In this document: positions 1 to 49,650 of the stretch, one piece after another
Layout: the number at the start of each line of letters is the position of its first letter
Numbering within the stretch: the first letter of the stretch is position 1
IMG/VR virus record: IMGVR_UViG_3300027917_000064
Location: 1-49,650 of that record
Direction: 5' to 3' (one strand)
From: a virus
DNA length: 49,650 nucleotides
Notes under the pieces: model-generated
Databases searched by the model: none
What the model was told of the DNA's origin: nothing
Seen by the model: the letters and a program-made list of their open reading frames with translations, nothing else
Program-made: the position numbers and the translations under genes

Positions 1-278
1 GTGCGTGGCGGCTACGCCCAGATAATCTCTGGGGGATGGGACCGCTGGATAATCTGGTCGGTATGCAGTACCGGATTGATCATCTTGAAAACCTTAAGGC
101 AGACGTATTCGATCAGATTGCGTATCCGTTCCTGAAGATCAAAGGGTATGTTGAGGACTTTGATTGGGCACCGGGGGAGAGGGCTTATTGTGGAGATGAA
201 GGCGACGTGGACATGCTGGTACCGGATACCACCGCACTTAACGCGGACTTTCAGATTGCCCAGCTTGAAGAGGAAATG
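1..278. repeat. left copy of the imperfect terminal overlap
   Basis: These bases match 49373-49650 with no gaps and eight substitutions, at 35, 132, 143, 152, 155, 164, 212 and 233. Both copies encode the same internal part of the portal protein in the same frame. Seven substitutions are synonymous and one (base 212) changes Asp to Glu. A true packaged terminal repeat would normally be identical. The pattern fits better with an assembly that closes on itself through two co-existing strains. Confidence 0.95.
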
Positions 279-857
279 GAGCAAATGGCGGGTGCCCCGA
301 AGCAAGCAATGGGGATACGTACTCCGGGGGAAAAGACAGCTTTCGAGGTACAGACCCTAGAGAATGCAGCGGGCAGAATCTTCCAGAATAAGATCACTTA
401 TTTTGAGGAGAACTTCATAGAGCCTTTACTAAATAACATGCTGGAGGTGTCTAGGCGGAACTTAGATGGCTCTGATGTTGTCCGAACACTGGATAGTGAT
501 ATTGGGGTACAGATGTTCTTGACGCTAACTCAAGAGGATCTGACGGCCAAGGGCAAGCTGATTCCGCGTGGTGCTAGGCACTTTGCAGCCCAAGCGCAGC
601 TAATTCAGAACTTGACTTCCTTGGCAAACACCACAATATATCAAGATCCGGGGGTAAGAGCACATCTATCTGGGAAACAAATTGCCAAGTTAGTTGTCGA
701 AAACCTCGGATTGGAGAATTATGGCGTTTACGAAGAGAACGTCGCTATTACTGAACAGGCGGATACAGCCCGCTTGAGCAATGCAGCAAGCGAAGACGTT
801 CAAGTAGAAGCCATGACACCACTAAACCCGGAGGTGCCGCCCGATGAGGGAGCGTAA
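1..857 (+). CDS. portal protein, C-terminal part (continues from the right end of the window)
   Basis: This is the C-terminal part of the head-tail portal, the dodecameric ring through which DNA is packaged and ejected. The reading frame is open from base 3 and joins in frame to the gene that starts at 48451. Joined across the overlap, the protein is about 592 residues, a usual length for podovirus portals. The visible part has the conserved-looking segments LRPDNLWGMGPLDNLVGMQY and PGERAYCGDEGDV and a long alpha-helical, Gln-rich stretch. The acidic tail (PLNPEVPPDEGA) resembles the disordered tails of other portals. The next gene overlaps the stop by 14 bases. The assignment rests on gene order (terminase, portal, scaffold, capsid) and overall character; no search was run. 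Confidence 0.85.
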   Translation, partial: AWRLRPDNLWGMGPLDNLVGMQYRIDHLENLKADVFDQIAYPFLKIKGYVEDFDWAPGERAYCGDEGDVDMLVPDTTALNADFQIAQLEEEMEQMAGAPKQAMGIRTPGEKTAFEVQTLENAAGRIFQNKITYFEENFIEPLLNNMLEVSRRNLDGSDVVRTLDSDIGVQMFLTLTQEDLTAKGKLIPRGARHFAAQAQLIQNLTSLANTTIYQDPGVRAHLSGKQIAKLVVENLGLENYGVYEENVAITEQADTARLSNAASEDVQVEAMTPLNPEVPPDEGA

Positions 858-1110
858 CATCTCAACCGAGTGGTTCTTCGGGTGCAAGGATAAAGAGCAA
901 CGCGACGCCCGTAAGGGGCTCGTGGATTCTGCTGCACCTGTACTAGATGTACTGGTGAAGATGCTGGAACAGCGTAGGGAAACCTACGCAATGAAAGCAA
1001 GTGATTATGACGTTGCAGCGTGGCCCTATTATCAGGCTCACCGCAACGGACAGATGGAAGAGCTAGACCGGCTCATAAAACTAATAGGGAGTGTGACCAA
1101 CAATGAGTGA
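844..1110 (+). CDS. small hypothetical protein between portal and scaffold
   Basis: An 88-residue, mostly helical, charged protein of unrecognised family. The ATG at 844 lies inside the portal 3' end and has GGAGG at about 831-835 as a ribosome binding site. The stop overlaps the start of the scaffold gene by 8 bases, so portal, this gene and scaffold look translationally coupled. It carries the segment AAWPYYQAHRNGQMEELDRL and an N-terminal STEWFFGCKDKEQRDAR. Its place between portal and scaffold suggests a head-assembly accessory role, but nothing in the sequence proves it. Confidence 0.75.
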   Translation: MRERNISTEWFFGCKDKEQRDARKGLVDSAAPVLDVLVKMLEQRRETYAMKASDYDVAAWPYYQAHRNGQMEELDRLIKLIGSVTNNE

Positions 1111-1843
1111 TGATAACGTTACTAATAACGAGGGCGGGGGAGACGACCCTTTCGCTGCTCTCGTAGGCGAGGGTAAGAAGTTCGCTACTCCACAGGACTT
1201 GGCTCGTGGAAAGCAGGAGAGTGATGCGTTCATCTCCAAGATTCTAGACGAGAACAAGGCTTTAAGGACGTTGATCAACCAGCAGGAAGACAACACAAGG
1301 AGTAACCAGATTATGGAAGAGCTTCTGAATCGCGTTTCGCAGAGTACCCTTGGAAGGGAGGAACAGGGAGCCAACCAGCAACCTACACCGGCCAGTAACC
1401 AGTCTGAAAAGCCGGTAACTTCTAAGGATGTGGCTGAGATTTTTAAAGTGATGAAGAAAGCTGAGACTGAGCAGGAGAATCTGACAAAGGCTCTCTCTCA
1501 GGTTAAGGGCAAGTACGGGGACAAGACGGACGAGGTTCTTAAATCTCGTGCTGTCGAACTGGGCTTGGACTTGGACATGCTTTTGGCGACAGCCAAGCGT
1601 AGTCCCAATGCTTTCTTGACATTGCTAGGCGAAAATAGAGAACAACCCTCGGCAACAAGCGTAAAGGGGAGCATCAACAGTCAAGCTGTCATCAACAGCA
1701 CGCACGGCGCAGTACGTAACAAAGCGTACTACGACAAGATGCAGGCTGAGATGGGAGTCAGGAAGTTTGTGATGGACACCAAGATCCAGACACAGATGCA
1801 CCGCGACATGATGGACCTTGGAGACGCTTGGGACGGGGGGTAA
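1103..1843 (+). CDS. capsid scaffolding protein
   Basis: A 246-residue acidic, Gln/Asn/Glu-rich, mainly helical protein directly before the major capsid gene, the usual place and composition of a podovirus scaffold. It begins with a disordered acidic N-terminus (MSDDNVTNNEGGGDDPF). Coiled-coil-like segments follow at about residues 40-75 and 115-150, and the C-terminal 40 residues are basic and helical, where scaffolds usually bind coat. It would guide procapsid assembly and then leave or be degraded. The start at 1103 has GGGAG at 1088-1092. A one-mismatch copy of the dispersed palindrome (1128-1139) lies in codons 9-12. The assignment is from context and composition, since scaffolds rarely share sequence. 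Confidence 0.75.
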   Translation: MSDDNVTNNEGGGDDPFAALVGEGKKFATPQDLARGKQESDAFISKILDENKALRTLINQQEDNTRSNQIMEELLNRVSQSTLGREEQGANQQPTPASNQSEKPVTSKDVAEIFKVMKKAETEQENLTKALSQVKGKYGDKTDEVLKSRAVELGLDLDMLLATAKRSPNAFLTLLGENREQPSATSVKGSINSQAVINSTHGAVRNKAYYDKMQAEMGVRKFVMDTKIQTQMHRDMMDLGDAWDGG

Positions 1844-1876
1844 TCAACTACATCTAACAAATAGGAGTTTAACCCT

Positions 1877-2833
1877 ATGTCTATGACCACGGCTAATACC
1901 GGCAATCTTCGTCGGTCTAACCTGTGGAGTTCCCAGTTGAAGGACGTTCTAGAGGACGAGCTTTCAGCGCAGGCATACGTGCGGTGGCTCACCGAGTTTC
2001 CTGATGGCGATACGTTCAATATCCCGTCGATTGGTGATCTCCCTGTTCGTGACTACGTTGAAGATACGCCCGTCGTCTATGACGCGATGGATACTGGTAA
2101 CTTCACTTTCACTATTGGAGAATACGTCTCCAGCGGCACCTACATCACCAAGAAGGCGATGCAGGATGGCTACTACATGAATGAACTCGTGTCTACCTTC
2201 GTTCCGAAGCAGGCGCGTGCCATCATGGAAAAGCTGGAAACGGATATCCTTGCTCTGGGTGCTGGTGGTGCTTCTGGCGGGCAGACCGCTGGTGACACTA
2301 ACTCTATCAATGGAGCGGAGCACCGCTTTATTGGTACGGGTTCCGATGAGACGATGGCTGTCAAGGATTTCGCAAAGGTTCTGTTTGCTCTTAAGAAGGC
2401 AAACGTGCCTGATGTGAACCTTATTGCTCTTGTCGATCCTTCTGTGGAGTATACTCTTAACACGCTGACGAACATCGTTAACGTGTCGAACAACCCCATG
2501 TGGGAAGGTATCATCACCTCGGGCCTCGCGTCTGGTCGTCGGTTCGTCAAGAACATCTTCGGCTTCGACGTGTATACGTCCAACTATCTGCCCAAGGATC
2601 AGAATGAGACGATCACTCTGACCACGGGAGACGGTGTTGCAAATATCTTCTTCTCGGCTGCGGGCGGCGATATGATGCCGTTCGTTGGCGCTTGGCGTCA
2701 GATGCCTGAAGTTGATAGTGAGTACAACAAGGATTTCCAGCGCGAAGAGTACGTCACGACTTGTCGTTACGGCCTCAAGGTTTATCGCCCTGAGAATCTT
2801 GTCGTTGTTCTTACCGACACTGATCAGGTCTAA
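1877..2833 (+). CDS. major capsid protein
   Basis: A 318-residue protein predicted to be the HK97-fold coat subunit. It follows the scaffold gene, has a strong AGGAG site nine bases before the ATG, and has the features of podovirus coat proteins. These include an N-terminal helix with SQLKDVLEDELSAQAYVRW, a segment like an E-loop/P-domain (GEYVSSGTYITKKAMQDGYY), a long helix (VPKQARAIMEKLETDILALG), and a C-terminal P-domain strand ending RYGLKVYRPENLVVVL. Codon use is more G+C-rich and regular here than in the neighbours, as is usual for a highly expressed gene. No copy of the dispersed palindrome was seen in it. Confidence 0.88.
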   Translation: MSMTTANTGNLRRSNLWSSQLKDVLEDELSAQAYVRWLTEFPDGDTFNIPSIGDLPVRDYVEDTPVVYDAMDTGNFTFTIGEYVSSGTYITKKAMQDGYYMNELVSTFVPKQARAIMEKLETDILALGAGGASGGQTAGDTNSINGAEHRFIGTGSDETMAVKDFAKVLFALKKANVPDVNLIALVDPSVEYTLNTLTNIVNVSNNPMWEGIITSGLASGRRFVKNIFGFDVYTSNYLPKDQNETITLTTGDGVANIFFSAAGGDMMPFVGAWRQMPEVDSEYNKDFQREEYVTTCRYGLKVYRPENLVVVLTDTDQV

Positions 2834-2844
2834 GGAGGCACATC

Positions 2845-3336
2845 ATGGCTAGGGAAAATTGGTGGACTAATTCGGATGGCCTCTACGTTGGTTATGGCAC
2901 TCGGGACGTTTCGACTACGCTTGCTGGAAAGACCAGTAAGGGTGGTCTTAAGCAGGAGCTAACTGTTCGCATTGTTGGTACGGATCTGGCTGATGCAGCT
3001 ACCGTTGACCAGCTTGCTCACAGCGCAGTTATTCCTGCTGGAGCGTTTATTGAGTCAGCTACCCTTGAAGTCCATACGGCGTTCGCAGGCTCGAATGCTG
3101 TATTGGATATTGGAGTGTACGCTGTCGATTCCGATGGCACGACTGACGATGATGGCATCGACGCTGCTGTTGCGGTTACTAGTATTGACGCCGAGCAGGA
3201 CACTATTGCCTGCGACGGTGCCGTGGTTGACACTGTGCTTGATGCACCGTATGGGGTAGGGGCGTCTTATGACACCGCTGCTTTTACGGCTGGCGTTGGC
3301 ACGCTGACAATCGTTTACTACATTCCGCAGCCGTAA
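2845..3336 (+). CDS. beta-rich virion protein, possible capsid decoration protein
   Basis: A 163-residue Ala/Thr/Asp/Val-rich protein eleven bases after the capsid gene with a strong AAGGAGG site. It has no signal peptide or membrane segment. Alternating hydrophobic and polar residues predict beta-strands, and TIVYYIPQP ends the protein. Small beta proteins directly behind the coat gene are often decoration or head-stabilising proteins; this role is inferred from position. A two-mismatch copy of the palindrome (3175-3186) is in its coding sequence. A G/C hairpin follows the stop. Confidence 0.7.
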   Translation: MARENWWTNSDGLYVGYGTRDVSTTLAGKTSKGGLKQELTVRIVGTDLADAATVDQLAHSAVIPAGAFIESATLEVHTAFAGSNAVLDIGVYAVDSDGTTDDDGIDAAVAVTSIDAEQDTIACDGAVVDTVLDAPYGVGASYDTAAFTAGVGTLTIVYYIPQP

Positions 3337-3344
3337 GGCAATTG

Positions 3345-3375
3345 GGTCTTGGGGGGAGCAATCCCCCCTTGGCCC
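3345..3375 (+). terminator. strong G/C hairpin after the capsid genes
   Basis: GGGGGGA at 3351-3357 pairs with TCCCCCC at 3362-3368 around a GCAA tetraloop. There is no U-run after it, so it may be an attenuator or an RNA-processing/stability hairpin that keeps the upstream capsid message abundant rather than a full terminator. An exact copy of the 12-bp palindrome (3376-3387) follows at once. Confidence 0.6.
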
Positions 3376-3387
3376 GTTACTAGTAAC
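3376..3387. repeat. exact dispersed palindrome GTTACTAGTAAC
   Basis: An exact copy of the 12-bp perfect palindrome in a spacer, between the post-capsid hairpin and the AGGAG site of the gene at 3405. Confidence 0.9.
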
Positions 3388-3404
3388 TATATAGGAGAAT
3401 ATAC

Positions 3405-3593
3405 ATGGCTCTTTCAAAGGAAGACTCGCAGATGTGTGATGCTGAGGAGAATCCCTTGATCGGTCCCGCGCAGGCTACGATTGCTACGGTCACTGTGACT
3501 GGCACGTATGCTACTGACGACACCCCGATTGAGACGGCTATCAATAGCATCATTGCCGCATTGATTGCTCACGGTCTAATCAAGGCGTCGTAA
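3405..3593 (+). CDS. small head protein, head-fibre-like C-terminus
   Basis: A 62-residue protein with a good AGGAG site. The C-terminal half (TPIETAINSIIAALIAHGLI followed by KAS) has the pattern of the short helical, likely trimer-forming motif seen in many small phage head-fibre or decoration proteins, where AIN.IIAALKA.GL repeats the theme. The N-terminal part is polar. A role on the capsid surface is inferred from this pattern and the location between coat and tail genes. Confidence 0.65.
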   Translation: MALSKEDSQMCDAEENPLIGPAQATIATVTVTGTYATDDTPIETAINSIIAALIAHGLIKAS

Positions 3594-3597
3594 TCTT

Positions 3598-3720
3598 ATG
3601 CCCGCTAAACTTGAGCGGTGCGTAAAGAAGGTTAAGAAGCAGGGGAAGTCAAAGTCCTCTGCCTATGCTATTTGTACGGCATCTCTCAAGAAAGCCAAGA
3701 AGAAGGGGAAGAAGCGATGA
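3598..3720 (+). CDS. 40-residue basic protein with SAYAIC motif
   Basis: A 40-residue, very Lys-rich protein starting at ATG 3598, five bases after the previous stop, and ending at TGA 3718-3720, which overlaps the next start. It reads MPAKLERCVKKVKKQGKSKS, then SAYAICTASLKKAKKKGKKR. Tiny basic phage proteins with a central S-A-[WY]-A-I-C motif occur beside capsid genes in many tailed phages. Function is unknown, with DNA or capsid-interior binding the obvious guess. It is supported by tight coupling and by the recognised motif, but has only a weak ribosome binding site. Confidence 0.7.
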   Translation: MPAKLERCVKKVKKQGKSKSSAYAICTASLKKAKKKGKKR

Positions 3721-3962
3721 AGACTGGCATGAGTGGTGCCAATCGTCGCGGGATGGTTAACGCCCGTCAGAACAAGGATATGTCTGATCTGCGTAAGATG
3801 AAGAAAGCCTTCTATATGGAAGGTAAAGGTAGCAGAAAGGCAATTAAAAAGAAGGAAGAAAGCAACGCCAAACGTGCTCGTATTCGTTACGGGGACAATG
3901 GCGTTTATCAGTATACGGGCGGTGAGTCCAGAAAGAAATGGATGAACTGGAGAACTAAGTAA
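3717..3962 (+). CDS. small basic hypothetical virion-region protein
   Basis: An 81-residue, Lys/Arg-rich protein. I chose ATG 3717, which overlaps the upstream TGA (ATGA) and follows AAGAAGGGGAAGAAG, rather than an upstream start at 3672 inside the previous gene. Two Met-rich basic segments (LRKMKKAFYMEGKGSRKAIK and NAKRARIRYGDNGVYQYTGG) suggest nucleic-acid or head-interior contact. The family is not recognised. It lies two bases from the tail adaptor gene. Confidence 0.7.
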   Translation: MKTGMSGANRRGMVNARQNKDMSDLRKMKKAFYMEGKGSRKAIKKKEESNAKRARIRYGDNGVYQYTGGESRKKWMNWRTK

Positions 3963-3964
3963 TT

Positions 3965-4723
3965 ATGGCTAAGAAGTCCCTTCTGGAAATGACACAAGGC
4001 ATCCTGTCTGCTATGGACAGCGATGAAGTCTCGCAGATTGCTGATACGGTGGAGGCCCAGCAGGTTGCTAGGATCATCGAGGATGTCTACTATGATATTG
4101 TAGATGAGCACGATCTGGCTCACACGATGGATGTGTTTGCTCTGGAGGGGCTAGCCGATCTCACTAAGCCTACTCACATGCGCCTGCCTGAAGATGTTTC
4201 AAAGGTTACTTGGATTAAATATGACAGGCGTACCAGTGCTTCAGATCCTAAATCTTATCAGGAAATAACCCGGCTTGAGCCGGTTGAGTTTGTAGAGTAC
4301 ACGGCGGCGCGTGACTCTACCGACACTACCAATAATCTAGTTGTAGACTATACAGCTAACATTCCCTTGATCATTGATCTCAATACCCCGCCGCTTTACT
4401 GGACCTCGTTCGATGATGAATACATTGTCTTTGATTCAATTGATAAGAGTGTAGATGACACGTTGCACTCAGCAAAGACTCTATGCTACGGAACGATGAG
4501 GCCAGCATTTACTTCTCAGCAAGACGAATTTATCCCAGACCTACCGGAACACTTGTTCTCCCTGTTGTATAACGAGAGCATGTCACGGTGCATGAACTTC
4601 TGGAAGCAAAGTGTTCTACCCAAGGTAGAGCAAACTGCCAGTCGTATGCGCGTGCGTGCCCAGCGTAACAAACGGAGACAGACCCTAACGCACGAAGGAG
4701 TTGACTATGGCCGACGCACCTGA
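3965..4723 (+). CDS. head-tail adaptor (tail tubular A / gp4-like)
   Basis: A 252-residue protein between head genes and the nozzle gene, the position of the podovirus adaptor ring (T7 gp11 or P22 gp4 type) that docks on the portal. Its N-terminal helices (MTQGILSAMDSDEVSQIADT and VARIIEDVYYDIVDEHDL) are typical of this fold. The middle is beta-rich, and a basic helical C-terminus (SRMRVRAQRNKRRQT) could contact DNA or the portal. GGAGAAC precedes the ATG by about 12 bases. The assignment is from order and N-terminal pattern. Confidence 0.7.
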   Translation: MAKKSLLEMTQGILSAMDSDEVSQIADTVEAQQVARIIEDVYYDIVDEHDLAHTMDVFALEGLADLTKPTHMRLPEDVSKVTWIKYDRRTSASDPKSYQEITRLEPVEFVEYTAARDSTDTTNNLVVDYTANIPLIIDLNTPPLYWTSFDDEYIVFDSIDKSVDDTLHSAKTLCYGTMRPAFTSQQDEFIPDLPEHLFSLLYNESMSRCMNFWKQSVLPKVEQTASRMRVRAQRNKRRQTLTHEGVDYGRRT

Positions 4724-5030
4724 TCTTTTAGAACGCACGACCGCGATTACTAATAACACCACGCCGACCGGGCGTGAGCTTGGAGTAGTTATGAATAGAG
4801 AGTATGGCTTGTTTCGTATTCGTTATGTGGATAACAAGCCGGGAGATTTGCCAAACAATCTTAATGGGTTGTACACAAAACATGAGTACGCGGCGTCTGC
4901 TCTAAGGAACTACATTAGAGAGATGTGGGATATGAATGACAAGGCTGTAGAGAAAGCGCGTCTCAAGAGTCATCGAGAAAAGGTGATGCCAAATGCAGAG
5001 ACGCCCGATCAGTCTAGATCCACAGGTTAA
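4707..5030 (+). CDS. small protein between adaptor and nozzle
   Basis: A 107-residue protein beginning MADAPDLLERTT. I chose ATG 4707, six bases after GAAGGAG; an in-frame TTG at 4701 is less likely. It overlaps the adaptor gene by 17 bases and the nozzle gene by 38. The core (GLYTKHEYAASALRNYIREM) is helical. ITNNTT near the N-terminus is encoded by a degenerate palindrome copy at 4746-4757. The family is not recognised; it may be a tail-assembly factor. Confidence 0.7.
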   Translation: MADAPDLLERTTAITNNTTPTGRELGVVMNREYGLFRIRYVDNKPGDLPNNLNGLYTKHEYAASALRNYIREMWDMNDKAVEKARLKSHREKVMPNAETPDQSRSTG

Positions 5031-8000
5031 TACACAGCCTGTAGAGAAGAGTTATTACACGTTCGTGGCGGGGCTCAATACTGACGCCTCGCCTCTGAAC
5101 TTTCCTGATAACTTCTCCTCAGACGAGGAGAATTTTATTTTAAACCTCGACGGTTCTCGTCAGAGGCGGAAGGGTCTTGCCCTAGAAACGGGCGGGCAGA
5201 GTATCACTACCAACACGACAGTGATGTATAATTCTGGCGCTACTCTCACAGTCATAGATGTCGGGACTGGTGAAGGTGTTACGTTCACGTACAACGATAC
5301 CTATTATGTTTTTTATAAGAATACCGTTACCGGGGAGATTATACTTGGATGGACCGGTACCTCGAAGGACGCACCGGGAATGGTATCGGTCACAATGGAT
5401 GGAACCGAATATTTTATTGCTGATGCCACAGTAGACAAACTATTTATTACTAGTAACTATTATTGGACAGCTACGTGGCCTGCTGAACTGGCGACGTGGC
5501 CCTCTGTAAGTTCCACTGTAACTGTCACCTTCACAGGTACTATTCTTGGGCAATATGGTATTGTCCGTTGTCACCATTGGCGCAACGTTGATGGTAATCC
5601 TGATCTTAACTTCCTAGTGATGCAGAACGGACAGTGGTTAATGTTCTTTCAGGATGATGAAGTCATCTCTACAGATGGCGATAATTCTCTTATTGCAGAG
5701 TATGATCTATCTCTGTACGCAGCACCGGATGCTACTGCCGAGCTAATTCAAACCAATCCTATTAACACGGACTATGGCCGTGGGCACCTGTTTGTGGTGG
5801 GTAAATACATTGAGCCACTTAGGTTTGAGTACGATCAAGTTGCTGGGGTTATGAGTGCCGCAGTACTCAGCCTGAAGGAACGTGACTTTAATGGATTGGA
5901 TGACAAGAAGAGTGATACTTTTCGTCCAGCCGAAGGAGATGCTAACGAAGAGACTCACAGATATAATCTGCTGAATCAAGGATGGACGCAGACGAATATT
6001 GATGCTGTTATAGCTACTGATGGGTTCTACCCATCTAAAGCAATGATACAGTGGAAAGGGATTCAGACAGCGTATGATGCTGATCCTGCCGCTACTGAGA
6101 ATCTAGACTACAAGCAGTTCTCTCCTGATAAACTTTTAACTGAGTTGTTCCAAGATTCCCCTGCTCCGATGGGGCATTTTATTATTAATTCTTTTGACAC
6201 TAGTGTTATTACTGTCACGTCCACTAGTGGGTACCCTATTTCAATAGCTGATTGGACAGACACATTTGATAGGGAAACGGCTGGTACTTATACCATCACA
6301 CTTACCTTAGAAGACGATCACACTATTTCTGATGGGGACACTGTTACTATTGAGGGCACAGAATCTAAGTGGGGACGCCAAGGCATACGCAGAGTTATTT
6401 ATGAACTGTGGTCTTATGACGGCACCTATGAGGTCACTATAGATACTTATACAGCCACAGCAGCTACTTCAGCTAATCCGGCTGTTTTAACTCTTGGTAC
6501 ACACCCATTTGTTACGGGTGATCGTGTTCGTCTAGAAAGTTTTGCTGGTGGTACGTGGGACACGGAGAACGGGAACACCTACGAAGTAACAGCCTACGAT
6601 GCTACAACTATTACTCTTGGGGCATTGGATTCTTCTAGTCTAGGAACTTACACAGCAAGTAGTGGGCACGTTCTGGATAACCGTAGGTTTGATATTGATG
6701 TAGTGTGGCCTTTCAGTGGAAATGGAGTGAACTGGGATCAGTTCTATTTGGACCACTATGGTGTTGCAAACGTAACAGTATTTGACGTAGATTCCCTTGC
6801 TAGTAGTTACACGTACACTGCCGGGGTGCGGCCTACTGCTGTAGCTTTCTACGCAGGACGTGTGTGGTACGCGGGCATACGGGATAAGCGCAACAACCAC
6901 AGGATCCACTTCTCACAGGTTGTTGAAAAAGACAGTCAGTATGAGAAATGCTACCAAGTAGCCGATCCTACGTCTCAAGATATCAGCGATCTAGTAGACA
7001 CAGACGGTGGAGTTATTAATATCCCCGAGATGGATGGGATACATGAGCTACTTCAATATAACGGAAGGTTACTAGTATTCGCGGAGAATGGTATCTGGGA
7101 AATCATGGGTGGCAACAGATCCTACTTTACGACTACCAATTACACTGTACGTCAGATCAGCAACGTAGGCTCGGTTAATGCTGAGAGCATTGTGATAGCT
7201 GAGGGTGTCCCGTTCTATTGGAGTGACGGGGCTATTAACGCTATTCAGACAGACCCACAAGAGGGGTTCCTGTTTGTTCAAGATGTATCTACTGGTAAGA
7301 TTGAGAACTTGTTACTAGCCCTGAAGAAGAACGCAAAGAAACAGGTACAGGCTGCTTATGATAAGGGCAGTAAGAAAGTCTATTGGTTGTACGATGTAGA
7401 TGCTGCTGAACGGTGGTACTACACTAACTGGTTGACTATGGATCTACGGCTAAACGGAGCGTTCTCTAAGTTTAGAAACTACTCTGAGGATGCCTTTATT
7501 CCATTTCACATCAAGAGTATTTACGATATTGAATCTTATGAAAACACGGCTAATGTAGAACGCAACATCAAGTTTGTATGCTTGGCTAGTGATGCGTACT
7601 TGTTGCGGTTCGCAGAACTAAACGATGCTAGTTTTGAAGACTTTGGCATAGACGCAGCCGGATACCTAGAGACAGGCAATGATACATTTGGTGACGCTAC
7701 CAGACGTAGATACGGACGGTACTTGTTTACGTACATGAAGCGCACCGAGACAGGTTACGACACGGTAGATGAAGATACTGTGCCCCTTACTCCTTCTGCT
7801 ATGCACGTTCGTTACGTGTGGAACTGGGCGGATACTAGTAACACAGGTAAGTGGAGTAACCAGCAAAGTATCTACAAGGAACAGATCTACAAGTACAGGC
7901 GTCCTTGGACTCCTACTACAGCTACAGATCTAATGGGTGAGAGTGTTGTCGTAGCTAAGTCAAAGATCCGTGGAAGTGGCCGGGTACTTCGTCTAAGGTT

Positions 8001-8073
8001 TGATACAGCAGCAGGCTATGACGCCCATCTGTACGGGTGGCACTTGCGTCAAGATATAACTAAAGAGGCATAA
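4993..8073 (+). CDS. tail nozzle protein (tail tubular B-like)
   Basis: A 1026-residue beta-rich protein that likely forms the hexameric tail nozzle (T7 gp12 or P22 gp10 type). The N-terminus has the hallmark AGLNTDASPLNFPDNFSSDE followed by NLDGSRQRRKGL, a pattern I recognise from podovirus nozzle proteins. At about residues 487-561 there is an inserted module beginning ANPAVLTLGTHPFVTGDRV, with GNTYEVT..D..T-I-T-L and ending SLGTYTASSGH. This matches the small beta-barrel annotated in phage nozzles as an E1-FCCH-like domain. The protein is longer than T7 gp12 (about 790 residues), partly because of such insertions. Palindrome copies lie at 5446, 7068 and 7832. The start overlaps the previous gene by 38 bases. 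Confidence 0.82.
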   Translation: MQRRPISLDPQVNTQPVEKSYYTFVAGLNTDASPLNFPDNFSSDEENFILNLDGSRQRRKGLALETGGQSITTNTTVMYNSGATLTVIDVGTGEGVTFTYNDTYYVFYKNTVTGEIILGWTGTSKDAPGMVSVTMDGTEYFIADATVDKLFITSNYYWTATWPAELATWPSVSSTVTVTFTGTILGQYGIVRCHHWRNVDGNPDLNFLVMQNGQWLMFFQDDEVISTDGDNSLIAEYDLSLYAAPDATAELIQTNPINTDYGRGHLFVVGKYIEPLRFEYDQVAGVMSAAVLSLKERDFNGLDDKKSDTFRPAEGDANEETHRYNLLNQGWTQTNIDAVIATDGFYPSKAMIQWKGIQTAYDADPAATENLDYKQFSPDKLLTELFQDSPAPMGHFIINSFDTSVITVTSTSGYPISIADWTDTFDRETAGTYTITLTLEDDHTISDGDTVTIEGTESKWGRQGIRRVIYELWSYDGTYEVTIDTYTATAATSANPAVLTLGTHPFVTGDRVRLESFAGGTWDTENGNTYEVTAYDATTITLGALDSSSLGTYTASSGHVLDNRRFDIDVVWPFSGNGVNWDQFYLDHYGVANVTVFDVDSLASSYTYTAGVRPTAVAFYAGRVWYAGIRDKRNNHRIHFSQVVEKDSQYEKCYQVADPTSQDISDLVDTDGGVINIPEMDGIHELLQYNGRLLVFAENGIWEIMGGNRSYFTTTNYTVRQISNVGSVNAESIVIAEGVPFYWSDGAINAIQTDPQEGFLFVQDVSTGKIENLLLALKKNAKKQVQAAYDKGSKKVYWLYDVDAAERWYYTNWLTMDLRLNGAFSKFRNYSEDAFIPFHIKSIYDIESYENTANVERNIKFVCLASDAYLLRFAELNDASFEDFGIDAAGYLETGNDTFGDATRRRYGRYLFTYMKRTETGYDTVDEDTVPLTPSAMHVRYVWNWADTSNTGKWSNQQSIYKEQIYKYRRPWTPTTATDLMGESVVVAKSKIRGSGRVLRLRFDTAAGYDAHLYGWHLRQDITKEA

Positions 8074-8076
8074 GCT

Positions 8077-8724
8077 ATGTCTGAAGAAAGTACTGGCGCA
8101 ATTAGTGGCGCAGCACAAGGGGCGGCCGTTGGAACAATGATTATGCCGGGTATCGGAACAGCAGTAGGTGCTGTTGTTGGAGCTATTGGTGGGTTTTTTA
8201 GTGGGAGCAAAGCCCGTGCTGCCCGCCTAAGTGCAACAAAAGCAACTAAGATACAAAGACAAGTTTCTTACATGGATGCTGGAAAGAAGCGTGTTGAATA
8301 TGTCAGACAACAGCGTATGGAGGAAGCCAGAGCACGAGCAGCTATTGCTTTTGAATCAGGTGGACTGGAGTCTTCAGCCGGTAGAGGAGCTTTGTCTAGT
8401 TCTCGTTCACAGTATACTAGTAATCTTGGATACTTTGATTGGAGAATTAACCAGTATTCTGCTATGCAGTTCTATATGGATAAAGCAGGAAAGTACGCAG
8501 CACAATCTCAGCAAATTAATGGCATGATGCAGTCATTGTTTCAGGCGGCTCAATTGTTTGCTCCCTCTCCGGGCAGCACACCTTCTCCCGGCGGTGGTGG
8601 TGGTACCCCTCAAGTCGGAACTAGCTATCAGCCGTATAGTTCCTTAAATCCCGGTGGTACTAGTCTTCTTGGTGGGTCTGCTCCTTCTAATTTCGGTACG
8701 CTGCCGGGAGGCTTAGGGCAATAA
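8077..8724 (+). CDS. internal virion protein, gp14-like
   Basis: A 215-residue protein. It begins with a Gly/Ala-rich hydrophobic region with glycine-zipper spacing (GAAQGAAVGTMIMPGIGTAV, then GAVVGAIGGFF, about residues 10-45). A basic amphipathic helix rich in Ala, Arg and Glu follows (RQQRMEEARARAAIAFESGG). The Gly/Pro/Ser-rich tail looks disordered. This is the architecture and position of T7 gp14, the first ejected core protein, which forms a pore in the outer membrane. It starts three bases after the nozzle stop and is followed at once by two very large internal-protein candidates. Confidence 0.75.
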   Translation: MSEESTGAISGAAQGAAVGTMIMPGIGTAVGAVVGAIGGFFSGSKARAARLSATKATKIQRQVSYMDAGKKRVEYVRQQRMEEARARAAIAFESGGLESSAGRGALSSSRSQYTSNLGYFDWRINQYSAMQFYMDKAGKYAAQSQQINGMMQSLFQAAQLFAPSPGSTPSPGGGGGTPQVGTSYQPYSSLNPGGTSLLGGSAPSNFGTLPGGLGQ

Positions 8725-8727
8725 TAT

Positions 8728-11700
8728 ATGGCATACGATCCTTTTACAACTACTACTGAAGGACCAACGTTTGATCCTTTTAGTCTCGACTTCTCAATGG
8801 CTGCACCCAGTGCACCAAAGACAGAGTTGGTGTCTGTTGCCGTGCGTGAGACACTAAGGAGAACGAACAGGGATAAGAACACAGATAGGCTTAAGGCCTA
8901 CGATGAGGCTCTTAGTAAGTACCAGTGGTTTACTAGTCCATCCAAAGTGGACGAGGTTAATGCGACTGTTTCTGCTAGAACTAATGCGCAAGAAAGTATC
9001 TTAGGATTCAAGTATGGTGCTCTCCCTTCGCACAATGTGGTACAAGATGTACTATTTAACGAGGTTGTTCGTAAAGTCACAGAAGGTACTAGAGGAGCCT
9101 ATACTTCTATCCAGCTTCCAGATGATAACGCCACAAAGAGGGCAGAAGCATACCAAAAGGTAATCGACTTGGCTGTCGCCTCGGAGATGGAAAAGCGTAA
9201 TCCGGGTGGCTGGGATATGGCTGTTGATCTTGTGGTGCAGTTTCTGCCGGGATATGAGCAGTTCAAACAGAAAGGACTTGGAGCCCTTAATCCTTTATCT
9301 TATGCTCAAGATACGGAGCTTGAGAAATTGTATGCGGAGTACAACAATCTTAGTATGCAGGACCGTGTTACCTATCTTGATCATTACATCAAGAAGTTAA
9401 GTGACATTGCAGGTACTAACGATATTGCTTTTGCTAACTATGCCCAATACTTTTTCTATGAAGGTTTGTCAGGAGCCAAGGCCGATCTTGCTATTGATGC
9501 TGTTGACTTAGCCACGTTGGGTCTAGGAGCAACCTATAAAATAGGTAGGATGGGAGTACGCCTTAAGGCTGCTAAAAACGCTATTGATGCGGCTGCGGCG
9601 GCAGGAGACGCGACTACAGCCGGTATGATAGGGGCTAGGGCTCTTGTAGATGATCCGGCTAAGTTCGGCCTGACGCCCTTTCAGGCTCGTGCAGCAGCAG
9701 ATCCGTGGGACTGGAGAAAGGTAGACAGGTGGGTACCAGCAGATTCTGCTGGCCCTATTAATGCTACTATTGCAGCAGAGAGAAAGGCACAGGCGCGTAT
9801 TCTAGGAACTACACTCACAGATATTCCTGTTCGCAGCCAGCTTACTCAGGCACAGCTTGACCAACTACAAGCTAACAAGCTAGCAGATCTTGAGTCGGAA
9901 CTTCTTAATGTTCCACACAAGGCTGAAGTAGTAGAAAGCGGTGTTGACGGTATACGTGTCCGTATCTCTACGTATGATGAAATGGCTCTTGAGGGTATCC
10001 ACAGGGAGCAGGCTGTGGAACGTGTAAGAGAACTTGAGTCAGCCCTTGCTGATGTCGAGCGACAGCTTGATGAATGGGACAATATGCCTTTTGAGGTTAA
10101 GAACACAGATGAGGCTGTGGCTGCTCATGATGGGTTACTAGTAACTAAACGAAACATCCTAGAAAACACGAAGAAGTTAGAGGAACAATTAAAGCGTACT
10201 CCTGAGACTGTCGAGTACCGTGACATCTTCTATACTAAAAATGACTTTGGTGCCTTCGATGGCCAGATTGAAATGGGATGGAGACAGGCTAACCTTGCTT
10301 CTCCAGAGAAGGGGTTTCAGCATTTTGATGACACGCTTGTTGATAACGCTTCAGTTATAGAGTACACCGTAGACACTCTTAAGGGCAAGCTAGCTAAAGC
10401 CTTTGCTTCTCTAACCAAAGGACTTAAGAAAACGGATCGTACTCTAGTTAACGAACTGCTTATGCACGGAGATAACATAAAGAAAGAGTGGACAGCAGCA
10501 GAACTGGAGCTTCCGATTGAGATCCCCGGAGTCGGATTGGTAACACTAACCCGTAAACAGCAAGCTGCTTACCTTAAAGCCCGTGACACATTCAGATGGC
10601 TATGGACTATTGAGAACCTTATTCAGCACAGAATTGTGTCATTTAATAATGGGCGCTATGCACAAGGCATTACCTTCCGTGGTAAAGGTGTTGATGGTGT
10701 AGTGTATGAAAAGAAATCTATACCTGATAGGGCCAAGGTAATCTACACTGATGCACTACCATCAACCCGCAGGGGTGGCAACGTTGTCAATCTAGATGAC
10801 GCTACAAAAGAAAAACTACAGAAACTTATCAAGAGTGGTAAGGCTAAAGTAGTGGAGTTTGAAAACCCACTTAAGGTTGACGATGCCCACGAAGTAGCAC
10901 ATGGCGTTATTATGACCAGCAAGTTGCGTGGATTGCCTGTTGACATCCTGCCGTACAGATTTGGATATGTTCCGCTGAAGCGTAATGTTAACTACGTGCT
11001 ACGAGAAAATGGCGTAGAGATCTTTAGTGATGGTGTTCTTGATAGACGTTCTATTGTGCACGCTTTCTTTGATACGGAAGCCGACGCTAATAGGTATATG
11101 TCTGAACTAATCAGGAATGATCCTAACCTAGCAAAGAAAGGGCGGCTAACAGTTCACCTAGATTCCCAGCTACGTCGGGATGATCAGGCGTATAGGCAGC
11201 GTGTATCAAAGGCAGCATTCTCTGGTTTGTACAGTGAACGTAGACTTGGAGATGATATTCCCTATGGCCCTGAAGGGGGTAGCCCACCGCGTCTAAGTGC
11301 ATTTGAGGCTATGAACAGGTATATGGGACACATTGCTAATGTTTATCCCATGAACGAGTGGCGACTTAATGTTACAGAAATGTACAAGAAGACAGCCCGT
11401 GGACTTGGTGCACTATCGGATCCTAATGACTGGAGATCGCCACTTTTAGCAACAAATGCCCTCATGCCAAATCAAGAGCGTGGGCTTCGTAGGCTACAGT
11501 CGTGGCTCAAGGATGTGTTACTAGTACCCGACAAGCAGGAGATGGTCCTTAACGCACTGGTACGTGACTTAGGGCGTAAGCTAGAGAAGTGGTCCGTTGC
11601 TGACGGAGCTAGACGCTGGCTCATGTCTTCCGCAGAACAGGACGTAGCACAGCTAGTCAAGGCATCCTCGTTCCACCTGTTGCTAGGCTGGTTCAATCCT

Positions 11701-13341
11701 CGTCAGTTGTTTGTACAGGCTGCTGGCGCGGTGATTGCTGCTATGCACAGTCCCCAGCACATCTTGCAAGCTACAAGAAAGGGAATGTTCCTTGTTGGTA
11801 TAAACAGTCTTGATCCTACAGATCCACGGTGGACCGATACTGTGCGTATGGCTTTTGCAAAAGCGGCTATGATGGATCCTGATGAAGCTGAGGCTATGGC
11901 TGATGCGTGGCGTAGATCTGGCGTGGGTAAATCGCTACGAGCCAACGTAGATGTTGCAGCCGCAGACAGTGGGTTGCCTATAGCTAGGCAGGCTATTTCA
12001 AAGGTAGCCGACAAGGGCTTGTTATTCTTCCGTGGTGGTGAATTGACTTTCCGTAGCTACTCGTGGGCAACTGCTTATCAGGAGTTCATTAAGAAATTTC
12101 CACAAAGGATAGGAAAGAAACTATCGCAAGCAGAGGTAGACCAGATCACAATAGAGAGCATGAAGTTCACACTCAACTTGCTACGAGCCAACAAAGCTGT
12201 ATGGCAAAAGGGTTGGATGGGTATTCCCACTCAGTTCTGGCAAGTACAAGCCAAGTTCTGGGAAAACATGATGCCGTGGTTATTTGGAGCCAAGTCGTCT
12301 GACTGGGCAGGGCACAGGTGGAAGATCTGGGCGTTTCATGCTGCGGCATTTGGAACGATGGGTATCCCCTTTGGGGAAGGCTTCAGAGAGGAATTGATTG
12401 CATGGATTAAGGATCCTGACGGTCTAGGTATAGAAGATGAGACGGCGGCTGTAGCTGTGTACGGGGGACTGGTTGACGTAATGTTCTCTCACATGCTGGG
12501 CATGGCTACTAATGGTGAAGGAGTTCCTTTCTCTATCTCTGAGGCTATATCTATTCCAGAAGGCGCATTAAAGATGTTTGATAACTTTACCTCAGAGGAT
12601 CCAGTCAACGCGAGAAATATGTTTGGGGCCTCGTGGACTGTGGGCAACAGGGCAGTAGATGCAATCACTGGTCCTCTTGCACGCATTGCTATTCCTTGGA
12701 AGTGGAATGAGGTTAATGGGCAGACTATGCTTGAAGCTGCTAATGATATTGGCTCTTTGGCTTCCTCGTGGAGAAACGTTACCAAGGCCCGGTTGTGGGT
12801 AAACAACATGGCTATCCTTAGTGGCATGAATACTGATGAGGTAGCATTGCTAGATGACGAAACAAAGTATGCTGCTGCGCTAGGAAAGGCTTTGTTCGGA
12901 GCACGTTCATACTACGAGATTATGAACAAAGACATGGTTGATATCCTAAAGGATGATGCTGAACTGTACAAGGAGTTTATGAACGCAGCTAAAGAGAATC
13001 TGCGTATGTACTCTAAGGAAGGGCTACCACCTTCTGGTACAGATCTAGAACAGTACCTTTACAATATGAACATCCTGTATAACCTATTTGATACTGAGGA
13101 GCAGCGTCTCCGTGCTAGGAAAATGTGGTGGAACTACATTAAAGAAAGCGATAGCCAGCTTGCAAAGAACACGAGGAACCTACAGAACTTGATTAAGTCT
13201 CATGTTGACACACACTGGGGTGCATCATACCCGCAGGCTTTGCCGGAGGATCTAACTATGAAGATTGAGGCAAACCCGGCTACGCAACCAGCGTTTATCG
13301 AAGAACAGGCTCAGGAAAAACGAGAACGAAAGGGTTACTAA
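8728..13341 (+). CDS. giant internal virion / DNA-ejection protein
   Basis: A 1537-residue protein, the largest in the genome, in the position of T7 gp15/gp16 ejection proteins. After a low-complexity start (FTTTTEGPTFDPF) there is an Ala-rich helical region at about residues 265-310. A coiled coil follows at about 425-495 (REQAVERVRELESALADVER and following). The C-terminal half is helical and Trp-rich, with hydrophobic stretches such as WKIWAFHAAAFGTMGIPFGE. I see no lysozyme or transglycosylase motif. It probably leaves the capsid with or before the DNA to build the ejection channel. An exact palindrome sits at 10134-10145, read as L-L-V, and a one-mismatch copy at 11517. Confidence 0.72.
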   Translation: MAYDPFTTTTEGPTFDPFSLDFSMAAPSAPKTELVSVAVRETLRRTNRDKNTDRLKAYDEALSKYQWFTSPSKVDEVNATVSARTNAQESILGFKYGALPSHNVVQDVLFNEVVRKVTEGTRGAYTSIQLPDDNATKRAEAYQKVIDLAVASEMEKRNPGGWDMAVDLVVQFLPGYEQFKQKGLGALNPLSYAQDTELEKLYAEYNNLSMQDRVTYLDHYIKKLSDIAGTNDIAFANYAQYFFYEGLSGAKADLAIDAVDLATLGLGATYKIGRMGVRLKAAKNAIDAAAAAGDATTAGMIGARALVDDPAKFGLTPFQARAAADPWDWRKVDRWVPADSAGPINATIAAERKAQARILGTTLTDIPVRSQLTQAQLDQLQANKLADLESELLNVPHKAEVVESGVDGIRVRISTYDEMALEGIHREQAVERVRELESALADVERQLDEWDNMPFEVKNTDEAVAAHDGLLVTKRNILENTKKLEEQLKRTPETVEYRDIFYTKNDFGAFDGQIEMGWRQANLASPEKGFQHFDDTLVDNASVIEYTVDTLKGKLAKAFASLTKGLKKTDRTLVNELLMHGDNIKKEWTAAELELPIEIPGVGLVTLTRKQQAAYLKARDTFRWLWTIENLIQHRIVSFNNGRYAQGITFRGKGVDGVVYEKKSIPDRAKVIYTDALPSTRRGGNVVNLDDATKEKLQKLIKSGKAKVVEFENPLKVDDAHEVAHGVIMTSKLRGLPVDILPYRFGYVPLKRNVNYVLRENGVEIFSDGVLDRRSIVHAFFDTEADANRYMSELIRNDPNLAKKGRLTVHLDSQLRRDDQAYRQRVSKAAFSGLYSERRLGDDIPYGPEGGSPPRLSAFEAMNRYMGHIANVYPMNEWRLNVTEMYKKTARGLGALSDPNDWRSPLLATNALMPNQERGLRRLQSWLKDVLLVPDKQEMVLNALVRDLGRKLEKWSVADGARRWLMSSAEQDVAQLVKASSFHLLLGWFNPRQLFVQAAGAVIAAMHSPQHILQATRKGMFLVGINSLDPTDPRWTDTVRMAFAKAAMMDPDEAEAMADAWRRSGVGKSLRANVDVAAADSGLPIARQAISKVADKGLLFFRGGELTFRSYSWATAYQEFIKKFPQRIGKKLSQAEVDQITIESMKFTLNLLRANKAVWQKGWMGIPTQFWQVQAKFWENMMPWLFGAKSSDWAGHRWKIWAFHAAAFGTMGIPFGEGFREELIAWIKDPDGLGIEDETAAVAVYGGLVDVMFSHMLGMATNGEGVPFSISEAISIPEGALKMFDNFTSEDPVNARNMFGASWTVGNRAVDAITGPLARIAIPWKWNEVNGQTMLEAANDIGSLASSWRNVTKARLWVNNMAILSGMNTDEVALLDDETKYAAALGKALFGARSYYEIMNKDMVDILKDDAELYKEFMNAAKENLRMYSKEGLPPSGTDLEQYLYNMNILYNLFDTEEQRLRARKMWWNYIKESDSQLAKNTRNLQNLIKSHVDTHWGASYPQALPEDLTMKIEANPATQPAFIEEQAQEKRERKGY
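10134..10145. repeat. exact dispersed palindrome GTTACTAGTAAC
   Basis: An exact copy inside the giant internal virion protein gene. It is read in the frame that gives Leu-Leu-Val, unlike most coding copies, which give Thr-Ser-Asn. Confidence 0.9.
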
Positions 13342-13342
13342 T

Positions 13343-15415
13343 ATGCCAACAAACTTTACAACTAATACAGAAGCACCATCAGCGGACATTGTAATCAATG
13401 AAATTCCGCGTGATACTTCGTGGACTCAAGTTGCAGAAACCCTTAAGTCTATTAACGACTCTGGGCTAAAAGATACCCTGCAAGAGAGAAAGGATCTAAA
13501 GACATACGGAGATTTTTCTTCTTCTCTTGCGTCTTTGGAAGAAGAGGCTGAAGCGGAACTCAATAGGATAGCTGTAGACAAGGCTACGCTGGAATCTCAG
13601 ATTGCCGGTCTTAGTCCGGAAGACACTGTTAGGCACCGTGAATACATGGCGCGATTGGATGCTCTACGTCAGAGAGAAGAGCAGACTGGTAGAAGCATGA
13701 GTGCTGCTAGAAACTCCCTGTTCAGGGAGTACGTGCGGCTTGCTCCCCATTTGACAGAAGAGTTCCAGAAAGCCGGGAGTGCTCAGTTTAAATTTGAAGA
13801 AGAAGCTCGTAAATATCAGCAGGGATTTGATGATAAGGATCCCTATGTCATGGCGCGAGACGCGGCCTTGCAGGAATCATTCAGGACAGGACAGCCTCTT
13901 AATTGGGTACTAGAAAACCAGCGTCTTGCACAAGAAGCTCAGTTTTTGCAGCACCAAGAGGACATTGAGAAGGCCCACGGCAAATCAGCGGAGCCATTTG
14001 TTAGACGTAAGGTTGATCTACTTATTAGGGGTGGTATGCAAGAGGTAGAGAGGTTTGCTAGGCAGTTAGCAAATAACCAGATTAGCCAAGCAACCTACTA
14101 TCGCAATGTTACCGCAGTTATGGAAGGAACCGCAAACTCGCCGGGTCTTAGAACAATGGTTAGTGAGTTGTTCATAGAAGAGGGTAGTGGGAAGCAGTTC
14201 TCTAATGAGTTGTATGCTTATGCGCAAAGCCAATTAGATGGGTTTAGATCTATAGCAAATGGACTGGGTACTAATCAGTCAGTGGCTGCGCAGTTTGCTG
14301 AATGGTCGGCTGGCGAAAAGTGGAGTGGGTGGCAAGAAGCTAAACGCCAATACCCATCCCTCGCCCCGTGGATAGCTGTAGCACCGGAGGCAGCGACTGG
14401 GTACTTAACTGTCCAAGTACCTAAGTTCCTACAGTTACTGAGACAGTACCCACCTTATCAACTAGAGTCGGCTGCCGCAGCGGGAGACACAGACGCAGCA
14501 GCAGCACTAGATATTGCTAGACAAAATGCAACTGCTCGGGGTCTTTTGTATGCAGAACAGGGAAACCAGAAGGGCGTTGAAGCAGCAAATCTGTTGCTTA
14601 GGCAGCTAGCTATGCCAGATGAAACGGTTACTATTCCTGACGATCCGGCATTGTGGCCTTGGTACGGAGCCGCACACGCTACAGTTGTGGCAGATCCAGA
14701 AGCCCCGCCAGATGTAAAGAAGACTCCTAACTTTATTAGTAACCTTGTAGAGATGTCAGACTTTGCTTTTGATCAGTCAGTTGGTCTTTCAAAACCCAGA
14801 CCGATTAAAGGCCCGGATGGTAAGGTTATGTACGAAGGAGGTGTACTACCTCGTCCGTGGAGGGGCGAACAAGTCAGGGATTATCTCAGAAAGAATCCGG
14901 CTGAGAATCTAGAGTACCAGACACAATACCACGCTTTCGTTGATAAAGCTATTGATGATGTGTTTACGTGGGATCTTGGTGCACTCACAGGTGGAATTAG
15001 TGGATGGGGTAAATACGCTGCTAACGTAGAGTTGGTTGATGGAGAGTTTATTATTCTAGATAAGAATCAACCCGGTGGCGTGGCGCTACGTAACACAGTA
15101 GCCGTCCTTAATAGTGATGCTGATATGATGCGTACTCTTGGAGCCAGTGAAGACGAGATTGCAGAAAGACAAGCAATAATGTTCCAGAGAATCAGTGACC
15201 ACAGGATTGAATATGAAGAGACAATGAATACGCTTAGGGACTTGTATGCTCAGACTTTTGGTACTGTTGGTGAGGTCAGTCTTTTCGGGGCAGTCAGGAA
15301 GCTATTGGAACGTAAAGCACCTATAGCACAAGATGTGCCGGTTACTAGTACCCCACAGTACTCATCGGCAACAGATGCAATAGCAAACTTTGGGGCAGAT
15401 GAGCCAGAGGAATAA
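13343..15415 (+). CDS. second large internal virion protein
   Basis: A 690-residue, Glu/Gln/Ala-rich, predicted helical protein. I chose ATG 13343 (MPTNFTTNTEAPSAD), one base after the upstream stop. The start sits in the string AAAGGGTTACTAATATG, where a degenerate palindrome lies between the Shine-Dalgarno-like AAAGGG and the ATG. Upstream in-frame starts fall inside the previous gene. A coiled-coil-like region lies at about residues 55-120. No enzyme motif is visible. It lies between other ejection-protein candidates, so a capsid core or ejection role is likely. Palindrome copies at 14732 and 15341. Confidence 0.68.
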   Translation: MPTNFTTNTEAPSADIVINEIPRDTSWTQVAETLKSINDSGLKDTLQERKDLKTYGDFSSSLASLEEEAEAELNRIAVDKATLESQIAGLSPEDTVRHREYMARLDALRQREEQTGRSMSAARNSLFREYVRLAPHLTEEFQKAGSAQFKFEEEARKYQQGFDDKDPYVMARDAALQESFRTGQPLNWVLENQRLAQEAQFLQHQEDIEKAHGKSAEPFVRRKVDLLIRGGMQEVERFARQLANNQISQATYYRNVTAVMEGTANSPGLRTMVSELFIEEGSGKQFSNELYAYAQSQLDGFRSIANGLGTNQSVAAQFAEWSAGEKWSGWQEAKRQYPSLAPWIAVAPEAATGYLTVQVPKFLQLLRQYPPYQLESAAAAGDTDAAAALDIARQNATARGLLYAEQGNQKGVEAANLLLRQLAMPDETVTIPDDPALWPWYGAAHATVVADPEAPPDVKKTPNFISNLVEMSDFAFDQSVGLSKPRPIKGPDGKVMYEGGVLPRPWRGEQVRDYLRKNPAENLEYQTQYHAFVDKAIDDVFTWDLGALTGGISGWGKYAANVELVDGEFIILDKNQPGGVALRNTVAVLNSDADMMRTLGASEDEIAERQAIMFQRISDHRIEYEETMNTLRDLYAQTFGTVGEVSLFGAVRKLLERKAPIAQDVPVTSTPQYSSATDAIANFGADEPEE

Positions 15416-15420
15416 TAAGC

Positions 15421-17256
15421 GTGGCTAATCCAGTAACTAGTGGAAAGAATGTTATACGAGGCACTAGGCTCGTAGGAAAAGCTGCGCCCGCAGTAAAGAA
15501 AGCCGCACAAACTACACAAACTGTAGCACAGTGGACGGCTTATTTAAGAAAGAACGTTAAGGAGTCAGAACTTAAAGATATTAATGTTTTGGACGAGCTT
15601 TCTAGCATGAACCCGGATGATGTTCTAGATAAAGAACAGGTTATGGGGATGATCAAGTATCCTCGTGTTGTCAATATTCCTACGAATGCGTACAAAAGGC
15701 ACTTTAATATTCCATCGGATGAAGCGTACTCTGAGAGTGTAACATTTGTTAACGTTGGGGATGTCGGTATTACTAATTATGAAAATCCGTACTATATTGC
15801 ACGAGGCAGACCTGACGATAATGGGAGGATGATTTATTTTCACGCAGCACCGGGTGGAAGGGTGTTATTTGAACGAGATGCTGGTGTGCGTACATACACT
15901 GGAATTAATGATGTACCAAGAGAAATAGGTGGAGCCACTGTTTATGGTGGAGGAGGTCCTCCAAAAGAACTAACGGGTATCCCTCGTCGCTATGCTGTAC
16001 AAGATAAGGTGGCCCACAGTATGTTTAGTGACGATGCTGAAATAAGCGGGCAGATGGGTAGCCAAGAAGGACGTAGGCATGTGCCCCTGTTCTGGTCCAT
16101 TAATACCTACAATTCAAAGGAAAGAGTCTATACGGTATTAGAATGGCAGAGAGATCTTAGACGAGGCAGGGTGTTCCAAGATGAGGCAACCTTGCTTGCT
16201 AATTGGGAAGAGATTGTGAACTCTTTACCGCAAGACTATGTTAATATGGCATCTCATTACTCTGACGTGGTAAATCTACAGCGTGAAATGGCTACGGTAT
16301 ACGATATGTTTGCGGATATACAAATAAGCCTTAAAGACATAAAGTGGTTGCCGCCCGTGGTAAAAGGTGAAGAGAATGTAGAAATGACCCATCTAGTCAG
16401 AGATATGGGCAAGTTTGATGATCTTATGCTGGAAACATTGTATGACAATCTTCCAGATGCAATGAGGCTCTTAGGAAAAAACGCCACTGTAAAAGACATT
16501 CTTGCAGATAGAAGGATCATGTCAGAGTTTCAAGCTAACCTTATAAGTGACTTCATAAGAGCTGTACGACTAGAGTACGCGTCTAAGGGAGAGGCAGATT
16601 TTTTCAGCACAGATGTCTATCCAACAGTTAGAAGTCTGAAAAAGGCGCATAGAAAAATTACCAAAGAAAAAGAGGTTCTAGAAGGAAAACTTCGGTATGA
16701 GCCTATAAGAGATGAGCAGACTGGAATGGACATTAGTATGTACAACAGGATGCTAGGTCTTGGAGAAGACCGTAATGAAATTAGCAAGCTACCTTTTGAT
16801 AGAAAGTGGAACCTCACTGCGTTTAAGATAGATCTTGAGCAGGCTATTGCTTACGGTGCAAAGAAGTTAAGGTGGTCTACTGGACAAGCCGTGACAGACA
16901 GATGGGGAAAGACGGATGTTTTAGATAAGCGTATTAAACAATATGATAAGCACATCCATTATGATATTAGAAAATACTTCAAACAAGAATTTGGATATGA
17001 TGTTCCTATATATGGTGGACCGCCCTTGAGTTATTGGGAGATTGACATCACTGATGCCCTGAAGGAACGGCTGTACCGTAAAGGAATGCAGCAACCAGCG
17101 TGGGCTGTGGGAGGAGGTACTGTAGGTACAGGGGCGGCTGTATCTGGAGCAAACGAGAAAAATAAAAAGCTGGATCCGGGTATCTATCTAGACGAGGATT
17201 CAGGTAAGTATTTCAAGATTGATAAGGAAGGAAACATGACGGAGGTAACAGATTGA
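15421..17256 (+). CDS. virion-module protein with polyvalent-protein-type domain
   Basis: A 611-residue protein with a GTG start at 15421, about 10 bases after AGAGGA. Three segments match, by memory, a domain found in large phage and plasmid polyvalent proteins. They are a VLEWQRDLRRGR box (residues 239-250; compare EEIQSDW-type boxes), KIDLEQAIAYGAKKLRWSTG followed by QAVTDRW (469-495; compare WTTGEQQADRY) and ITDALKERLYRKGMQQPAW (543-561; compare ITPAMRE..M.GQPLF). In those proteins the domain is thought to be delivered into the recipient cell with the DNA. Its location behind the internal virion proteins fits a co-injected effector. Its biochemical activity is unknown. Confidence 0.6.
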   Translation: MANPVTSGKNVIRGTRLVGKAAPAVKKAAQTTQTVAQWTAYLRKNVKESELKDINVLDELSSMNPDDVLDKEQVMGMIKYPRVVNIPTNAYKRHFNIPSDEAYSESVTFVNVGDVGITNYENPYYIARGRPDDNGRMIYFHAAPGGRVLFERDAGVRTYTGINDVPREIGGATVYGGGGPPKELTGIPRRYAVQDKVAHSMFSDDAEISGQMGSQEGRRHVPLFWSINTYNSKERVYTVLEWQRDLRRGRVFQDEATLLANWEEIVNSLPQDYVNMASHYSDVVNLQREMATVYDMFADIQISLKDIKWLPPVVKGEENVEMTHLVRDMGKFDDLMLETLYDNLPDAMRLLGKNATVKDILADRRIMSEFQANLISDFIRAVRLEYASKGEADFFSTDVYPTVRSLKKAHRKITKEKEVLEGKLRYEPIRDEQTGMDISMYNRMLGLGEDRNEISKLPFDRKWNLTAFKIDLEQAIAYGAKKLRWSTGQAVTDRWGKTDVLDKRIKQYDKHIHYDIRKYFKQEFGYDVPIYGGPPLSYWEIDITDALKERLYRKGMQQPAWAVGGGTVGTGAAVSGANEKNKKLDPGIYLDEDSGKYFKIDKEGNMTEVTD

Positions 17257-17654
17257 AACTCCGTAAGGTAGAATGGTGGGAGGTACCGAGGGGCAAGGCG
17301 TCCGTGTCGGTCCTTCCAGTGCACACTAAAGAAACCAAGGTAGAAACTACCAAGGTGGAGCTAGATACGGATGCTCTTGAAGTTATCCGCAAGGACGTAG
17401 ACAAGCTGAAGAAGAGGCGTCCAGAGTACTTTCCGGGTGGATCAGGGGGAGTTGGTTCGTACCATCAGGTTACTAGTAACGAGAGGCGGTTCCAAGCTAG
17501 CTCCTTTAATCCCGGTATTAATGTGATAGGGGTTGCCTCTAACGTGGCAACTACGATTTGGATCCCGGCCAAGCTGGATCAAAATCATTTGATAGCTGTC
17601 AAAGATGAGCTTGGTGTTGCGGCTACTAAGCCAATTACTGTACGAGTGTTTTAA
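17253..17654 (+). CDS. hypothetical virion-region protein
   Basis: A 133-residue protein starting at TTG 17253, which overlaps the upstream TGA, with GGAGGT at 17241-17246. The N-terminal half is basic and charged (VELDTDALEVIRKDVDKLKK). The C-terminal half is beta-like and ends in ITVRVF. An exact palindrome at 17469-17480 encodes the VTSN of SYHQVTSNERR. I do not recognise the family. Translational coupling to the upstream protein suggests a partner in the virion. Confidence 0.65.
   Translation: MKLRKVEWWEVPRGKASVSVLPVHTKETKVETTKVELDTDALEVIRKDVDKLKKRRPEYFPGGSGGVGSYHQVTSNERRFQASSFNPGINVIGVASNVATTIWIPAKLDQNHLIAVKDELGVAATKPITVRVF
17469..17480. repeat. exact dispersed palindrome GTTACTAGTAAC
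   Basis: An exact copy inside the 133-residue protein gene, read as Val-Thr-Ser-Asn. Confidence 0.9.
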
Positions 17655-17673
17655 CAAACGAGAGGACTAAACT

Positions 17674-18150
17674 ATGGCTACTTTTTACTTCTATGATGAA
17701 GTCGTAAGCTACATCTTTGAGCCTTCTGGCCTCACTGCTGGTGGCCCCATCGACTTCGAGACGGATGCTTTTAATTGCTATCTGTCAAACGAGACAGCGG
17801 ACGCTAGCACACAGGCAGCGGATTCTGTTTTGGCTGACATCACGCAGATCGCCGGTACGGGTGGGTACACTGTCCAGTCGGCAGCTAACCCTGCGTTCGG
17901 TGAGACGGGTGCGGGCTCTGGTGTGTGGCAGTTCGACACGGACAACGTTCCGTGGACGGCATCGGGTGCAGACTTTGCTACCGCAAGGTACATTGGTATG
18001 TACGATGATGACATCACCACTCCTGCTGACGTGTTGATCGGATTCCTTGATTACGGTGCGGGCGGTTTCACCCTCACGGACGGTAACACGTTTACCGTTA
18101 CGGTTGGTGCCAACGGCTGGTTCCAGATCACGGTTCCGAACTACGCCTAA
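17674..18150 (+). CDS. beta-rich surface protein candidate
   Basis: A 158-residue acidic, Thr/Ala/Gly/Asp-rich protein with no Lys-rich part and predicted beta-strands throughout (MATFYFYDEVVSYIFEP; TFTVTVGANGWFQITVPNYA). Codon use is G+C-rich and regular, like the capsid gene, suggesting high expression. It is followed by a G-run/C-run hairpin. It is probably a structural protein, such as a decoration or appendage subunit; the family is not recognised. Confidence 0.65.
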   Translation: MATFYFYDEVVSYIFEPSGLTAGGPIDFETDAFNCYLSNETADASTQAADSVLADITQIAGTGGYTVQSAANPAFGETGAGSGVWQFDTDNVPWTASGADFATARYIGMYDDDITTPADVLIGFLDYGAGGFTLTDGNTFTVTVGANGWFQITVPNYA

Positions 18151-18156
18151 TAGGTT

Positions 18157-18200
18157 GGGGGGAGGGGGGCTTCTAGTCCTCTCTCCCCTCTCCCTCTAGG
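18157..18200 (+). terminator. G-run/C-run imperfect hairpin
   Basis: A G-rich arm (18157-18170) faces a C/T-rich arm (about 18178-18196) after the stop of the 158-residue protein. Pairing is imperfect and needs G-U pairs, and there is no clear U-run. Its similarity in position to the post-capsid hairpin suggests an attenuator or 3'-end stabiliser after a highly expressed gene. Confidence 0.4.
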
Positions 18201-18211
18201 GTTACTAGTAT

Positions 18212-18985
18212 ATGGCTATTGCCGTAGTCCAGTCTAAGACTGTTAGCGGTGTTTCTGGCAGTATTCTCACGCTTACATTTGATAGTAGCGTGACTGCTGG
18301 AAATACCGTAGTGCTATTTGGAGCATCGGGCCTTTCGGGGTCAACAGCACCTAGCACATTCACCATCGGAGGTTCCGGTGGTAGTGAGTCGTGGACAAAA
18401 GACTATGAAGGTGGTGGTTATACAGGCTGGGAGTCGTTTATCCAAGCACGGACACACAATGTAACAGGAGGGTGGACTACTCTTACGCTTACAATTGATG
18501 AAGGCAGTGGTGGTAATGACTACCCTGCGGCTACTATAATTGAAATATCAGGTATCAACAATGCGGATCCTCTAGAATCACAACGCGACGCGGAGGATGC
18601 TGGCTGGGACGCATATCCCGGCGTAACGGATCCATACAATCTGGGTACATTTCCTGCTCCCGCAGCAGGACCAGTTGCCTACTTTGCAGCAACCATGACT
18701 CCTTATCTGTACTCTGGTACAGATTACTTTGATATGAGCACTGGCACCGCGTGGACTCGGATAGATGCTACTGGCACGGGTACTGATGCCTTATTGCGCG
18801 GCGGTGGGCACGTTCAGTGGGTTCGTGTTACAGATACTACAGTCACTTCTAATGAAATATCTATTGGAAACGTCAACGGTGTCGCTTGGGGATACTGTTT
18901 CAACGAAAGTACTGGACCTACGATTGATGATCTTGTGCTAACTTATGAACCGGGAAGCAACTTGAAGCTGACTTGGGAGACATAA
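18212..18985 (+). CDS. beta-sandwich surface protein
   Basis: A 257-residue beta-rich protein with the pattern TLTFDSSVTAGNTVVLFGAS followed later by ATIIEISGINNADPLESQ. This resembles a beta-sandwich module common in phage and environmental surface proteins (a V-x-A-G-N strand, then a E-x-S-G-x-x-x-x-x-P-L-D-type loop). Activity is unknown; carbohydrate or surface binding is a reasonable guess. The start ATG 18212 is immediately preceded by GGGTTACTAGTAT, so a palindrome copy fills the space between the G-rich Shine-Dalgarno and the start. It ends three bases before the repeat protein gene. Confidence 0.62.
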   Translation: MAIAVVQSKTVSGVSGSILTLTFDSSVTAGNTVVLFGASGLSGSTAPSTFTIGGSGGSESWTKDYEGGGYTGWESFIQARTHNVTGGWTTLTLTIDEGSGGNDYPAATIIEISGINNADPLESQRDAEDAGWDAYPGVTDPYNLGTFPAPAAGPVAYFAATMTPYLYSGTDYFDMSTGTAWTRIDATGTGTDALLRGGGHVQWVRVTDTTVTSNEISIGNVNGVAWGYCFNESTGPTIDDLVLTYEPGSNLKLTWET

Positions 18986-18988
18986 GCT

Positions 18989-21199
18989 ATGGCACAGACT
19001 ATGAATCCCACCAGTACCGTCACCAATGATGGTACTTATCGCAACGGTTCTGCTGACTACACAAACCTATCCGATGCTACAGATAGTACCTTTTGGGTAG
19101 GTGATAACAACCAAACTGATACCCTAGAAGTCGCTATGACCGACTTGTCTAGTACCCCACCTGATGCGGGTACGTGTACAGTCAGCGTCAGACAAGCTAA
19201 TGGTGATAGCGATACATCACCGTACGCTCCTGCTAGTTCAGGTAACGATGCCACCTTTGACATTTACGTCATGGAAGGTGCTAGCACCGTTACCTCTAGC
19301 ACAGATATTGCGTGTAACGTAGGGGCGTGGACAACTGACACTAGTGTCACGTTCAACGCTACGTCCGTTACTGACTGGTCTGATGTACGAGTCAGGATTA
19401 TCTCTCATGGTACAGGTGGTTCACCATCTGGTCGTCGTGCTGCGGCCGTTACAAAGATCTCTATCAGCACCCCGGACTACACGCCTCCTGCGCTTGGAGT
19501 CACGGTTGACAATGGTTCACTTACCCTTAGCGGATCTACCCTAACCCTTACCTACACGTCCTCACTGGATGTTACAGCCGGTAGCCTCACACTTGCCGGT
19601 AACACTGTTACCATTGAGAAGGTAGCCTATCCCGGTACTCTTACTCTAGCAGGTAGTGATCTTACACTAGCTATTGGTGCGGGGGATATTAACACCACAG
19701 TCACGGCTGGATCGCTGACGCTATCCGGTAGTGCACTCACTCTTACATACACTTCCTCCCTAGCCGTAGACGCTGGTAGTCTCACGCTAGCAGGGGGTAC
19801 TCTAACCACCACAGAGACGTTCGGTGTAACTAGCGGTTCTTTAACGCTAGCAGGCAGCGATGTCACGCTTACTTATACACAGTCACTAGCCGTAGATGCG
19901 GGAAGTCTCACACTCTCCGGGTCTACGCTTACCATGTCCTATGGTACCACTGTAGAAGCCGGTGCTCTTACCCTAGCGGGACAGGACATAACACCCAGTA
20001 TCTCTGTCGTCTTCAATGTAGACGCAGGATCTCTTACCTTTGCGGGTAGTACCCTTACTAGTAACCAGACAGCCGTTGTTACGAGTGGTACCCTAACGGC
20101 TACTGGTAGTACTATCAATTGGAGTGAGACGTTTGGGGTGGATCCCGGCGCTCTCACCTTGGCTGGCTCGGACCTGTTCTACAACCAGAGTGTCGCCATT
20201 GACGCTGGCTCTCTTACGGTAACAGGTAGTAACCAAACAGAAGACACTAGCCTAGCCCTTACAGCAGGGGCTTTGACGCTAGCAGGCTCGGATCTCACGC
20301 TAGGAGAGCAGATTGTCCTAGACGTGACGGCTGGCAGCCTAACTCTGGCGGGATCTACCCTTGCTTTCTCCCAGACTTGCGCTGTAGATGCCGGTTCTAT
20401 CACTGTCCAAGGGTCTAACCTAACCCTTACCCTTGGAAATGACCTTGCGGTAGACGTTGACAGTGGCTCTCTGACGCTCTCAGGCTCTACCCTAACCGCT
20501 AACACCAGCATAGGAATGGTGGCGGGTACCCTGACGGTCGCTGGTGGCTCTGAGACGTTCTCCTACGGTACCACAGTTGCCCAAGGATCTGTCCAGATAG
20601 CAGGTTCTACCATCACAACTACCGAAACCTTTGCGGTAGGGGAGGGAGCACTAACGCTGGCTGGCTCTGACCAGACAGAGGACACGAATCTAGCTATAAC
20701 GGCTGGTTCTCTGACTGTTGCTGGTCAAGATCTGACACTGGACCTGACATCAGGCACGGAACTTGCGGTTGACTCCGGTAGCCTAACTATTGCAGGATCT
20801 GACCTAACTCCTAGCTACACACAAGACATCTGGCTAAATGTGGATACGGGCTCGCTGATACTAGCGGGCGGATCAGTTACTAGTAACATCAGCACTGCCG
20901 TAACGGCTGGTAGTGTCACCCTTAGTGGTTCTGACTTTACAGCCATCTTTGGCTTTAGTGTAGACAACGGGACACTTACCTTTGGTGGCAGTGATCTCAC
21001 CCTCACGGGTGGGCAAATTAATCTGAATGTTGAGGAGGCGACTCTTACCCTAAGTGGACAGGATCTTTCCCTTGACGTTACACAACCTGACAACTTACTC
21101 AAGATTGATCGCCAAGATACGTATGTCATAAATGGAGCTTATGGATCTGTGATGATGTATCCGGGTAGTGGCGGCTACTTTACAATTGGGGAGACGTAA
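18989..21199 (+). CDS. repeat protein with about 25 copies of a 20-24-residue beta unit
   Basis: A 736-residue protein. Residues 1-170 form a beta-rich N-terminal domain. Residues 171-702 are about 25 tandem units of 20-24 residues with the core V-x-[AS]-G-[SA]-L-T-[LV]-[AS]-G-[SQ]-x-[LI]-T (for example VDAGSLTLSGSTLT). A 34-residue non-repetitive tail follows. One unit per turn suggests an extended beta-solenoid or beta-spiral rod. Acidic and Thr/Ser-rich composition with no Cys-rich, basic or membrane segments fits a fibre or surface rod exposed on the virion. Located between beta-sandwich and lysis genes. An exact palindrome at 20876 and a one-mismatch copy at 20054 encode TSN within repeats. 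Confidence 0.7.
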   Translation: MAQTMNPTSTVTNDGTYRNGSADYTNLSDATDSTFWVGDNNQTDTLEVAMTDLSSTPPDAGTCTVSVRQANGDSDTSPYAPASSGNDATFDIYVMEGASTVTSSTDIACNVGAWTTDTSVTFNATSVTDWSDVRVRIISHGTGGSPSGRRAAAVTKISISTPDYTPPALGVTVDNGSLTLSGSTLTLTYTSSLDVTAGSLTLAGNTVTIEKVAYPGTLTLAGSDLTLAIGAGDINTTVTAGSLTLSGSALTLTYTSSLAVDAGSLTLAGGTLTTTETFGVTSGSLTLAGSDVTLTYTQSLAVDAGSLTLSGSTLTMSYGTTVEAGALTLAGQDITPSISVVFNVDAGSLTFAGSTLTSNQTAVVTSGTLTATGSTINWSETFGVDPGALTLAGSDLFYNQSVAIDAGSLTVTGSNQTEDTSLALTAGALTLAGSDLTLGEQIVLDVTAGSLTLAGSTLAFSQTCAVDAGSITVQGSNLTLTLGNDLAVDVDSGSLTLSGSTLTANTSIGMVAGTLTVAGGSETFSYGTTVAQGSVQIAGSTITTTETFAVGEGALTLAGSDQTEDTNLAITAGSLTVAGQDLTLDLTSGTELAVDSGSLTIAGSDLTPSYTQDIWLNVDTGSLILAGGSVTSNISTAVTAGSVTLSGSDFTAIFGFSVDNGTLTFGGSDLTLTGGQINLNVEEATLTLSGQDLSLDVTQPDNLLKIDRQDTYVINGAYGSVMMYPGSGGYFTIGET
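19499..21094 (+). repeat. coding tandem repeats, about 25 units of 60-72 bp
   Basis: This is the DNA behind the protein repeats. Units are diverged at third positions, with a recurring string such as CTAGCAGG(C/T)(T/A)CG inside each. Unit lengths of mostly 60 bp, with some of 63-72 bp, show insertions between strands. Such arrays can expand or contract by recombination. Confidence 0.85.
20876..20887. repeat. exact dispersed palindrome GTTACTAGTAAC
   Basis: An exact copy inside the repeat protein gene, read as Val-Thr-Ser-Asn, at a position where other repeat units do not have this string. Confidence 0.9.
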
Positions 21200-21475
21200 A
21201 TGGAACACTCCGCTATCGAACACTTCCTGACACTACCGGCAGCCATAGCTATATTCGGATTAGCTTTTGGTGCGTGGGCGTGGGTAGTAGCTTGGGGTAT
21301 CAACATCGTTAAGAGAGAAGTGCACTCTTTGAAAATCGCAGCAGAGAGTACATCTAAATCTCTAGAAGCCCACGTACTGCTGACTGAGAAAAGATTAACC
21401 ATGCTGGAAGTAGAGTTTGGATACCTTCGTAGATATATGACATCGCAGCATGCCGTGCAACCAGAGAGTGACTAA
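21200..21475 (+). CDS. small single-span membrane protein with coiled coil (lysis-cassette candidate)
   Basis: A 91-residue protein beginning right after the upstream stop, with GGGGAG seven bases before ATG. One hydrophobic segment at about residues 12-38 (LPAAIAIFGLAFGAWAWVVA, then WGINIV) is followed by a charged helix with heptad character (KIAAESTSKSLEAHVLLTEK). This topology fits an inner-membrane spanin, a small holin, or the small phage membrane proteins next to holins. The next two genes are an endolysin and a holin-like protein, so it likely belongs to the lysis cassette. The exact role cannot be decided from sequence. Confidence 0.6.
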   Translation: MEHSAIEHFLTLPAAIAIFGLAFGAWAWVVAWGINIVKREVHSLKIAAESTSKSLEAHVLLTEKRLTMLEVEFGYLRRYMTSQHAVQPESD

Positions 21476-21480
21476 CTACT

Positions 21481-21822
21481 ATGAGTCTTAGAAAACTACA
21501 GAGTGAGTTCGCAAGGATAGTGCCTCGCCTAATAGACAAGGCGTACGAGATGGGGTATGAGGTTACACTAGGAGATGCGTACCGTGACCCACGGGTACAC
21601 GGAAGGATGGGAGTAAGGAAGTCTTATTCTCATCCGAAGAGCGCACACAAGGTGAAGCTCGCAATCGACTTGAATCTTTTCAGAGATGGGGAATACTTGG
21701 AGACGACCGAAGATCATCGGCCACTAGGTGAATGGTGGGAACAACAGCACCCGTTAGCTAGGTGGGGCGGTCGCTTTGACGATGGCAACCATTATTCTTT
21801 TGAATGGGAGGGTGTAAAGTGA
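21481..21822 (+). CDS. endolysin, M15-type (VanY/L-Ala-D-Glu) peptidase
   Basis: A 113-residue protein with the M15 zinc-peptidase signature. SAHKVKLAIDLNLF supplies the S-x-H...D motif (His56, Asp63), and GNHYSFEW supplies the last zinc His (His104). The intervening WW.....P.....GG.FDDGNH is typical of phage endopeptidases that cut between L-Ala and D-Glu in peptidoglycan. There is no signal peptide, so export depends on a holin. It is compact, containing only the catalytic domain. The stop overlaps the GTG start of the holin-like gene. Confidence 0.9.
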   Translation: MSLRKLQSEFARIVPRLIDKAYEMGYEVTLGDAYRDPRVHGRMGVRKSYSHPKSAHKVKLAIDLNLFRDGEYLETTEDHRPLGEWWEQQHPLARWGGRFDDGNHYSFEWEGVK

Positions 21823-22247
21823 CACCGTTAATTGCAGGACTAATTACTGCTGGCATGAAGATCATCGAGAAGGTGGTACCCGATCCAGCAGCAGCAAAGG
21901 AAGCACAGTTTAAGTTAATGGAGCTAGCCCAGAAAGGGGAGCTAGCACAGCTTGAGGCTGATGTTAAGCTGGCTAGCGGGCAGCTAGAGATTAACAAGGT
22001 AGAAGCAGCTAGCCCATCCTTGTTCAAGGGAGGATGGAGGCCCGCCATTGGCTGGATTGGGGCAACATCCCTAGCCTATCAGTTCATAGCACAGCCACTA
22101 CTTGCGTGGTATAGCACGTATGCACACATCCCTGTGCCGCCAGTACTAGACTTGTCTGAGATTATGACTATCCTTACTGGTATGCTAGGCTTGGGTGTGC
22201 TGCGTACACACGAACGAGTTAAGGGCGTTATCCCAAGAGGACACTAA
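21819..22247 (+). CDS. holin-like protein (3-TM holin family type)
   Basis: A 142-residue protein starting at GTG 21819 (GTGA overlap with the endolysin stop) after GGGAGGG at 21806-21812. An in-frame ATG at 21804 lies on the ribosome site and is less likely. The N-terminus (TPLIAGLITAGMKIIEKVVP) is followed by a charged helix (AAAKEAQFKLMELAQKGELA). A conserved-looking WRPAIGWIGATSLAYQFIAQ and a C-terminal hydrophobic segment (ILTGMLGLGVLRTHERVKG) come next. This is the pattern of the Holin_3TMs group that lies beside phage and GTA endolysins. It is the last gene of the rightward late block. Confidence 0.78.
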   Translation: MTPLIAGLITAGMKIIEKVVPDPAAAKEAQFKLMELAQKGELAQLEADVKLASGQLEINKVEAASPSLFKGGWRPAIGWIGATSLAYQFIAQPLLAWYSTYAHIPVPPVLDLSEIMTILTGMLGLGVLRTHERVKGVIPRGH

Positions 22248-22888
22248 CGCAAACGAGGACCACAATCCCAAGGAGTAAACGAGGCCCCGACTTGCTCGGG
22301 GCTTCCTTTCCATCCAAACCTGATTTCCCAGTGTGCCCAACCTACAGGCTCACGTCCAAGTTTGCGGAAGAACCACTGTGCTAGTGGTCCCATCTTGATG
22401 GCAGCCCAGAACCCACACCATCCAAAGTACTCCACTACCTGCCAGTACCACTTATATTTGCCTGTGTTGTAAAAGTACAACAGGCTTTCCTTGTGAGGAT
22501 GGTTACTAGTATTCCCTGCCCATGAAGTAGGCACGCGCGTGTGGATGTGCAAAGGGTTGCCACTAAAACTATTGCGGAAACCACACCACATAGTGACACG
22601 CAACCAAGCAGGCCACCAACCGGGACAGGCTACGTCATACCACAAGGGCAGGGCTCCGTTGTCTGGTGTCTCAAACCACCTAGCTACCCACGGCACAGTA
22701 AAGAACCAAGCCGGTCCTTGATGTCCCGGCTTTAGTTCCATCTTTCCAAGGGCTGCTGTCACAGCTACTATGGGTATACCTATGAGGGTACCCAACAGCG
22801 TGAAGACACTAGCCAAGGGCCAGATAACCAGCACATTAAAGGCTAGGAAAAACCACACTATACTACTAAAATTCTTTGACTGCAACAT
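22244..22888 (-). CDS. membrane-associated hypothetical phage protein
   Basis: A 214-residue, very Trp-rich protein with an N-terminal hydrophobic hairpin (residues about 7-45: SSIVWFFLAFNVLVIWPLAS, then FTLLGTLIGIPIVAV). The body includes CPGWWPAWLRVTMWCGFRNS and FGWCGFWAAIKMGPLAQWFF. I recognise this from many tailed phages as a conserved protein of unknown function; the TMs suggest an inner-membrane site. It starts 6 bases after AAGGA and overlaps the upstream FmdB-type gene by 23 bases. Its stop overlaps the last rightward gene tail-to-tail by 4 bases. Confidence 0.72.
   Translation of the reverse strand: MLQSKNFSSIVWFFLAFNVLVIWPLASVFTLLGTLIGIPIVAVTAALGKMELKPGHQGPAWFFTVPWVARWFETPDNGALPLWYDVACPGWWPAWLRVTMWCGFRNSFSGNPLHIHTRVPTSWAGNTSNHPHKESLLYFYNTGKYKWYWQVVEYFGWCGFWAAIKMGPLAQWFFRKLGREPVGWAHWEIRFGWKGSPEQVGASFTPWDCGPRLR
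22283..22310 (+). terminator. late-operon terminator inside the convergent gene
   Basis: GCCCCGA (22284-22290) pairs with TCGGGGC (22296-22302) around CTTGC, followed by TTCCTTTCC. It lies 36 bases past the last rightward stop and within the 3' coding end of the leftward gene 22244-22888. That gene's C-terminal codons therefore double as the terminator of the late transcript. Confidence 0.7.
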
Positions 22889-23225
22889 TCTTGTCCTTCC
22901 TCTTGGTACGGTAGTTCTTACGTCCCTTGTTGCGTAGCTTCTTCTTCATGGTACTTCCATCAGGAAGTCCTTGGGGTACAGGCTTAGAGTCCGTCACTGT
23001 CACACCATAGTTACTAGGAACCTGTGACTTTACAGGGTTGTCCGGTACCATCCTGAACGGGTCTTTCGGCGTATGACGCCAATGAATAGCTGGAGCGTCA
23101 ATGACAAAATTAGCAACGTTTGCACACTCGTCACAACTAACAGTTCGCGGCCTGAGTTTATAAGACGCATAGAACTTCTCCGTTATCTTACCACACTTTG
23201 AGCATTCAAAACTATAGGTTGGCAT
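22866..23225 (-). CDS. FmdB-type zinc-ribbon protein
   Basis: A 119-residue protein starting MPTYSFECSKCGKITEKFYA, the hallmark start of FmdB-type zinc ribbons, with zinc Cys pairs at 8/11 and 31/34. The C-terminal 35 residues are highly basic (KKKLRNKGRKNYRTKRKDKN), suggesting nucleic-acid contact. Phage FmdB-like proteins are often called putative regulators, but no function is proven. It follows the sulfotransferase-like gene by two bases. A one-mismatch palindrome at 23010-23021 lies within it. Confidence 0.78.
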   Translation of the reverse strand: MPTYSFECSKCGKITEKFYASYKLRPRTVSCDECANVANFVIDAPAIHWRHTPKDPFRMVPDNPVKSQVPSNYGVTVTDSKPVPQGLPDGSTMKKKLRNKGRKNYRTKRKDKNVAVKEF

Positions 23226-23227
23226 TC

Positions 23228-23860
23228 TTAGTCACTCCCCGTGGTGATGTTGTGCGTTACGTGCCGCTTGACAGGATCTATAGGATTCTCCCACGGCCAG
23301 TACTTACCGGGCCTGACATACTTGACTGCTTCAGGTACTAGCTCCTCTGGTATAGTGATACCAACACCCGCTTCAATAAAGTCTTTGATGCGGCGTACCT
23401 CAGTCTCTGTGTTCTTACACAGTTTCTCATAAGACAGGTGCATAGTAGGGATGTCGAATCCCATACCGTGCAGCATCTGAACTAGCTCATACTGAGAAAA
23501 CAGTAACTTCTTCCAAGATCTCCAGTGTTTATTTACAGGTGGGTGGGCACCCCCTTTCTCATCTATAGCCATGATGTCTCGCCACACACAAATCACTAGC
23601 GGGTTATCCATCTGCCACAGCCTAGCACCGAACACCTCGCTGTCCCGCATCACCAGCATCTTCTGTCCCCACACAGGGTACATGGCATCATACTTGTGCA
23701 CCATGTCCTCCCTGCCGTGTATAAGGAACTCACGCAGCAAGGCTGGGTTCTCGTGCTGATCGTTACTCTCAGGAAAGGGGATACCTAACGAGCGAACGAC
23801 ACCACTAGTCGCGGTTGTTCCGCCTCTTACTGCTCCAATAATGACGACTTGGTTGCTCAC
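23228..23860 (-). CDS. sulfotransferase-like P-loop protein
   Basis: A 210-residue protein with GTG start (23858-23860) and GGAGG seven bases before it. The N-terminus QVVIIGAVRGGTTATSGVVR fits the 5'-phosphosulfate-binding loop of PAPS sulfotransferases ([GP]-x-x-R-[SG]-G-[ST]-[ST]). A later HLSYEKLCKNTETEVRRI resembles the region where these enzymes hold the 3'-phosphate and next helix (Y-E-x-L....). It may transfer sulfate to a host surface glycan, lipid or small molecule, or be a related P-loop kinase. Substrate cannot be inferred. It clusters with the FmdB-type gene and a SLOG-type gene at the end of the leftward block. Confidence 0.58.
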   Translation of the reverse strand: MSNQVVIIGAVRGGTTATSGVVRSLGIPFPESNDQHENPALLREFLIHGREDMVHKYDAMYPVWGQKMLVMRDSEVFGARLWQMDNPLVICVWRDIMAIDEKGGAHPPVNKHWRSWKKLLFSQYELVQMLHGMGFDIPTMHLSYEKLCKNTETEVRRIKDFIEAGVGITIPEELVPEAVKYVRPGKYWPWENPIDPVKRHVTHNITTGSD

Positions 23861-23904
23861 GCATCAACCTCCACACCTTACGATTGAATGTTCCATCTGC
23901 GTAT

Positions 23905-23916
23905 ATTACTAGTAAC
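23905..23916. repeat. one-mismatch palindrome in intergenic spacer
   Basis: ATTACTAGTAAC lies in the 63-base spacer between the sulfotransferase-like and SLOG-type genes, on the untranslated side of both. No promoter was recognised there. Confidence 0.8.
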
Positions 23917-23923
23917 AGGTGGT

Positions 23924-24394
23924 TCACACTCCGACAGAAGTGGATCCATCTGTTCTTCCAAACGGGGATTTTCCAAGCCACTGTTCAATGTCTCCCCTTG
24001 TGTCGATGATAATTCCGTTGGGGTCGAAGACCTTGTAGGGTTTGCTAGTACGCTCCTTGAGATAGTCAATAGTTTTCTTAACACCAGTCTCACTCTCCTC
24101 TAGAAAAACAAGGACAACATCAGAGTTGTCAATGATTTGTTTGTTGCGAAAGAAGAAGTACTTTGGATCGTGGGGTGCCTTGTGATCCACGAAGTTGTAA
24201 GGCTTGAATACAATGTAATCATAGCCCTCATCTAAGACTACCTCTTTTGCTATACGTTCACAGCCTTTTGATTCACCTCCAATAAACACTAGGGGTATAC
24301 AATCATCTTCCAAAAAACGTGTGACATTCTGAATAGACATACGGATGATGTCGTCGTTCATTATCTTACGGCTTCCAATCAATCCAATCTTCAT
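23924..24394 (-). CDS. SLOG/DprA-fold nucleotide-binding protein
   Basis: A 156-residue Rossmann-like protein. It starts MKIGLIGSRKIMNDD, then has PLVFIGGESKGCERIAKEVV (a G-G-x-x-x-G loop followed by helix) and IIDNSDVVLVFLEESETGVK. These match the SLOG/DUF2493 group, which binds nucleotides or ligands and occurs in phages and defence contexts. Its ATG overlaps the TGA of the ribonucleotide reductase gene (ATGA), implying translational coupling and possibly a role in nucleotide metabolism. The exact ligand is unknown. Confidence 0.68.
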   Translation of the reverse strand: MKIGLIGSRKIMNDDIIRMSIQNVTRFLEDDCIPLVFIGGESKGCERIAKEVVLDEGYDYIVFKPYNFVDHKAPHDPKYFFFRNKQIIDNSDVVLVFLEESETGVKKTIDYLKERTSKPYKVFDPNGIIIDTRGDIEQWLGKSPFGRTDGSTSVGV

Positions 24395-26289
24395 GGTATC
24401 TCACATCCTCCTGCTGTACAGGCTAGTTCCTGACTTCCCGTTGTGGTGTCGTCACCTTCTTTGAACTCGGACCAGTCGATGTTGTTGGGCATCTTTTCTT
24501 GGAACGCTTGGTACTCTTCCTTGGTGATCTCCTCGTAAGGAGCCTGTCTATAGCTACCATTGTCGTAAGGTAGAAAAGAAACACCCGAGAGGATATCGAA
24601 GTGACGATAGACCCAAGCCCCGACATCGAGCCACTCGTGTTCTCTGACGTATACTGTGATGGACGGTTTGTGCTCACACCAGTTCTCCTGATAGTGCTTC
24701 CAAAGTTCAAGCTGCTCAAGCGCAGTCATGTCATCCTTAAGGTAACTAGTATCCGGTGCCTTCTGTGGAAAAGAAAAGACCCAAGCACTCTTGTTGTAGA
24801 AATCTTCTTCGTGCGGGAATCCCTTTAGTCGCATCCAATCAGCCATTGGGTCTTTCTTATCAAATCGAACTCTCCGCAGATAGTATCTCGAATAGCGGGG
24901 ATGTATTCCAGAAGCGGTCCCGGCAAGCTGTGAGACGGTCCCACTTGGTTTAACGCAAGTAACTCCGTGAGACGGCTCAATACCAATGAGTGCACTGTAA
25001 GTTGCGTTTGCGGAAATTGCAGCGTCACGTAGTGTCGATAGGAGTCTTCCACTGGCGTCGCTAACGCTTGACGCAAGAAGGTGATCGCAGATTCCTGTGA
25101 GTGATACACCCAATAATCTCTCTTCCTCGGTATTAGTAACCCATTTTCTACCCAAGTAGCGAAAATTTGTGAGAGAAGATTGTAGTGTTCCCAAGATTGC
25201 GGCGTAGACAACTTTGGTATACAAGGTGTCGCTTGTATCGCTATGCTGAACAACAACCTCGCTGAGATTGCAGAATTGATTCGGTCTAAGAATGATCTCA
25301 CTACACGGATTTGTACCATAGTCCACATCACTTGGTCTTCGGTCATTCCTAGCTGCCTGAGCTTGGCTAGCTGGGCGAGAAAAGATACCACGCTCTCCTG
25401 ACTTACTTTCATACAGGCTCTCCCATTCCCTCATAAAGATTCCGATGTCCGGTTTCTCTGTGTATGAAACGCTGTTGTTAGCCAGCGCCCGTTGCCCGTT
25501 TGCGAGCCACCAGTCTCCTGACTTGGCGTGTCGCATTCTGTCGTCGGTGAGGTTTGAGAGGGAGATGAGGGCGGATCTCCTGACTCCTCCGACAACGATA
25601 CACTCTCCGACTTTGCACATGATGTCGTGAGCTTCGAGGCTAGTGAGTCTGCGGCCTCTTGCATTCTGGAAAACCTTGATCGTGAATTTGAACAGATCCT
25701 CAAGAGGCTCAGGGCCGCTTGCTCTACCACCGAAAGTTCGCAGAGGGCTGCCCGCAGGTCGTACTCTTGAAGTGTCCCATTTCGGCACTCCACCTCCATA
25801 GAGCAATCCGAGAAGTTCACGAAAAGCCGATGCCCATCCGATCTTACTGTCACGGACAATAATGGTAGTGTCGGTGGCGTGGAGTTCATCAGGTACCTCC
25901 GGTAATTTATTGATGTACTGTCTCTCGACGGAGAACCCTACACCAGTACCACACATGAGGATGTACATGGCTTCATCAAACGCCTTCGGAGAATCCACAG
26001 GTAGGTACGAACAGTTGTAACCTGCAACGTTGTCGCGCTTCAGTGCCTCACCAGCGGTCATCATACATCGCATTGAAGGTAGCACGTCAAGGTTCAGTAC
26101 TGCCTGTTGTAGTTCATCCCACGGAATTTCCTTCATAGCCTTTGGCTTGACACCAAGGGTACTAGTAACATGGTCCTTAAAGAAATCAAAGTAACGCTGC
26201 ACGGTTTCATCCCACGTCTCGCGCCGCCCCAAGTCAGGGCGGTACCGTGCATACCTAGACATGGCAATCATCTTTTGGTATTCATTCAT
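24391..26289 (-). CDS. nrdJ: adenosylcobalamin-dependent ribonucleotide reductase (class II)
   Basis: A 632-residue enzyme (start chosen at MNEYQKM; upstream in-frame starts lie inside the previous gene) that reduces ribonucleotides for phage DNA synthesis using vitamin B12. Key residues align with the Lactobacillus leichmannii enzyme. Cys93 (YNCSYL) and Cys340 (NQFCNLSE) form the redox pair. Cys329 and Glu331 in GTNPCSEI are the thiyl radical and acid, with the 408/410/419 spacing kept exactly. The C-terminal shuttle pair Cys624/Cys629 (ACTAGGCEIP) is present. It is shorter than the 739-residue enzyme. It is oxygen-independent but needs B12, which is notable beside the CobS/CobT-like genes. 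A one-mismatch palindrome lies at 26158. Confidence 0.93.
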   Translation of the reverse strand: MNEYQKMIAMSRYARYRPDLGRRETWDETVQRYFDFFKDHVTSTLGVKPKAMKEIPWDELQQAVLNLDVLPSMRCMMTAGEALKRDNVAGYNCSYLPVDSPKAFDEAMYILMCGTGVGFSVERQYINKLPEVPDELHATDTTIIVRDSKIGWASAFRELLGLLYGGGVPKWDTSRVRPAGSPLRTFGGRASGPEPLEDLFKFTIKVFQNARGRRLTSLEAHDIMCKVGECIVVGGVRRSALISLSNLTDDRMRHAKSGDWWLANGQRALANNSVSYTEKPDIGIFMREWESLYESKSGERGIFSRPASQAQAARNDRRPSDVDYGTNPCSEIILRPNQFCNLSEVVVQHSDTSDTLYTKVVYAAILGTLQSSLTNFRYLGRKWVTNTEEERLLGVSLTGICDHLLASSVSDASGRLLSTLRDAAISANATYSALIGIEPSHGVTCVKPSGTVSQLAGTASGIHPRYSRYYLRRVRFDKKDPMADWMRLKGFPHEEDFYNKSAWVFSFPQKAPDTSYLKDDMTALEQLELWKHYQENWCEHKPSITVYVREHEWLDVGAWVYRHFDILSGVSFLPYDNGSYRQAPYEEITKEEYQAFQEKMPNNIDWSEFKEGDDTTTGSQELACTAGGCEIP

Positions 26290-26530
26290 CTTCGTCACCA
26301 ACCTCTCTTGTTTTAATGAAGCGGGTGTACTCTTCCCACTCGATGTCTTCTGCATCGTAGTATTCTCCAACATATCCTTGTATGAGATCCCGTTGGTACC
26401 CGCGATCAACCTTCGCATAGTACTCGTGTAGTTTGTCATCGAATCTTTCAATGATGTCCTCCTGCGTGATACCTAGCTCGTCACACATTGCGTCGATGTC
26501 CATATCTAGGAAGTAATCTTTGATGCTCAT
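26282..26530 (-). CDS. small acidic hypothetical protein before nrdJ
   Basis: An 82-residue acidic, Asp/Glu/Tyr-rich helical protein (MSIKDYFLDMDIDAMCDELG). ATG 26530 sits in GAGGGTTACTAGTATG, with a palindrome copy between GAGGG and the start; a TTG five codons upstream is less likely. The 3' end overlaps nrdJ by 8 bases. The segment DELGITQEDIIERFDDKLHE resembles small DNA-mimic or HTH-like proteins, but I do not recognise a family. Confidence 0.7.
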   Translation of the reverse strand: MSIKDYFLDMDIDAMCDELGITQEDIIERFDDKLHEYYAKVDRGYQRDLIQGYVGEYYDAEDIEWEEYTRFIKTREVGDEDE

Positions 26531-26541
26531 ACTAGTAACCC

Positions 26542-26673
26542 TCAATCATCATCGACGAAACCGCAAGAATGACAGAACCCATCTTGAAAAAAACCACCAC
26601 ACACAGGACACTCTTCCTCATCATAATCATCTTCTTCATTGTCTTCATATTCATCATCATTCATTTTAAACAT
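26542..26673 (-). CDS. 43-residue acidic zinc-ribbon micro-protein
   Basis: A 43-residue protein with a strongly acidic first half and a CPVCGG...CHSCG zinc-knuckle (Cys22, 25, 34, 37). ATG 26673 is preceded by GGGGGTTACTAGT, with a palindrome copy between the G-run and the start. Its stop overlaps the spacer of the next gene. The rubredoxin-like Cys spacing (CxxC-8-CxxC) and compact size support it as a real gene. Function is unknown; small zinc ribbons of phages often bind nucleic acid or host proteins. Confidence 0.65.
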   Translation of the reverse strand: MFKMNDDEYEDNEEDDYDEEECPVCGGFFQDGFCHSCGFVDDD

Positions 26674-26690
26674 ACTAGTAACCCCCGTCA

Positions 26691-27452
26691 TCAAGAATAA
26701 ACGTCTTTGAGCCTACCGAGAGAGTAGGTGGCAAAGTCGAATCGGTTGTCGGAATAGTGATCGAGTACGACGAGTCCCCTCCAGTACGAGGTGACGGAGC
26801 CTTTGGCGTACTCATCGACGTGTTCAAAAAAGCAACCAACATTAAGAGCTTGGTTAAGATGTGGAGCATTGTGACGATGCTCGCCAGCAGTATCAAGTTT
26901 GTGAGTATGACCAAAGACCACGCTATTGTGGTAGATACTAAGAGCCTTTTGAACAGCGTACTTTCCACCGACTGCTTTACCGTTTTCTTGGATAGGGACG
27001 TGGGTGAATGAGACTCCTTTGTGGTTCCAGTCGTGTTTGTATTTGACGTATTCAATGATGTATCCTTCTTCCCTAATGTCGCGTAGTAGGTCATGTTCGA
27101 CGTTCACCTGTCCTTCTAGTTCCGGGTGGTAATCAAGATATCTATCAGTCCTGTTCTCGTGATTACCTTCGCAATAGATAACATCTATGTTACGATGTAC
27201 CTTGTTGAACATCCTTTCAAGGCCCTCACGTCCTGCGTTGATATCTAGGGCGTAGCGTCTGTTCTCCATGATCTTACGCTTGTCCTTATCCCAAGCTGAG
27301 AGTGAGTCCATAGTCACGAAGTCACCGATGATGACAATACGATCCGGCTCAATGTCACGTATCAAACCATTAGCCCAATCGAACCGACGTAAGTCTTGGC
27401 CCGGTGCTACGTGGGCATCTCCAATCACCAGTGTTTGATCAAGACGTGCCAT
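26691..27452 (-). CDS. calcineurin-like metallophosphoesterase
   Basis: A 253-residue enzyme (start at MARLDQTLVIGDAH, 10 bases after GAGG; a Met five codons upstream is possible). It has all metallophosphoesterase blocks in order: GDAH, GDFVTMDS, EGNHENR, the late FTHVP box and GHTHKLD. It would use two metal ions to hydrolyse phosphoesters, and phage members range from nucleotide phosphatases to nucleases of the SbcD/Mre11 type. It has no capping domain and no SbcC partner nearby, so a simple phosphatase or nuclease is likely. It overlaps the upstream small gene by 14 bases. Confidence 0.82.
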   Translation of the reverse strand: MARLDQTLVIGDAHVAPGQDLRRFDWANGLIRDIEPDRIVIIGDFVTMDSLSAWDKDKRKIMENRRYALDINAGREGLERMFNKVHRNIDVIYCEGNHENRTDRYLDYHPELEGQVNVEHDLLRDIREEGYIIEYVKYKHDWNHKGVSFTHVPIQENGKAVGGKYAVQKALSIYHNSVVFGHTHKLDTAGEHRHNAPHLNQALNVGCFFEHVDEYAKGSVTSYWRGLVVLDHYSDNRFDFATYSLGRLKDVYS

Positions 27453-27708
27453 ATAGTGAGTCCTCATCTTTAAAGGTACGCTTCTCCCACTTGTACTTGG
27501 CGAACTCAAGCATCAGTAGCATATCACTTGATGGCATAGGGGTCCATCCCATGCTCAGTTCCTCGCCATCTTCATCGTTGATGATGACGATCATCTTGGC
27601 ATTGGGCTTATCCTTAACGTAGTCAGCAAGTGCTTCCGCGATACCCTTTGGTGTGTCACTACGGAACAACTTAGGAAACTCTAAAACCTTCTTATCATCA
27701 TCGTCCAT
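27439..27708 (-). CDS. small hypothetical protein
   Basis: An 89-residue protein with ATG 27708 nine bases after GGAG. It has an acidic start (MDDDDKKVLEFPKLF) and an alpha/beta core with AKMIVIINDEDGEELSMGWT and a final helix MLLMLEFAKYKWEKRTFKDE. This short beta-hairpin plus helix pattern is common in small phage proteins of unknown function. It is coupled to the metallophosphoesterase gene by a 14-base overlap. Confidence 0.7.
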   Translation of the reverse strand: MDDDDKKVLEFPKLFRSDTPKGIAEALADYVKDKPNAKMIVIINDEDGEELSMGWTPMPSSDMLLMLEFAKYKWEKRTFKDEDSLYGTS

Positions 27709-27713
27709 ATTAA

Positions 27714-27803
27714 TTATCTCCGTCTGTCAAAGTGACTTGCTACTAGTGCTACCACTATAGAACACAGGGTTACTAGTATTGCTATACACTCGTACTTATA
27801 CAT
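27714..27803 (-). CDS. 29-residue membrane peptide
   Basis: MYKYECIAILVTLCSIVVAL then VASHFDRRR: one transmembrane segment with a basic C-terminal anchor. ATG 27803 lies inside the 3' end of the upstream gene, with GGGAG about seven bases before it. A two-mismatch palindrome (27769-27780) lies within the gene. Tiny single-TM peptides are common in phages and easily missed; function unknown. Confidence 0.5.
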   Translation of the reverse strand: MYKYECIAILVTLCSIVVALVASHFDRRR

Positions 27804-28488
27804 CGTCTGTCTCCCTACCAGGGAGGAAGGTGTCGATCTCGTCAAGTGTGCCCCAGCGACCATCGAAATCAGACATCTCCCGCTGCACGTCGCGCAACAA
27901 CCGCTCCGCTGTTGCAAGGCGAGCAGAAAGTTCCATGTTCTGACCGTCTGCGGTAAGTAGATCAGCCCGCAGCCGTTCGATCTCGTCGCGGAGGCGGGTG
28001 ATCTCTGCATGTACGGGCACGCTTACGTAGTGTCCTCTGTCACCTATTAATACAGTCTGCGATGGACTGCACCGCTCACGCAGCCGCTCGATTTCGTCGG
28101 CGGCCATTCTGAACAGGTCGTTTGACCCATCATATTTATCTGCGGCACCCTGTAAGCCACGCAGCCTCTCCATCAGGCCGTCCTTGTCGAAGGTGCAGGC
28201 CCTCTGAAGTCGTTCGATCTCGTCGGCGGCTTCCGGTCCATCAGGATTGCGATACCAGTTTGTCGTTAATCCCGGCAGGCGAGTTGGCCCATGCTCTACT
28301 TTCCGCAGCCTTTCCAATAGATCACTCACAAGCTCCTCCGTCCTCGCCTCGATCTTCTTCCGCCTCTCAGGAGGCAGGCTGTCTCGGAGTTCAGATAGCG
28401 TGCGGCCTTTCACGATGTCGCAGGAGTGCCCTTCGGGCTCGAAGTAGTGGGCTCTACAAACGGGACAGATGTTCCAGTCGTGGCTCAT
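27796..28488 (-). CDS. zinc-knuckle and coiled-coil hypothetical protein
   Basis: A 230-residue protein (start chosen at MSHDWNICPVC, nine bases after GGAG; an ATG five codons upstream is possible). The N-terminus has a Cys/His knuckle (CPVC...HSC). Then come long heptad helices with repeated ADEIERL(Q/R) phrases (ERLQRACTFDKDGL and ERLRERC, later DEIERLRADLL). The repeated phrase suggests internal duplication. Codons are G+C-rich compared with flanking genes, hinting at a recent transfer. It may be a scaffold or adaptor protein. Function unknown. Confidence 0.65.
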   Translation of the reverse strand: MSHDWNICPVCRAHYFEPEGHSCDIVKGRTLSELRDSLPPERRKKIEARTEELVSDLLERLRKVEHGPTRLPGLTTNWYRNPDGPEAADEIERLQRACTFDKDGLMERLRGLQGAADKYDGSNDLFRMAADEIERLRERCSPSQTVLIGDRGHYVSVPVHAEITRLRDEIERLRADLLTADGQNMELSARLATAERLLRDVQREMSDFDGRWGTLDEIDTFLPGRETDDV

Positions 28489-28509
28489 AGCGGTTGTCTC
28501 CATGATGAT

Positions 28510-28959
28510 TTACTTTAACCAATCTTCCGGTATCTTTTCTCCGATGGCCCACGGAATTCCAAGCCCTTCGGCCCAATCCGAATACCGTACTCTACTGCCG
28601 GGTCTGATCCGGTTATTGCGTTGAAACAGAATTCGCAAATCGAGTCCGGGGTTGTGTAACAAGACAGATTCCAGTTTTCTCCTAGCTGAGAAGTCCAGAT
28701 ATCCTTTGAGTTCAATACAGCGTTTACCGACCACAATGTCTGGTACGTAGTAGTACTCGATTTTGTACGGGACTTTTTCTCCTTCGTACTTCCAGTCTTT
28801 GTCTTCTTTGAACCCTCTCGATTCGAGGTCTTTGCAGATCCTTTCTTCATACTTACTTCTCCTTGAACCTTTCTTTAATGTACGCTTCCGTGATGCACGG
28901 TACTTTCGGGGGCTTCCCGACCGGCTTGCAGATGAACGCTGGCCCGTCCGAGTAGGCAT
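28510..28959 (-). CDS. T7 endonuclease I-like Holliday-junction resolvase
   Basis: A 149-residue protein. Its body matches T7 gp3: a helix with KYEERICKDLESRGF (the T7 Glu20 helix), a WKYEGEKVPYKIEYYYVPDI strand with Asp74, an E83-L-K85 active site after it, then LDLRILFQRNNRIRPGSRVR and a C-terminal IPEDWLK like T7 IPAEWIK. It cleaves branched DNA, aids recombination and packaging, and in T7 helps degrade host DNA. ATG 28959 has AAGGAGG upstream and no later ATG, GTG or TTG exists before the homology. The gene thus overlaps the upstream exonuclease gene by 107 bases and has a 34-residue basic extension. Confidence 0.88.
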   Translation of the reverse strand: MPTRTGQRSSASRSGSPRKYRASRKRTLKKGSRRSKYEERICKDLESRGFKEDKDWKYEGEKVPYKIEYYYVPDIVVGKRCIELKGYLDFSARRKLESVLLHNPGLDLRILFQRNNRIRPGSRVRYSDWAEGLGIPWAIGEKIPEDWLK

Positions 28960-29782
28960 ATACTTCTAGTCCTCCTTGTTCTTCATAGCAATCAAACTTG
29001 TACGGGCAGTATGAACAGCCGGGACCGAGAACAGCATTGGAACCTTTACTAGTAACGTCTCTAGTTGGGTCAGTCTTAAGTGATTCAGGAGAAGATATCC
29101 TCTTTCCCATGTTCGTAACCCAAGTGGTACACAGTTGCGGATCCACCTTCTGGGTGTATAGATGCAACTTACCATTCTGTTTGTTACAAGCCAGAATACC
29201 AACGGTGTCTATTGATTCACCAAGCATGTGCATCATACCAGCGTAGTAGTAAAGCTGGCGCATGTAACCCCACTTATCCTCCACGGCGGCTTCGCCACTC
29301 TGCCACTTCTGAAAGGAATAGTTCTCCATGCTCTTTACGTCAACCAGTACACCATCTATCATTGCGTCAATACGACCAGAAAGGGTGAACGTGGTACCGG
29401 GTAGTGAAACAGACAACCTACGTTGTTCATCTTCCACATTGTGCCCAGCCACCTGAGCTATAAAGAGCACGGACTCTTCTATCAAATCACCGTACAAGAA
29501 CTTGAACTTGTTACTGCCATCAATCTGTTCCTTTTGCACATTGTTATCAGTACCAAAGATGTTGTACCAAATCTTACGATAACAATTGGGCGTCACCTGT
29601 GTGACGTACACCTCACTAGGATCACGGTCAGACCTATCTGGATCCTTGATCTCATCCCGTACGTGTCTGACCATACGCACACCAAGGCCAGCTAGTGCGT
29701 CTGTGTTAAACTCTATATCCTTGTTAGCCTCACCCAACAACTTGTAGATGTCAGGTATAAGGTTGTCTATCGCATTACTCAC
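28853..29782 (-). CDS. Cas4/RecB-like Fe-S exonuclease
   Basis: A 309-residue PD-(D/E)xK nuclease. I chose GTG 29782, six bases after GGAGGA; a GTG two codons upstream has no room for it. Motifs are Cys67 (PNCYRKIWYN), the core GRIDAMIDGVLVDVKSM (Asp139, Asp148, Lys150), QLYYY (QxxxY) and C-terminal GCSYCPYKFDC (Cys256, 259, 265). The four cysteines fit the Fe-S cluster of Cas4/AddB-type enzymes. In a podovirus it would act as the 5'-3' exonuclease, replacing T7 gp6. No Cas genes are nearby, so it is a replication/recombination nuclease. A one-mismatch palindrome at 29045 is in the gene. Confidence 0.82.
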   Translation of the reverse strand: MSNAIDNLIPDIYKLLGEANKDIEFNTDALAGLGVRMVRHVRDEIKDPDRSDRDPSEVYVTQVTPNCYRKIWYNIFGTDNNVQKEQIDGSNKFKFLYGDLIEESVLFIAQVAGHNVEDEQRRLSVSLPGTTFTLSGRIDAMIDGVLVDVKSMENYSFQKWQSGEAAVEDKWGYMRQLYYYAGMMHMLGESIDTVGILACNKQNGKLHLYTQKVDPQLCTTWVTNMGKRISSPESLKTDPTRDVTSKGSNAVLGPGCSYCPYKFDCYEEQGGLEVYAYSDGPAFICKPVGKPPKVPCITEAYIKERFKEK

Positions 29783-29784
29783 AG

Positions 29785-30309
29785 TCACTCCTCCATCTTA
29801 AGTGCGAGCTTCGCCACCTTCTCTTCAACATCGCGTCCGCTAGTATAGTCCGCAAAGGTACGAGCAACATCAAGTACCTTCTGAATCATGGCATCGCCAC
29901 TCGTATCACACCCAAACAGTGCGGGGTATGAGGTTACTAGTTCCCGCGCATTTGTCAGCGCATTCTGTCTGATGATTGCAATCTCACCTGACGTTGCAGG
30001 TACGGGGAAAACACGTCCACTACGAAAAGAAGTACCCGACGCATCGGTGGGAGTAGCACGCACAGGTGTAGCACCCGTGCCTGTTGCTGTAACAGAAACA
30101 GTAGCAGGGTCAATCTTAGGACCATAAGCAGTTGCAGAAGCAACGAAATCAATCTCAGCACCATCGGTAATACCTGCCTTGGTTGGGTTAGAGAAACCCC
30201 ACTGATACTTGGTACCATCTACCAAGATGTCATAGACAGACATGGGGCCTTTCTTCGTGTTAACAGTACGAGCGATCACCTTATCAACAGTACCTTTCTG
30301 AGTCGTCAT
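29785..30309 (-). CDS. putative OB-fold single-stranded DNA-binding protein
   Basis: A 174-residue protein lying between polymerase and exonuclease genes, where ssDNA-binding proteins are usual. The N-terminal 55 residues (GTVDKVIARTVNTKKGPMSV, then YDILVDGTKYQWGF) look like a short OB fold. A Thr/Ala/Pro-rich linker follows, then a helical C-terminal domain ending in acidic EEKVAKLALKMEE. SSBs often end in an acidic tail. The ATG at 30309 is preceded by GAGGTATTAGTAACC, a degenerate palindrome between Shine-Dalgarno and start. The stop overlaps the start region of the exonuclease gene. Confidence 0.55.
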   Translation of the reverse strand: MTTQKGTVDKVIARTVNTKKGPMSVYDILVDGTKYQWGFSNPTKAGITDGAEIDFVASATAYGPKIDPATVSVTATGTGATPVRATPTDASGTSFRSGRVFPVPATSGEIAIIRQNALTNARELVTSYPALFGCDTSGDAMIQKVLDVARTFADYTSGRDVEEKVAKLALKMEE

Positions 30310-30325
30310 GGTTACTAATACCTCG

Positions 30326-32326
30326 TTAAGTCATAAGTTTGTGCCATGGTCCATCCCACGACACTAAGCTATATTGTACATCAACTACTAGGGGTAAGTC
30401 AAGAAAATCTGTCTTAAATAACCTTTCAAATAATGGCGCTGCCTCCTCTAGTGTGTTCTTTACCCAACGTGCGTACTCCTCTATCTTGTCAAGAGGACAC
30501 TCAAACAGAATTGAATCGTGTACTGTGTTGATCATGTGCAAGTCTTTGATGCCGTCCTCACGCAAACGGGACTCTGTGTAACCCAACATCATTGGGACTA
30601 TATCACCAGTAGCAAGTCCTTGAATTGGATAGTTGCACATCTTGGTATAAGCAGGCTCGTAGCTAAATCCCTTTGCTACGACTTTCTTATTTAATGGTAT
30701 TGCATATCTCCTGCCAGTTACAGAAGTGTGCACGCAAATAGGATTACCTTCGCTATCCTTTAATCTAAACTTACGGTACTGTTCTTCCAGATTCTTTGCC
30801 AAGCGTGCACGGTACGTCTTGATACTGGAGTATCGTTCGTAGAACTTTCTTACGATATCCCACACAATACCTTGGGAGATACCAGACTGTTCGGCTAGGG
30901 TAGGCACACCACCACCGTAGATAATTCCAAAGTCAACACCCTTGACTATGCGCCTTTGTTCCTTAGTATACCCATCACCGAATGTTTCTGACGCAATCGC
31001 ATCGTGTACATCTACACCGTTACGCAAGTCACTCAGCAACACCGGATCCTTTGAGTCATAAGCAAAGGCAACCATCTCTAGTTGTTTATAATCAGCTTCA
31101 ATGAATGCCATACCCTTTCTTGGTACGAACAAGCTCTTAACCTCACTGCTACTAGCTTGGTTCTGTAGATTAGGATTACTCTGTGAGTAGCGTCCGGTAC
31201 TAGTAATTGTCTGGTGTATGTTGGGGTGCAAGGTAGTACCCCACAACTTGGTTGGTAACGTACGCACATACGTAGATAACAACTTCTCATTCTTTTTGTA
31301 TTCACGTAGAAATTTAATAACATCTAACGTAGGCTCTACTTTCTGTAGTATGGAGTCACTGACAGTCCAGATACCCAGCTTGGTACGTCTGGCACCTACA
31401 TCTTTAGGATCTATAACACAAGGGAACGACAGCACATCGTCTTCATAAGTGTACTTCGTCTGTCCCTTTTTCTTACCAGACTTCCATACCCCGTTCTCTT
31501 TCTTCTTCTTGTAGGCGTAATCACCACCAAAGATTACGGCACTCCAAAATACATTAGAATTGATGAAGGGTGCCAAGTCATCTAGGCTAAGGGCTACTTC
31601 CATCTGAGCCTTAAGTAGACTGTTCTTCGCCTCTAGGTGTGCGGCAACAAGTGCTGAACCTTCAAGGTCAAACTCTATGCCACGATGTTCCATCCTTACC
31701 ACAGCCTTTAGTGCAGCACACTGAGTGAAGATCAACTTAAGCATACCACATCTCTTGGCTTCGTCCATCTGAGCTAAAGCAAGATTGTACGTTATGATAC
31801 AATCATTGCGTAGGTAGTCCATCAAGTCGTTCTGTTCCACATCCTCAGTCGTCTTACCTTCTGCGATAAGACGCTTTATAAGATCATCCTTCTCACCAAT
31901 CAAAAGCCCGTCTATCTTTAGAGCATCTGCCAAACTAGGCATCTTGTTTTGCTGACAAGACAACAAGTAATGGGCGATACTAGTATCCCACAGTGTGCAC
32001 GACATGAGTTGCTCGAAGGCTTCAGGGTAACGAGCCGCATAAAGTAAATCAAACTTCAGATTGTGACCACATACGATGATGTTTTTGTTAGCACCTTCTT
32101 CCATTACCTCATCATTGTTATCCCACAAATTGGGAATGAAACCTTCATAGATATAAGAATGCTTGCCATCATAAATACCAGCTAATAGCACCTCGTTACT
32201 AGTATCCCAAGGCGTAGAGGAACTAAACCCAGCACGCTTGCAGCGCATGGTAGTCTCTATATCAAATGAGAATAAGTGGCGGGATGTCTTAGTAAGTTTT
32301 GGACGAGTATCTACCTCTTTCTCCAT
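30326..32326 (-). CDS. DNA polymerase, family A with 3'-5' exonuclease
   Basis: A 666-residue replicative polymerase (start at MEKEVDTRPKL, with GAGG 10 bases upstream). The proofreading domain has FSFDIETT (Asp22, Glu24) and VCGHNLKFD. The polymerase domain has motif A FIEADYKQLEM (catalytic Asp412), motif B RRIVKGVDFGIIYGG (Lys462, Phe466, Tyr470) and motif C NTVHDSILFE (Asp604). Phe466 is the residue equivalent to E. coli Phe762, a position whose identity has been linked to phage lifestyle in viral ecology. There is no helicase fusion. It overlaps the helicase gene by 38 bases. Palindrome copies lie at 31196, 31976 and 32205. Confidence 0.95.
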   Translation of the reverse strand: MEKEVDTRPKLTKTSRHLFSFDIETTMRCKRAGFSSSTPWDTSNEVLLAGIYDGKHSYIYEGFIPNLWDNNDEVMEEGANKNIIVCGHNLKFDLLYAARYPEAFEQLMSCTLWDTSIAHYLLSCQQNKMPSLADALKIDGLLIGEKDDLIKRLIAEGKTTEDVEQNDLMDYLRNDCIITYNLALAQMDEAKRCGMLKLIFTQCAALKAVVRMEHRGIEFDLEGSALVAAHLEAKNSLLKAQMEVALSLDDLAPFINSNVFWSAVIFGGDYAYKKKKENGVWKSGKKKGQTKYTYEDDVLSFPCVIDPKDVGARRTKLGIWTVSDSILQKVEPTLDVIKFLREYKKNEKLLSTYVRTLPTKLWGTTLHPNIHQTITSTGRYSQSNPNLQNQASSSEVKSLFVPRKGMAFIEADYKQLEMVAFAYDSKDPVLLSDLRNGVDVHDAIASETFGDGYTKEQRRIVKGVDFGIIYGGGVPTLAEQSGISQGIVWDIVRKFYERYSSIKTYRARLAKNLEEQYRKFRLKDSEGNPICVHTSVTGRRYAIPLNKKVVAKGFSYEPAYTKMCNYPIQGLATGDIVPMMLGYTESRLREDGIKDLHMINTVHDSILFECPLDKIEEYARWVKNTLEEAAPLFERLFKTDFLDLPLVVDVQYSLVSWDGPWHKLMT

Positions 32327-33545
32327 CAAAGTATACCTCAAATTTACCGTGTCGTTTATCAGGTTGGGTTCGTGGTCCACCCGGTAGCTTGTTCTTTGCT
32401 ACGCTGATGTACCTAGTAGAGTCATCACCTATGTTACCTATCATAACAATGGCATCAGCTTCACCTTGGACACCAGTTTTGGATCCGTACATTTGTGACA
32501 AGTCAAGCCAAGCTTTTCCCTCTGCACTTGCATCTGCCTGCATGATTCCAACGATGGTACACTTATACTTAGTTGCGAGATTACGGACAAACTGAGCGAT
32601 CTTCCGCATCCTAGACACATCGTTTTCATCCCTATCAAAACCTCTGAGCTTGTCGAGGATGTTGATTCCGACAAGGGAGTACTCACCTCCTTTAAGATAT
32701 CTTTCGAGATCATAGACACTTAGCATACCTTCTTTATCTACTACTTTAATTCTATCTATGGTGCCCAGTGCTGCCTTGTACTTCTCTAGAGTAGCATCTT
32801 CGTCCACTGCTATGTCCAGCAGTGTCATCGCAAGTGCTGACTGGATACAGCGTACCCATATCTTACGGCCATCCTCTTCATTGTTAAAGATGATAGCCTT
32901 CTTATCCTCGGGTAGTTGCTGTGCCATGTGTGTGAACTCAGACGTAATGAACGTAGTCTTTCCTGTCTCTGGTCGAGCAGAGACGATTAAGAAGTCACCT
33001 CCGTGCACTGGTCCGATGCTGATGTTGAGGTCTTCCAGTCTCCACTCAAGACCGTGAGAGCGGACAAGATCATTGAGGATACTAGTAAGATCGTTAGTAA
33101 CAAAATAATCTTCATCAGTCTTGCCTGCACTGGATAGCTCGTTAACATACTTGTCAAGTATAGAACTACAATAGTCCAAGCTGACACCAGTATCGCCGCG
33201 AATAACACGATCACACACCTCTCTCACTTGCGCTGTGTAGTCCAGCGCTATGAACTTGTCTATGACTGCCTTATCAACAGGTGGTTCTGTTGTGATACGT
33301 TCAAAGATGGTATCGTACATCTCATACCTAGCAGCATCCCAACCGGGGTGCTGTACCATCTTGTGCCACACCTTGAAGTGTGTAAAATCAATGGGATCAT
33401 TATCAGAAAATACTTTCCAGTATTCTGCATAGTCATCAAGCAACATCATAGTCTCACGTACCACGGTGTGAGACTTAACGTGTCGTTTGAATCTATCGTA
33501 GTATCCCTTGTTCGATAGAAACTTTAGCAAAGGAATGTCTAGCAT
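32289..33545 (-). CDS. DnaB-type replicative helicase
   Basis: A 418-residue helicase (ATG 33545; a GTG four codons upstream is less likely). It has a helical N-terminal domain, then a RecA-type core with Walker A ARPETGKTTF (Lys196, Thr197), NNEEDGRKI and a Walker B-like YSLVGINILDKLRGF. The late GKAWLDLSQMYGSKTGVQGE and VAKNKLPGG segments are typical of DnaB/gp4 helicase motifs. It unwinds the fork as a hexamer with the separate primase from the adjacent gene. In T7 these two activities are fused in gp4; here they are split. It overlaps the primase gene end by one or a few bases. Confidence 0.9.
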   Translation of the reverse strand: MLDIPLLKFLSNKGYYDRFKRHVKSHTVVRETMMLLDDYAEYWKVFSDNDPIDFTHFKVWHKMVQHPGWDAARYEMYDTIFERITTEPPVDKAVIDKFIALDYTAQVREVCDRVIRGDTGVSLDYCSSILDKYVNELSSAGKTDEDYFVTNDLTSILNDLVRSHGLEWRLEDLNISIGPVHGGDFLIVSARPETGKTTFITSEFTHMAQQLPEDKKAIIFNNEEDGRKIWVRCIQSALAMTLLDIAVDEDATLEKYKAALGTIDRIKVVDKEGMLSVYDLERYLKGGEYSLVGINILDKLRGFDRDENDVSRMRKIAQFVRNLATKYKCTIVGIMQADASAEGKAWLDLSQMYGSKTGVQGEADAIVMIGNIGDDSTRYISVAKNKLPGGPRTQPDKRHGKFEVYFDGERGRYSSKTY

Positions 33546-33546
33546 G

Positions 33547-34476
33547 TCAGTGAACACCTAATACGCCATCAACAAAATCTTGTATGTCTGCAACACTGAA
33601 GTATTTAGGATCGCACTTCTTGTCGTGATCGAAGGCTGGTGTAAACATACCCACATCTTTCATGAAGATACGTAGTCTATCTGTTGTTTCTCTGGCTGCA
33701 CTGATAACAGTTGGGTTGTCCATATCCAGCCACACAAACGCTTTGTCAAACATACAAGATAGCTTGTGCACCTCAGGCAAGCTCATAACACTAGCACCGT
33801 GAAGCACACACGCAGCAAAGCCAGCTTGTGCTATCTTAACACCACTCACCCTATCCTCACAGATTACTAGTATCGGTGAGTCGTATGGGTTGAAGATGTG
33901 TGTCCCAACATGACCAAGTGTACGTACCTTTGGACAGTTGGGTTGTGCATGTACAGTAAACAGTGGCTTCAACTGTACGCCTACCATCTTGGTATCTTCA
34001 AAACAAGGCCACAGCATATATGGCATATCTAACTTACCGAGTATCTGACCAAACCCTACACCCCAGTTGTCCGCACGGCAAAGGCTGTAGTCAAGCTCCC
34101 ACTTATCCATGTACTCCTGATGCGTATTGAATGCTGGCGATAGTGCAACAGGTATGCTATGCCAAGACTTAAGGTAGTGTTGTAGCTGTTGAACAAGATG
34201 ATCTGTACTAGGTACTAGTGAAGGTACCTCAGTATGACGTGGGCTATAGATGTTAGGCACGTACCCATCAGGTTTGTACATACCTCCCTTCTGACAATTG
34301 TGGCAATAGGCTAGGAACACATCCTTAGCAGTACGTGTTATGTACAGCCGTGGCTTGTGGTCAGGCACGCCACCCTCACAATACCGATGAATCACAGCCC
34401 TTGTGGTTTCCCTGTCTAGTTCGGCTACACCGCGCTCAGCTAACTGTCTCATTTCCTCTCTGGTAAACTTAGGCAT
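33547..34476 (-). CDS. DnaG-type primase (zinc finger and TOPRIM)
   Basis: A 309-residue primase (ATG 34476 after AAGGTG; a GTG three codons upstream is less likely). The N-terminal zinc-binding set is His30/Cys33...Cys58/Cys61 (HRYCEGG, YCHNCQKGG). The TOPRIM part has VICEDRVSGVKI (Glu), then AFVWLDMDNP (Asp-x-Asp). The C-terminal helix follows FDHDKKCDPKYF. It lays RNA primers at the fork for the polymerase. It is coupled to the helicase downstream and to the CobS-like gene upstream, which it overlaps. Confidence 0.88.
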   Translation of the reverse strand: MPKFTREEMRQLAERGVAELDRETTRAVIHRYCEGGVPDHKPRLYITRTAKDVFLAYCHNCQKGGMYKPDGYVPNIYSPRHTEVPSLVPSTDHLVQQLQHYLKSWHSIPVALSPAFNTHQEYMDKWELDYSLCRADNWGVGFGQILGKLDMPYMLWPCFEDTKMVGVQLKPLFTVHAQPNCPKVRTLGHVGTHIFNPYDSPILVICEDRVSGVKIAQAGFAACVLHGASVMSLPEVHKLSCMFDKAFVWLDMDNPTVISAARETTDRLRIFMKDVGMFTPAFDHDKKCDPKYFSVADIQDFVDGVLGVH

Positions 34477-34481
34477 CTTGG

Positions 34482-35555
34482 TCACACCTTGTTCAAGTCT
34501 ATACTAGTAACCTTCATGAAGATCTCAGCGACTTGCTTCTGATCATCTTCAATCAGCTTGTTACCAAACGAAAGACGAAATGCCTTGGCAAGATCACCCC
34601 AATAAGTAACCTTCGAGGCCCATGTTACCAGACCACGAGGTGACATAGTGAAGTTGATAGTGCCAGTGTCATACCCACGACGCACGAGCGCAGCTACCTC
34701 AAGCATACGAGCGAGCCAGTCGTCAGGGATATTGGGCACCCTGCTCTTTATGACTGCTGTTTCATGTTCCTTGGATAGATAGTCTAACTGGATGGTAGTA
34801 GAGAACCTGTCAATTAGAGCCTCATTCTGCACGTTGGTTCCAGCATATCTCCCAGATGTATCACCCTGTAGCTTAGTGTTATCAGTCGCCCCGATCCTGA
34901 ACCACGGTGCAGGTTGGATGTACCGTTCACCCTTCGGCTTGTCAGGAATATAGATAGGACCGTTGGGTTCCAGCGGTGACATCAAAGCCATCGCAATACC
35001 AGCAGGCGTGGCACTGATCTCATCGCACGTTAGCATACCACCGTGCTTACCAAGCAAGGGTAACGGACCATCAATCCAGTCCAACTCACCCGCTGCAAGC
35101 GAGGGTGTACCAAAGAACGCAGAAGATTCCATGTCCTGCCTACAGTTGACACGGAACCAAGGGATACGCATACGTGCACAGATCTGCTGTTGTAATGTGG
35201 TCTTGCCACTGCCCTTCTTGCCAGTTATCAGTAACCTGTCGTTGTTCATGATGGCAACGACTGCTTCTTCTGTCTCTGCGGGTGGGAAGATGTAGCCCTC
35301 GTCCACAACAGGGATGAACTGACGTACATCCTCGTGCCAATCACTCACCTTGAAGACACGTACCGCATGGTCAATGCCACTCGGTGGCTTGATATCAAAC
35401 ACCTTGGTAAAGGGCTGCTCCCCACTTTCCAGTTTGATCTCCACCTTGATATCGTCCCTCTTATGAGACGCCTTCTTAGTCTTCCGCTTCTTTGCGGACA
35501 TCTCTTCCTCTGCTTCCTTAAGAACAGCAAAGAGTTCTTCATCCAATGACGACAT
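34482..35555 (-). CDS. CobS/MoxR-type AAA+ ATPase
   Basis: A 357-residue AAA+ protein (ATG 35555, nine bases after GGAGG; its first base overlaps the upstream TGA). It has Walker A LLITGKKGSGKTTLQQQ and Walker B GGMLTCDEIS (Asp178, Glu179). A MoxR/CobS-type insertion follows: FFGTPSL, LMSPLEPNGPIYI, then FRIGATDNTKLQGD and an arginine-finger region near ALIDRFST. CobS is the ATPase partner of CobT in cobaltochelatase; MoxR ATPases act with VWA proteins to load metals or remodel proteins. The adjacent gene is a VWA protein, forming a CobS/CobT-like pair. Confidence 0.85.
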   Translation of the reverse strand: MSSLDEELFAVLKEAEEEMSAKKRKTKKASHKRDDIKVEIKLESGEQPFTKVFDIKPPSGIDHAVRVFKVSDWHEDVRQFIPVVDEGYIFPPAETEEAVVAIMNNDRLLITGKKGSGKTTLQQQICARMRIPWFRVNCRQDMESSAFFGTPSLAAGELDWIDGPLPLLGKHGGMLTCDEISATPAGIAMALMSPLEPNGPIYIPDKPKGERYIQPAPWFRIGATDNTKLQGDTSGRYAGTNVQNEALIDRFSTTIQLDYLSKEHETAVIKSRVPNIPDDWLARMLEVAALVRRGYDTGTINFTMSPRGLVTWASKVTYWGDLAKAFRLSFGNKLIEDDQKQVAEIFMKVTSIDLNKV

Positions 35556-37390
35556 CACACAGTTCCTCCATTAAGGATGTTGTAACTAATCACCTTAAGC
35601 AACCCATCTTCCAACTCATCAGCACGTTGTATGACTACGTGCTTCTTATAAAACTGTATCACGTTCCTGTCCATGATACCAATGCCTATGATATCAGCAC
35701 GCTTCTGCTCTTCGATGTGCTGAACAACGTACTTCAGTGCGTAGTACGGATCAGTGTCACCTATCCCATCAGCAGGGGATCCATCACTGAGTACAATGAG
35801 TACCTTACGCTTGGTCTGCTGTTGCAAGAGCCTATCGTACGCAAAGTTAATAGCATCAGCATCCGCATTGCCCCACATACGTGAAGTAAAGTCATCGAAC
35901 CTACTGTATATCTGCTCATCAGTAGCCCTGATGCTGAATGGTTTGATCACGCCTACGATTGTACCGTAGTCCTCACTGAACGTCAATATTTCTGTGTTGA
36001 CACGCAGCACGTTACTAATAACGTGGTTAATTAGCATCGCACTCTTTGTTGCGTGCACCACCTTGGGTCCGTTCATGCTACCACTCATGTCTACCAGAAC
36101 AGACACACTTGTATCAAGTAAGTCCGCTTCATACTTCTTACGAAACACACGCCTGTTCCAGTCACCATCACCCACAATAGGCAAGGCAGCACGGTACAAC
36201 GCACGGTTATGGATGGTACCCTTTGTGTGACCACCCATGTACAGCGTAGCACTCTTGACTTGCAAGTACCTACGTACCCTGTTAGCAAAGGAGGTACTAG
36301 TATTCAGCTTGCTGAGGCTACCACCCTCACGGTTAAGATAGCCTGATCTTAAGGGCTTAGGATTATTGTGGTACTGCACAGTCTTGATGTTCTTTAAGTC
36401 TTCAGGTATCCAGACTTTACGAACACGGTGCTTCGCATAGTCTAGCCCAAGACCGTGACCAGCAGGATCATGTGGATCTTTGGGCTCGTGCTGTGTCTTG
36501 ACAAAGAACTCGTAAGGGATAGTGTACTTGCCTGTCCTCTCGTCCCACTGTCCTTCCTTTGCAGGCTTGCCATCACCCCGCTTGCCCACCTTTCCATCCT
36601 TGCCTCCCTTCTTCTCTTCATTCTCCTCGCTCTCTTCCGACTCACCCCTACCTTCTCCCTTTCTCAACTCCTGCATTTCCTGTTCCACTTCCTCTGGTGT
36701 CTTGTCCCAGAGTAAGCCATACAGTTTCTTAGCAAGCTCAATAGTTTCATCACCACTACCAAGGTTATTAATATCCTTGATAGCATCAGCGTGATGTAGC
36801 TTGTTGACGTACTCACTGATGTTGGGATAGGTTGAAGTGGATAGCTCAAGCTCCTCTCGCATGTGCACGCTGGCACCCGGACACCACTGTGACTGTGCTA
36901 CACCAGCAGTCAGGAACATGGCACTCATCTTGGCTGTCTCATCTGCCAACTGATCGCTTGGTACGTTGTGTACTAGTTCCTTTGTGAACTGAAGTGACTC
37001 GTGTCCTAGTATCTCACGACCATCACTGATGATACGCTCATCACCCACGTACCTAGAGGCTGCGCTCTTCTCAATGCGCTGGTCCTCTAAGATGTTGCAT
37101 ATAGCACCAAGTGGGTGCCCTATGTGCAAGCCTGTGTCCTCTACCAAATCAAGATACTCACTACCCTCAATGTGGTGAGACAACTCGTGACGCACAAAGA
37201 ACCTGAGCTTTGCCTCATCATCCACAGTCAACCGTTCATTGAACGTGGGTATTAGTAACGTCCTCTTGTTTGTGCAAGGACCGGGGATGTCATCCCTGAA
37301 CTGCACATCTATGTCATTCCTGCTGCACTCACTCCAGATCCAGCGTCGAAGGTGGTTGAGTTCATTGAGGGAGGTCTGTCCCTTTGCCAT
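35555..37390 (-). CDS. CobT-like VWA protein with N-terminal HExxH metallopeptidase-like domain
   Basis: A 611-residue protein. N-terminal residues 60-107 have RFFVRHELSHHIEG (HELSH, residues 68-72) and ICNILEDQRIEK, giving an HExxH plus downstream E/D set like a zincin. The centre (240-285) is a Lys/Glu-rich low-complexity linker. The C-terminal half is a von Willebrand A domain with an intact MIDAS (LVDMSGSMNG, Asp434-Ser436-Ser438), then LIVLSDGSPADG. CobT of cobaltochelatase has a related layout. No CobN is seen. It is paired with the CobS-like ATPase with a one-base overlap. An exact palindrome was not seen inside it; a one-mismatch copy at 36011 and others lie within. Confidence 0.82.
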   Translation of the reverse strand: MAKGQTSLNELNHLRRWIWSECSRNDIDVQFRDDIPGPCTNKRTLLIPTFNERLTVDDEAKLRFFVRHELSHHIEGSEYLDLVEDTGLHIGHPLGAICNILEDQRIEKSAASRYVGDERIISDGREILGHESLQFTKELVHNVPSDQLADETAKMSAMFLTAGVAQSQWCPGASVHMREELELSTSTYPNISEYVNKLHHADAIKDINNLGSGDETIELAKKLYGLLWDKTPEEVEQEMQELRKGEGRGESEESEENEEKKGGKDGKVGKRGDGKPAKEGQWDERTGKYTIPYEFFVKTQHEPKDPHDPAGHGLGLDYAKHRVRKVWIPEDLKNIKTVQYHNNPKPLRSGYLNREGGSLSKLNTSTSFANRVRRYLQVKSATLYMGGHTKGTIHNRALYRAALPIVGDGDWNRRVFRKKYEADLLDTSVSVLVDMSGSMNGPKVVHATKSAMLINHVISNVLRVNTEILTFSEDYGTIVGVIKPFSIRATDEQIYSRFDDFTSRMWGNADADAINFAYDRLLQQQTKRKVLIVLSDGSPADGIGDTDPYYALKYVVQHIEEQKRADIIGIGIMDRNVIQFYKKHVVIQRADELEDGLLKVISYNILNGGTV

Positions 37391-37405
37391 ATCTGCTACC
37401 TCTTA

Positions 37406-37472
37406 GTTACTAGTATTAATATATATATATATTCTTATTCTTATTTATATATATAATATATATATTATACCA
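37406..37472. promoter_or_regulatory. palindrome and A+T tract upstream of the CobT-like gene
   Basis: A two-mismatch palindrome (37406-37417) is followed by a 56-base almost pure A/T run (37414-37469) that reaches the stop of the next gene. It separates the CobT/CobS/replication block from the small early genes on its right. It could hold a leftward promoter, an intrinsically curved site or a local melting point. No clear -35 and -10 pair was found. Confidence 0.45.
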
Positions 37473-37752
37473 CACTCTCAAACCACTGGTCAAATTGTTT
37501 GAGGCACCTGCCCACTGCGATAGCCCATCCCAGCCTGCGGTTAGGCTGATCGTGCGGGTTGCACCAGCTAGACCCAAAGGCTACTGCCTTGTTGGTCTTG
37601 CGGTTGATGACAGCAGCCCATGTATGGTACTTGGCACTGTGCCCGTGGCACTTGATTGGCCCCTTGCTGTGGTGCACCTCCACCTTGTAACCTGCTGATT
37701 CCAATAGCTTAATCCTGTGCCTGTACCTTTCAAACTGTTCACTGATTGACAT
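37465..37752 (-). CDS. hypothetical early protein
   Basis: A 95-residue basic protein with His/Cys-rich middle (HHSKGPIKCHGHSAKYHTWA) and a helical C-terminus ending FDQWFESVV. The alpha/beta pattern HTWAAVINRKTNKAVAFGSS could bind a nucleotide or nucleic acid. It starts about 11 bases after GGAG and two bases from the previous gene. The family is not recognised. Confidence 0.68.
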   Translation of the reverse strand: MSISEQFERYRHRIKLLESAGYKVEVHHSKGPIKCHGHSAKYHTWAAVINRKTNKAVAFGSSWCNPHDQPNRRLGWAIAVGRCLKQFDQWFESVV

Positions 37753-37756
37753 GGTA

Positions 37757-38014
37757 TCAATGCTCCGTGTTAAAGAACTTCTGAAACAACGCTTCGACCT
37801 GTTCGATTGTGACTGTGCTCTTGCTTACGCAGAACTCCTCCTCTGTTCCGATGTGCTTACATGCAGGACACTTGAACCTTACCATCTGATCATCCATGTC
37901 CGAGTCATAGTAGCTAGCGAAATCAAAGTCTCCCTCTTGTGTGCCACACTTCGGACACTTCAACTCCCACACCTCACACTCAACGATGTCATCAGGGTTC
38001 TGGTGCATAGTCAT
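37757..38014 (-). CDS. small two-CxxC zinc-ribbon protein
   Basis: An 85-residue protein with CPKCG (Cys20, 23) and CPAC (Cys49, 52), ending in a helix (TIEQVEALFQKFFNTEH). ATG 38014 is nine bases after AGGAG. The acidic DSDMDDQ segment lies between the Cys pairs. Transcription-factor-like zinc ribbons of this shape are common in phage early regions; it could touch host RNA polymerase or DNA, but function is not shown. Confidence 0.7.
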   Translation of the reverse strand: MTMHQNPDDIVECEVWELKCPKCGTQEGDFDFASYYDSDMDDQMVRFKCPACKHIGTEEEFCVSKSTVTIEQVEALFQKFFNTEH

Positions 38015-38015
38015 G

Positions 38016-38237
38016 TCACTCTTCTCCTACGTACTTGCGAGTACCGAACTGGACAAGACACTCAACACACCCGAGAGCGACAGCACATGACAACTCTCTG
38101 TGTCTTGCTACCTTACCAGTATATTTCCAGTTTGCAAACTCGAAACCTACCTTGAACCACTGCCACGGAAAGGCAGCCGTGAACTGTACTGTCACAAACC
38201 ACGGTGCTTTCTCTCTGTAGAATTCCTTATAGAACAT
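38016..38237 (-). CDS. hypothetical early protein, aromatic-rich
   Basis: A 73-residue protein (ATG 38237, eight bases after AGGAG; upstream starts run through the palindromic spacer). It begins MFYKEFYREKAPWFVTVQFT, is rich in Phe, Trp and Tyr, and ends in a Cys-containing helix (CAVALGCVECLVQFGTRKYV). It has no clear membrane segment. The family is not recognised. Confidence 0.6.
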   Translation of the reverse strand: MFYKEFYREKAPWFVTVQFTAAFPWQWFKVGFEFANWKYTGKVARHRELSCAVALGCVECLVQFGTRKYVGEE

Positions 38238-38270
38238 TGCATACACTCCTCGTAACCATTGCATGCAATG

Positions 38271-38282
38271 GTTACTAGTAAC
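38271..38282. repeat. exact dispersed palindrome GTTACTAGTAAC
   Basis: An exact copy overlapping the right arm of the 24-bp palindrome. Confidence 0.9.
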
Positions 38283-38345
38283 ATTACAGTAACATGACAG
38301 TAACCAAGGAGTGTGACACATTTGTTACAACGTGCCACACCCCCG

Positions 38346-38357
38346 GTTACTAGTAAC
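38346..38357. repeat. exact dispersed palindrome GTTACTAGTAAC
   Basis: An exact copy that touches the stop codon of the 240-residue protein gene. Confidence 0.9.
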
Positions 38358-39080
38358 TTAGGCTGCCGCCTTCACAGGGTTCGGCTCTTCATCCTCTTCA
38401 TCGCCCCACTCATCACGCACCAAGTCATCCAACCTAGTGTTGAACATGCGGAGCACGTCCTCCCTTGAGACACTCTCAAGGACGGACAGCCTGCGAGCGA
38501 ACGTGATGCCAGCATCCATCGCCTTCTCAAGATCAGACTTGGGAGTACGAGCAGCACTCTTAGACTCCTTGATAAGATCCTGAAGCTGCGTCTTACCACG
38601 AGGTGTGCCATCCGAACGCCACAAGATGTGGCCTCCATCCTTCACAACCCCAAGGATCTGCTCACCACCACGCACTGCGTTAGTAATGACAGACTTCGCA
38701 CTCTTCAAGGAGTTCTTCATCTTCTCCCTGATCTGACCCACACGCTCCAGCCTCTCGACCTTCTCAGGTCCAGTGTGCTTGGCCTCAATATCCTTAGCAC
38801 GGATGTCAAGCTCCTCAAACACATCCTTCTGGAGCTTCACGATCTCAACACCGATGGCCTTAGCCGCATCCTCGTAAGACTCAAAGGTCATGCCACGCAA
38901 GGCATCGTTACCGATAGCCAACACCTGACCGAACGAGTTCTCAAACAACTTATCGACAGTCAACTGACCCTCGACAGCCATGATAGTCTCGTTGACCCAC
39001 TGCTGACGCGGCTTCGCCTCAATGGCACAGCCCTTGAACGTGATGGCAGCAGTCATCTTAGCCTTCTTACTCGTAGTCAC
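38358..39080 (-). CDS. hypothetical early protein, helical
   Basis: A 240-residue protein with a GTG start (39078-39080) six bases after GAGGAG. It is mainly helical and charged, with a coiled-coil-like centre (ELDIRAKDIEAKHTGPEKVE, then RLERVGQIREKMKNSLKSAK) and an acidic tail (DEWGDEEDEEPNPVKAAA). It lies early in the leftward transcript, so it may be abundant in early infection. The family is not recognised. Codon use is G+C-rich. Confidence 0.7.
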   Translation of the reverse strand: MTTSKKAKMTAAITFKGCAIEAKPRQQWVNETIMAVEGQLTVDKLFENSFGQVLAIGNDALRGMTFESYEDAAKAIGVEIVKLQKDVFEELDIRAKDIEAKHTGPEKVERLERVGQIREKMKNSLKSAKSVITNAVRGGEQILGVVKDGGHILWRSDGTPRGKTQLQDLIKESKSAARTPKSDLEKAMDAGITFARRLSVLESVSREDVLRMFNTRLDDLVRDEWGDEEDEEPNPVKAAA

Positions 39081-39098
39081 TTCAATCTCCTCGGGTTA

Positions 39099-39227
39099 TT
39101 AGTAACCCAGTAGTAGTGCACACACACCTAGTACTAACACAACAAGAGCGAGTGCAACTAGGCACACACCCACTCCAACCAACAGAAACTCAATGCGTCT
39201 TACGTTCCACACCTCACCACCTCCCAT
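39099..39227 (-). CDS. 42-residue membrane peptide
   Basis: A single-TM peptide (FLLVGVGVCLVALALVVLVL, then GVCALLLGY) after a short basic N-terminus. The start is uncertain: ATG 39227 lies in the previous gene, or GTG 39215 sits just three bases after GGAGGT. It overlaps the 62-residue protein gene. The DNA end overlaps a one-mismatch palindrome at 39095-39106. Function unknown. Confidence 0.5.
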   Translation of the reverse strand: MGGGEVWNVRRIEFLLVGVGVCLVALALVVLVLGVCALLLGY

Positions 39228-39402
39228 CAATCTGTGAGATGAGATCGTCACGCTCCTGTGCCCACTCAGCACACTTCTCAATGTACCACATAGGCAGATC
39301 AAGCGCAAGGTATGCAGCCTTGGCCTCCTCCTTATCGAACGTACCGATCCACGAGTTCAACTCAAGGATCCGACGCACGATGTGCTTGTAGTCGTGCTTC
39401 AT
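39214..39402 (-). CDS. 62-residue hypothetical protein
   Basis: A helical small protein (MKHDYKHIVRRILELNSWIG, then FDKEEAKAAYLALDLPMWYI). ATG 39402 has GGAGGT four to five bases upstream, a strong site. It follows the 85-residue protein gene by three bases. The family is not recognised. Confidence 0.65.
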   Translation of the reverse strand: MKHDYKHIVRRILELNSWIGTFDKEEAKAAYLALDLPMWYIEKCAEWAQERDDLISQIDGRW

Positions 39403-39405
39403 ATA

Positions 39406-39663
39406 TCACCTCCGATTCATCATGTACTTGGCGTCGAGGTTCTTCAACTCCTGCTCAAGCAAGTCGATGGCACGAGTGTAGTCCTTGTACTCGTGATGCT
39501 TCGCCCACTTGAGGCTGAGAGGACGGGACTTGAGAGTCTCGATCTCACGCTGGATGTTACGACGCTTGTTCTTGTAGGTCACATCGAACTGCGTCGCATA
39601 CATGAGCTTGCGACGGGTGTTCCCAGCCTGCCGCTTGTTCGCCTTGTTCACACTGTCAGCCAT
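39406..39663 (-). CDS. 85-residue basic helical early protein
   Basis: This is the first clear protein gene after the leader of the early promoter. It is Lys/Arg/Asn-rich and helical (KANKRQAGNTRRKLMYATQF; then YKNKRRNIQREIETLKSRPL), so it may bind nucleic acid. AGGA lies about 10 bases before ATG 39663, just downstream of two hyphenated palindromes. It is a candidate for early takeover functions, but no family is recognised. Confidence 0.65.
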   Translation of the reverse strand: MADSVNKANKRQAGNTRRKLMYATQFDVTYKNKRRNIQREIETLKSRPLSLKWAKHHEYKDYTRAIDLLEQELKNLDAKYMMNRR

Positions 39664-39676
39664 GATACTTGCTTCC

Positions 39677-39691
39677 TATTACTAGGTAATA
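39677..39691. promoter_or_regulatory. hyphenated palindrome TATTACTAGGTAATA
   Basis: ATTAC-TAG-GTAAT with a 3-base spacer, just upstream of the 85-residue protein start. It belongs to the same class as the sites at 40144, 40244 and 40752, and differs from the dispersed 12-mer by one extra central base. Confidence 0.6.
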
Positions 39692-40139
39692 ACTAGGCAG
39701 TTACTAATAACTGCCACCTCCTGCTGCACGCAGGCTCGTGCACACTCCAGTCGAATGTGCACTGGTCTACATACAGGATATACTGCTGTTAGACGATGCG
39801 AATACTCGGACGTTCTGGTCCTAACGTCGCAGGACATACGTTGCCTGTCCGTACCGGCTTTCACCCCACGATACTAGTAACCAAGTGCCTGTTCCTATGT
39901 GCCTGTGATGCGTGTGTTCATGCTTGATCCAACCACGCTACCGCTCCCGCTTGCGGCATCCATCGTACAGTCTAAGGACCGCACATCACATCAGGCTAAT
40001 ACACTTGAGCCCTCTCGTGTTTGCTAGGTCTGGGCTAGCGGCACCGCTCGTGCACGCGAGGTGTGCTATGCCTCGCGGGACTCCTGTACCAGAGCCTCCA
40101 TCCTGCTGCGCGACTCGCAGGCATCCGTAATCTGCGCCA

Positions 40140-40160
40140 GCTAATTACTGAGTAATAAGC
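40140..40160. promoter_or_regulatory. hyphenated palindrome downstream of early start site
   Basis: ATTAC-TGA-GTAAT with outer GCT/AGC arms, about 25-45 bases downstream of the predicted start of the early promoter. Placement fits a repressor or roadblock operator. Confidence 0.6.
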
Positions 40161-40192
40161 TAAATCTAAACTCAATAATCCACTGTAACACC

Positions 40193-40221
40193 ATTATACC
40201 ACATTAGCACGCTTATGTCAA
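40193..40221 (-). promoter_or_regulatory. consensus sigma70 promoter for the leftward early operon
   Basis: On the minus strand this reads TTGACA (40221-40216), a 17-base spacer, then TATAAT (40198-40193). Both boxes and spacing are the perfect bacterial consensus. Transcription should begin near 40186 and run left through the structured leader into the early and replication genes. It is flanked by two ATTAC-N3-GTAAT-like palindromes and an exact GTTACTAGTAAC at 40257-40268, so it is likely a controlled, very strong promoter read by host RNA polymerase. Confidence 0.88.
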
Positions 40222-40243
40222 CTAATAAGGCACGCCCACACTC

Positions 40244-40268
40244 TTATTACTGAGTAGTTACTAGTAAC
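40244..40268. promoter_or_regulatory. palindrome pair upstream of the early promoter
   Basis: A degenerate hyphenated site (TTATTACTGAGTAG, 40244-40257) runs directly into an exact GTTACTAGTAAC (40257-40268). It lies about 23-47 bases upstream of the -35 box, where activators or looping repressors usually bind. Confidence 0.6.
40257..40268. repeat. exact dispersed palindrome GTTACTAGTAAC
   Basis: An exact copy upstream of the consensus early promoter. Confidence 0.9.
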
Positions 40269-40278
40269 CTTCTGGCAT

Positions 40279-40307
40279 AAAAAAAGGGAGGCCTTGCGGC
40301 CTCCCTT
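40279..40307 (-). terminator. intrinsic terminator after the 138-residue protein gene
   Basis: On the minus strand the hairpin GGGAGGCC-GCAA-GGCCTCCC is followed by a run of seven T residues (40285-40279). It lies 14 bases past the stop of the leftward gene 40321-40737, so that gene is its own transcript, insulated from the promoter at 40193-40221. Confidence 0.92.
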
Positions 40308-40320
40308 GGGTTAGGTTGGG

Positions 40321-40737
40321 TTACTTGCTGAGGTTCTTCTGAAGGTAGGCCGCGCAGGCATCGCGCTCGACCTTGCTGGTCTGCGACCAGACCGCGACCA
40401 GTGCCTTGCACAGTTCCATCGCAGTCAACCCGTCGGCGCTCGGGCCGTCGGTCTTCGCCTTGCGTCCCGCACCCTTAGCCCTCTTCGCGGCAAATCCCTT
40501 CGCCTTGCGCTGGATCGTCGCGTAAGTGCTGACACGCTGCAACGCGTACACGACGCGATCAGACTTAGCATCCTTACCTGCGGTTGCCTTGATATCAGTC
40601 CGCAGGTCTTCTGCGAACTTGTCTAGGCCCGCCGCGTCAAGATTGGACGTGAGGCGCATGAATTCCGCCTTGTTGGTCGCGTCCGCCTTGCCAGCGCGAA
40701 GGATGGAAAGGGCCAGATTGTGGATAGCAGTAGTCAT
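40321..40737 (-). CDS. 138-residue G+C-rich early protein, own transcript
   Basis: A basic helical protein (start at MTTAIHNLALSILRAGKADA; a longer reading frame to 40959 runs through control sequence and is rejected). GGAG lies 10 bases before ATG 40737. The centre is Lys/Ala-rich (QRKAKGFAAKRAKGAGRKAK), like small DNA- or RNA-binding proteins. The end (VERDACAAYLQKNLSK) is helical. Its G+C content is far above that of its neighbours. It is the first gene leftward of the origin-like region with its own terminator, suggesting an early regulator or host-takeover protein. It is also the best-placed candidate for binding the clustered palindromes, but this is only inference. Confidence 0.7.
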   Translation of the reverse strand: MTTAIHNLALSILRAGKADATNKAEFMRLTSNLDAAGLDKFAEDLRTDIKATAGKDAKSDRVVYALQRVSTYATIQRKAKGFAAKRAKGAGRKAKTDGPSADGLTAMELCKALVAVWSQTSKVERDACAAYLQKNLSK

Positions 40738-40751
40738 GATTTGAGTCTCCG

Positions 40752-40768
40752 TTATTACTCGGTAATAA
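40752..40768. promoter_or_regulatory. 17-bp hyphenated palindrome TTATTAC-TCG-GTAATAA
   Basis: Perfect 7-bp arms around a 3-base spacer, 15-31 bases upstream of the 138-residue gene start. It is the best copy of the early-region palindrome class and may be an operator or an mRNA hairpin next to the ribosome site. Confidence 0.65.
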
Positions 40769-40814
40769 GACACGCGCCTCGCGGTCGCCGCCCGGCGCCA
40801 GCGCGTCAGTCTAG

Positions 40815-40828
40815 TTGTTAAAGAACCG
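40815..40828 (-). promoter_or_regulatory. boxA-like antitermination string
   Basis: The minus strand reads GGTTCTTTAACAAC, which matches the ribosomal-operon boxA (TGCTCTTTAACAAT) at 11 of 14 positions. It lies about 80-90 bases upstream of the 138-residue protein start. It could recruit host NusB/S10 to early transcripts. A single short match is weak evidence. Confidence 0.35.
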
Positions 40829-40971
40829 GGTCGGCTCGGCGGCCACCCATCTCCCTTGTACTCCCGTCGGGCGTGGATCACATCGTGGAAACTACGTATG
40901 TACGGATATACAGTACTCGATCCGGGAGGGTGTTGCGTAAAAACAACCTGTAAGATCAACGGCTTAGAGCC

Positions 40972-40980
40972 TGTGGATAA
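40972..40980 (-). promoter_or_regulatory. perfect DnaA box (TTATCCACA on minus strand)
   Basis: TGTGGATAA on the plus strand is the exact complement of the consensus DnaA box. By chance a given 9-mer on either strand is expected about 0.4 times in this genome, so alone it is not proof. Its place beside an iteron-like array and an A+T tract in the only large gene-free control region makes it more convincing. Confidence 0.6.
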
Positions 40981-41196
40981 CCTGTTAACAAATGGCCACC
41001 CTGTAGGGTAGGACCAGTTCAGCCGCAGCGGCGCTCCGTGGCTTACAGGCGGTCGTGGAGTGAGGTATATGTTAAATGGAGGGTGGACGTAGGTACTAGT
41101 AACACGAAGACTGAAACACGAATAAAACTTCGTATGTTCAACGGGTTGGCGCTGCTACGGGACGCGAAGTGGACGGGTAATAGTCAATGTGAGTAT

Positions 41197-41276
41197 AAAT
41201 GCTTCGATCTCCCTCGAAATGACGCGATCGTCGGCGAAATGCTTCGATTGTGCTGGAAATGTCGAAGATTTGACAT
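41197..41276 (+). repeat. iteron-like 20-bp direct repeats (four units)
   Basis: AAATG recurs at 41197, 41217, 41237 and 41257, exactly 20 bases apart. Units 1 and 3 share AAATGCTTCGAT and 15 of 20 bases; unit 2 shares AAATG, CGATC and 13 of 20 with unit 1; unit 4 is degenerate. Twenty-base spacing places protein sites on nearly the same DNA face, as in plasmid and phage iterons. Confidence 0.6.
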
Positions 41277-41365
41277 AATGCAACCGGGGTATCCGGGGGG
41301 TTGGGGGGCCCACCCACAGTAAGTAGTATATCACCTCGAAACTTTCTCACAGAAATTCTGAGGGG

Positions 41366-41480
41366 TTAATAATAATATATATATATAATAAATAATAATA
41401 ATATAAATATATATATAATAATATAAAATGGGGGTATATATAATATAATATATAATAATATATATAAATATATAATATAC
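41366..41480. other. A+T tract, possible DNA-unwinding element
   Basis: About 115 bases of almost pure A/T (TA and TAATAA repeats), broken only by a G-run at about 41430-41435. It lies 90 bases right of the iteron-like array. Such tracts melt first at replication origins. It may also help the rightward promoter. Confidence 0.6.
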
Positions 41481-41544
41481 TCTTGAACTCTTCCACAACC
41501 TACCCATCTAAGGGTTTAGCCTGTCTGCCAACAAGGAGTGGGTT

Positions 41545-41793
41545 ATGCCCAAAACTGAGACTAAGCGCGGAAAGTCGGACACCTCCAGCTACAAAGGCCG
41601 GGAGGACGCCCCACTGGAGCCGGTGTACCCAGAAGCCTACATTGGAGGGCTGCAAATCGGAACCGTTACCCGCGGGGCCTTGGGTATTGCAGGCGGAGCG
41701 CGATACCTGACAGCGGAAGGCTATAAGTTATTGGCACGGTCTAACATAGACACCTATAGGCAAATACGAAAAGAGGAGCTAAAGAAAAAGTGA
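41545..41793 (+). CDS. 82-residue hypothetical protein, first rightward gene
   Basis: A small basic protein with AAGGAG seven bases before ATG 41545. It has a disordered N-terminus (MPKTETKRGKSDTSSYKGRE), a Gly-rich centre (GLQIGTVTRGALGIAGGARY), and a Lys-rich end (DTYRQIRKEELKKK). The GALG[IV]AG string recurs in the next gene, suggesting the two are paralogous or partners. Function unknown; it follows the origin-like region. Confidence 0.65.
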   Translation: MPKTETKRGKSDTSSYKGREDAPLEPVYPEAYIGGLQIGTVTRGALGIAGGARYLTAEGYKLLARSNIDTYRQIRKEELKKK

Positions 41794-42005
41794 TCCCAAA
41801 TACTGTACGAACTGATGACGTGATGTTCCAAGATACGCCTCCAACCGACATAACGGCTGCCGAGATCGCCCTGTACGGAGCCTTGCTGCGGGGCAACGAC
41901 GCGGCTCAACTTGAGGTCCTGTCAAACCCCCGGTTGTGGCTGAACGAACAAGTGTCTGGGGCCTTGGGCGTAGCGGGATCCGAGCTTACTCTAGGAGTTA
42001 CCTAA
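41790..42005 (+). CDS. 71-residue hypothetical protein
   Basis: Starts at GTG 41790, overlapping the previous TGA (GTGA), with GAGGAG upstream; an ATG 11 codons later is possible. It contains PTDITAAEIALYGALLRGND and the shared GALGVAGS string near the C-terminus. The family is not recognised. Tight overlaps place it in the same operon as the fibre genes. Confidence 0.58.
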   Translation: MIPNTVRTDDVMFQDTPPTDITAAEIALYGALLRGNDAAQLEVLSNPRLWLNEQVSGALGVAGSELTLGVT

Positions 42006-42007
42006 GT

Positions 42008-42208
42008 TTGGCTAAGTTCAGAACAGGCAGACCGATTAGCCAGTTTAGCTGGAAGGGCTCAGACGTTCCGATGACGGTTACTAATAACCTAAAGCCGGGG
42101 CGTTTGGAGATCACAAAAGAGCAAGCTACGCAGCTAAGAGCCTACTACGCTAAACCTAAAGCAGAGCGGATAGCGCAGCGGATAGCGGAGCGGAAACGCA
42201 GTGGCTAA
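42008..42208 (+). CDS. 66-residue basic hypothetical protein
   Basis: Starts at TTG 42008 (LAKFRTGRPISQFSWKGSDV), 10 bases after AGGAG; an upstream ATG at 41936 is inside the previous gene. The C-terminus is Arg/Lys-rich with a repeated ERIAQRIAERKR phrase. VTNNLK is encoded by a one-mismatch palindrome (42077-42088), the last strong copy before the fibre block. It overlaps the first fibre gene by 8 bases. Confidence 0.55.
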   Translation: MAKFRTGRPISQFSWKGSDVPMTVTNNLKPGRLEITKEQATQLRAYYAKPKAERIAQRIAERKRSG

Positions 42209-43145
42209 AATAGATTCCCTATCTGACAGCGTAGACGCTACAGCGGTAGCCGAGAACAACGACAAGATTACCGCAGCGTTCCAGAACACGCTTTCCTTGG
42301 ATGGGTCCAGTCCGAACACTGTCGGGACTAACATCGACATGAACGGGAACCTGATCCTGAACTGCGCTGGGGTGGTACTCACGGATGACCCCACCTTTAC
42401 GGGAACCGTCACAGGAGATGATCTTGTAGCCGTAACTACGGTAACAGCAGGAACCACTGTAACGGCGGGCACGACGGTAACGGCGGGAACGACTGTAACG
42501 GCTGGCACGGATATCTACGCTGACAATGTGGTACTGGAGAAAGCCTCTGGAAACGGAATCAAGGTAGATCGGGACTCCCCTACGTTTGGCTGGCACGACA
42601 TCATCGGCAAGGTCCAGCCTAAAGCAACGGGAGCGGGGTTCCCAACCAGACGGGTGTACAACGGGGGTACCCTAGCTGACTACGCCTTTGGTGTGAACGA
42701 CGTTGTGGATTTTGTGTTTCACATCCCACACGACTACGTACCGGGAACCGATGTATACTTTCACGTACACTGGTCCCACAACGACCCAACGAGTGTGAGT
42801 GGCAACGCAGTCTTTACCATCTATCACACGTACTCGAAAGGACACAACCAAGCGAACTTCGCCGCAGAAAAGAACTTCACCATCACCTACAACACCACCG
42901 ACATATCGACTACGCCACAATACCGACACCGCGTAGACGAAACGGCCATGAGCACCAGCGGAGGTTCTGCTAGTTTGTTGGATACTGATGACCTAGAGCC
43001 AGACGGTTTGATTGTAGCAACCTTAAAAATGACCACCCTTCCGACATTTGGCGGGGGTGGGTATCTTTTCATCCACACTTGCGACGTGCACTACCAGAGC
43101 ACAGGCGCACCAACCAAACAAAAGGCACCGAACTTCTATGTCTAA
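42201..43145 (+). CDS. tail-fibre-like protein 1 with shared N-terminal anchor
   Basis: A 314-residue protein starting at GTG 42201. Residues 1-55 (KIDSLSD...NNDKITAAFQNTLSLDGSSP...NIDMNGN.ILN) are an anchor domain also seen in the two fibre proteins downstream. Then a four-fold VTAGTT repeat (about residues 81-104) forms a rod-like linker. A beta-rich C-terminal domain (WHDIIGKVQPKA, then FHIPHDYVPGTDVYFHVHWS) likely binds a receptor. It would attach to the tail through the anchor. Receptor specificity is unknown. Confidence 0.72.
   Translation: MAKIDSLSDSVDATAVAENNDKITAAFQNTLSLDGSSPNTVGTNIDMNGNLILNCAGVVLTDDPTFTGTVTGDDLVAVTTVTAGTTVTAGTTVTAGTTVTAGTDIYADNVVLEKASGNGIKVDRDSPTFGWHDIIGKVQPKATGAGFPTRRVYNGGTLADYAFGVNDVVDFVFHIPHDYVPGTDVYFHVHWSHNDPTSVSGNAVFTIYHTYSKGHNQANFAAEKNFTITYNTTDISTTPQYRHRVDETAMSTSGGSASLLDTDDLEPDGLIVATLKMTTLPTFGGGGYLFIHTCDVHYQSTGAPTKQKAPNFYV
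42441..42512 (+). repeat. four 18-bp tandem repeats encoding VTAGTT
   Basis: Units start at 42441, 42459, 42477 and 42495 and read GTAACGGCGGGAACGACT with few changes. They encode VTAGTT three times and VTAGTD. Copy number may vary between strains and alter fibre length. Confidence 0.8.
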
Positions 43146-44658
43146 AATAGATCCCCTTGCAGACATCGCCATCCTTGGTGGTGCGCTTACATCGAACAAC
43201 GATAAGATCGAGGCGGCTTTCGAGAACACCCTTTCGAGGGATGGTTCTGCTCCTAACAGCATGCAAGCCAATATCGACGTGAACGGCTACAGGATCCTCA
43301 ACCTGCCCACAGCCGTCTCCGACAGCGAACCCGTGACCCTAGGGCAAGCGGGTTCGATTGCTGGAGTTACGAGCCCCCTAACTCGTGAGAGCGTGGGGGC
43401 CGTCTTTTACCCTCAGACGGCGGCAGAGACTACAGCAGGCGTTACACCTACGAACTACTACGTTGAGCCGCTTAATGCGGCGCGCTACGGTGCGGCAGGA
43501 GATGGTGTAACAGACGACTCCAGCGCACTTGCGAATTTGGTTGCGGTGGCTAAAGAAGAAACGATGCCGCGCATTGTAATTCCGTCAGGAACCTATGCGA
43601 TCACAACAAACACACTGACTTTTGATCTGCCAAACGGATCGACTATCGACTGCTACGGAGAGATAACCTCGACCGTCACCGGCGCCGCCGCTGTCATAAT
43701 TGGCGACGCATCATCTAACACATACTACCTGACCGTGCGCGGCCTGAATGTTTCTCGGACGACTGCCGACACCAGCGCCTCGTCTGTCGGCATCCAGATT
43801 CGCAATATAGTGTGGTCGAAGATCGACATCCGCAGGGTGACAAATTTTCAGGACGGCGTGCATGTTTACTCTGATCAACCGAACGGAGGGGTGAGTTACT
43901 GCGAGTTTTCGCTTGGGTTCCTGCATGACAACAAGCGCAATCTGTATCTGTCAGCAGCAAGCACGGGATATGTGAACGAGAACAATTTCTTTGGTGGCTC
44001 GTTTAATCACAGCACAGGATACCCAGCCGTCGCAACGGTCAACCTAGAGGTAGAGCACTTCGTAACCAACCAGTTAAACAACAATCGGTTTTGGGGTCCG
44101 AGCTTTGAAGACAATGATGGAACAAACGCCGTCGCGGCTGTCATCAATGGTAGCAATAACGTCATTTACTGGCCGCGCATGGAGAGAACGAACAACCAGA
44201 GTACCTACGAGATCCAATTCACTGCCAACTCTAGTGAGTGCGCGGTCGTCGGGCACGGGTTCACGATGGTCAATACGAACATCGCTGATTCTGGCGCATC
44301 GAATATGTACGAGACTCGTGAGGGACTTGTGATTTCTCATCAGACTGCGGCGGACGCGGCCAAGTCGGTTCTGAAATTGCAAAGCACATCCTCCAGCTCA
44401 GCGAGGCTTTTGCAGTTGCTTGATACGGGTGGCACGGAACAGGGGTATCTGGACGGATCGGGAAATGCGGTGATGAAGCGGCTGCGGGCAACGGCGGCTG
44501 GGGCTGGTGTAGCAAGCACCGTGACGTTTGGGAACGAAACACAAGCGACGGTCGGTGCAGCAGGCGGTGCAAGTGCATTGCCAGCAACTCCGACTGGCTA
44601 CCTTCGCTTCTTTGTAGGGACTACAGAGTACGTTATCCCGTATTACGCGCAGGCGTGA
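43138..44658 (+). CDS. tailspike with right-handed beta-helix
   Basis: A 506-residue protein (ATG 43138, overlapping the previous stop by 8 bases). It has the shared anchor (KIDPLAD...NNDKIEAAFENTLSRDGSAP...NIDVNGYRILN). The pectate-lyase-type start of a beta-helix follows: NAARYGAAGDGVTDDSSALA, with IVIPSGTYAITTNTL. Many short turns come next, then a C-terminal beta domain. Tailspikes of this type bind and often cut capsule or O-antigen sugars. Its middle is more G+C-rich than the anchor, suggesting that the receptor part was swapped in. Catalytic residues cannot be set by eye. Confidence 0.82.
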   Translation: MSKIDPLADIAILGGALTSNNDKIEAAFENTLSRDGSAPNSMQANIDVNGYRILNLPTAVSDSEPVTLGQAGSIAGVTSPLTRESVGAVFYPQTAAETTAGVTPTNYYVEPLNAARYGAAGDGVTDDSSALANLVAVAKEETMPRIVIPSGTYAITTNTLTFDLPNGSTIDCYGEITSTVTGAAAVIIGDASSNTYYLTVRGLNVSRTTADTSASSVGIQIRNIVWSKIDIRRVTNFQDGVHVYSDQPNGGVSYCEFSLGFLHDNKRNLYLSAASTGYVNENNFFGGSFNHSTGYPAVATVNLEVEHFVTNQLNNNRFWGPSFEDNDGTNAVAAVINGSNNVIYWPRMERTNNQSTYEIQFTANSSECAVVGHGFTMVNTNIADSGASNMYETREGLVISHQTAADAAKSVLKLQSTSSSSARLLQLLDTGGTEQGYLDGSGNAVMKRLRATAAGAGVASTVTFGNETQATVGAAGGASALPATPTGYLRFFVGTTEYVIPYYAQA

Positions 44659-44662
44659 TAAA

Positions 44663-45172
44663 ATGGGTTTAATAAAGATGGAAGGCGTGGATATTAACGT
44701 CTTTAAGGACGTGGTAGGGAGGTGGAGAACCACCTCCTTGTTTATTGAGTTCAACAAGGATGAAGACAAGTACCCAGCTTTCTATACGCTAGGAGAGGAG
44801 GATGCAACTAAGGACGGCAAGGTTTATATCTCAGCTAAACGAAAGTATATGCACTACGCAGATCCTACCGAATATCTATTTGCTACCAAGATCTTTGGAT
44901 CCTACGAGTGCTGGGAGGCTGTTCTTAATTCACCAGATATTAGGGCGCACGTTGAACAGTGGCGTAAGGAACTTGATCTCAAACTCCGCAGTGAAGCCAT
45001 TTGCTATCTTCGGGAGAGGATGGGGAGCGACATCAACGCGGAGAAGTGGTTTGCCGAAGAGAAGTGGAAGGCCCCTAAGCGTGGCCGTCCCCGTAAGCAA
45101 AAGGTAACGATGCCTTTTGAGGATGAACACAAGGCTGCCGCAGAGCGGCTGGGAATAAAGGCGGTAAAGTGA
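44663..45172 (+). CDS. terminase small subunit
   Basis: A 169-residue protein with segments typical of podovirus DNA-maturase A proteins: ADPTEYLFATKIFGSYECWE, then HVEQWRKELDLKLRSEAICY. A C-terminal AT-hook-like KAPKRGRPRKQK would grip DNA. It recognises phage DNA and presents it to the large subunit. It is separated from the large terminase by two fibre-type genes, which suggests those were inserted later. The ribosome site is weak. Confidence 0.65.
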   Translation: MGLIKMEGVDINVFKDVVGRWRTTSLFIEFNKDEDKYPAFYTLGEEDATKDGKVYISAKRKYMHYADPTEYLFATKIFGSYECWEAVLNSPDIRAHVEQWRKELDLKLRSEAICYLRERMGSDINAEKWFAEEKWKAPKRGRPRKQKVTMPFEDEHKAAAERLGIKAVK

Positions 45173-45178
45173 CACAAT

Positions 45179-45853
45179 ATGGCAAAGATAACTCCATTAA
45201 CTGATCCGCAAACTCTCAATACTATTCTCACAACGACAGCTTCTAACAATGACAAGATAGAAACTGCTGTTCAAAACACGTTGAGTAGAGATGGTTCGCT
45301 TCCTAATGAAATGGAAGCGCACCTAGACATGAACAGTTTTTGTGTTCTTAACGCAGGATGTATCACCCTGTCAGGGGGCACGGGGATTGTTAATAACGTA
45401 ACTACAATCGTTTTTGAGGATGGCACTGAGCTTAACAGTAGCGTTGTATTTACTCCTACGTATGATTCTTTCAATAACTTCTATAACACAACGGAAGGAG
45501 AGCAGTTCTTTCAGGATGTGTTCCAAGACGTTACTAATATCGTTACGTGGGGAATAAACAACGTCACTACTCCAACGTATGAGTTTGTCTCTACGGATCT
45601 AAACAAACTGGTGACGTTCAACAACGGTGGATCTGGAACAACGGTTACTGTGCCGCAAGGTTCTACGTTTGCTATTGGATCTCGTATTGACGTTGCTTCT
45701 CTTGAAACAGGAGCCGTCACGTTTGCTGGAGCAGTCGGCGTTACTGTCAACGGCAACCCCGGACTGACTTTGCGTTCACAGTATTGTGGCGCTACTTTGG
45801 TTAAGTATGATACCGATAGTTGGTTATTGATGGGAGACTTGACGAATGCTTAA
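45179..45853 (+). CDS. tail-fibre-like protein 2 with shared N-terminal anchor
   Basis: A 224-residue protein. Its N-terminus (KITPLTD...SNNDKIETAVQNTLSRDGSL...HLDMNSFCVLN) is the third copy of the shared anchor. The middle is Asn/Thr/Phe-rich, and the C-terminus has a compact beta domain (FAIGSRIDVASLETGAVTFA, then GVTVNGNPGLTLRSQY...WLLMGDL) typical of phage fibre tips. It overlaps the Asp-box protein gene by 8 bases, so the two may form one fibre in two subunits. Confidence 0.72.
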   Translation: MAKITPLTDPQTLNTILTTTASNNDKIETAVQNTLSRDGSLPNEMEAHLDMNSFCVLNAGCITLSGGTGIVNNVTTIVFEDGTELNSSVVFTPTYDSFNNFYNTTEGEQFFQDVFQDVTNIVTWGINNVTTPTYEFVSTDLNKLVTFNNGGSGTTVTVPQGSTFAIGSRIDVASLETGAVTFAGAVGVTVNGNPGLTLRSQYCGATLVKYDTDSWLLMGDLTNA

Positions 45854-46904
45854 TCTGTTTGGAGTTGAAGCGTATACAGATGCCGAATTTGGTGACGCAA
45901 ACGTGAGCGATATCTTTTGGGTAAACCATACACGGGTAGATGCAGAATCTGTTGGAAATGCCTATTGTTGCCGCTTTGATCCTACCACTAACAGTATTGT
46001 TGCAGAAGTGTGCGTATCTCCGACTACTACTATGAGGGCAACCGGAATCGGATGGAACGGCAGGCAAACAGTTCTTGTTACTGGAGCCGGTAACTTGTGG
46101 AAGTCCACGGATGGTGGTACAAACTTTTCCTTGTACAGCACCGACTTTTATGGCGCAGGGGGTAAAATACTTTATTCTGATACGCACAATTCGTTTTTTG
46201 TCCCCGGCGCCCCGTGGAAAAGATCAAAAGATAACGGCGTAACTTGGGAAACTTGGACTCCTTATCTGCCTCCAGCACCGGGGCCAAATATGTGGTTAGA
46301 TGAAAACGACCACATCTGGTGTGTGGGGAACGGTAACGGATATGTTTACAAAAGTGAAGATGGGGGAGATAACTGGAGTACGATGTCTACGACGGGACCA
46401 ACCAATCGTGATTCAATTTGTGTAGCAAATGGCAAGTACATACTTGGAAGTAATTTTAATCAATTTGCTCATTGGAGCACCGATCTAGTTAATTGGACAG
46501 CAACTCCTGCTTTCGGTGCCGCTTATCCTGTCCATATAATCTATGACGTTTATAATGATAGATGGTTAGCTATGGGTGGGCCGGGTATGGTGTCTATCAC
46601 CGACACAAACCTTGATGCTAATGGGTCGTGGACTTATCACGGCATTAACTACCTTGGTATTGGTTGGAATTGGTCTTGGGGTGTACCCTGTCCTCACTAT
46701 GAATTGCCTGTATTTGCCGGGCAAATTGCAACGGGATCTGTGGGGGTGAGAAATAGAGAGTGTAATTTTGCTACCCATAATTATAGTTATTTCTCAATTA
46801 AAGACACAGGTCAAGCAGATATTATTCCAAATAGCGGATTCGCGTCGAGCGTAGGTTGGAATAGTATTGCTGCTATAACACCGGGGATGTGTAACACAGA
46901 ATGA
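45846..46904 (+). CDS. Asp-box (BNR) beta-propeller receptor-binding candidate
   Basis: A 352-residue protein with at least four Asp-box-type turns: LWKSTDGGTNF, RSKDNGVTWETW, YKSEDGGDNWSTM and WSTDLVNWTA. These are hallmarks of sialidase-like beta-propellers. It lacks the shared anchor, so it is probably attached through the overlapping fibre 2. It could bind or cut a surface glycan, but Arg-triad residues of true sialidases are not evident. The A+T-rich codon use resembles its fibre 2 partner. Confidence 0.72.
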   Translation: MLNLFGVEAYTDAEFGDANVSDIFWVNHTRVDAESVGNAYCCRFDPTTNSIVAEVCVSPTTTMRATGIGWNGRQTVLVTGAGNLWKSTDGGTNFSLYSTDFYGAGGKILYSDTHNSFFVPGAPWKRSKDNGVTWETWTPYLPPAPGPNMWLDENDHIWCVGNGNGYVYKSEDGGDNWSTMSTTGPTNRDSICVANGKYILGSNFNQFAHWSTDLVNWTATPAFGAAYPVHIIYDVYNDRWLAMGGPGMVSITDTNLDANGSWTYHGINYLGIGWNWSWGVPCPHYELPVFAGQIATGSVGVRNRECNFATHNYSYFSIKDTGQADIIPNSGFASSVGWNSIAAITPGMCNTE

Positions 46905-48445
46905 CACCGGAACTAATTAAAAAGACAGCAGAGGGAGATCTACTTAGCTTCATCAAGCTAGTAGCCCCTCACCGTGTTCTCGGGCACGTTCACCAAGAGC
47001 TTCTTCGTTGGTGGACGAGAGAGGATGCGGGCAGTCACCAGCTAGTACTACTCCCTCGGGATCACTGCAAGAGCGCGATGCTGGCTTACAGGGTAGCATG
47101 GGAGATTGTAAAGAACCCAGCGATAACGATTCTGTACATCTCAAGTACAGCGAACCTTGCTGAGAAACAGTTGAAGATGATTAAGGACATTCTCACGTCC
47201 AAGTGGGTGAGACTCTACTGGCCGGATCTAATCAATGACGAAGAAGGCAAAAGAGAAAAGTGGACCAACTCTGAAATTAGTGTCGATCACCCCATTAGAA
47301 AGTTGGAGGGAATACGCGATCCAACGGTTTATACGGGAGGTCTTACCACAAGTCTCACGGGATTCCATTGTAATATCGCCTGTCTTGATGACACAGTGGT
47401 ACAAGAGAATGCCTATACTGAAGAAGGTAGAGAAAAAGTAAAGACACAATATTCTCTGTTAGCGTCTATTGAATCGGCAGATGCTAAGGAGTGGGTGGTA
47501 GGTACGCGCTACCATCCAAAGGACTTGTATCAAGACATGCTTGAGATGGAGACTGAGATTTATGATGGTCACGGGAACATCATTGACGCCAAGCCTGTCT
47601 ATGAGGTTTTTGAGCGTAAGGTAGAGGATAGGGGAGACGGGGCCGGTGAGTACCTGTGGCCTCGTCAGATGAGGTCAGATGGTAAGTGGTTTGGCTTTGA
47701 TCAAAACATCTTGAGCAAGAAGAGGGCGCAGTACCTAGACAAGACACAGTTCTACGCACAGTACTACAACGATCCTAATGCGTATGGCAACAGTGATATT
47801 GATGCTTCTAAGTTCCAGTACTACGACAAGGCTCATGTAAACAGGTACGGTGGCAAGTGGCAAGTAATGGGGAAGCCAGTTAATGTCTACGCAGCAATTG
47901 ACTTTGCGTTCTCGACAAAGGAGAGGGCGGATTACACAGCTATTGTCGTGGTTGGTGTTGATCCCGATAGGAACGTTTACGTTCTTGACATTGACCGTTT
48001 TCGCACTAGCAGGATTGCTGAGTGTTTTGAGCGGTTACGCAATCTTCATGTTAAGTGGGATTTCAGAAAGCTCAGGGCAGAGATGACAGTAGCCCAAGCT
48101 GCCGTGGTTCGGGAACTCAAAGAGATGTACATCAAGCCAGCAGGACTGGCCTTGAGTATTGACGAGTACTATCCAACACGGCACCAAGGGTCCAAGGAAG
48201 AGCGCATCCGTGCTGTGTTGCAGCACCGTTATGACAACATGAGTATGTGGCACTACCGTGGAGGTAACTGCCAAGCACTGGAAGAAGAGTTGATGCAAAC
48301 CAAGCCAGCACATGACGATATCAAGGATGCGCTGGCAGCAGCAGTAGAAATCGCCGTGCCACCGTTGGCACTGGGTCACAAGAGAACTAGGGATCGAAAC
48401 GTAGTTTACGATTCGCGTTTCGGCGGAATCAGCTTTAGAGGTTAA
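46901..48445 (+). CDS. terminase large subunit
   Basis: A 514-residue packaging motor. It has an ATPase domain with a Walker A variant LLPRDHCKSAML (lacking the usual GxGKT, as in T7-like terminases), ILYISSTANLAEKQ, and Walker B IACLDDTVV. A nuclease domain follows, with VYAAIDFAF (first Asp) and NVYVLDIDRF (second Asp), then KPAHDDIKDALA near the end. It pumps DNA into the procapsid and cuts it. Its ATG overlaps the TGA of the Asp-box gene. It is followed after five bases by the portal gene. Confidence 0.93.
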   Translation: MTPELIKKTAEGDLLSFIKLVAPHRVLGHVHQELLRWWTREDAGSHQLVLLPRDHCKSAMLAYRVAWEIVKNPAITILYISSTANLAEKQLKMIKDILTSKWVRLYWPDLINDEEGKREKWTNSEISVDHPIRKLEGIRDPTVYTGGLTTSLTGFHCNIACLDDTVVQENAYTEEGREKVKTQYSLLASIESADAKEWVVGTRYHPKDLYQDMLEMETEIYDGHGNIIDAKPVYEVFERKVEDRGDGAGEYLWPRQMRSDGKWFGFDQNILSKKRAQYLDKTQFYAQYYNDPNAYGNSDIDASKFQYYDKAHVNRYGGKWQVMGKPVNVYAAIDFAFSTKERADYTAIVVVGVDPDRNVYVLDIDRFRTSRIAECFERLRNLHVKWDFRKLRAEMTVAQAAVVRELKEMYIKPAGLALSIDEYYPTRHQGSKEERIRAVLQHRYDNMSMWHYRGGNCQALEEELMQTKPAHDDIKDALAAAVEIAVPPLALGHKRTRDRNVVYDSRFGGISFRG

Positions 48446-48450
48446 ACGAT

Positions 48451-49650
48451 ATGCCTAAAAGAGTACTAGATCTTTACACGTACCTTAACCCTGACGAGGC
48501 TGCTTTGGAGATTGCCAAGCAGTACGACAGATGGGTTACGGCACGTACAAAGAAGGAAAAAGAATGGGCCGAGTTGCGGAACTACATTTTCGCAACCGAC
48601 ACGTCTACGACTTCTAATGCCCAGCTTCCGTGGAAGAACAAGACGACGCGCCCCAAGATCTGCCAGATCAGGGACAACCTCCATGCGAACTATATGGCTG
48701 CGTTGTTTCCCAATGACAATTGGTTTACATGGGTAGCTGCGGACAAGGAGAGCGCCACAAAGAGCAAGGTTCTGGCAATTGAAACGTACATGAAGAACAA
48801 GCTAAACCTAAGCAAGTTCAGGCAGGAAGTCTCGAAGTTGGTGTATGACTTTATTGATTATGGCAACTGCTTTGCAGATGTGGAGTATGCTAACGAAGTC
48901 CATATGCTTCCTGATGGGCAAAGTGTCGTGAACTATGTTGGTCCTGTTTTGCGGCGCATCTCACCGTATGACATCGTGTTTGATATTACTAGTAACTCTT
49001 TCAGGGAGAGCCCAAAGATTACACGGACACTCTTGACATACGGTGACATAGCTAAGATTGGAGCTACCCGTCCTGAGTGGAAAGAACTTATGGACAAGGC
49101 GTTTGAAAAAATCAAGGAGATTAGACAGTCGTATCGTTCTTATAAGCCCGGAGATATTCGCAAGAGTGAGGGATTTGTAGCGGATGGGTTTGCTTCTATC
49201 CACGAATACTATAGCTCGGGGTTTGTCGAACTCTTGGAGTTTGAGGGAGACTACTTCGATGTTACTAATAACACCCTCTACGAGAATCACCACGTTGCTA
49301 TCATTGATCGCGCGTATGTCGTCTATAAAGGACCAATTAAGAACTGGTTCGGACGCTCCCTCAAGGAGCACAGTGCGTGGCGGCTACGCCCAGATAATCT
49401 CTGGGGAATGGGACCGCTGGATAATCTGGTCGGTATGCAGTACCGGATTGATCATCTTGAAAACCTTAAGGCAGACGTATTCGATCAGATTGCGTATCCG
49501 TTCTTGAAGATCAAGGGGTATGTCGAAGACTTTGACTGGGCACCGGGGGAGAGGGCTTATTGTGGAGATGAAGGCGACGTGGAAATGCTGGTACCGGATA
49601 CCACTGCACTTAACGCGGACTTTCAGATTGCCCAGCTTGAAGAGGAAATG
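48451..49650 (+). CDS. portal protein, N-terminal part (runs off the right end)
   Basis: The first 400 residues of the portal, continuing at base 3 of the window. MPKRVLDLYTYLNPDEAALE is followed by helical LPWKNKTTRPKICQIRDNLH and NYMAALFPNDNWFTW, then FIDYGNCFADVEYANEV and RRISPYDIVFDITSNSFRES. The last is the usual portal wing region. Two palindrome copies (48985 and 49261) encode ITSN and VTNN. It lies next to the large terminase, as in most tailed phages. The final 278 bases are the diverged second copy of 1-278. Confidence 0.88.
   Translation, partial: MPKRVLDLYTYLNPDEAALEIAKQYDRWVTARTKKEKEWAELRNYIFATDTSTTSNAQLPWKNKTTRPKICQIRDNLHANYMAALFPNDNWFTWVAADKESATKSKVLAIETYMKNKLNLSKFRQEVSKLVYDFIDYGNCFADVEYANEVHMLPDGQSVVNYVGPVLRRISPYDIVFDITSNSFRESPKITRTLLTYGDIAKIGATRPEWKELMDKAFEKIKEIRQSYRSYKPGDIRKSEGFVADGFASIHEYYSSGFVELLEFEGDYFDVTNNTLYENHHVAIIDRAYVVYKGPIKNWFGRSLKEHSAWRLRPDNLWGMGPLDNLVGMQYRIDHLENLKADVFDQIAYPFLKIKGYVEDFDWAPGERAYCGDEGDVEMLVPDTTALNADFQIAQLEEEM
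49373..49650. repeat. right copy of the imperfect terminal overlap
   Basis: Matches bases 1-278 with eight substitutions and no gaps. See the left copy. Both copies keep the portal frame open. Confidence 0.95.

Follow-up and report, generated by a model that had tools for sequence, protein, structure and literature searches.

The stretch of DNA analyzed here (the window), 49,650 bases long, is a virus record from IMG/VR. Two adjoining genes on its minus strand, correctly located at 34482-37390 by the initial annotation, encode a VWA protein (35555-37390) and an ATPase (34482-35558). The features of this pair, the genes that follow it and, as context, a reductase gene outside the pair are:

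35555-37390, minus strand: VWA protein of 611 aa with a predicted, weakly zincin-like N-terminal domain (open reading frame; CobT_C 4.5e-18, VWA end only; phrog_17276 1.3e-42)
36656-37369, minus strand: N-terminal domain of this protein, residues 8-245 (AlphaFold models of residues 1-224 and of the full-length protein)
37175-37189, minus strand: HELSH, residues 68-72
37070-37096, minus strand: NILEDQRIE, residues 99-107, including Asp103, the proposed third metal ligand
35573-36112, minus strand: VWA domain, residues 427-606 (Pfam; fold matches to NorD and to the MIDAS of MDN1)
36077-36091, minus strand: MIDAS motif DMSGS, residues 434-438 (D434, S436 and S438 invariant in 41 rows)
34482-35558, minus strand: CobS/MoxR-type AAA+ ATPase of 358 aa (PDB CobS 4e-36; phrog_249 1e-51)
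35199-35222, minus strand: Walker A motif of the ATPase, GKKGSGKT, at residue 113
33547-34485, minus strand: primase-like protein, 4-nt overlap with the ATPase gene (phrog_8634, DNA primase, 0.0016, a weak match)
32289-33557, minus strand: DnaB-like helicase, 11-nt overlap with the primase-like gene (phrog_19 6e-42; DnaB_C 5.8e-13)
30326-32380, minus strand: family A DNA polymerase, the gene that follows in this run (DNA_pol_A 5.6e-58)
24391-26451, minus strand: class II-type ribonucleotide reductase (phrog_367 1.3e-185; RTPR 5.2e-98)

The Walker A and Walker B motifs of the ATPase (the latter MLTCDE, at residue 175) are both intact, and so, as initially noted, is the MIDAS of the VWA protein. 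Thus, with an ATPase that carries Walker A and B adjoining a VWA protein that carries a MIDAS, the two genes constitute a MoxR-type AAA+/VWA pair and, with a metallopeptidase-like N-terminal domain fused to the VWA domain next to MoxR, they also have the composition of the phage MoxR and metallopeptidase-vWA systems. The N-terminal HELSH and ILEDQRIE sequences that had been singled out are indeed present, the latter within NILEDQRIE. Pfam matches in the 611-aa protein (CobT_C and VWA) are confined to its C-terminal half, where CobT_C (PF11775) scores 66.1 bits, above the cut-off of 21. The coupling of the two genes by a single base, as originally described, holds if an ATG start is assumed (1-nt overlap, TGATG) but turns into a 4-nt overlap (GTGA) with the GTG start.

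Among PDB sequences, the ATPase is closest to CobS, then to Midasin (1.5e-27) and NorQ (1.6e-10), and the VWA part matches the CobT VWA domain at 2.5e-12. By fold, the NorD VWA domain is the closest match (Z 21.6, rmsd 5.3 over 261), and the MIDAS domain of MDN1 (Midasin) reaches Z 19.4 (rmsd 3.2 over 215); the PDB CobT chains found by sequence are absent among the fold matches listed, from which we draw no conclusion. In HMM-HMM comparisons of the phage proteins with CobT, the probability of a match is 100% for the VWA domains (E 5.8e-44) and 80% for the N-terminal domains (E 1.5e-5 over 106 columns). The CobT N-terminal domain PF06213 has no match in the window; 7 of the 10 phage members of alignment A1 do match it. 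Neither protein passes the respective equivalog cut-off: the ATPase scores 128.8 bits against the 558.55 set for CobS (TIGR01650), and the VWA protein scores 47.6 bits against the 759.05 set for CobT (TIGR01651), whereas a bacterial control (L190), itself from a genome lacking CobN, passes both (621.6 and 944.3 bits). HExxH was found in none of 30 bacterial CobT proteins, the ones with assigned loci among 142 positive genomes; by pattern search, 26 of these have H-[DN]-x3-H nearby, and 15 have a motif of the E-x-A-R-x-E type. In the 54-row ATPase tree, for which a long-branch warning applies, the nine bacterial CobS rows form one group (98/92), and the window and ICP2 belong to a separate viral group of 20 rows (100/99). 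Judged by their sequences, the phage proteins are CobT homologues with an intact HExxH, not CobS/CobT equivalogs.

The HExxH motif is aligned in 70 of the 77 viral homologues with complete N-termini (the window, nine named phages and 67 IMG/VR loci), compared with 0.06 occurrences expected by chance for a single protein of such length and composition, and a chance origin was rejected on this conservation. Asp occupies position 103 in all 70 of these proteins, in 72 of the 77 viral rows overall and also in all 33 rows of alignment A4; N99 and G116 are present in 69 and 76 of the 77 viral rows, respectively. The count left out 17 of 97 loci, in which the N-terminus was cut or the open reading frame was short, and 13 of the other 80 come from bacterial genomes; these were counted apart, and HExxH is found in 7 of them. 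A scan of viral contigs with the single protein P0001 yielded no relative; the search with alignment A1 did. Seven viral rows lack the motif (BUCTxx99, nickie, L080, L084, L088, L097 and L102) and, given that the pair persists there, proteolysis cannot be its only role.

The AlphaFold model of residues 1-224 is of high confidence (pLDDT 96.2, pTM 0.90) and places HELSH within a predicted helix at 56-74 and N99, D103 and E107 within another at 93-113. Foldseek found no match to the N-terminal domain in the PDB at E <= 0.001 and, in BFVD, recovered phage proteins only, with CobT-VWA ones on top. With VIA, 28 of the 50 matches listed have titles that mark them as zinc peptidases or as ArdC, a zincin-like protein; among the matches listed are BepA (Z 5.4, rmsd 4.3 over 131), BlaR1 (Z 5.2, rmsd 4.7 over 119) and aminopeptidase N (Z 5.1, rmsd 3.6 over 68), all Z values for this domain being below 8, a range that may mean no more than a common arrangement. 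The VIA alignments with 9cam, 5lds and 4r5x end with model residue 75 opposite residues 395, 390 and 503, and counting back without gaps sets H72 opposite 392, 387 and 500, which we take to be the second zinc histidines of these aminopeptidases. Overall, the predicted N-terminal domain weakly resembles zincins (Z up to 5.4), and Asp103 is a candidate third ligand of a putative zinc site; a buried, non-zinc-binding HExxH, which the initial annotation had named as a refutation, was not seen. The DUF2201_N family (PF13203) of putative metallopeptidases, taken as a lead for N-x3-D zinc ligands, was tried and rejected (HMM-HMM 3.9%, no Pfam match), in a weak test because a simple ORF picker assigned several of its 30 loci a wrong frame.

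The pair heads an overlapping minus-strand run that continues with the primase-like gene, the helicase and then the polymerase; the plus strand carries the structural genes of the window (major head, tail appendage, terminase). Across 80 viral loci, the ATPase gene lies at most 2.5 kb from the VWA gene in 78, the two misses being at contig ends, and replication-type genes are found within 6 kb in 73, on the same strand in 72 and on the other strand only in L099. The queries were 22 proteins from the window and its annotated relatives, and this search was not blind. Among the seven misses, three loci have less than 1.6 kb downstream, and L096, L097, L105 and L107, with usable flanks, yielded no replication gene with the queries used. 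In the 57 loci of the ICP2 type (L029-L085), replication-type genes occur within 6 kb in 54 and structural genes in 12, in all cases on the opposite strand. The same neighborhood recurs with unrelated polymerases in ICP2, SSU5, nickie, BUCTxx99, RHEph10 and Syn1: the polymerase of this neighborhood belongs to family A in the window, SSU5, nickie, BUCTxx99 and RHEph10 have PolIII alpha, and in cyanophage Syn1, a clamp and a clamp loader are encoded nearby and the partner of cobS is annotated as “peptidase”. Given this gene run, replication is our best guess for the setting of the pair, although the synteny may reflect shared early timing alone.

Phage genes of this kind have been linked to vitamin B12. 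Liu et al. 2021 (PMC8651126) propose that CobST of archaeal and bacterial tailed viruses hijacks the host CobN, inserts cobalt and raises B12 for replication, and they consider the cyanophage “peptidase” annotation mistaken; several surveys, PMC11705849 and PMC9983427 among them, place phage cobS with the auxiliary metabolic genes of vitamin B12, and the CRP-810 paper (PMC11288001) counts cobS/cobT among auxiliary genes whose function is uncertain. The cobaviruses are named for their B12-dependent reductase, and the available portion of the paper describing them (PMC6775973) does not mention cobS or cobT. The initial annotation, too, raised the idea that the pair aids cobalt insertion for B12. 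The homology to CobS and to the VWA domain of CobT fits this idea, as does the reductase encoded in the window, which appears to be, as first annotated, of the class II, adenosylcobalamin-dependent type (619.6 bits to phrog_367; 329 bits to RTPR, TIGR02505, just under the cut-off of 340.05). Among the 10 phages compared (the window and the nine named phages), six, SSU5, RHEph10, Syn1, BUCTxx99, nickie and pJN2-26, encode NrdA-type large and NrdB small subunits, that is, a class I reductase; T5S1 encodes a large subunit but no NrdB, and no large subunit was found in ICP2 or CRP-810. In 33 further IMG/VR records with a pair, those of at least 30 kb out of the 80 loci, NrdB is present in 7, phrog_367 without NrdB in 15, which favors the B12 idea, and neither in 11; some of the records may be fragments. 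G026 and G033, both longer than 100 kb, contain neither. The coexistence of the pair with a B12-independent reductase, named beforehand as evidence against the B12 idea, is thus found in both sets. Class II-type enzymes are nevertheless frequent near the branch of the window, and a link to such a reductase may exist in that branch.

The distribution of CobN points the same way. CobN/ChlH (PF02514) is absent from the window record, as had been noticed at the outset, and from 8 of the 13 bacterial genomes with a match, among them Buttiauxella (L112), Kluyvera (L125) and Vibrio splendidus (L118), as well as from the E. coli control; it is present in the other 5, which is in favor of hijacking. 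The 13 matches are mixed, some being prophages or phage-plasmids and others chromosomal VWA genes. The Buttiauxella ATPase is near-identical to that of SSU5 in the tree, and its VWA partner carries HEVAH. Of 295 genomes from the order of V. splendidus, no more than 32 have CobN/ChlH above the cut-off. In a host without CobN, a phage has no CobN to hijack; with class I reductases in relatives and the failed CobS and CobT cut-offs, this counts against a role in cobalt insertion, which we regard as quite unlikely despite the points in its favor. For group 2.2 jumbo phages, in which MoxR accompanies a vWA protein with a metallopeptidase fused to its N-terminus, Iyer et al. 2021 (PMC7824862) proposed a function in virion assembly. 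A chaperone for virion assembly that, in addition, cuts structural proteins would agree with the shared architecture and with the ATV MoxR-vWA precedent cited there, but the pair of the window sits in the minus-strand replication arm, and the ICP2-type loci have replication-type genes close by far more often than structural ones, so that this explanation appears unlikely.

MoxR-VWA pairs also serve in bacterial conflict systems (PMC8195603), and the pair adjoins replication genes, so one could imagine host takeover or counter-defense aimed at a host factor such as a replication blocker, which the pair would unfold or cleave; the fixed adjacency to primase and helicase and the wide conservation among unrelated hosts are more in keeping with a core than with a host-specific role, making a dedicated takeover function improbable. 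Both CobST and NorQD act in metal insertion, and the closest fold to the VWA domain is that of NorD, which would suit a NorQD-like chaperone loading metal into a phage metalloenzyme such as the reductase. Such a function is very improbable, considering that the pair occurs with class I reductases, with class II-type ones or, as in G026 and G033, with no detected reductase.

Taken together, the neighbors, relatives and hosts suggest that, instead of helping with B12, the pair is a machine tied to phage DNA replication that remodels, and perhaps cuts, proteins. In our preferred reading, to which we assign a probability of roughly 55%, the pair is a MoxR-VWA remodeler with a peptidase-like domain that probably acts on a replication-linked client. 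Direct support comes from homology, the intact ATPase and MIDAS motifs, the conserved HExxH and Asp103, the predicted fold and the position in the replication run. The alternative offered in the initial annotation, in which the pair is a MoxR-VWA chaperone or protease and its HExxH is of the peptidase type, is supported by this conservation, fold and synteny as well as by published precedent, its activity being putative. Mechanistically, the AAA+ protein would assemble into a ring that docks onto the VWA domain of the cochaperone, ATP-driven motion would be transmitted to a client that the VWA protein holds, and this client would be remodeled or, where the HExxH is intact, possibly cut. A likely client would be either a component of the phage replication module or a host protein blocking that module. 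More tentatively, and with less confidence, the entire phage “B12 set” (cobS alone or together with cobT, cyanophage cobS included) might have nothing to do with B12 and might instead be an AAA+/VWA/zinc-peptidase machine of replication operons, a split remodeler resembling FtsH or Midasin, with bacterial CobT as a relative in which the peptidase domain lost the HExxH and cobalt insertion is one role of several.

The architecture itself has been published (PMC7824862; PMC8651126); the evidence that decides between the published readings is new. No proposal of a replication role for the pair was found in the literature searched, in which few subscription journals were covered. Class I reductases, hosts without CobN, the conserved HExxH and the fixed adjacency to replication genes make the B12 annotation of phage cobS doubtful, and a role in replication-linked remodeling or proteolysis becomes directly testable.

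Several known systems resemble the pair. NorQ-NorD likewise consists of a MoxR-type ATPase and a VWA protein, but the ATPase described here scores nearer to CobS than to NorQ, and we know of no fused HExxH domain in NorQ-NorD. Midasin/Rea1 is, similarly, an AAA+ and MIDAS remodeler but, to our knowledge, is a single giant eukaryotic polypeptide without a peptidase. In bacterial CobS/CobT, the ATPase and VWA domains are homologous to those of the phage pair and the N-terminal domains are related, with CobT lacking HExxH. The viral CobST genes (ICP2 gp41/gp42; cyanophage “peptidase” and cobS) are the same pair, annotated as B12 genes in PMC8651126, where “peptidase” is judged mistaken, whereas HExxH is kept in most viral rows. 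The closest named relative is ICP2, with 33-35% over the VWA half, the same gene order and replication neighbors. The pair of the group 2.2 jumbo phages, likened to ours by its description in PMC7824862, shares the MoxR protein beside a metallopeptidase-vWA protein; virion assembly is the role proposed there, whereas the pair described here belongs to a phage record of about 50 kb and heads a replication run.

Among 190 alphaproteobacterial genomes, which may be incomplete, 142 were positive for CobT (PF06213) and 73 for the large chelatase subunit, CobN/ChlH (PF02514), and a CobN match was missing in 72 of the 142 CobT-bearing, possibly incomplete, genomes. Bacterial CobST may have a role besides cobalt insertion.

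At seven bacterial loci (L186-L190, L194 and L197), genes for BolA and a J-domain protein adjoin the chromosomal cobS-cobT, with genes for AroB, a CNNM/CBS protein and ribosomal protein L28 close by; the neighbour identities were confirmed with Pfam for ten proteins from L190, L194 and L197. This BolA/J-domain setting was seen in genomes both with and without CobN.

Among the phages with a related pair, BUCTxx99 (locus L007) and nickie (L009) have lost the HExxH motif from the VWA partner, which carries DREVST and DSEISK, respectively, although the pair and its replication context are retained. Judging from sequence, phages of the SSU5, BUCTxx99 and nickie types encode an ATPase with an N-terminal Cys/His-rich stretch that looks zinc-finger-like.

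ATPases with an N-terminal Cys/His-rich stretch, by locus (sequence)
L003, 6109-7344
L007, 4746-5930
L009, 5877-7103
L010, 5859-7091

Compared in sequence with these ATPases, that of the window lacks the stretch.

A CobS/CobT-like pair is present in Vibrio splendidus (L118, 3328-5046), in a genome without CobN, and its ATPase neighbours the bacterial CobS clade. In a Clostridiales genome, a HESGH-bearing VWA protein (L122, 6903-8729) adjoins a MoxR-like ATPase, and therefore the HExxH-VWA/MoxR architecture may occur outside phages as well.

Follow-up and report, generated by a model that had tools for sequence, protein, structure and literature searches.

At the early left end of phage T7 the strong host promoters A1-A3 and an untranslated leader precede the early genes, and in phage HK022 the put RNA, about 70 nt long with two hairpins, lies just downstream of an early promoter. 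The boxA element of rRNA and lambda leaders binds NusB and S10. ROOL, GOLLD and OLE are folded non-coding RNAs of several hundred nucleotides, and the first two are partly phage-borne. In the Vibrio phage ICP2, a member of the Zobellviridae, the early non-coding region (26088-27842) has annotated sigma70 promoters and then, ahead of the first early gene, hundreds of folded non-coding bases in early orientation, with a CobT/CobS module downstream. The literature that we searched does not describe how the widespread Zobellviridae switch on their early genes, apparently without a phage-encoded RNA polymerase, and leaders such as the one proposed below would escape both gene callers and Rfam. The locus described here resembles the ICP2 early region in all of these elements, but has no sequence similarity to it. 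Its putative leader is much longer than that of the T7-type early left end, and structured; it shares with the HK022 put RNA a layout of consecutive hairpins in a phage leader, but spans about 520 nt, and the likeness is one of layout.

The window, by which we mean the whole 49,650-nt stretch of the IMG/VR virus record, is, judged by its encoded proteins, a Zobellviridae-like, podovirus-like phage. Its terminase matches those of P12053L and ICBM1/3 at 62% and that of ICP2 at about 51%, its portal, capsid and tail proteins match those of ICP2 (L002), L218 and L219, and the structural proteins as a whole relate to the Zobellviridae P12053L, ICBM1-3, CRP-4/5, ICP2, PA11 and VpV262. The early module holds CobT, CobS, a DnaB-type helicase and PolA. 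As in that family, the late and early modules diverge: from a boundary near 41 kb the late genes run rightward and the early genes leftward. The window ends (1-278 and 49373-49650) repeat each other over 278 bp at 97% identity, and the record is hence effectively a circular assembly with strain variation. A DnaA-type box, TTATCCACA, lies at 40972-40980, and AT-repeat tracts lie at 41363-41476 and 37407-37468; the divergent boundary and the region upstream of CobT, where these elements lie, may hold a replication origin. The early genes relevant to the locus are the following, and in IMG/VR no relatives were found of the proteins encoded by 40321-40737 and 39406-39663:

40321..40737, minus strand: first leftward gene, 138 aa, basic, no family match
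39406..39663, minus strand: first small early gene behind the segment, 85 aa, RBS AGGAAG, two predicted helices, no family match
39214..39402, minus strand: next small early gene, 62 aa, recognized by its codon score
38358..39080, minus strand: early gene, 240 aa, no family match
34482..37390, minus strand: CobT-like and CobS-like genes, markers of the Zobellviridae-type early/replication module

Between the first two of these genes lies a promoter reading leftward into 40186-39664. The control elements at and around it are:

40216..40221, minus strand: -35 hexamer TTGACA, read from the sequence
40193..40198, minus strand: -10 hexamer TATAAT, read from the sequence
40186, minus strand: predicted transcription start, an A, placed by spacing
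40243..40268, unstranded: overlapping palindromes TTATTACTGAGTAG and GTTACTAGTAAC, directly upstream of the -35 hexamer, operator-like
40284..40307, minus strand: intrinsic terminator AAGGGAGGCCGCAAGGCCTCCCTT-TTTTT, ending the upstream gene 40321-40737
40815..40826, minus strand: boxA-like motif GTTCTTTAACAA in the leader of gene 40321-40737
37464..37493, minus strand: second early promoter, TTGACC-18-TATAAT, 11/12, upstream of the CobT-like gene

The promoter occupies 40221..40193 of the minus strand (TTGACATAAGCGTGCTAATGTGGTATAAT) and matches the sigma70 consensus at 12/12 positions, with a 17-nt spacer and a TGG before the -10 hexamer that makes it an extended -10. It is the sole 12/12 TTGACA-16/18-TATAAT site in the window, where dinucleotide shuffling gives an expectation of 0.025, and the perfect sigma70 promoter claimed in the earlier note is thereby confirmed. 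By its sequence this is a host-sigma70 early promoter, predicted to be active in transcription. The same note had held such perfection to be rare in nature, which we correct: further 12/12 sites occur in the related phages L220, L226 (two) and L229, and a perfect site is thus ordinary for phage promoters of this Zobellviridae-like family. The perfect promoter and the one at 37493..37464 have in common a box, TGTGGTATAAT, suggesting that the phage has a few genuine early promoters.

The segment downstream of the perfect promoter and the structural elements predicted within it are:

39664..40186, minus strand: untranslated structured segment of 523 nt, proposed early-operon leader RNA, supported by codon scores, hairpins and folding
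40138..40185, minus strand: 5'-terminal hairpin from the predicted +2, arms CAGTgGATTATTGAGT and ACTCAGTAATTaGCTG, pair probability about 0.92
40142..40158, unstranded: palindrome TAATTACTGAGTAATAA, doubling as the 3' arm of the 5' hairpin
39867..40019, minus strand: central branched domain closed by CACGA/TCGTG and CAAGTGT/GCACTTG, with three inner hairpins (P 0.89-0.99)
39870..39881, unstranded: GATACTAGTAAC, a copy of a genome-wide palindrome, from a motif scan
39696..39794, minus strand: 3' array of four tandem hairpins (39794-39765, 39762-39738, 39734-39720 and 39715-39696)
39676..39711, unstranded: palindromes TATTACTAGGTAATA and GTTACTAATAAC, between the hairpin array and the RBS of gene 39406-39663

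All ORFs within the segment have codon log-odds of -0.47 to +0.04, at or under the off-frame background, while the flanking genes 40321-40737, 39406-39663, 39214-39402 and 38358-39080 score +0.32 to +0.50. On these scores a missed gene was rejected, and the description of the stretch as some 500 bases without a convincing gene holds. Neither tRNA nor tmRNA was found, and BLASTN of the region against INPHARED gave no match. An Rfam scan gave no family at the gathering threshold, ROOL, GOLLD, tmRNA, tRNA and riboswitches included, and no credible match at relaxed thresholds; in this the segment differs from ROOL, GOLLD and OLE.

In a partition-function fold of the transcribed strand the segment forms about 11 local helices with P>0.75, helix probabilities being mostly 0.8-1.0. 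Counting non-overlapping hairpins with perfect arms of at least 6 bp, we find 5, against 0.8 in shuffled sequences, none of 300 shuffles reaching this number; genome segments of equal length have a mean of 1.35 and a maximum of 5. Hence the hairpin enrichment asserted earlier is real, but its count of at least seven is reached only if arms of 4-5 bp are admitted. The folding energy of the segment, set against the shuffled controls that the earlier note had proposed as a check, gives z = -3.0 to -3.3 on the transcribed strand as against -1.5 to -1.7 on the complement. Genome windows of this length have a background of -1.2 +/- 1.8, which places the segment in the lowest 8% or so; in other words about 8% of genome windows fold as well. 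Without the terminal palindromes the z-score falls to -1.6, and the most significant part is the 3' 141 nt (39690-39830, z=-4.3). That the folding is low yet not unique in the genome, and that perfect promoters are common in the family, would fit a plain early promoter region without a dedicated RNA function, whose hairpins would be remnants or operators and whose untranslated stretch would simply be tolerated. We regard this as very unlikely, given that the hairpin count was matched in 0/300 shuffles and that relatives have matching segments and, in ICP2, a conserved leader (below).

The 3' end of the segment bears on how the RNA would function. The hairpin array ends 32 nt ahead of the start codon of gene 39406-39663, and the RBS of this gene is not preceded by a U-tract intrinsic terminator; the stem 39715-39696, followed by TAGTTATT, was flagged as weakly terminator-like. 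Since no U-tract terminator precedes the gene and an RBS lies just downstream, a 5' leader is simpler than a discrete non-coding RNA. We therefore think it somewhat probable that 39664-40186 is the long, folded, untranslated and cis-acting 5' leader of the leftward early operon that starts at gene 39406-39663. The notion of a strong promoter driving a structured RNA is supported by the anatomy of the locus, its strand-asymmetric folding and the segments of relatives, whereas the decoy or regulator RNA first envisaged does not sit well with the missing U-tract terminator. Such an RNA, of about 490-520 nt, would be freed by processing or weak termination at 39715-39696 and target, in trans, a host factor or phage messages. 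Its shape would be apt, with a 5' hairpin at +2, a branched core and a 3' hairpin array, the last stem of which is weakly terminator-like; a folded segment also recurs across the family, and the ICP2 leader is strongly conserved. With regard to a terminator-bounded small RNA, however, we find just the weak stem 39715-39696 with TAGTTATTAC, which is no real U tract, and the next gene, with its RBS, follows directly in the same direction; nor is there an Rfam match or conservation of the sequence across genera. We consider a discrete RNA unlikely.

As a leader, the segment would work as follows. On phage entry host RNA polymerase would start at about 40186, and the emerging RNA would open with a hairpin at about +2, continue into the branched domain and end in the four tandem hairpins beside the RBS. 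A role in cis is the most likely: the compact leader would shield the 5' end from decay and keep Rho and nucleases off a long untranslated run, letting transcription reach the early genes, and the boxA-bearing leader some 600 nt upstream would recruit Nus factors alongside. We infer transcription, its start site and the roles in stability and antitermination.

Alignment-guided scans of IMG/VR with terminase, CobT and CobS, and of GTDB genomes with CobS, recovered only distant relatives of the early module, the best being L220 and L222, and no close relative of the window segment. In L220, L217 and L222 the place of the window gene 40321-40737 is taken by a first gene of 162-188 aa; behind it come 600-700 nt in which no gene is convincing, and then small early genes. 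These non-coding segments fold with z of -3.3 to -4.5 in L220, -4.3 to -4.9 in L217 and -5.5 to -10.5 in L222, where the z-scores shift between runs with few shuffles (-10.5 and -5.5). Coding controls lie between +2.3 and -1.3 in L217 and L220, but reach down to -5.3 in L222, which makes the L222 fold weaker evidence than the other two. We compared the strands of 14 early-region segments from 10 phages of the family, among them those of the window, L220, L217 and L222; in 13 of the segments z was lower on the early-sense strand, and only one VpV262 segment departed from this. BLASTN among four leader segments gave nothing significant, and no similarity between the window and any relative. As the sequences are not alike, the segments are equated by position, orientation, length and folding. 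The non-coding DNA that separates the divergent boundary from the first early gene measures 0.3-1.8 kb in annotated Zobellviridae. Single tRNA genes were seen in or near early control regions at L222:1987-2070, L220:7064-7149 and L219:45253-45327.

In ICP2 itself a stretch of about 450 nt (27252-27729), with no annotated gene and a longest sense ORF of 34 aa, is 96-97% conserved among six isolates. The bases upstream of it are mostly 64-92% conserved, and ICP2 and the Haiti isolate share 84-87% identity in their DNA polymerase genes (a difference of 14-16%). The consensus fold of this leader comprises 149 pairs, of which 3 show compensatory changes and several a change on one side, and 44/500 shuffles score as high; because the isolates vary little, the substitutions are compatible with conserved pairing and are not proof of it. 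A broader proposal is that the Zobellviridae carry family-wide structured early RNAs of about 450-700 nt, conserved between genera in place and folding and not in sequence, that modify host RNA polymerase or sequester a host factor as infection begins; we offer this as a doubtful conjecture.

The boxA motifs form a second thread common to the family. In an early control region and in early orientation, exact GNTCTTTAANAA occurs in the window phage, PA11 (two), VpV262 and ICP2 (two); further matches in this orientation are found in L214/L215 and L217, and most ICP2 relatives carry the motif in the form GTTCTTTAACAATTCGG, at the 5' edge of the conserved stretch. In L217 the boxA at 4803 sits in the loop of a perfect hairpin, TCTTAAT-GCTCTTTAACAG-ATTAAGA. 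The motif GTTCTTTAACAA, in the direction of early transcription, is what the window phage and its relatives share with the NusB-S10 leaders of rrn and lambda type. Unlike those leaders, and unlike ICP2, where boxA lies inside the leader (27255) just before the conserved 450 nt, the window has its boxA (40826-40815, minus strand) about 600 nt upstream of the perfect promoter and outside 39664-40186. These rrn-type motifs suggest Nus-factor antitermination in the early control regions, which lends the antitermination leader named in the earlier note some indirect support, and we infer that the phages bearing them may use host Nus factors for early transcription. Given an ICP2 leader far better conserved than coding DNA and the boxA, Nus-dependent antitermination becomes testable in growable Vibrio and Pseudomonas phages.

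The 12-bp palindrome GTTAYTARTAAC is dispersed over the genome. With up to one mismatch it has 35 copies in the window against 0.4-0.8 expected, and about 50 sites genome-wide once matches to the core TACTAGTA are included (form GTTACTAGTAAC). Of the 50 sites, 15 fall within or border on the 6% of the genome that is non-genic, and most genic copies share one reading frame. The perfect promoter has two overlapping sites immediately upstream, and three are in the segment or at its ends.

1118, 3376, 10134, 17469, 20876, 36011, 38271, 38346, 39095, 39700, 40257, 42077, 49261: example positions of the palindrome

The symmetry of these sites as DNA, and their membership in a family of about 50, would suit a segment that is mainly a DNA element, such as part of a terminal repeat or packaging site, a replication origin or an operator array, with the hairpins as inverted repeats in DNA. 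Further, the terminal repeats of VpV262 and ICBM2 sit at the divergent boundary, adjoining the early leader, the ends of the O4 record fall in the same boundary region of PA11, and near the window segment there are the DnaA box at 40972 and AT-rich tracts. We nevertheless judge this reading distinctly unlikely. The transcribed strand folds better than its complement, which DNA palindromes alone would not give; the count of DnaA boxes in the window is not above chance; and the annotated terminal repeats, of 138-159 bp, are placed before the leader, so that repeats in the window are more likely to lie near 40.8-41.5 kb. A 680-bp terminal repeat considered for PA11-like phages was rejected, the exact repeat in O4 being 74 bp. 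In phage T5S1-k141_653015 the segment L299:1-460 folds very strongly on both strands (z -18 and -25) and is probably a long inverted repeat at the divergent boundary.

The dispersed palindrome is a side finding that may matter more. GTTAYTARTAAC is possibly a stoperator-like or nucleoid-protein site; the stoperators of mycobacteriophage L5 are alike in layout, but not in sequence or known biology. A variant, GTTMYTARKAAC, is at least 20-fold enriched in the distant CobT phages L259, L260, L263, L233, L242, L236 and L237, and the enriched CobT phages of IMG/VR have about one palindrome per 1.2-1.8 kb. No enrichment was seen in ICP2, PA11 or VpV262, and a scan of IMG/VR returned mostly contigs with a single match, which we take as chance. 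Another dispersed palindrome, the 8-bp TCTTAAGA, occurs in the CobT phages L223 and L213, with 11 copies in 13 kb and 7 in 21.6 kb, respectively.
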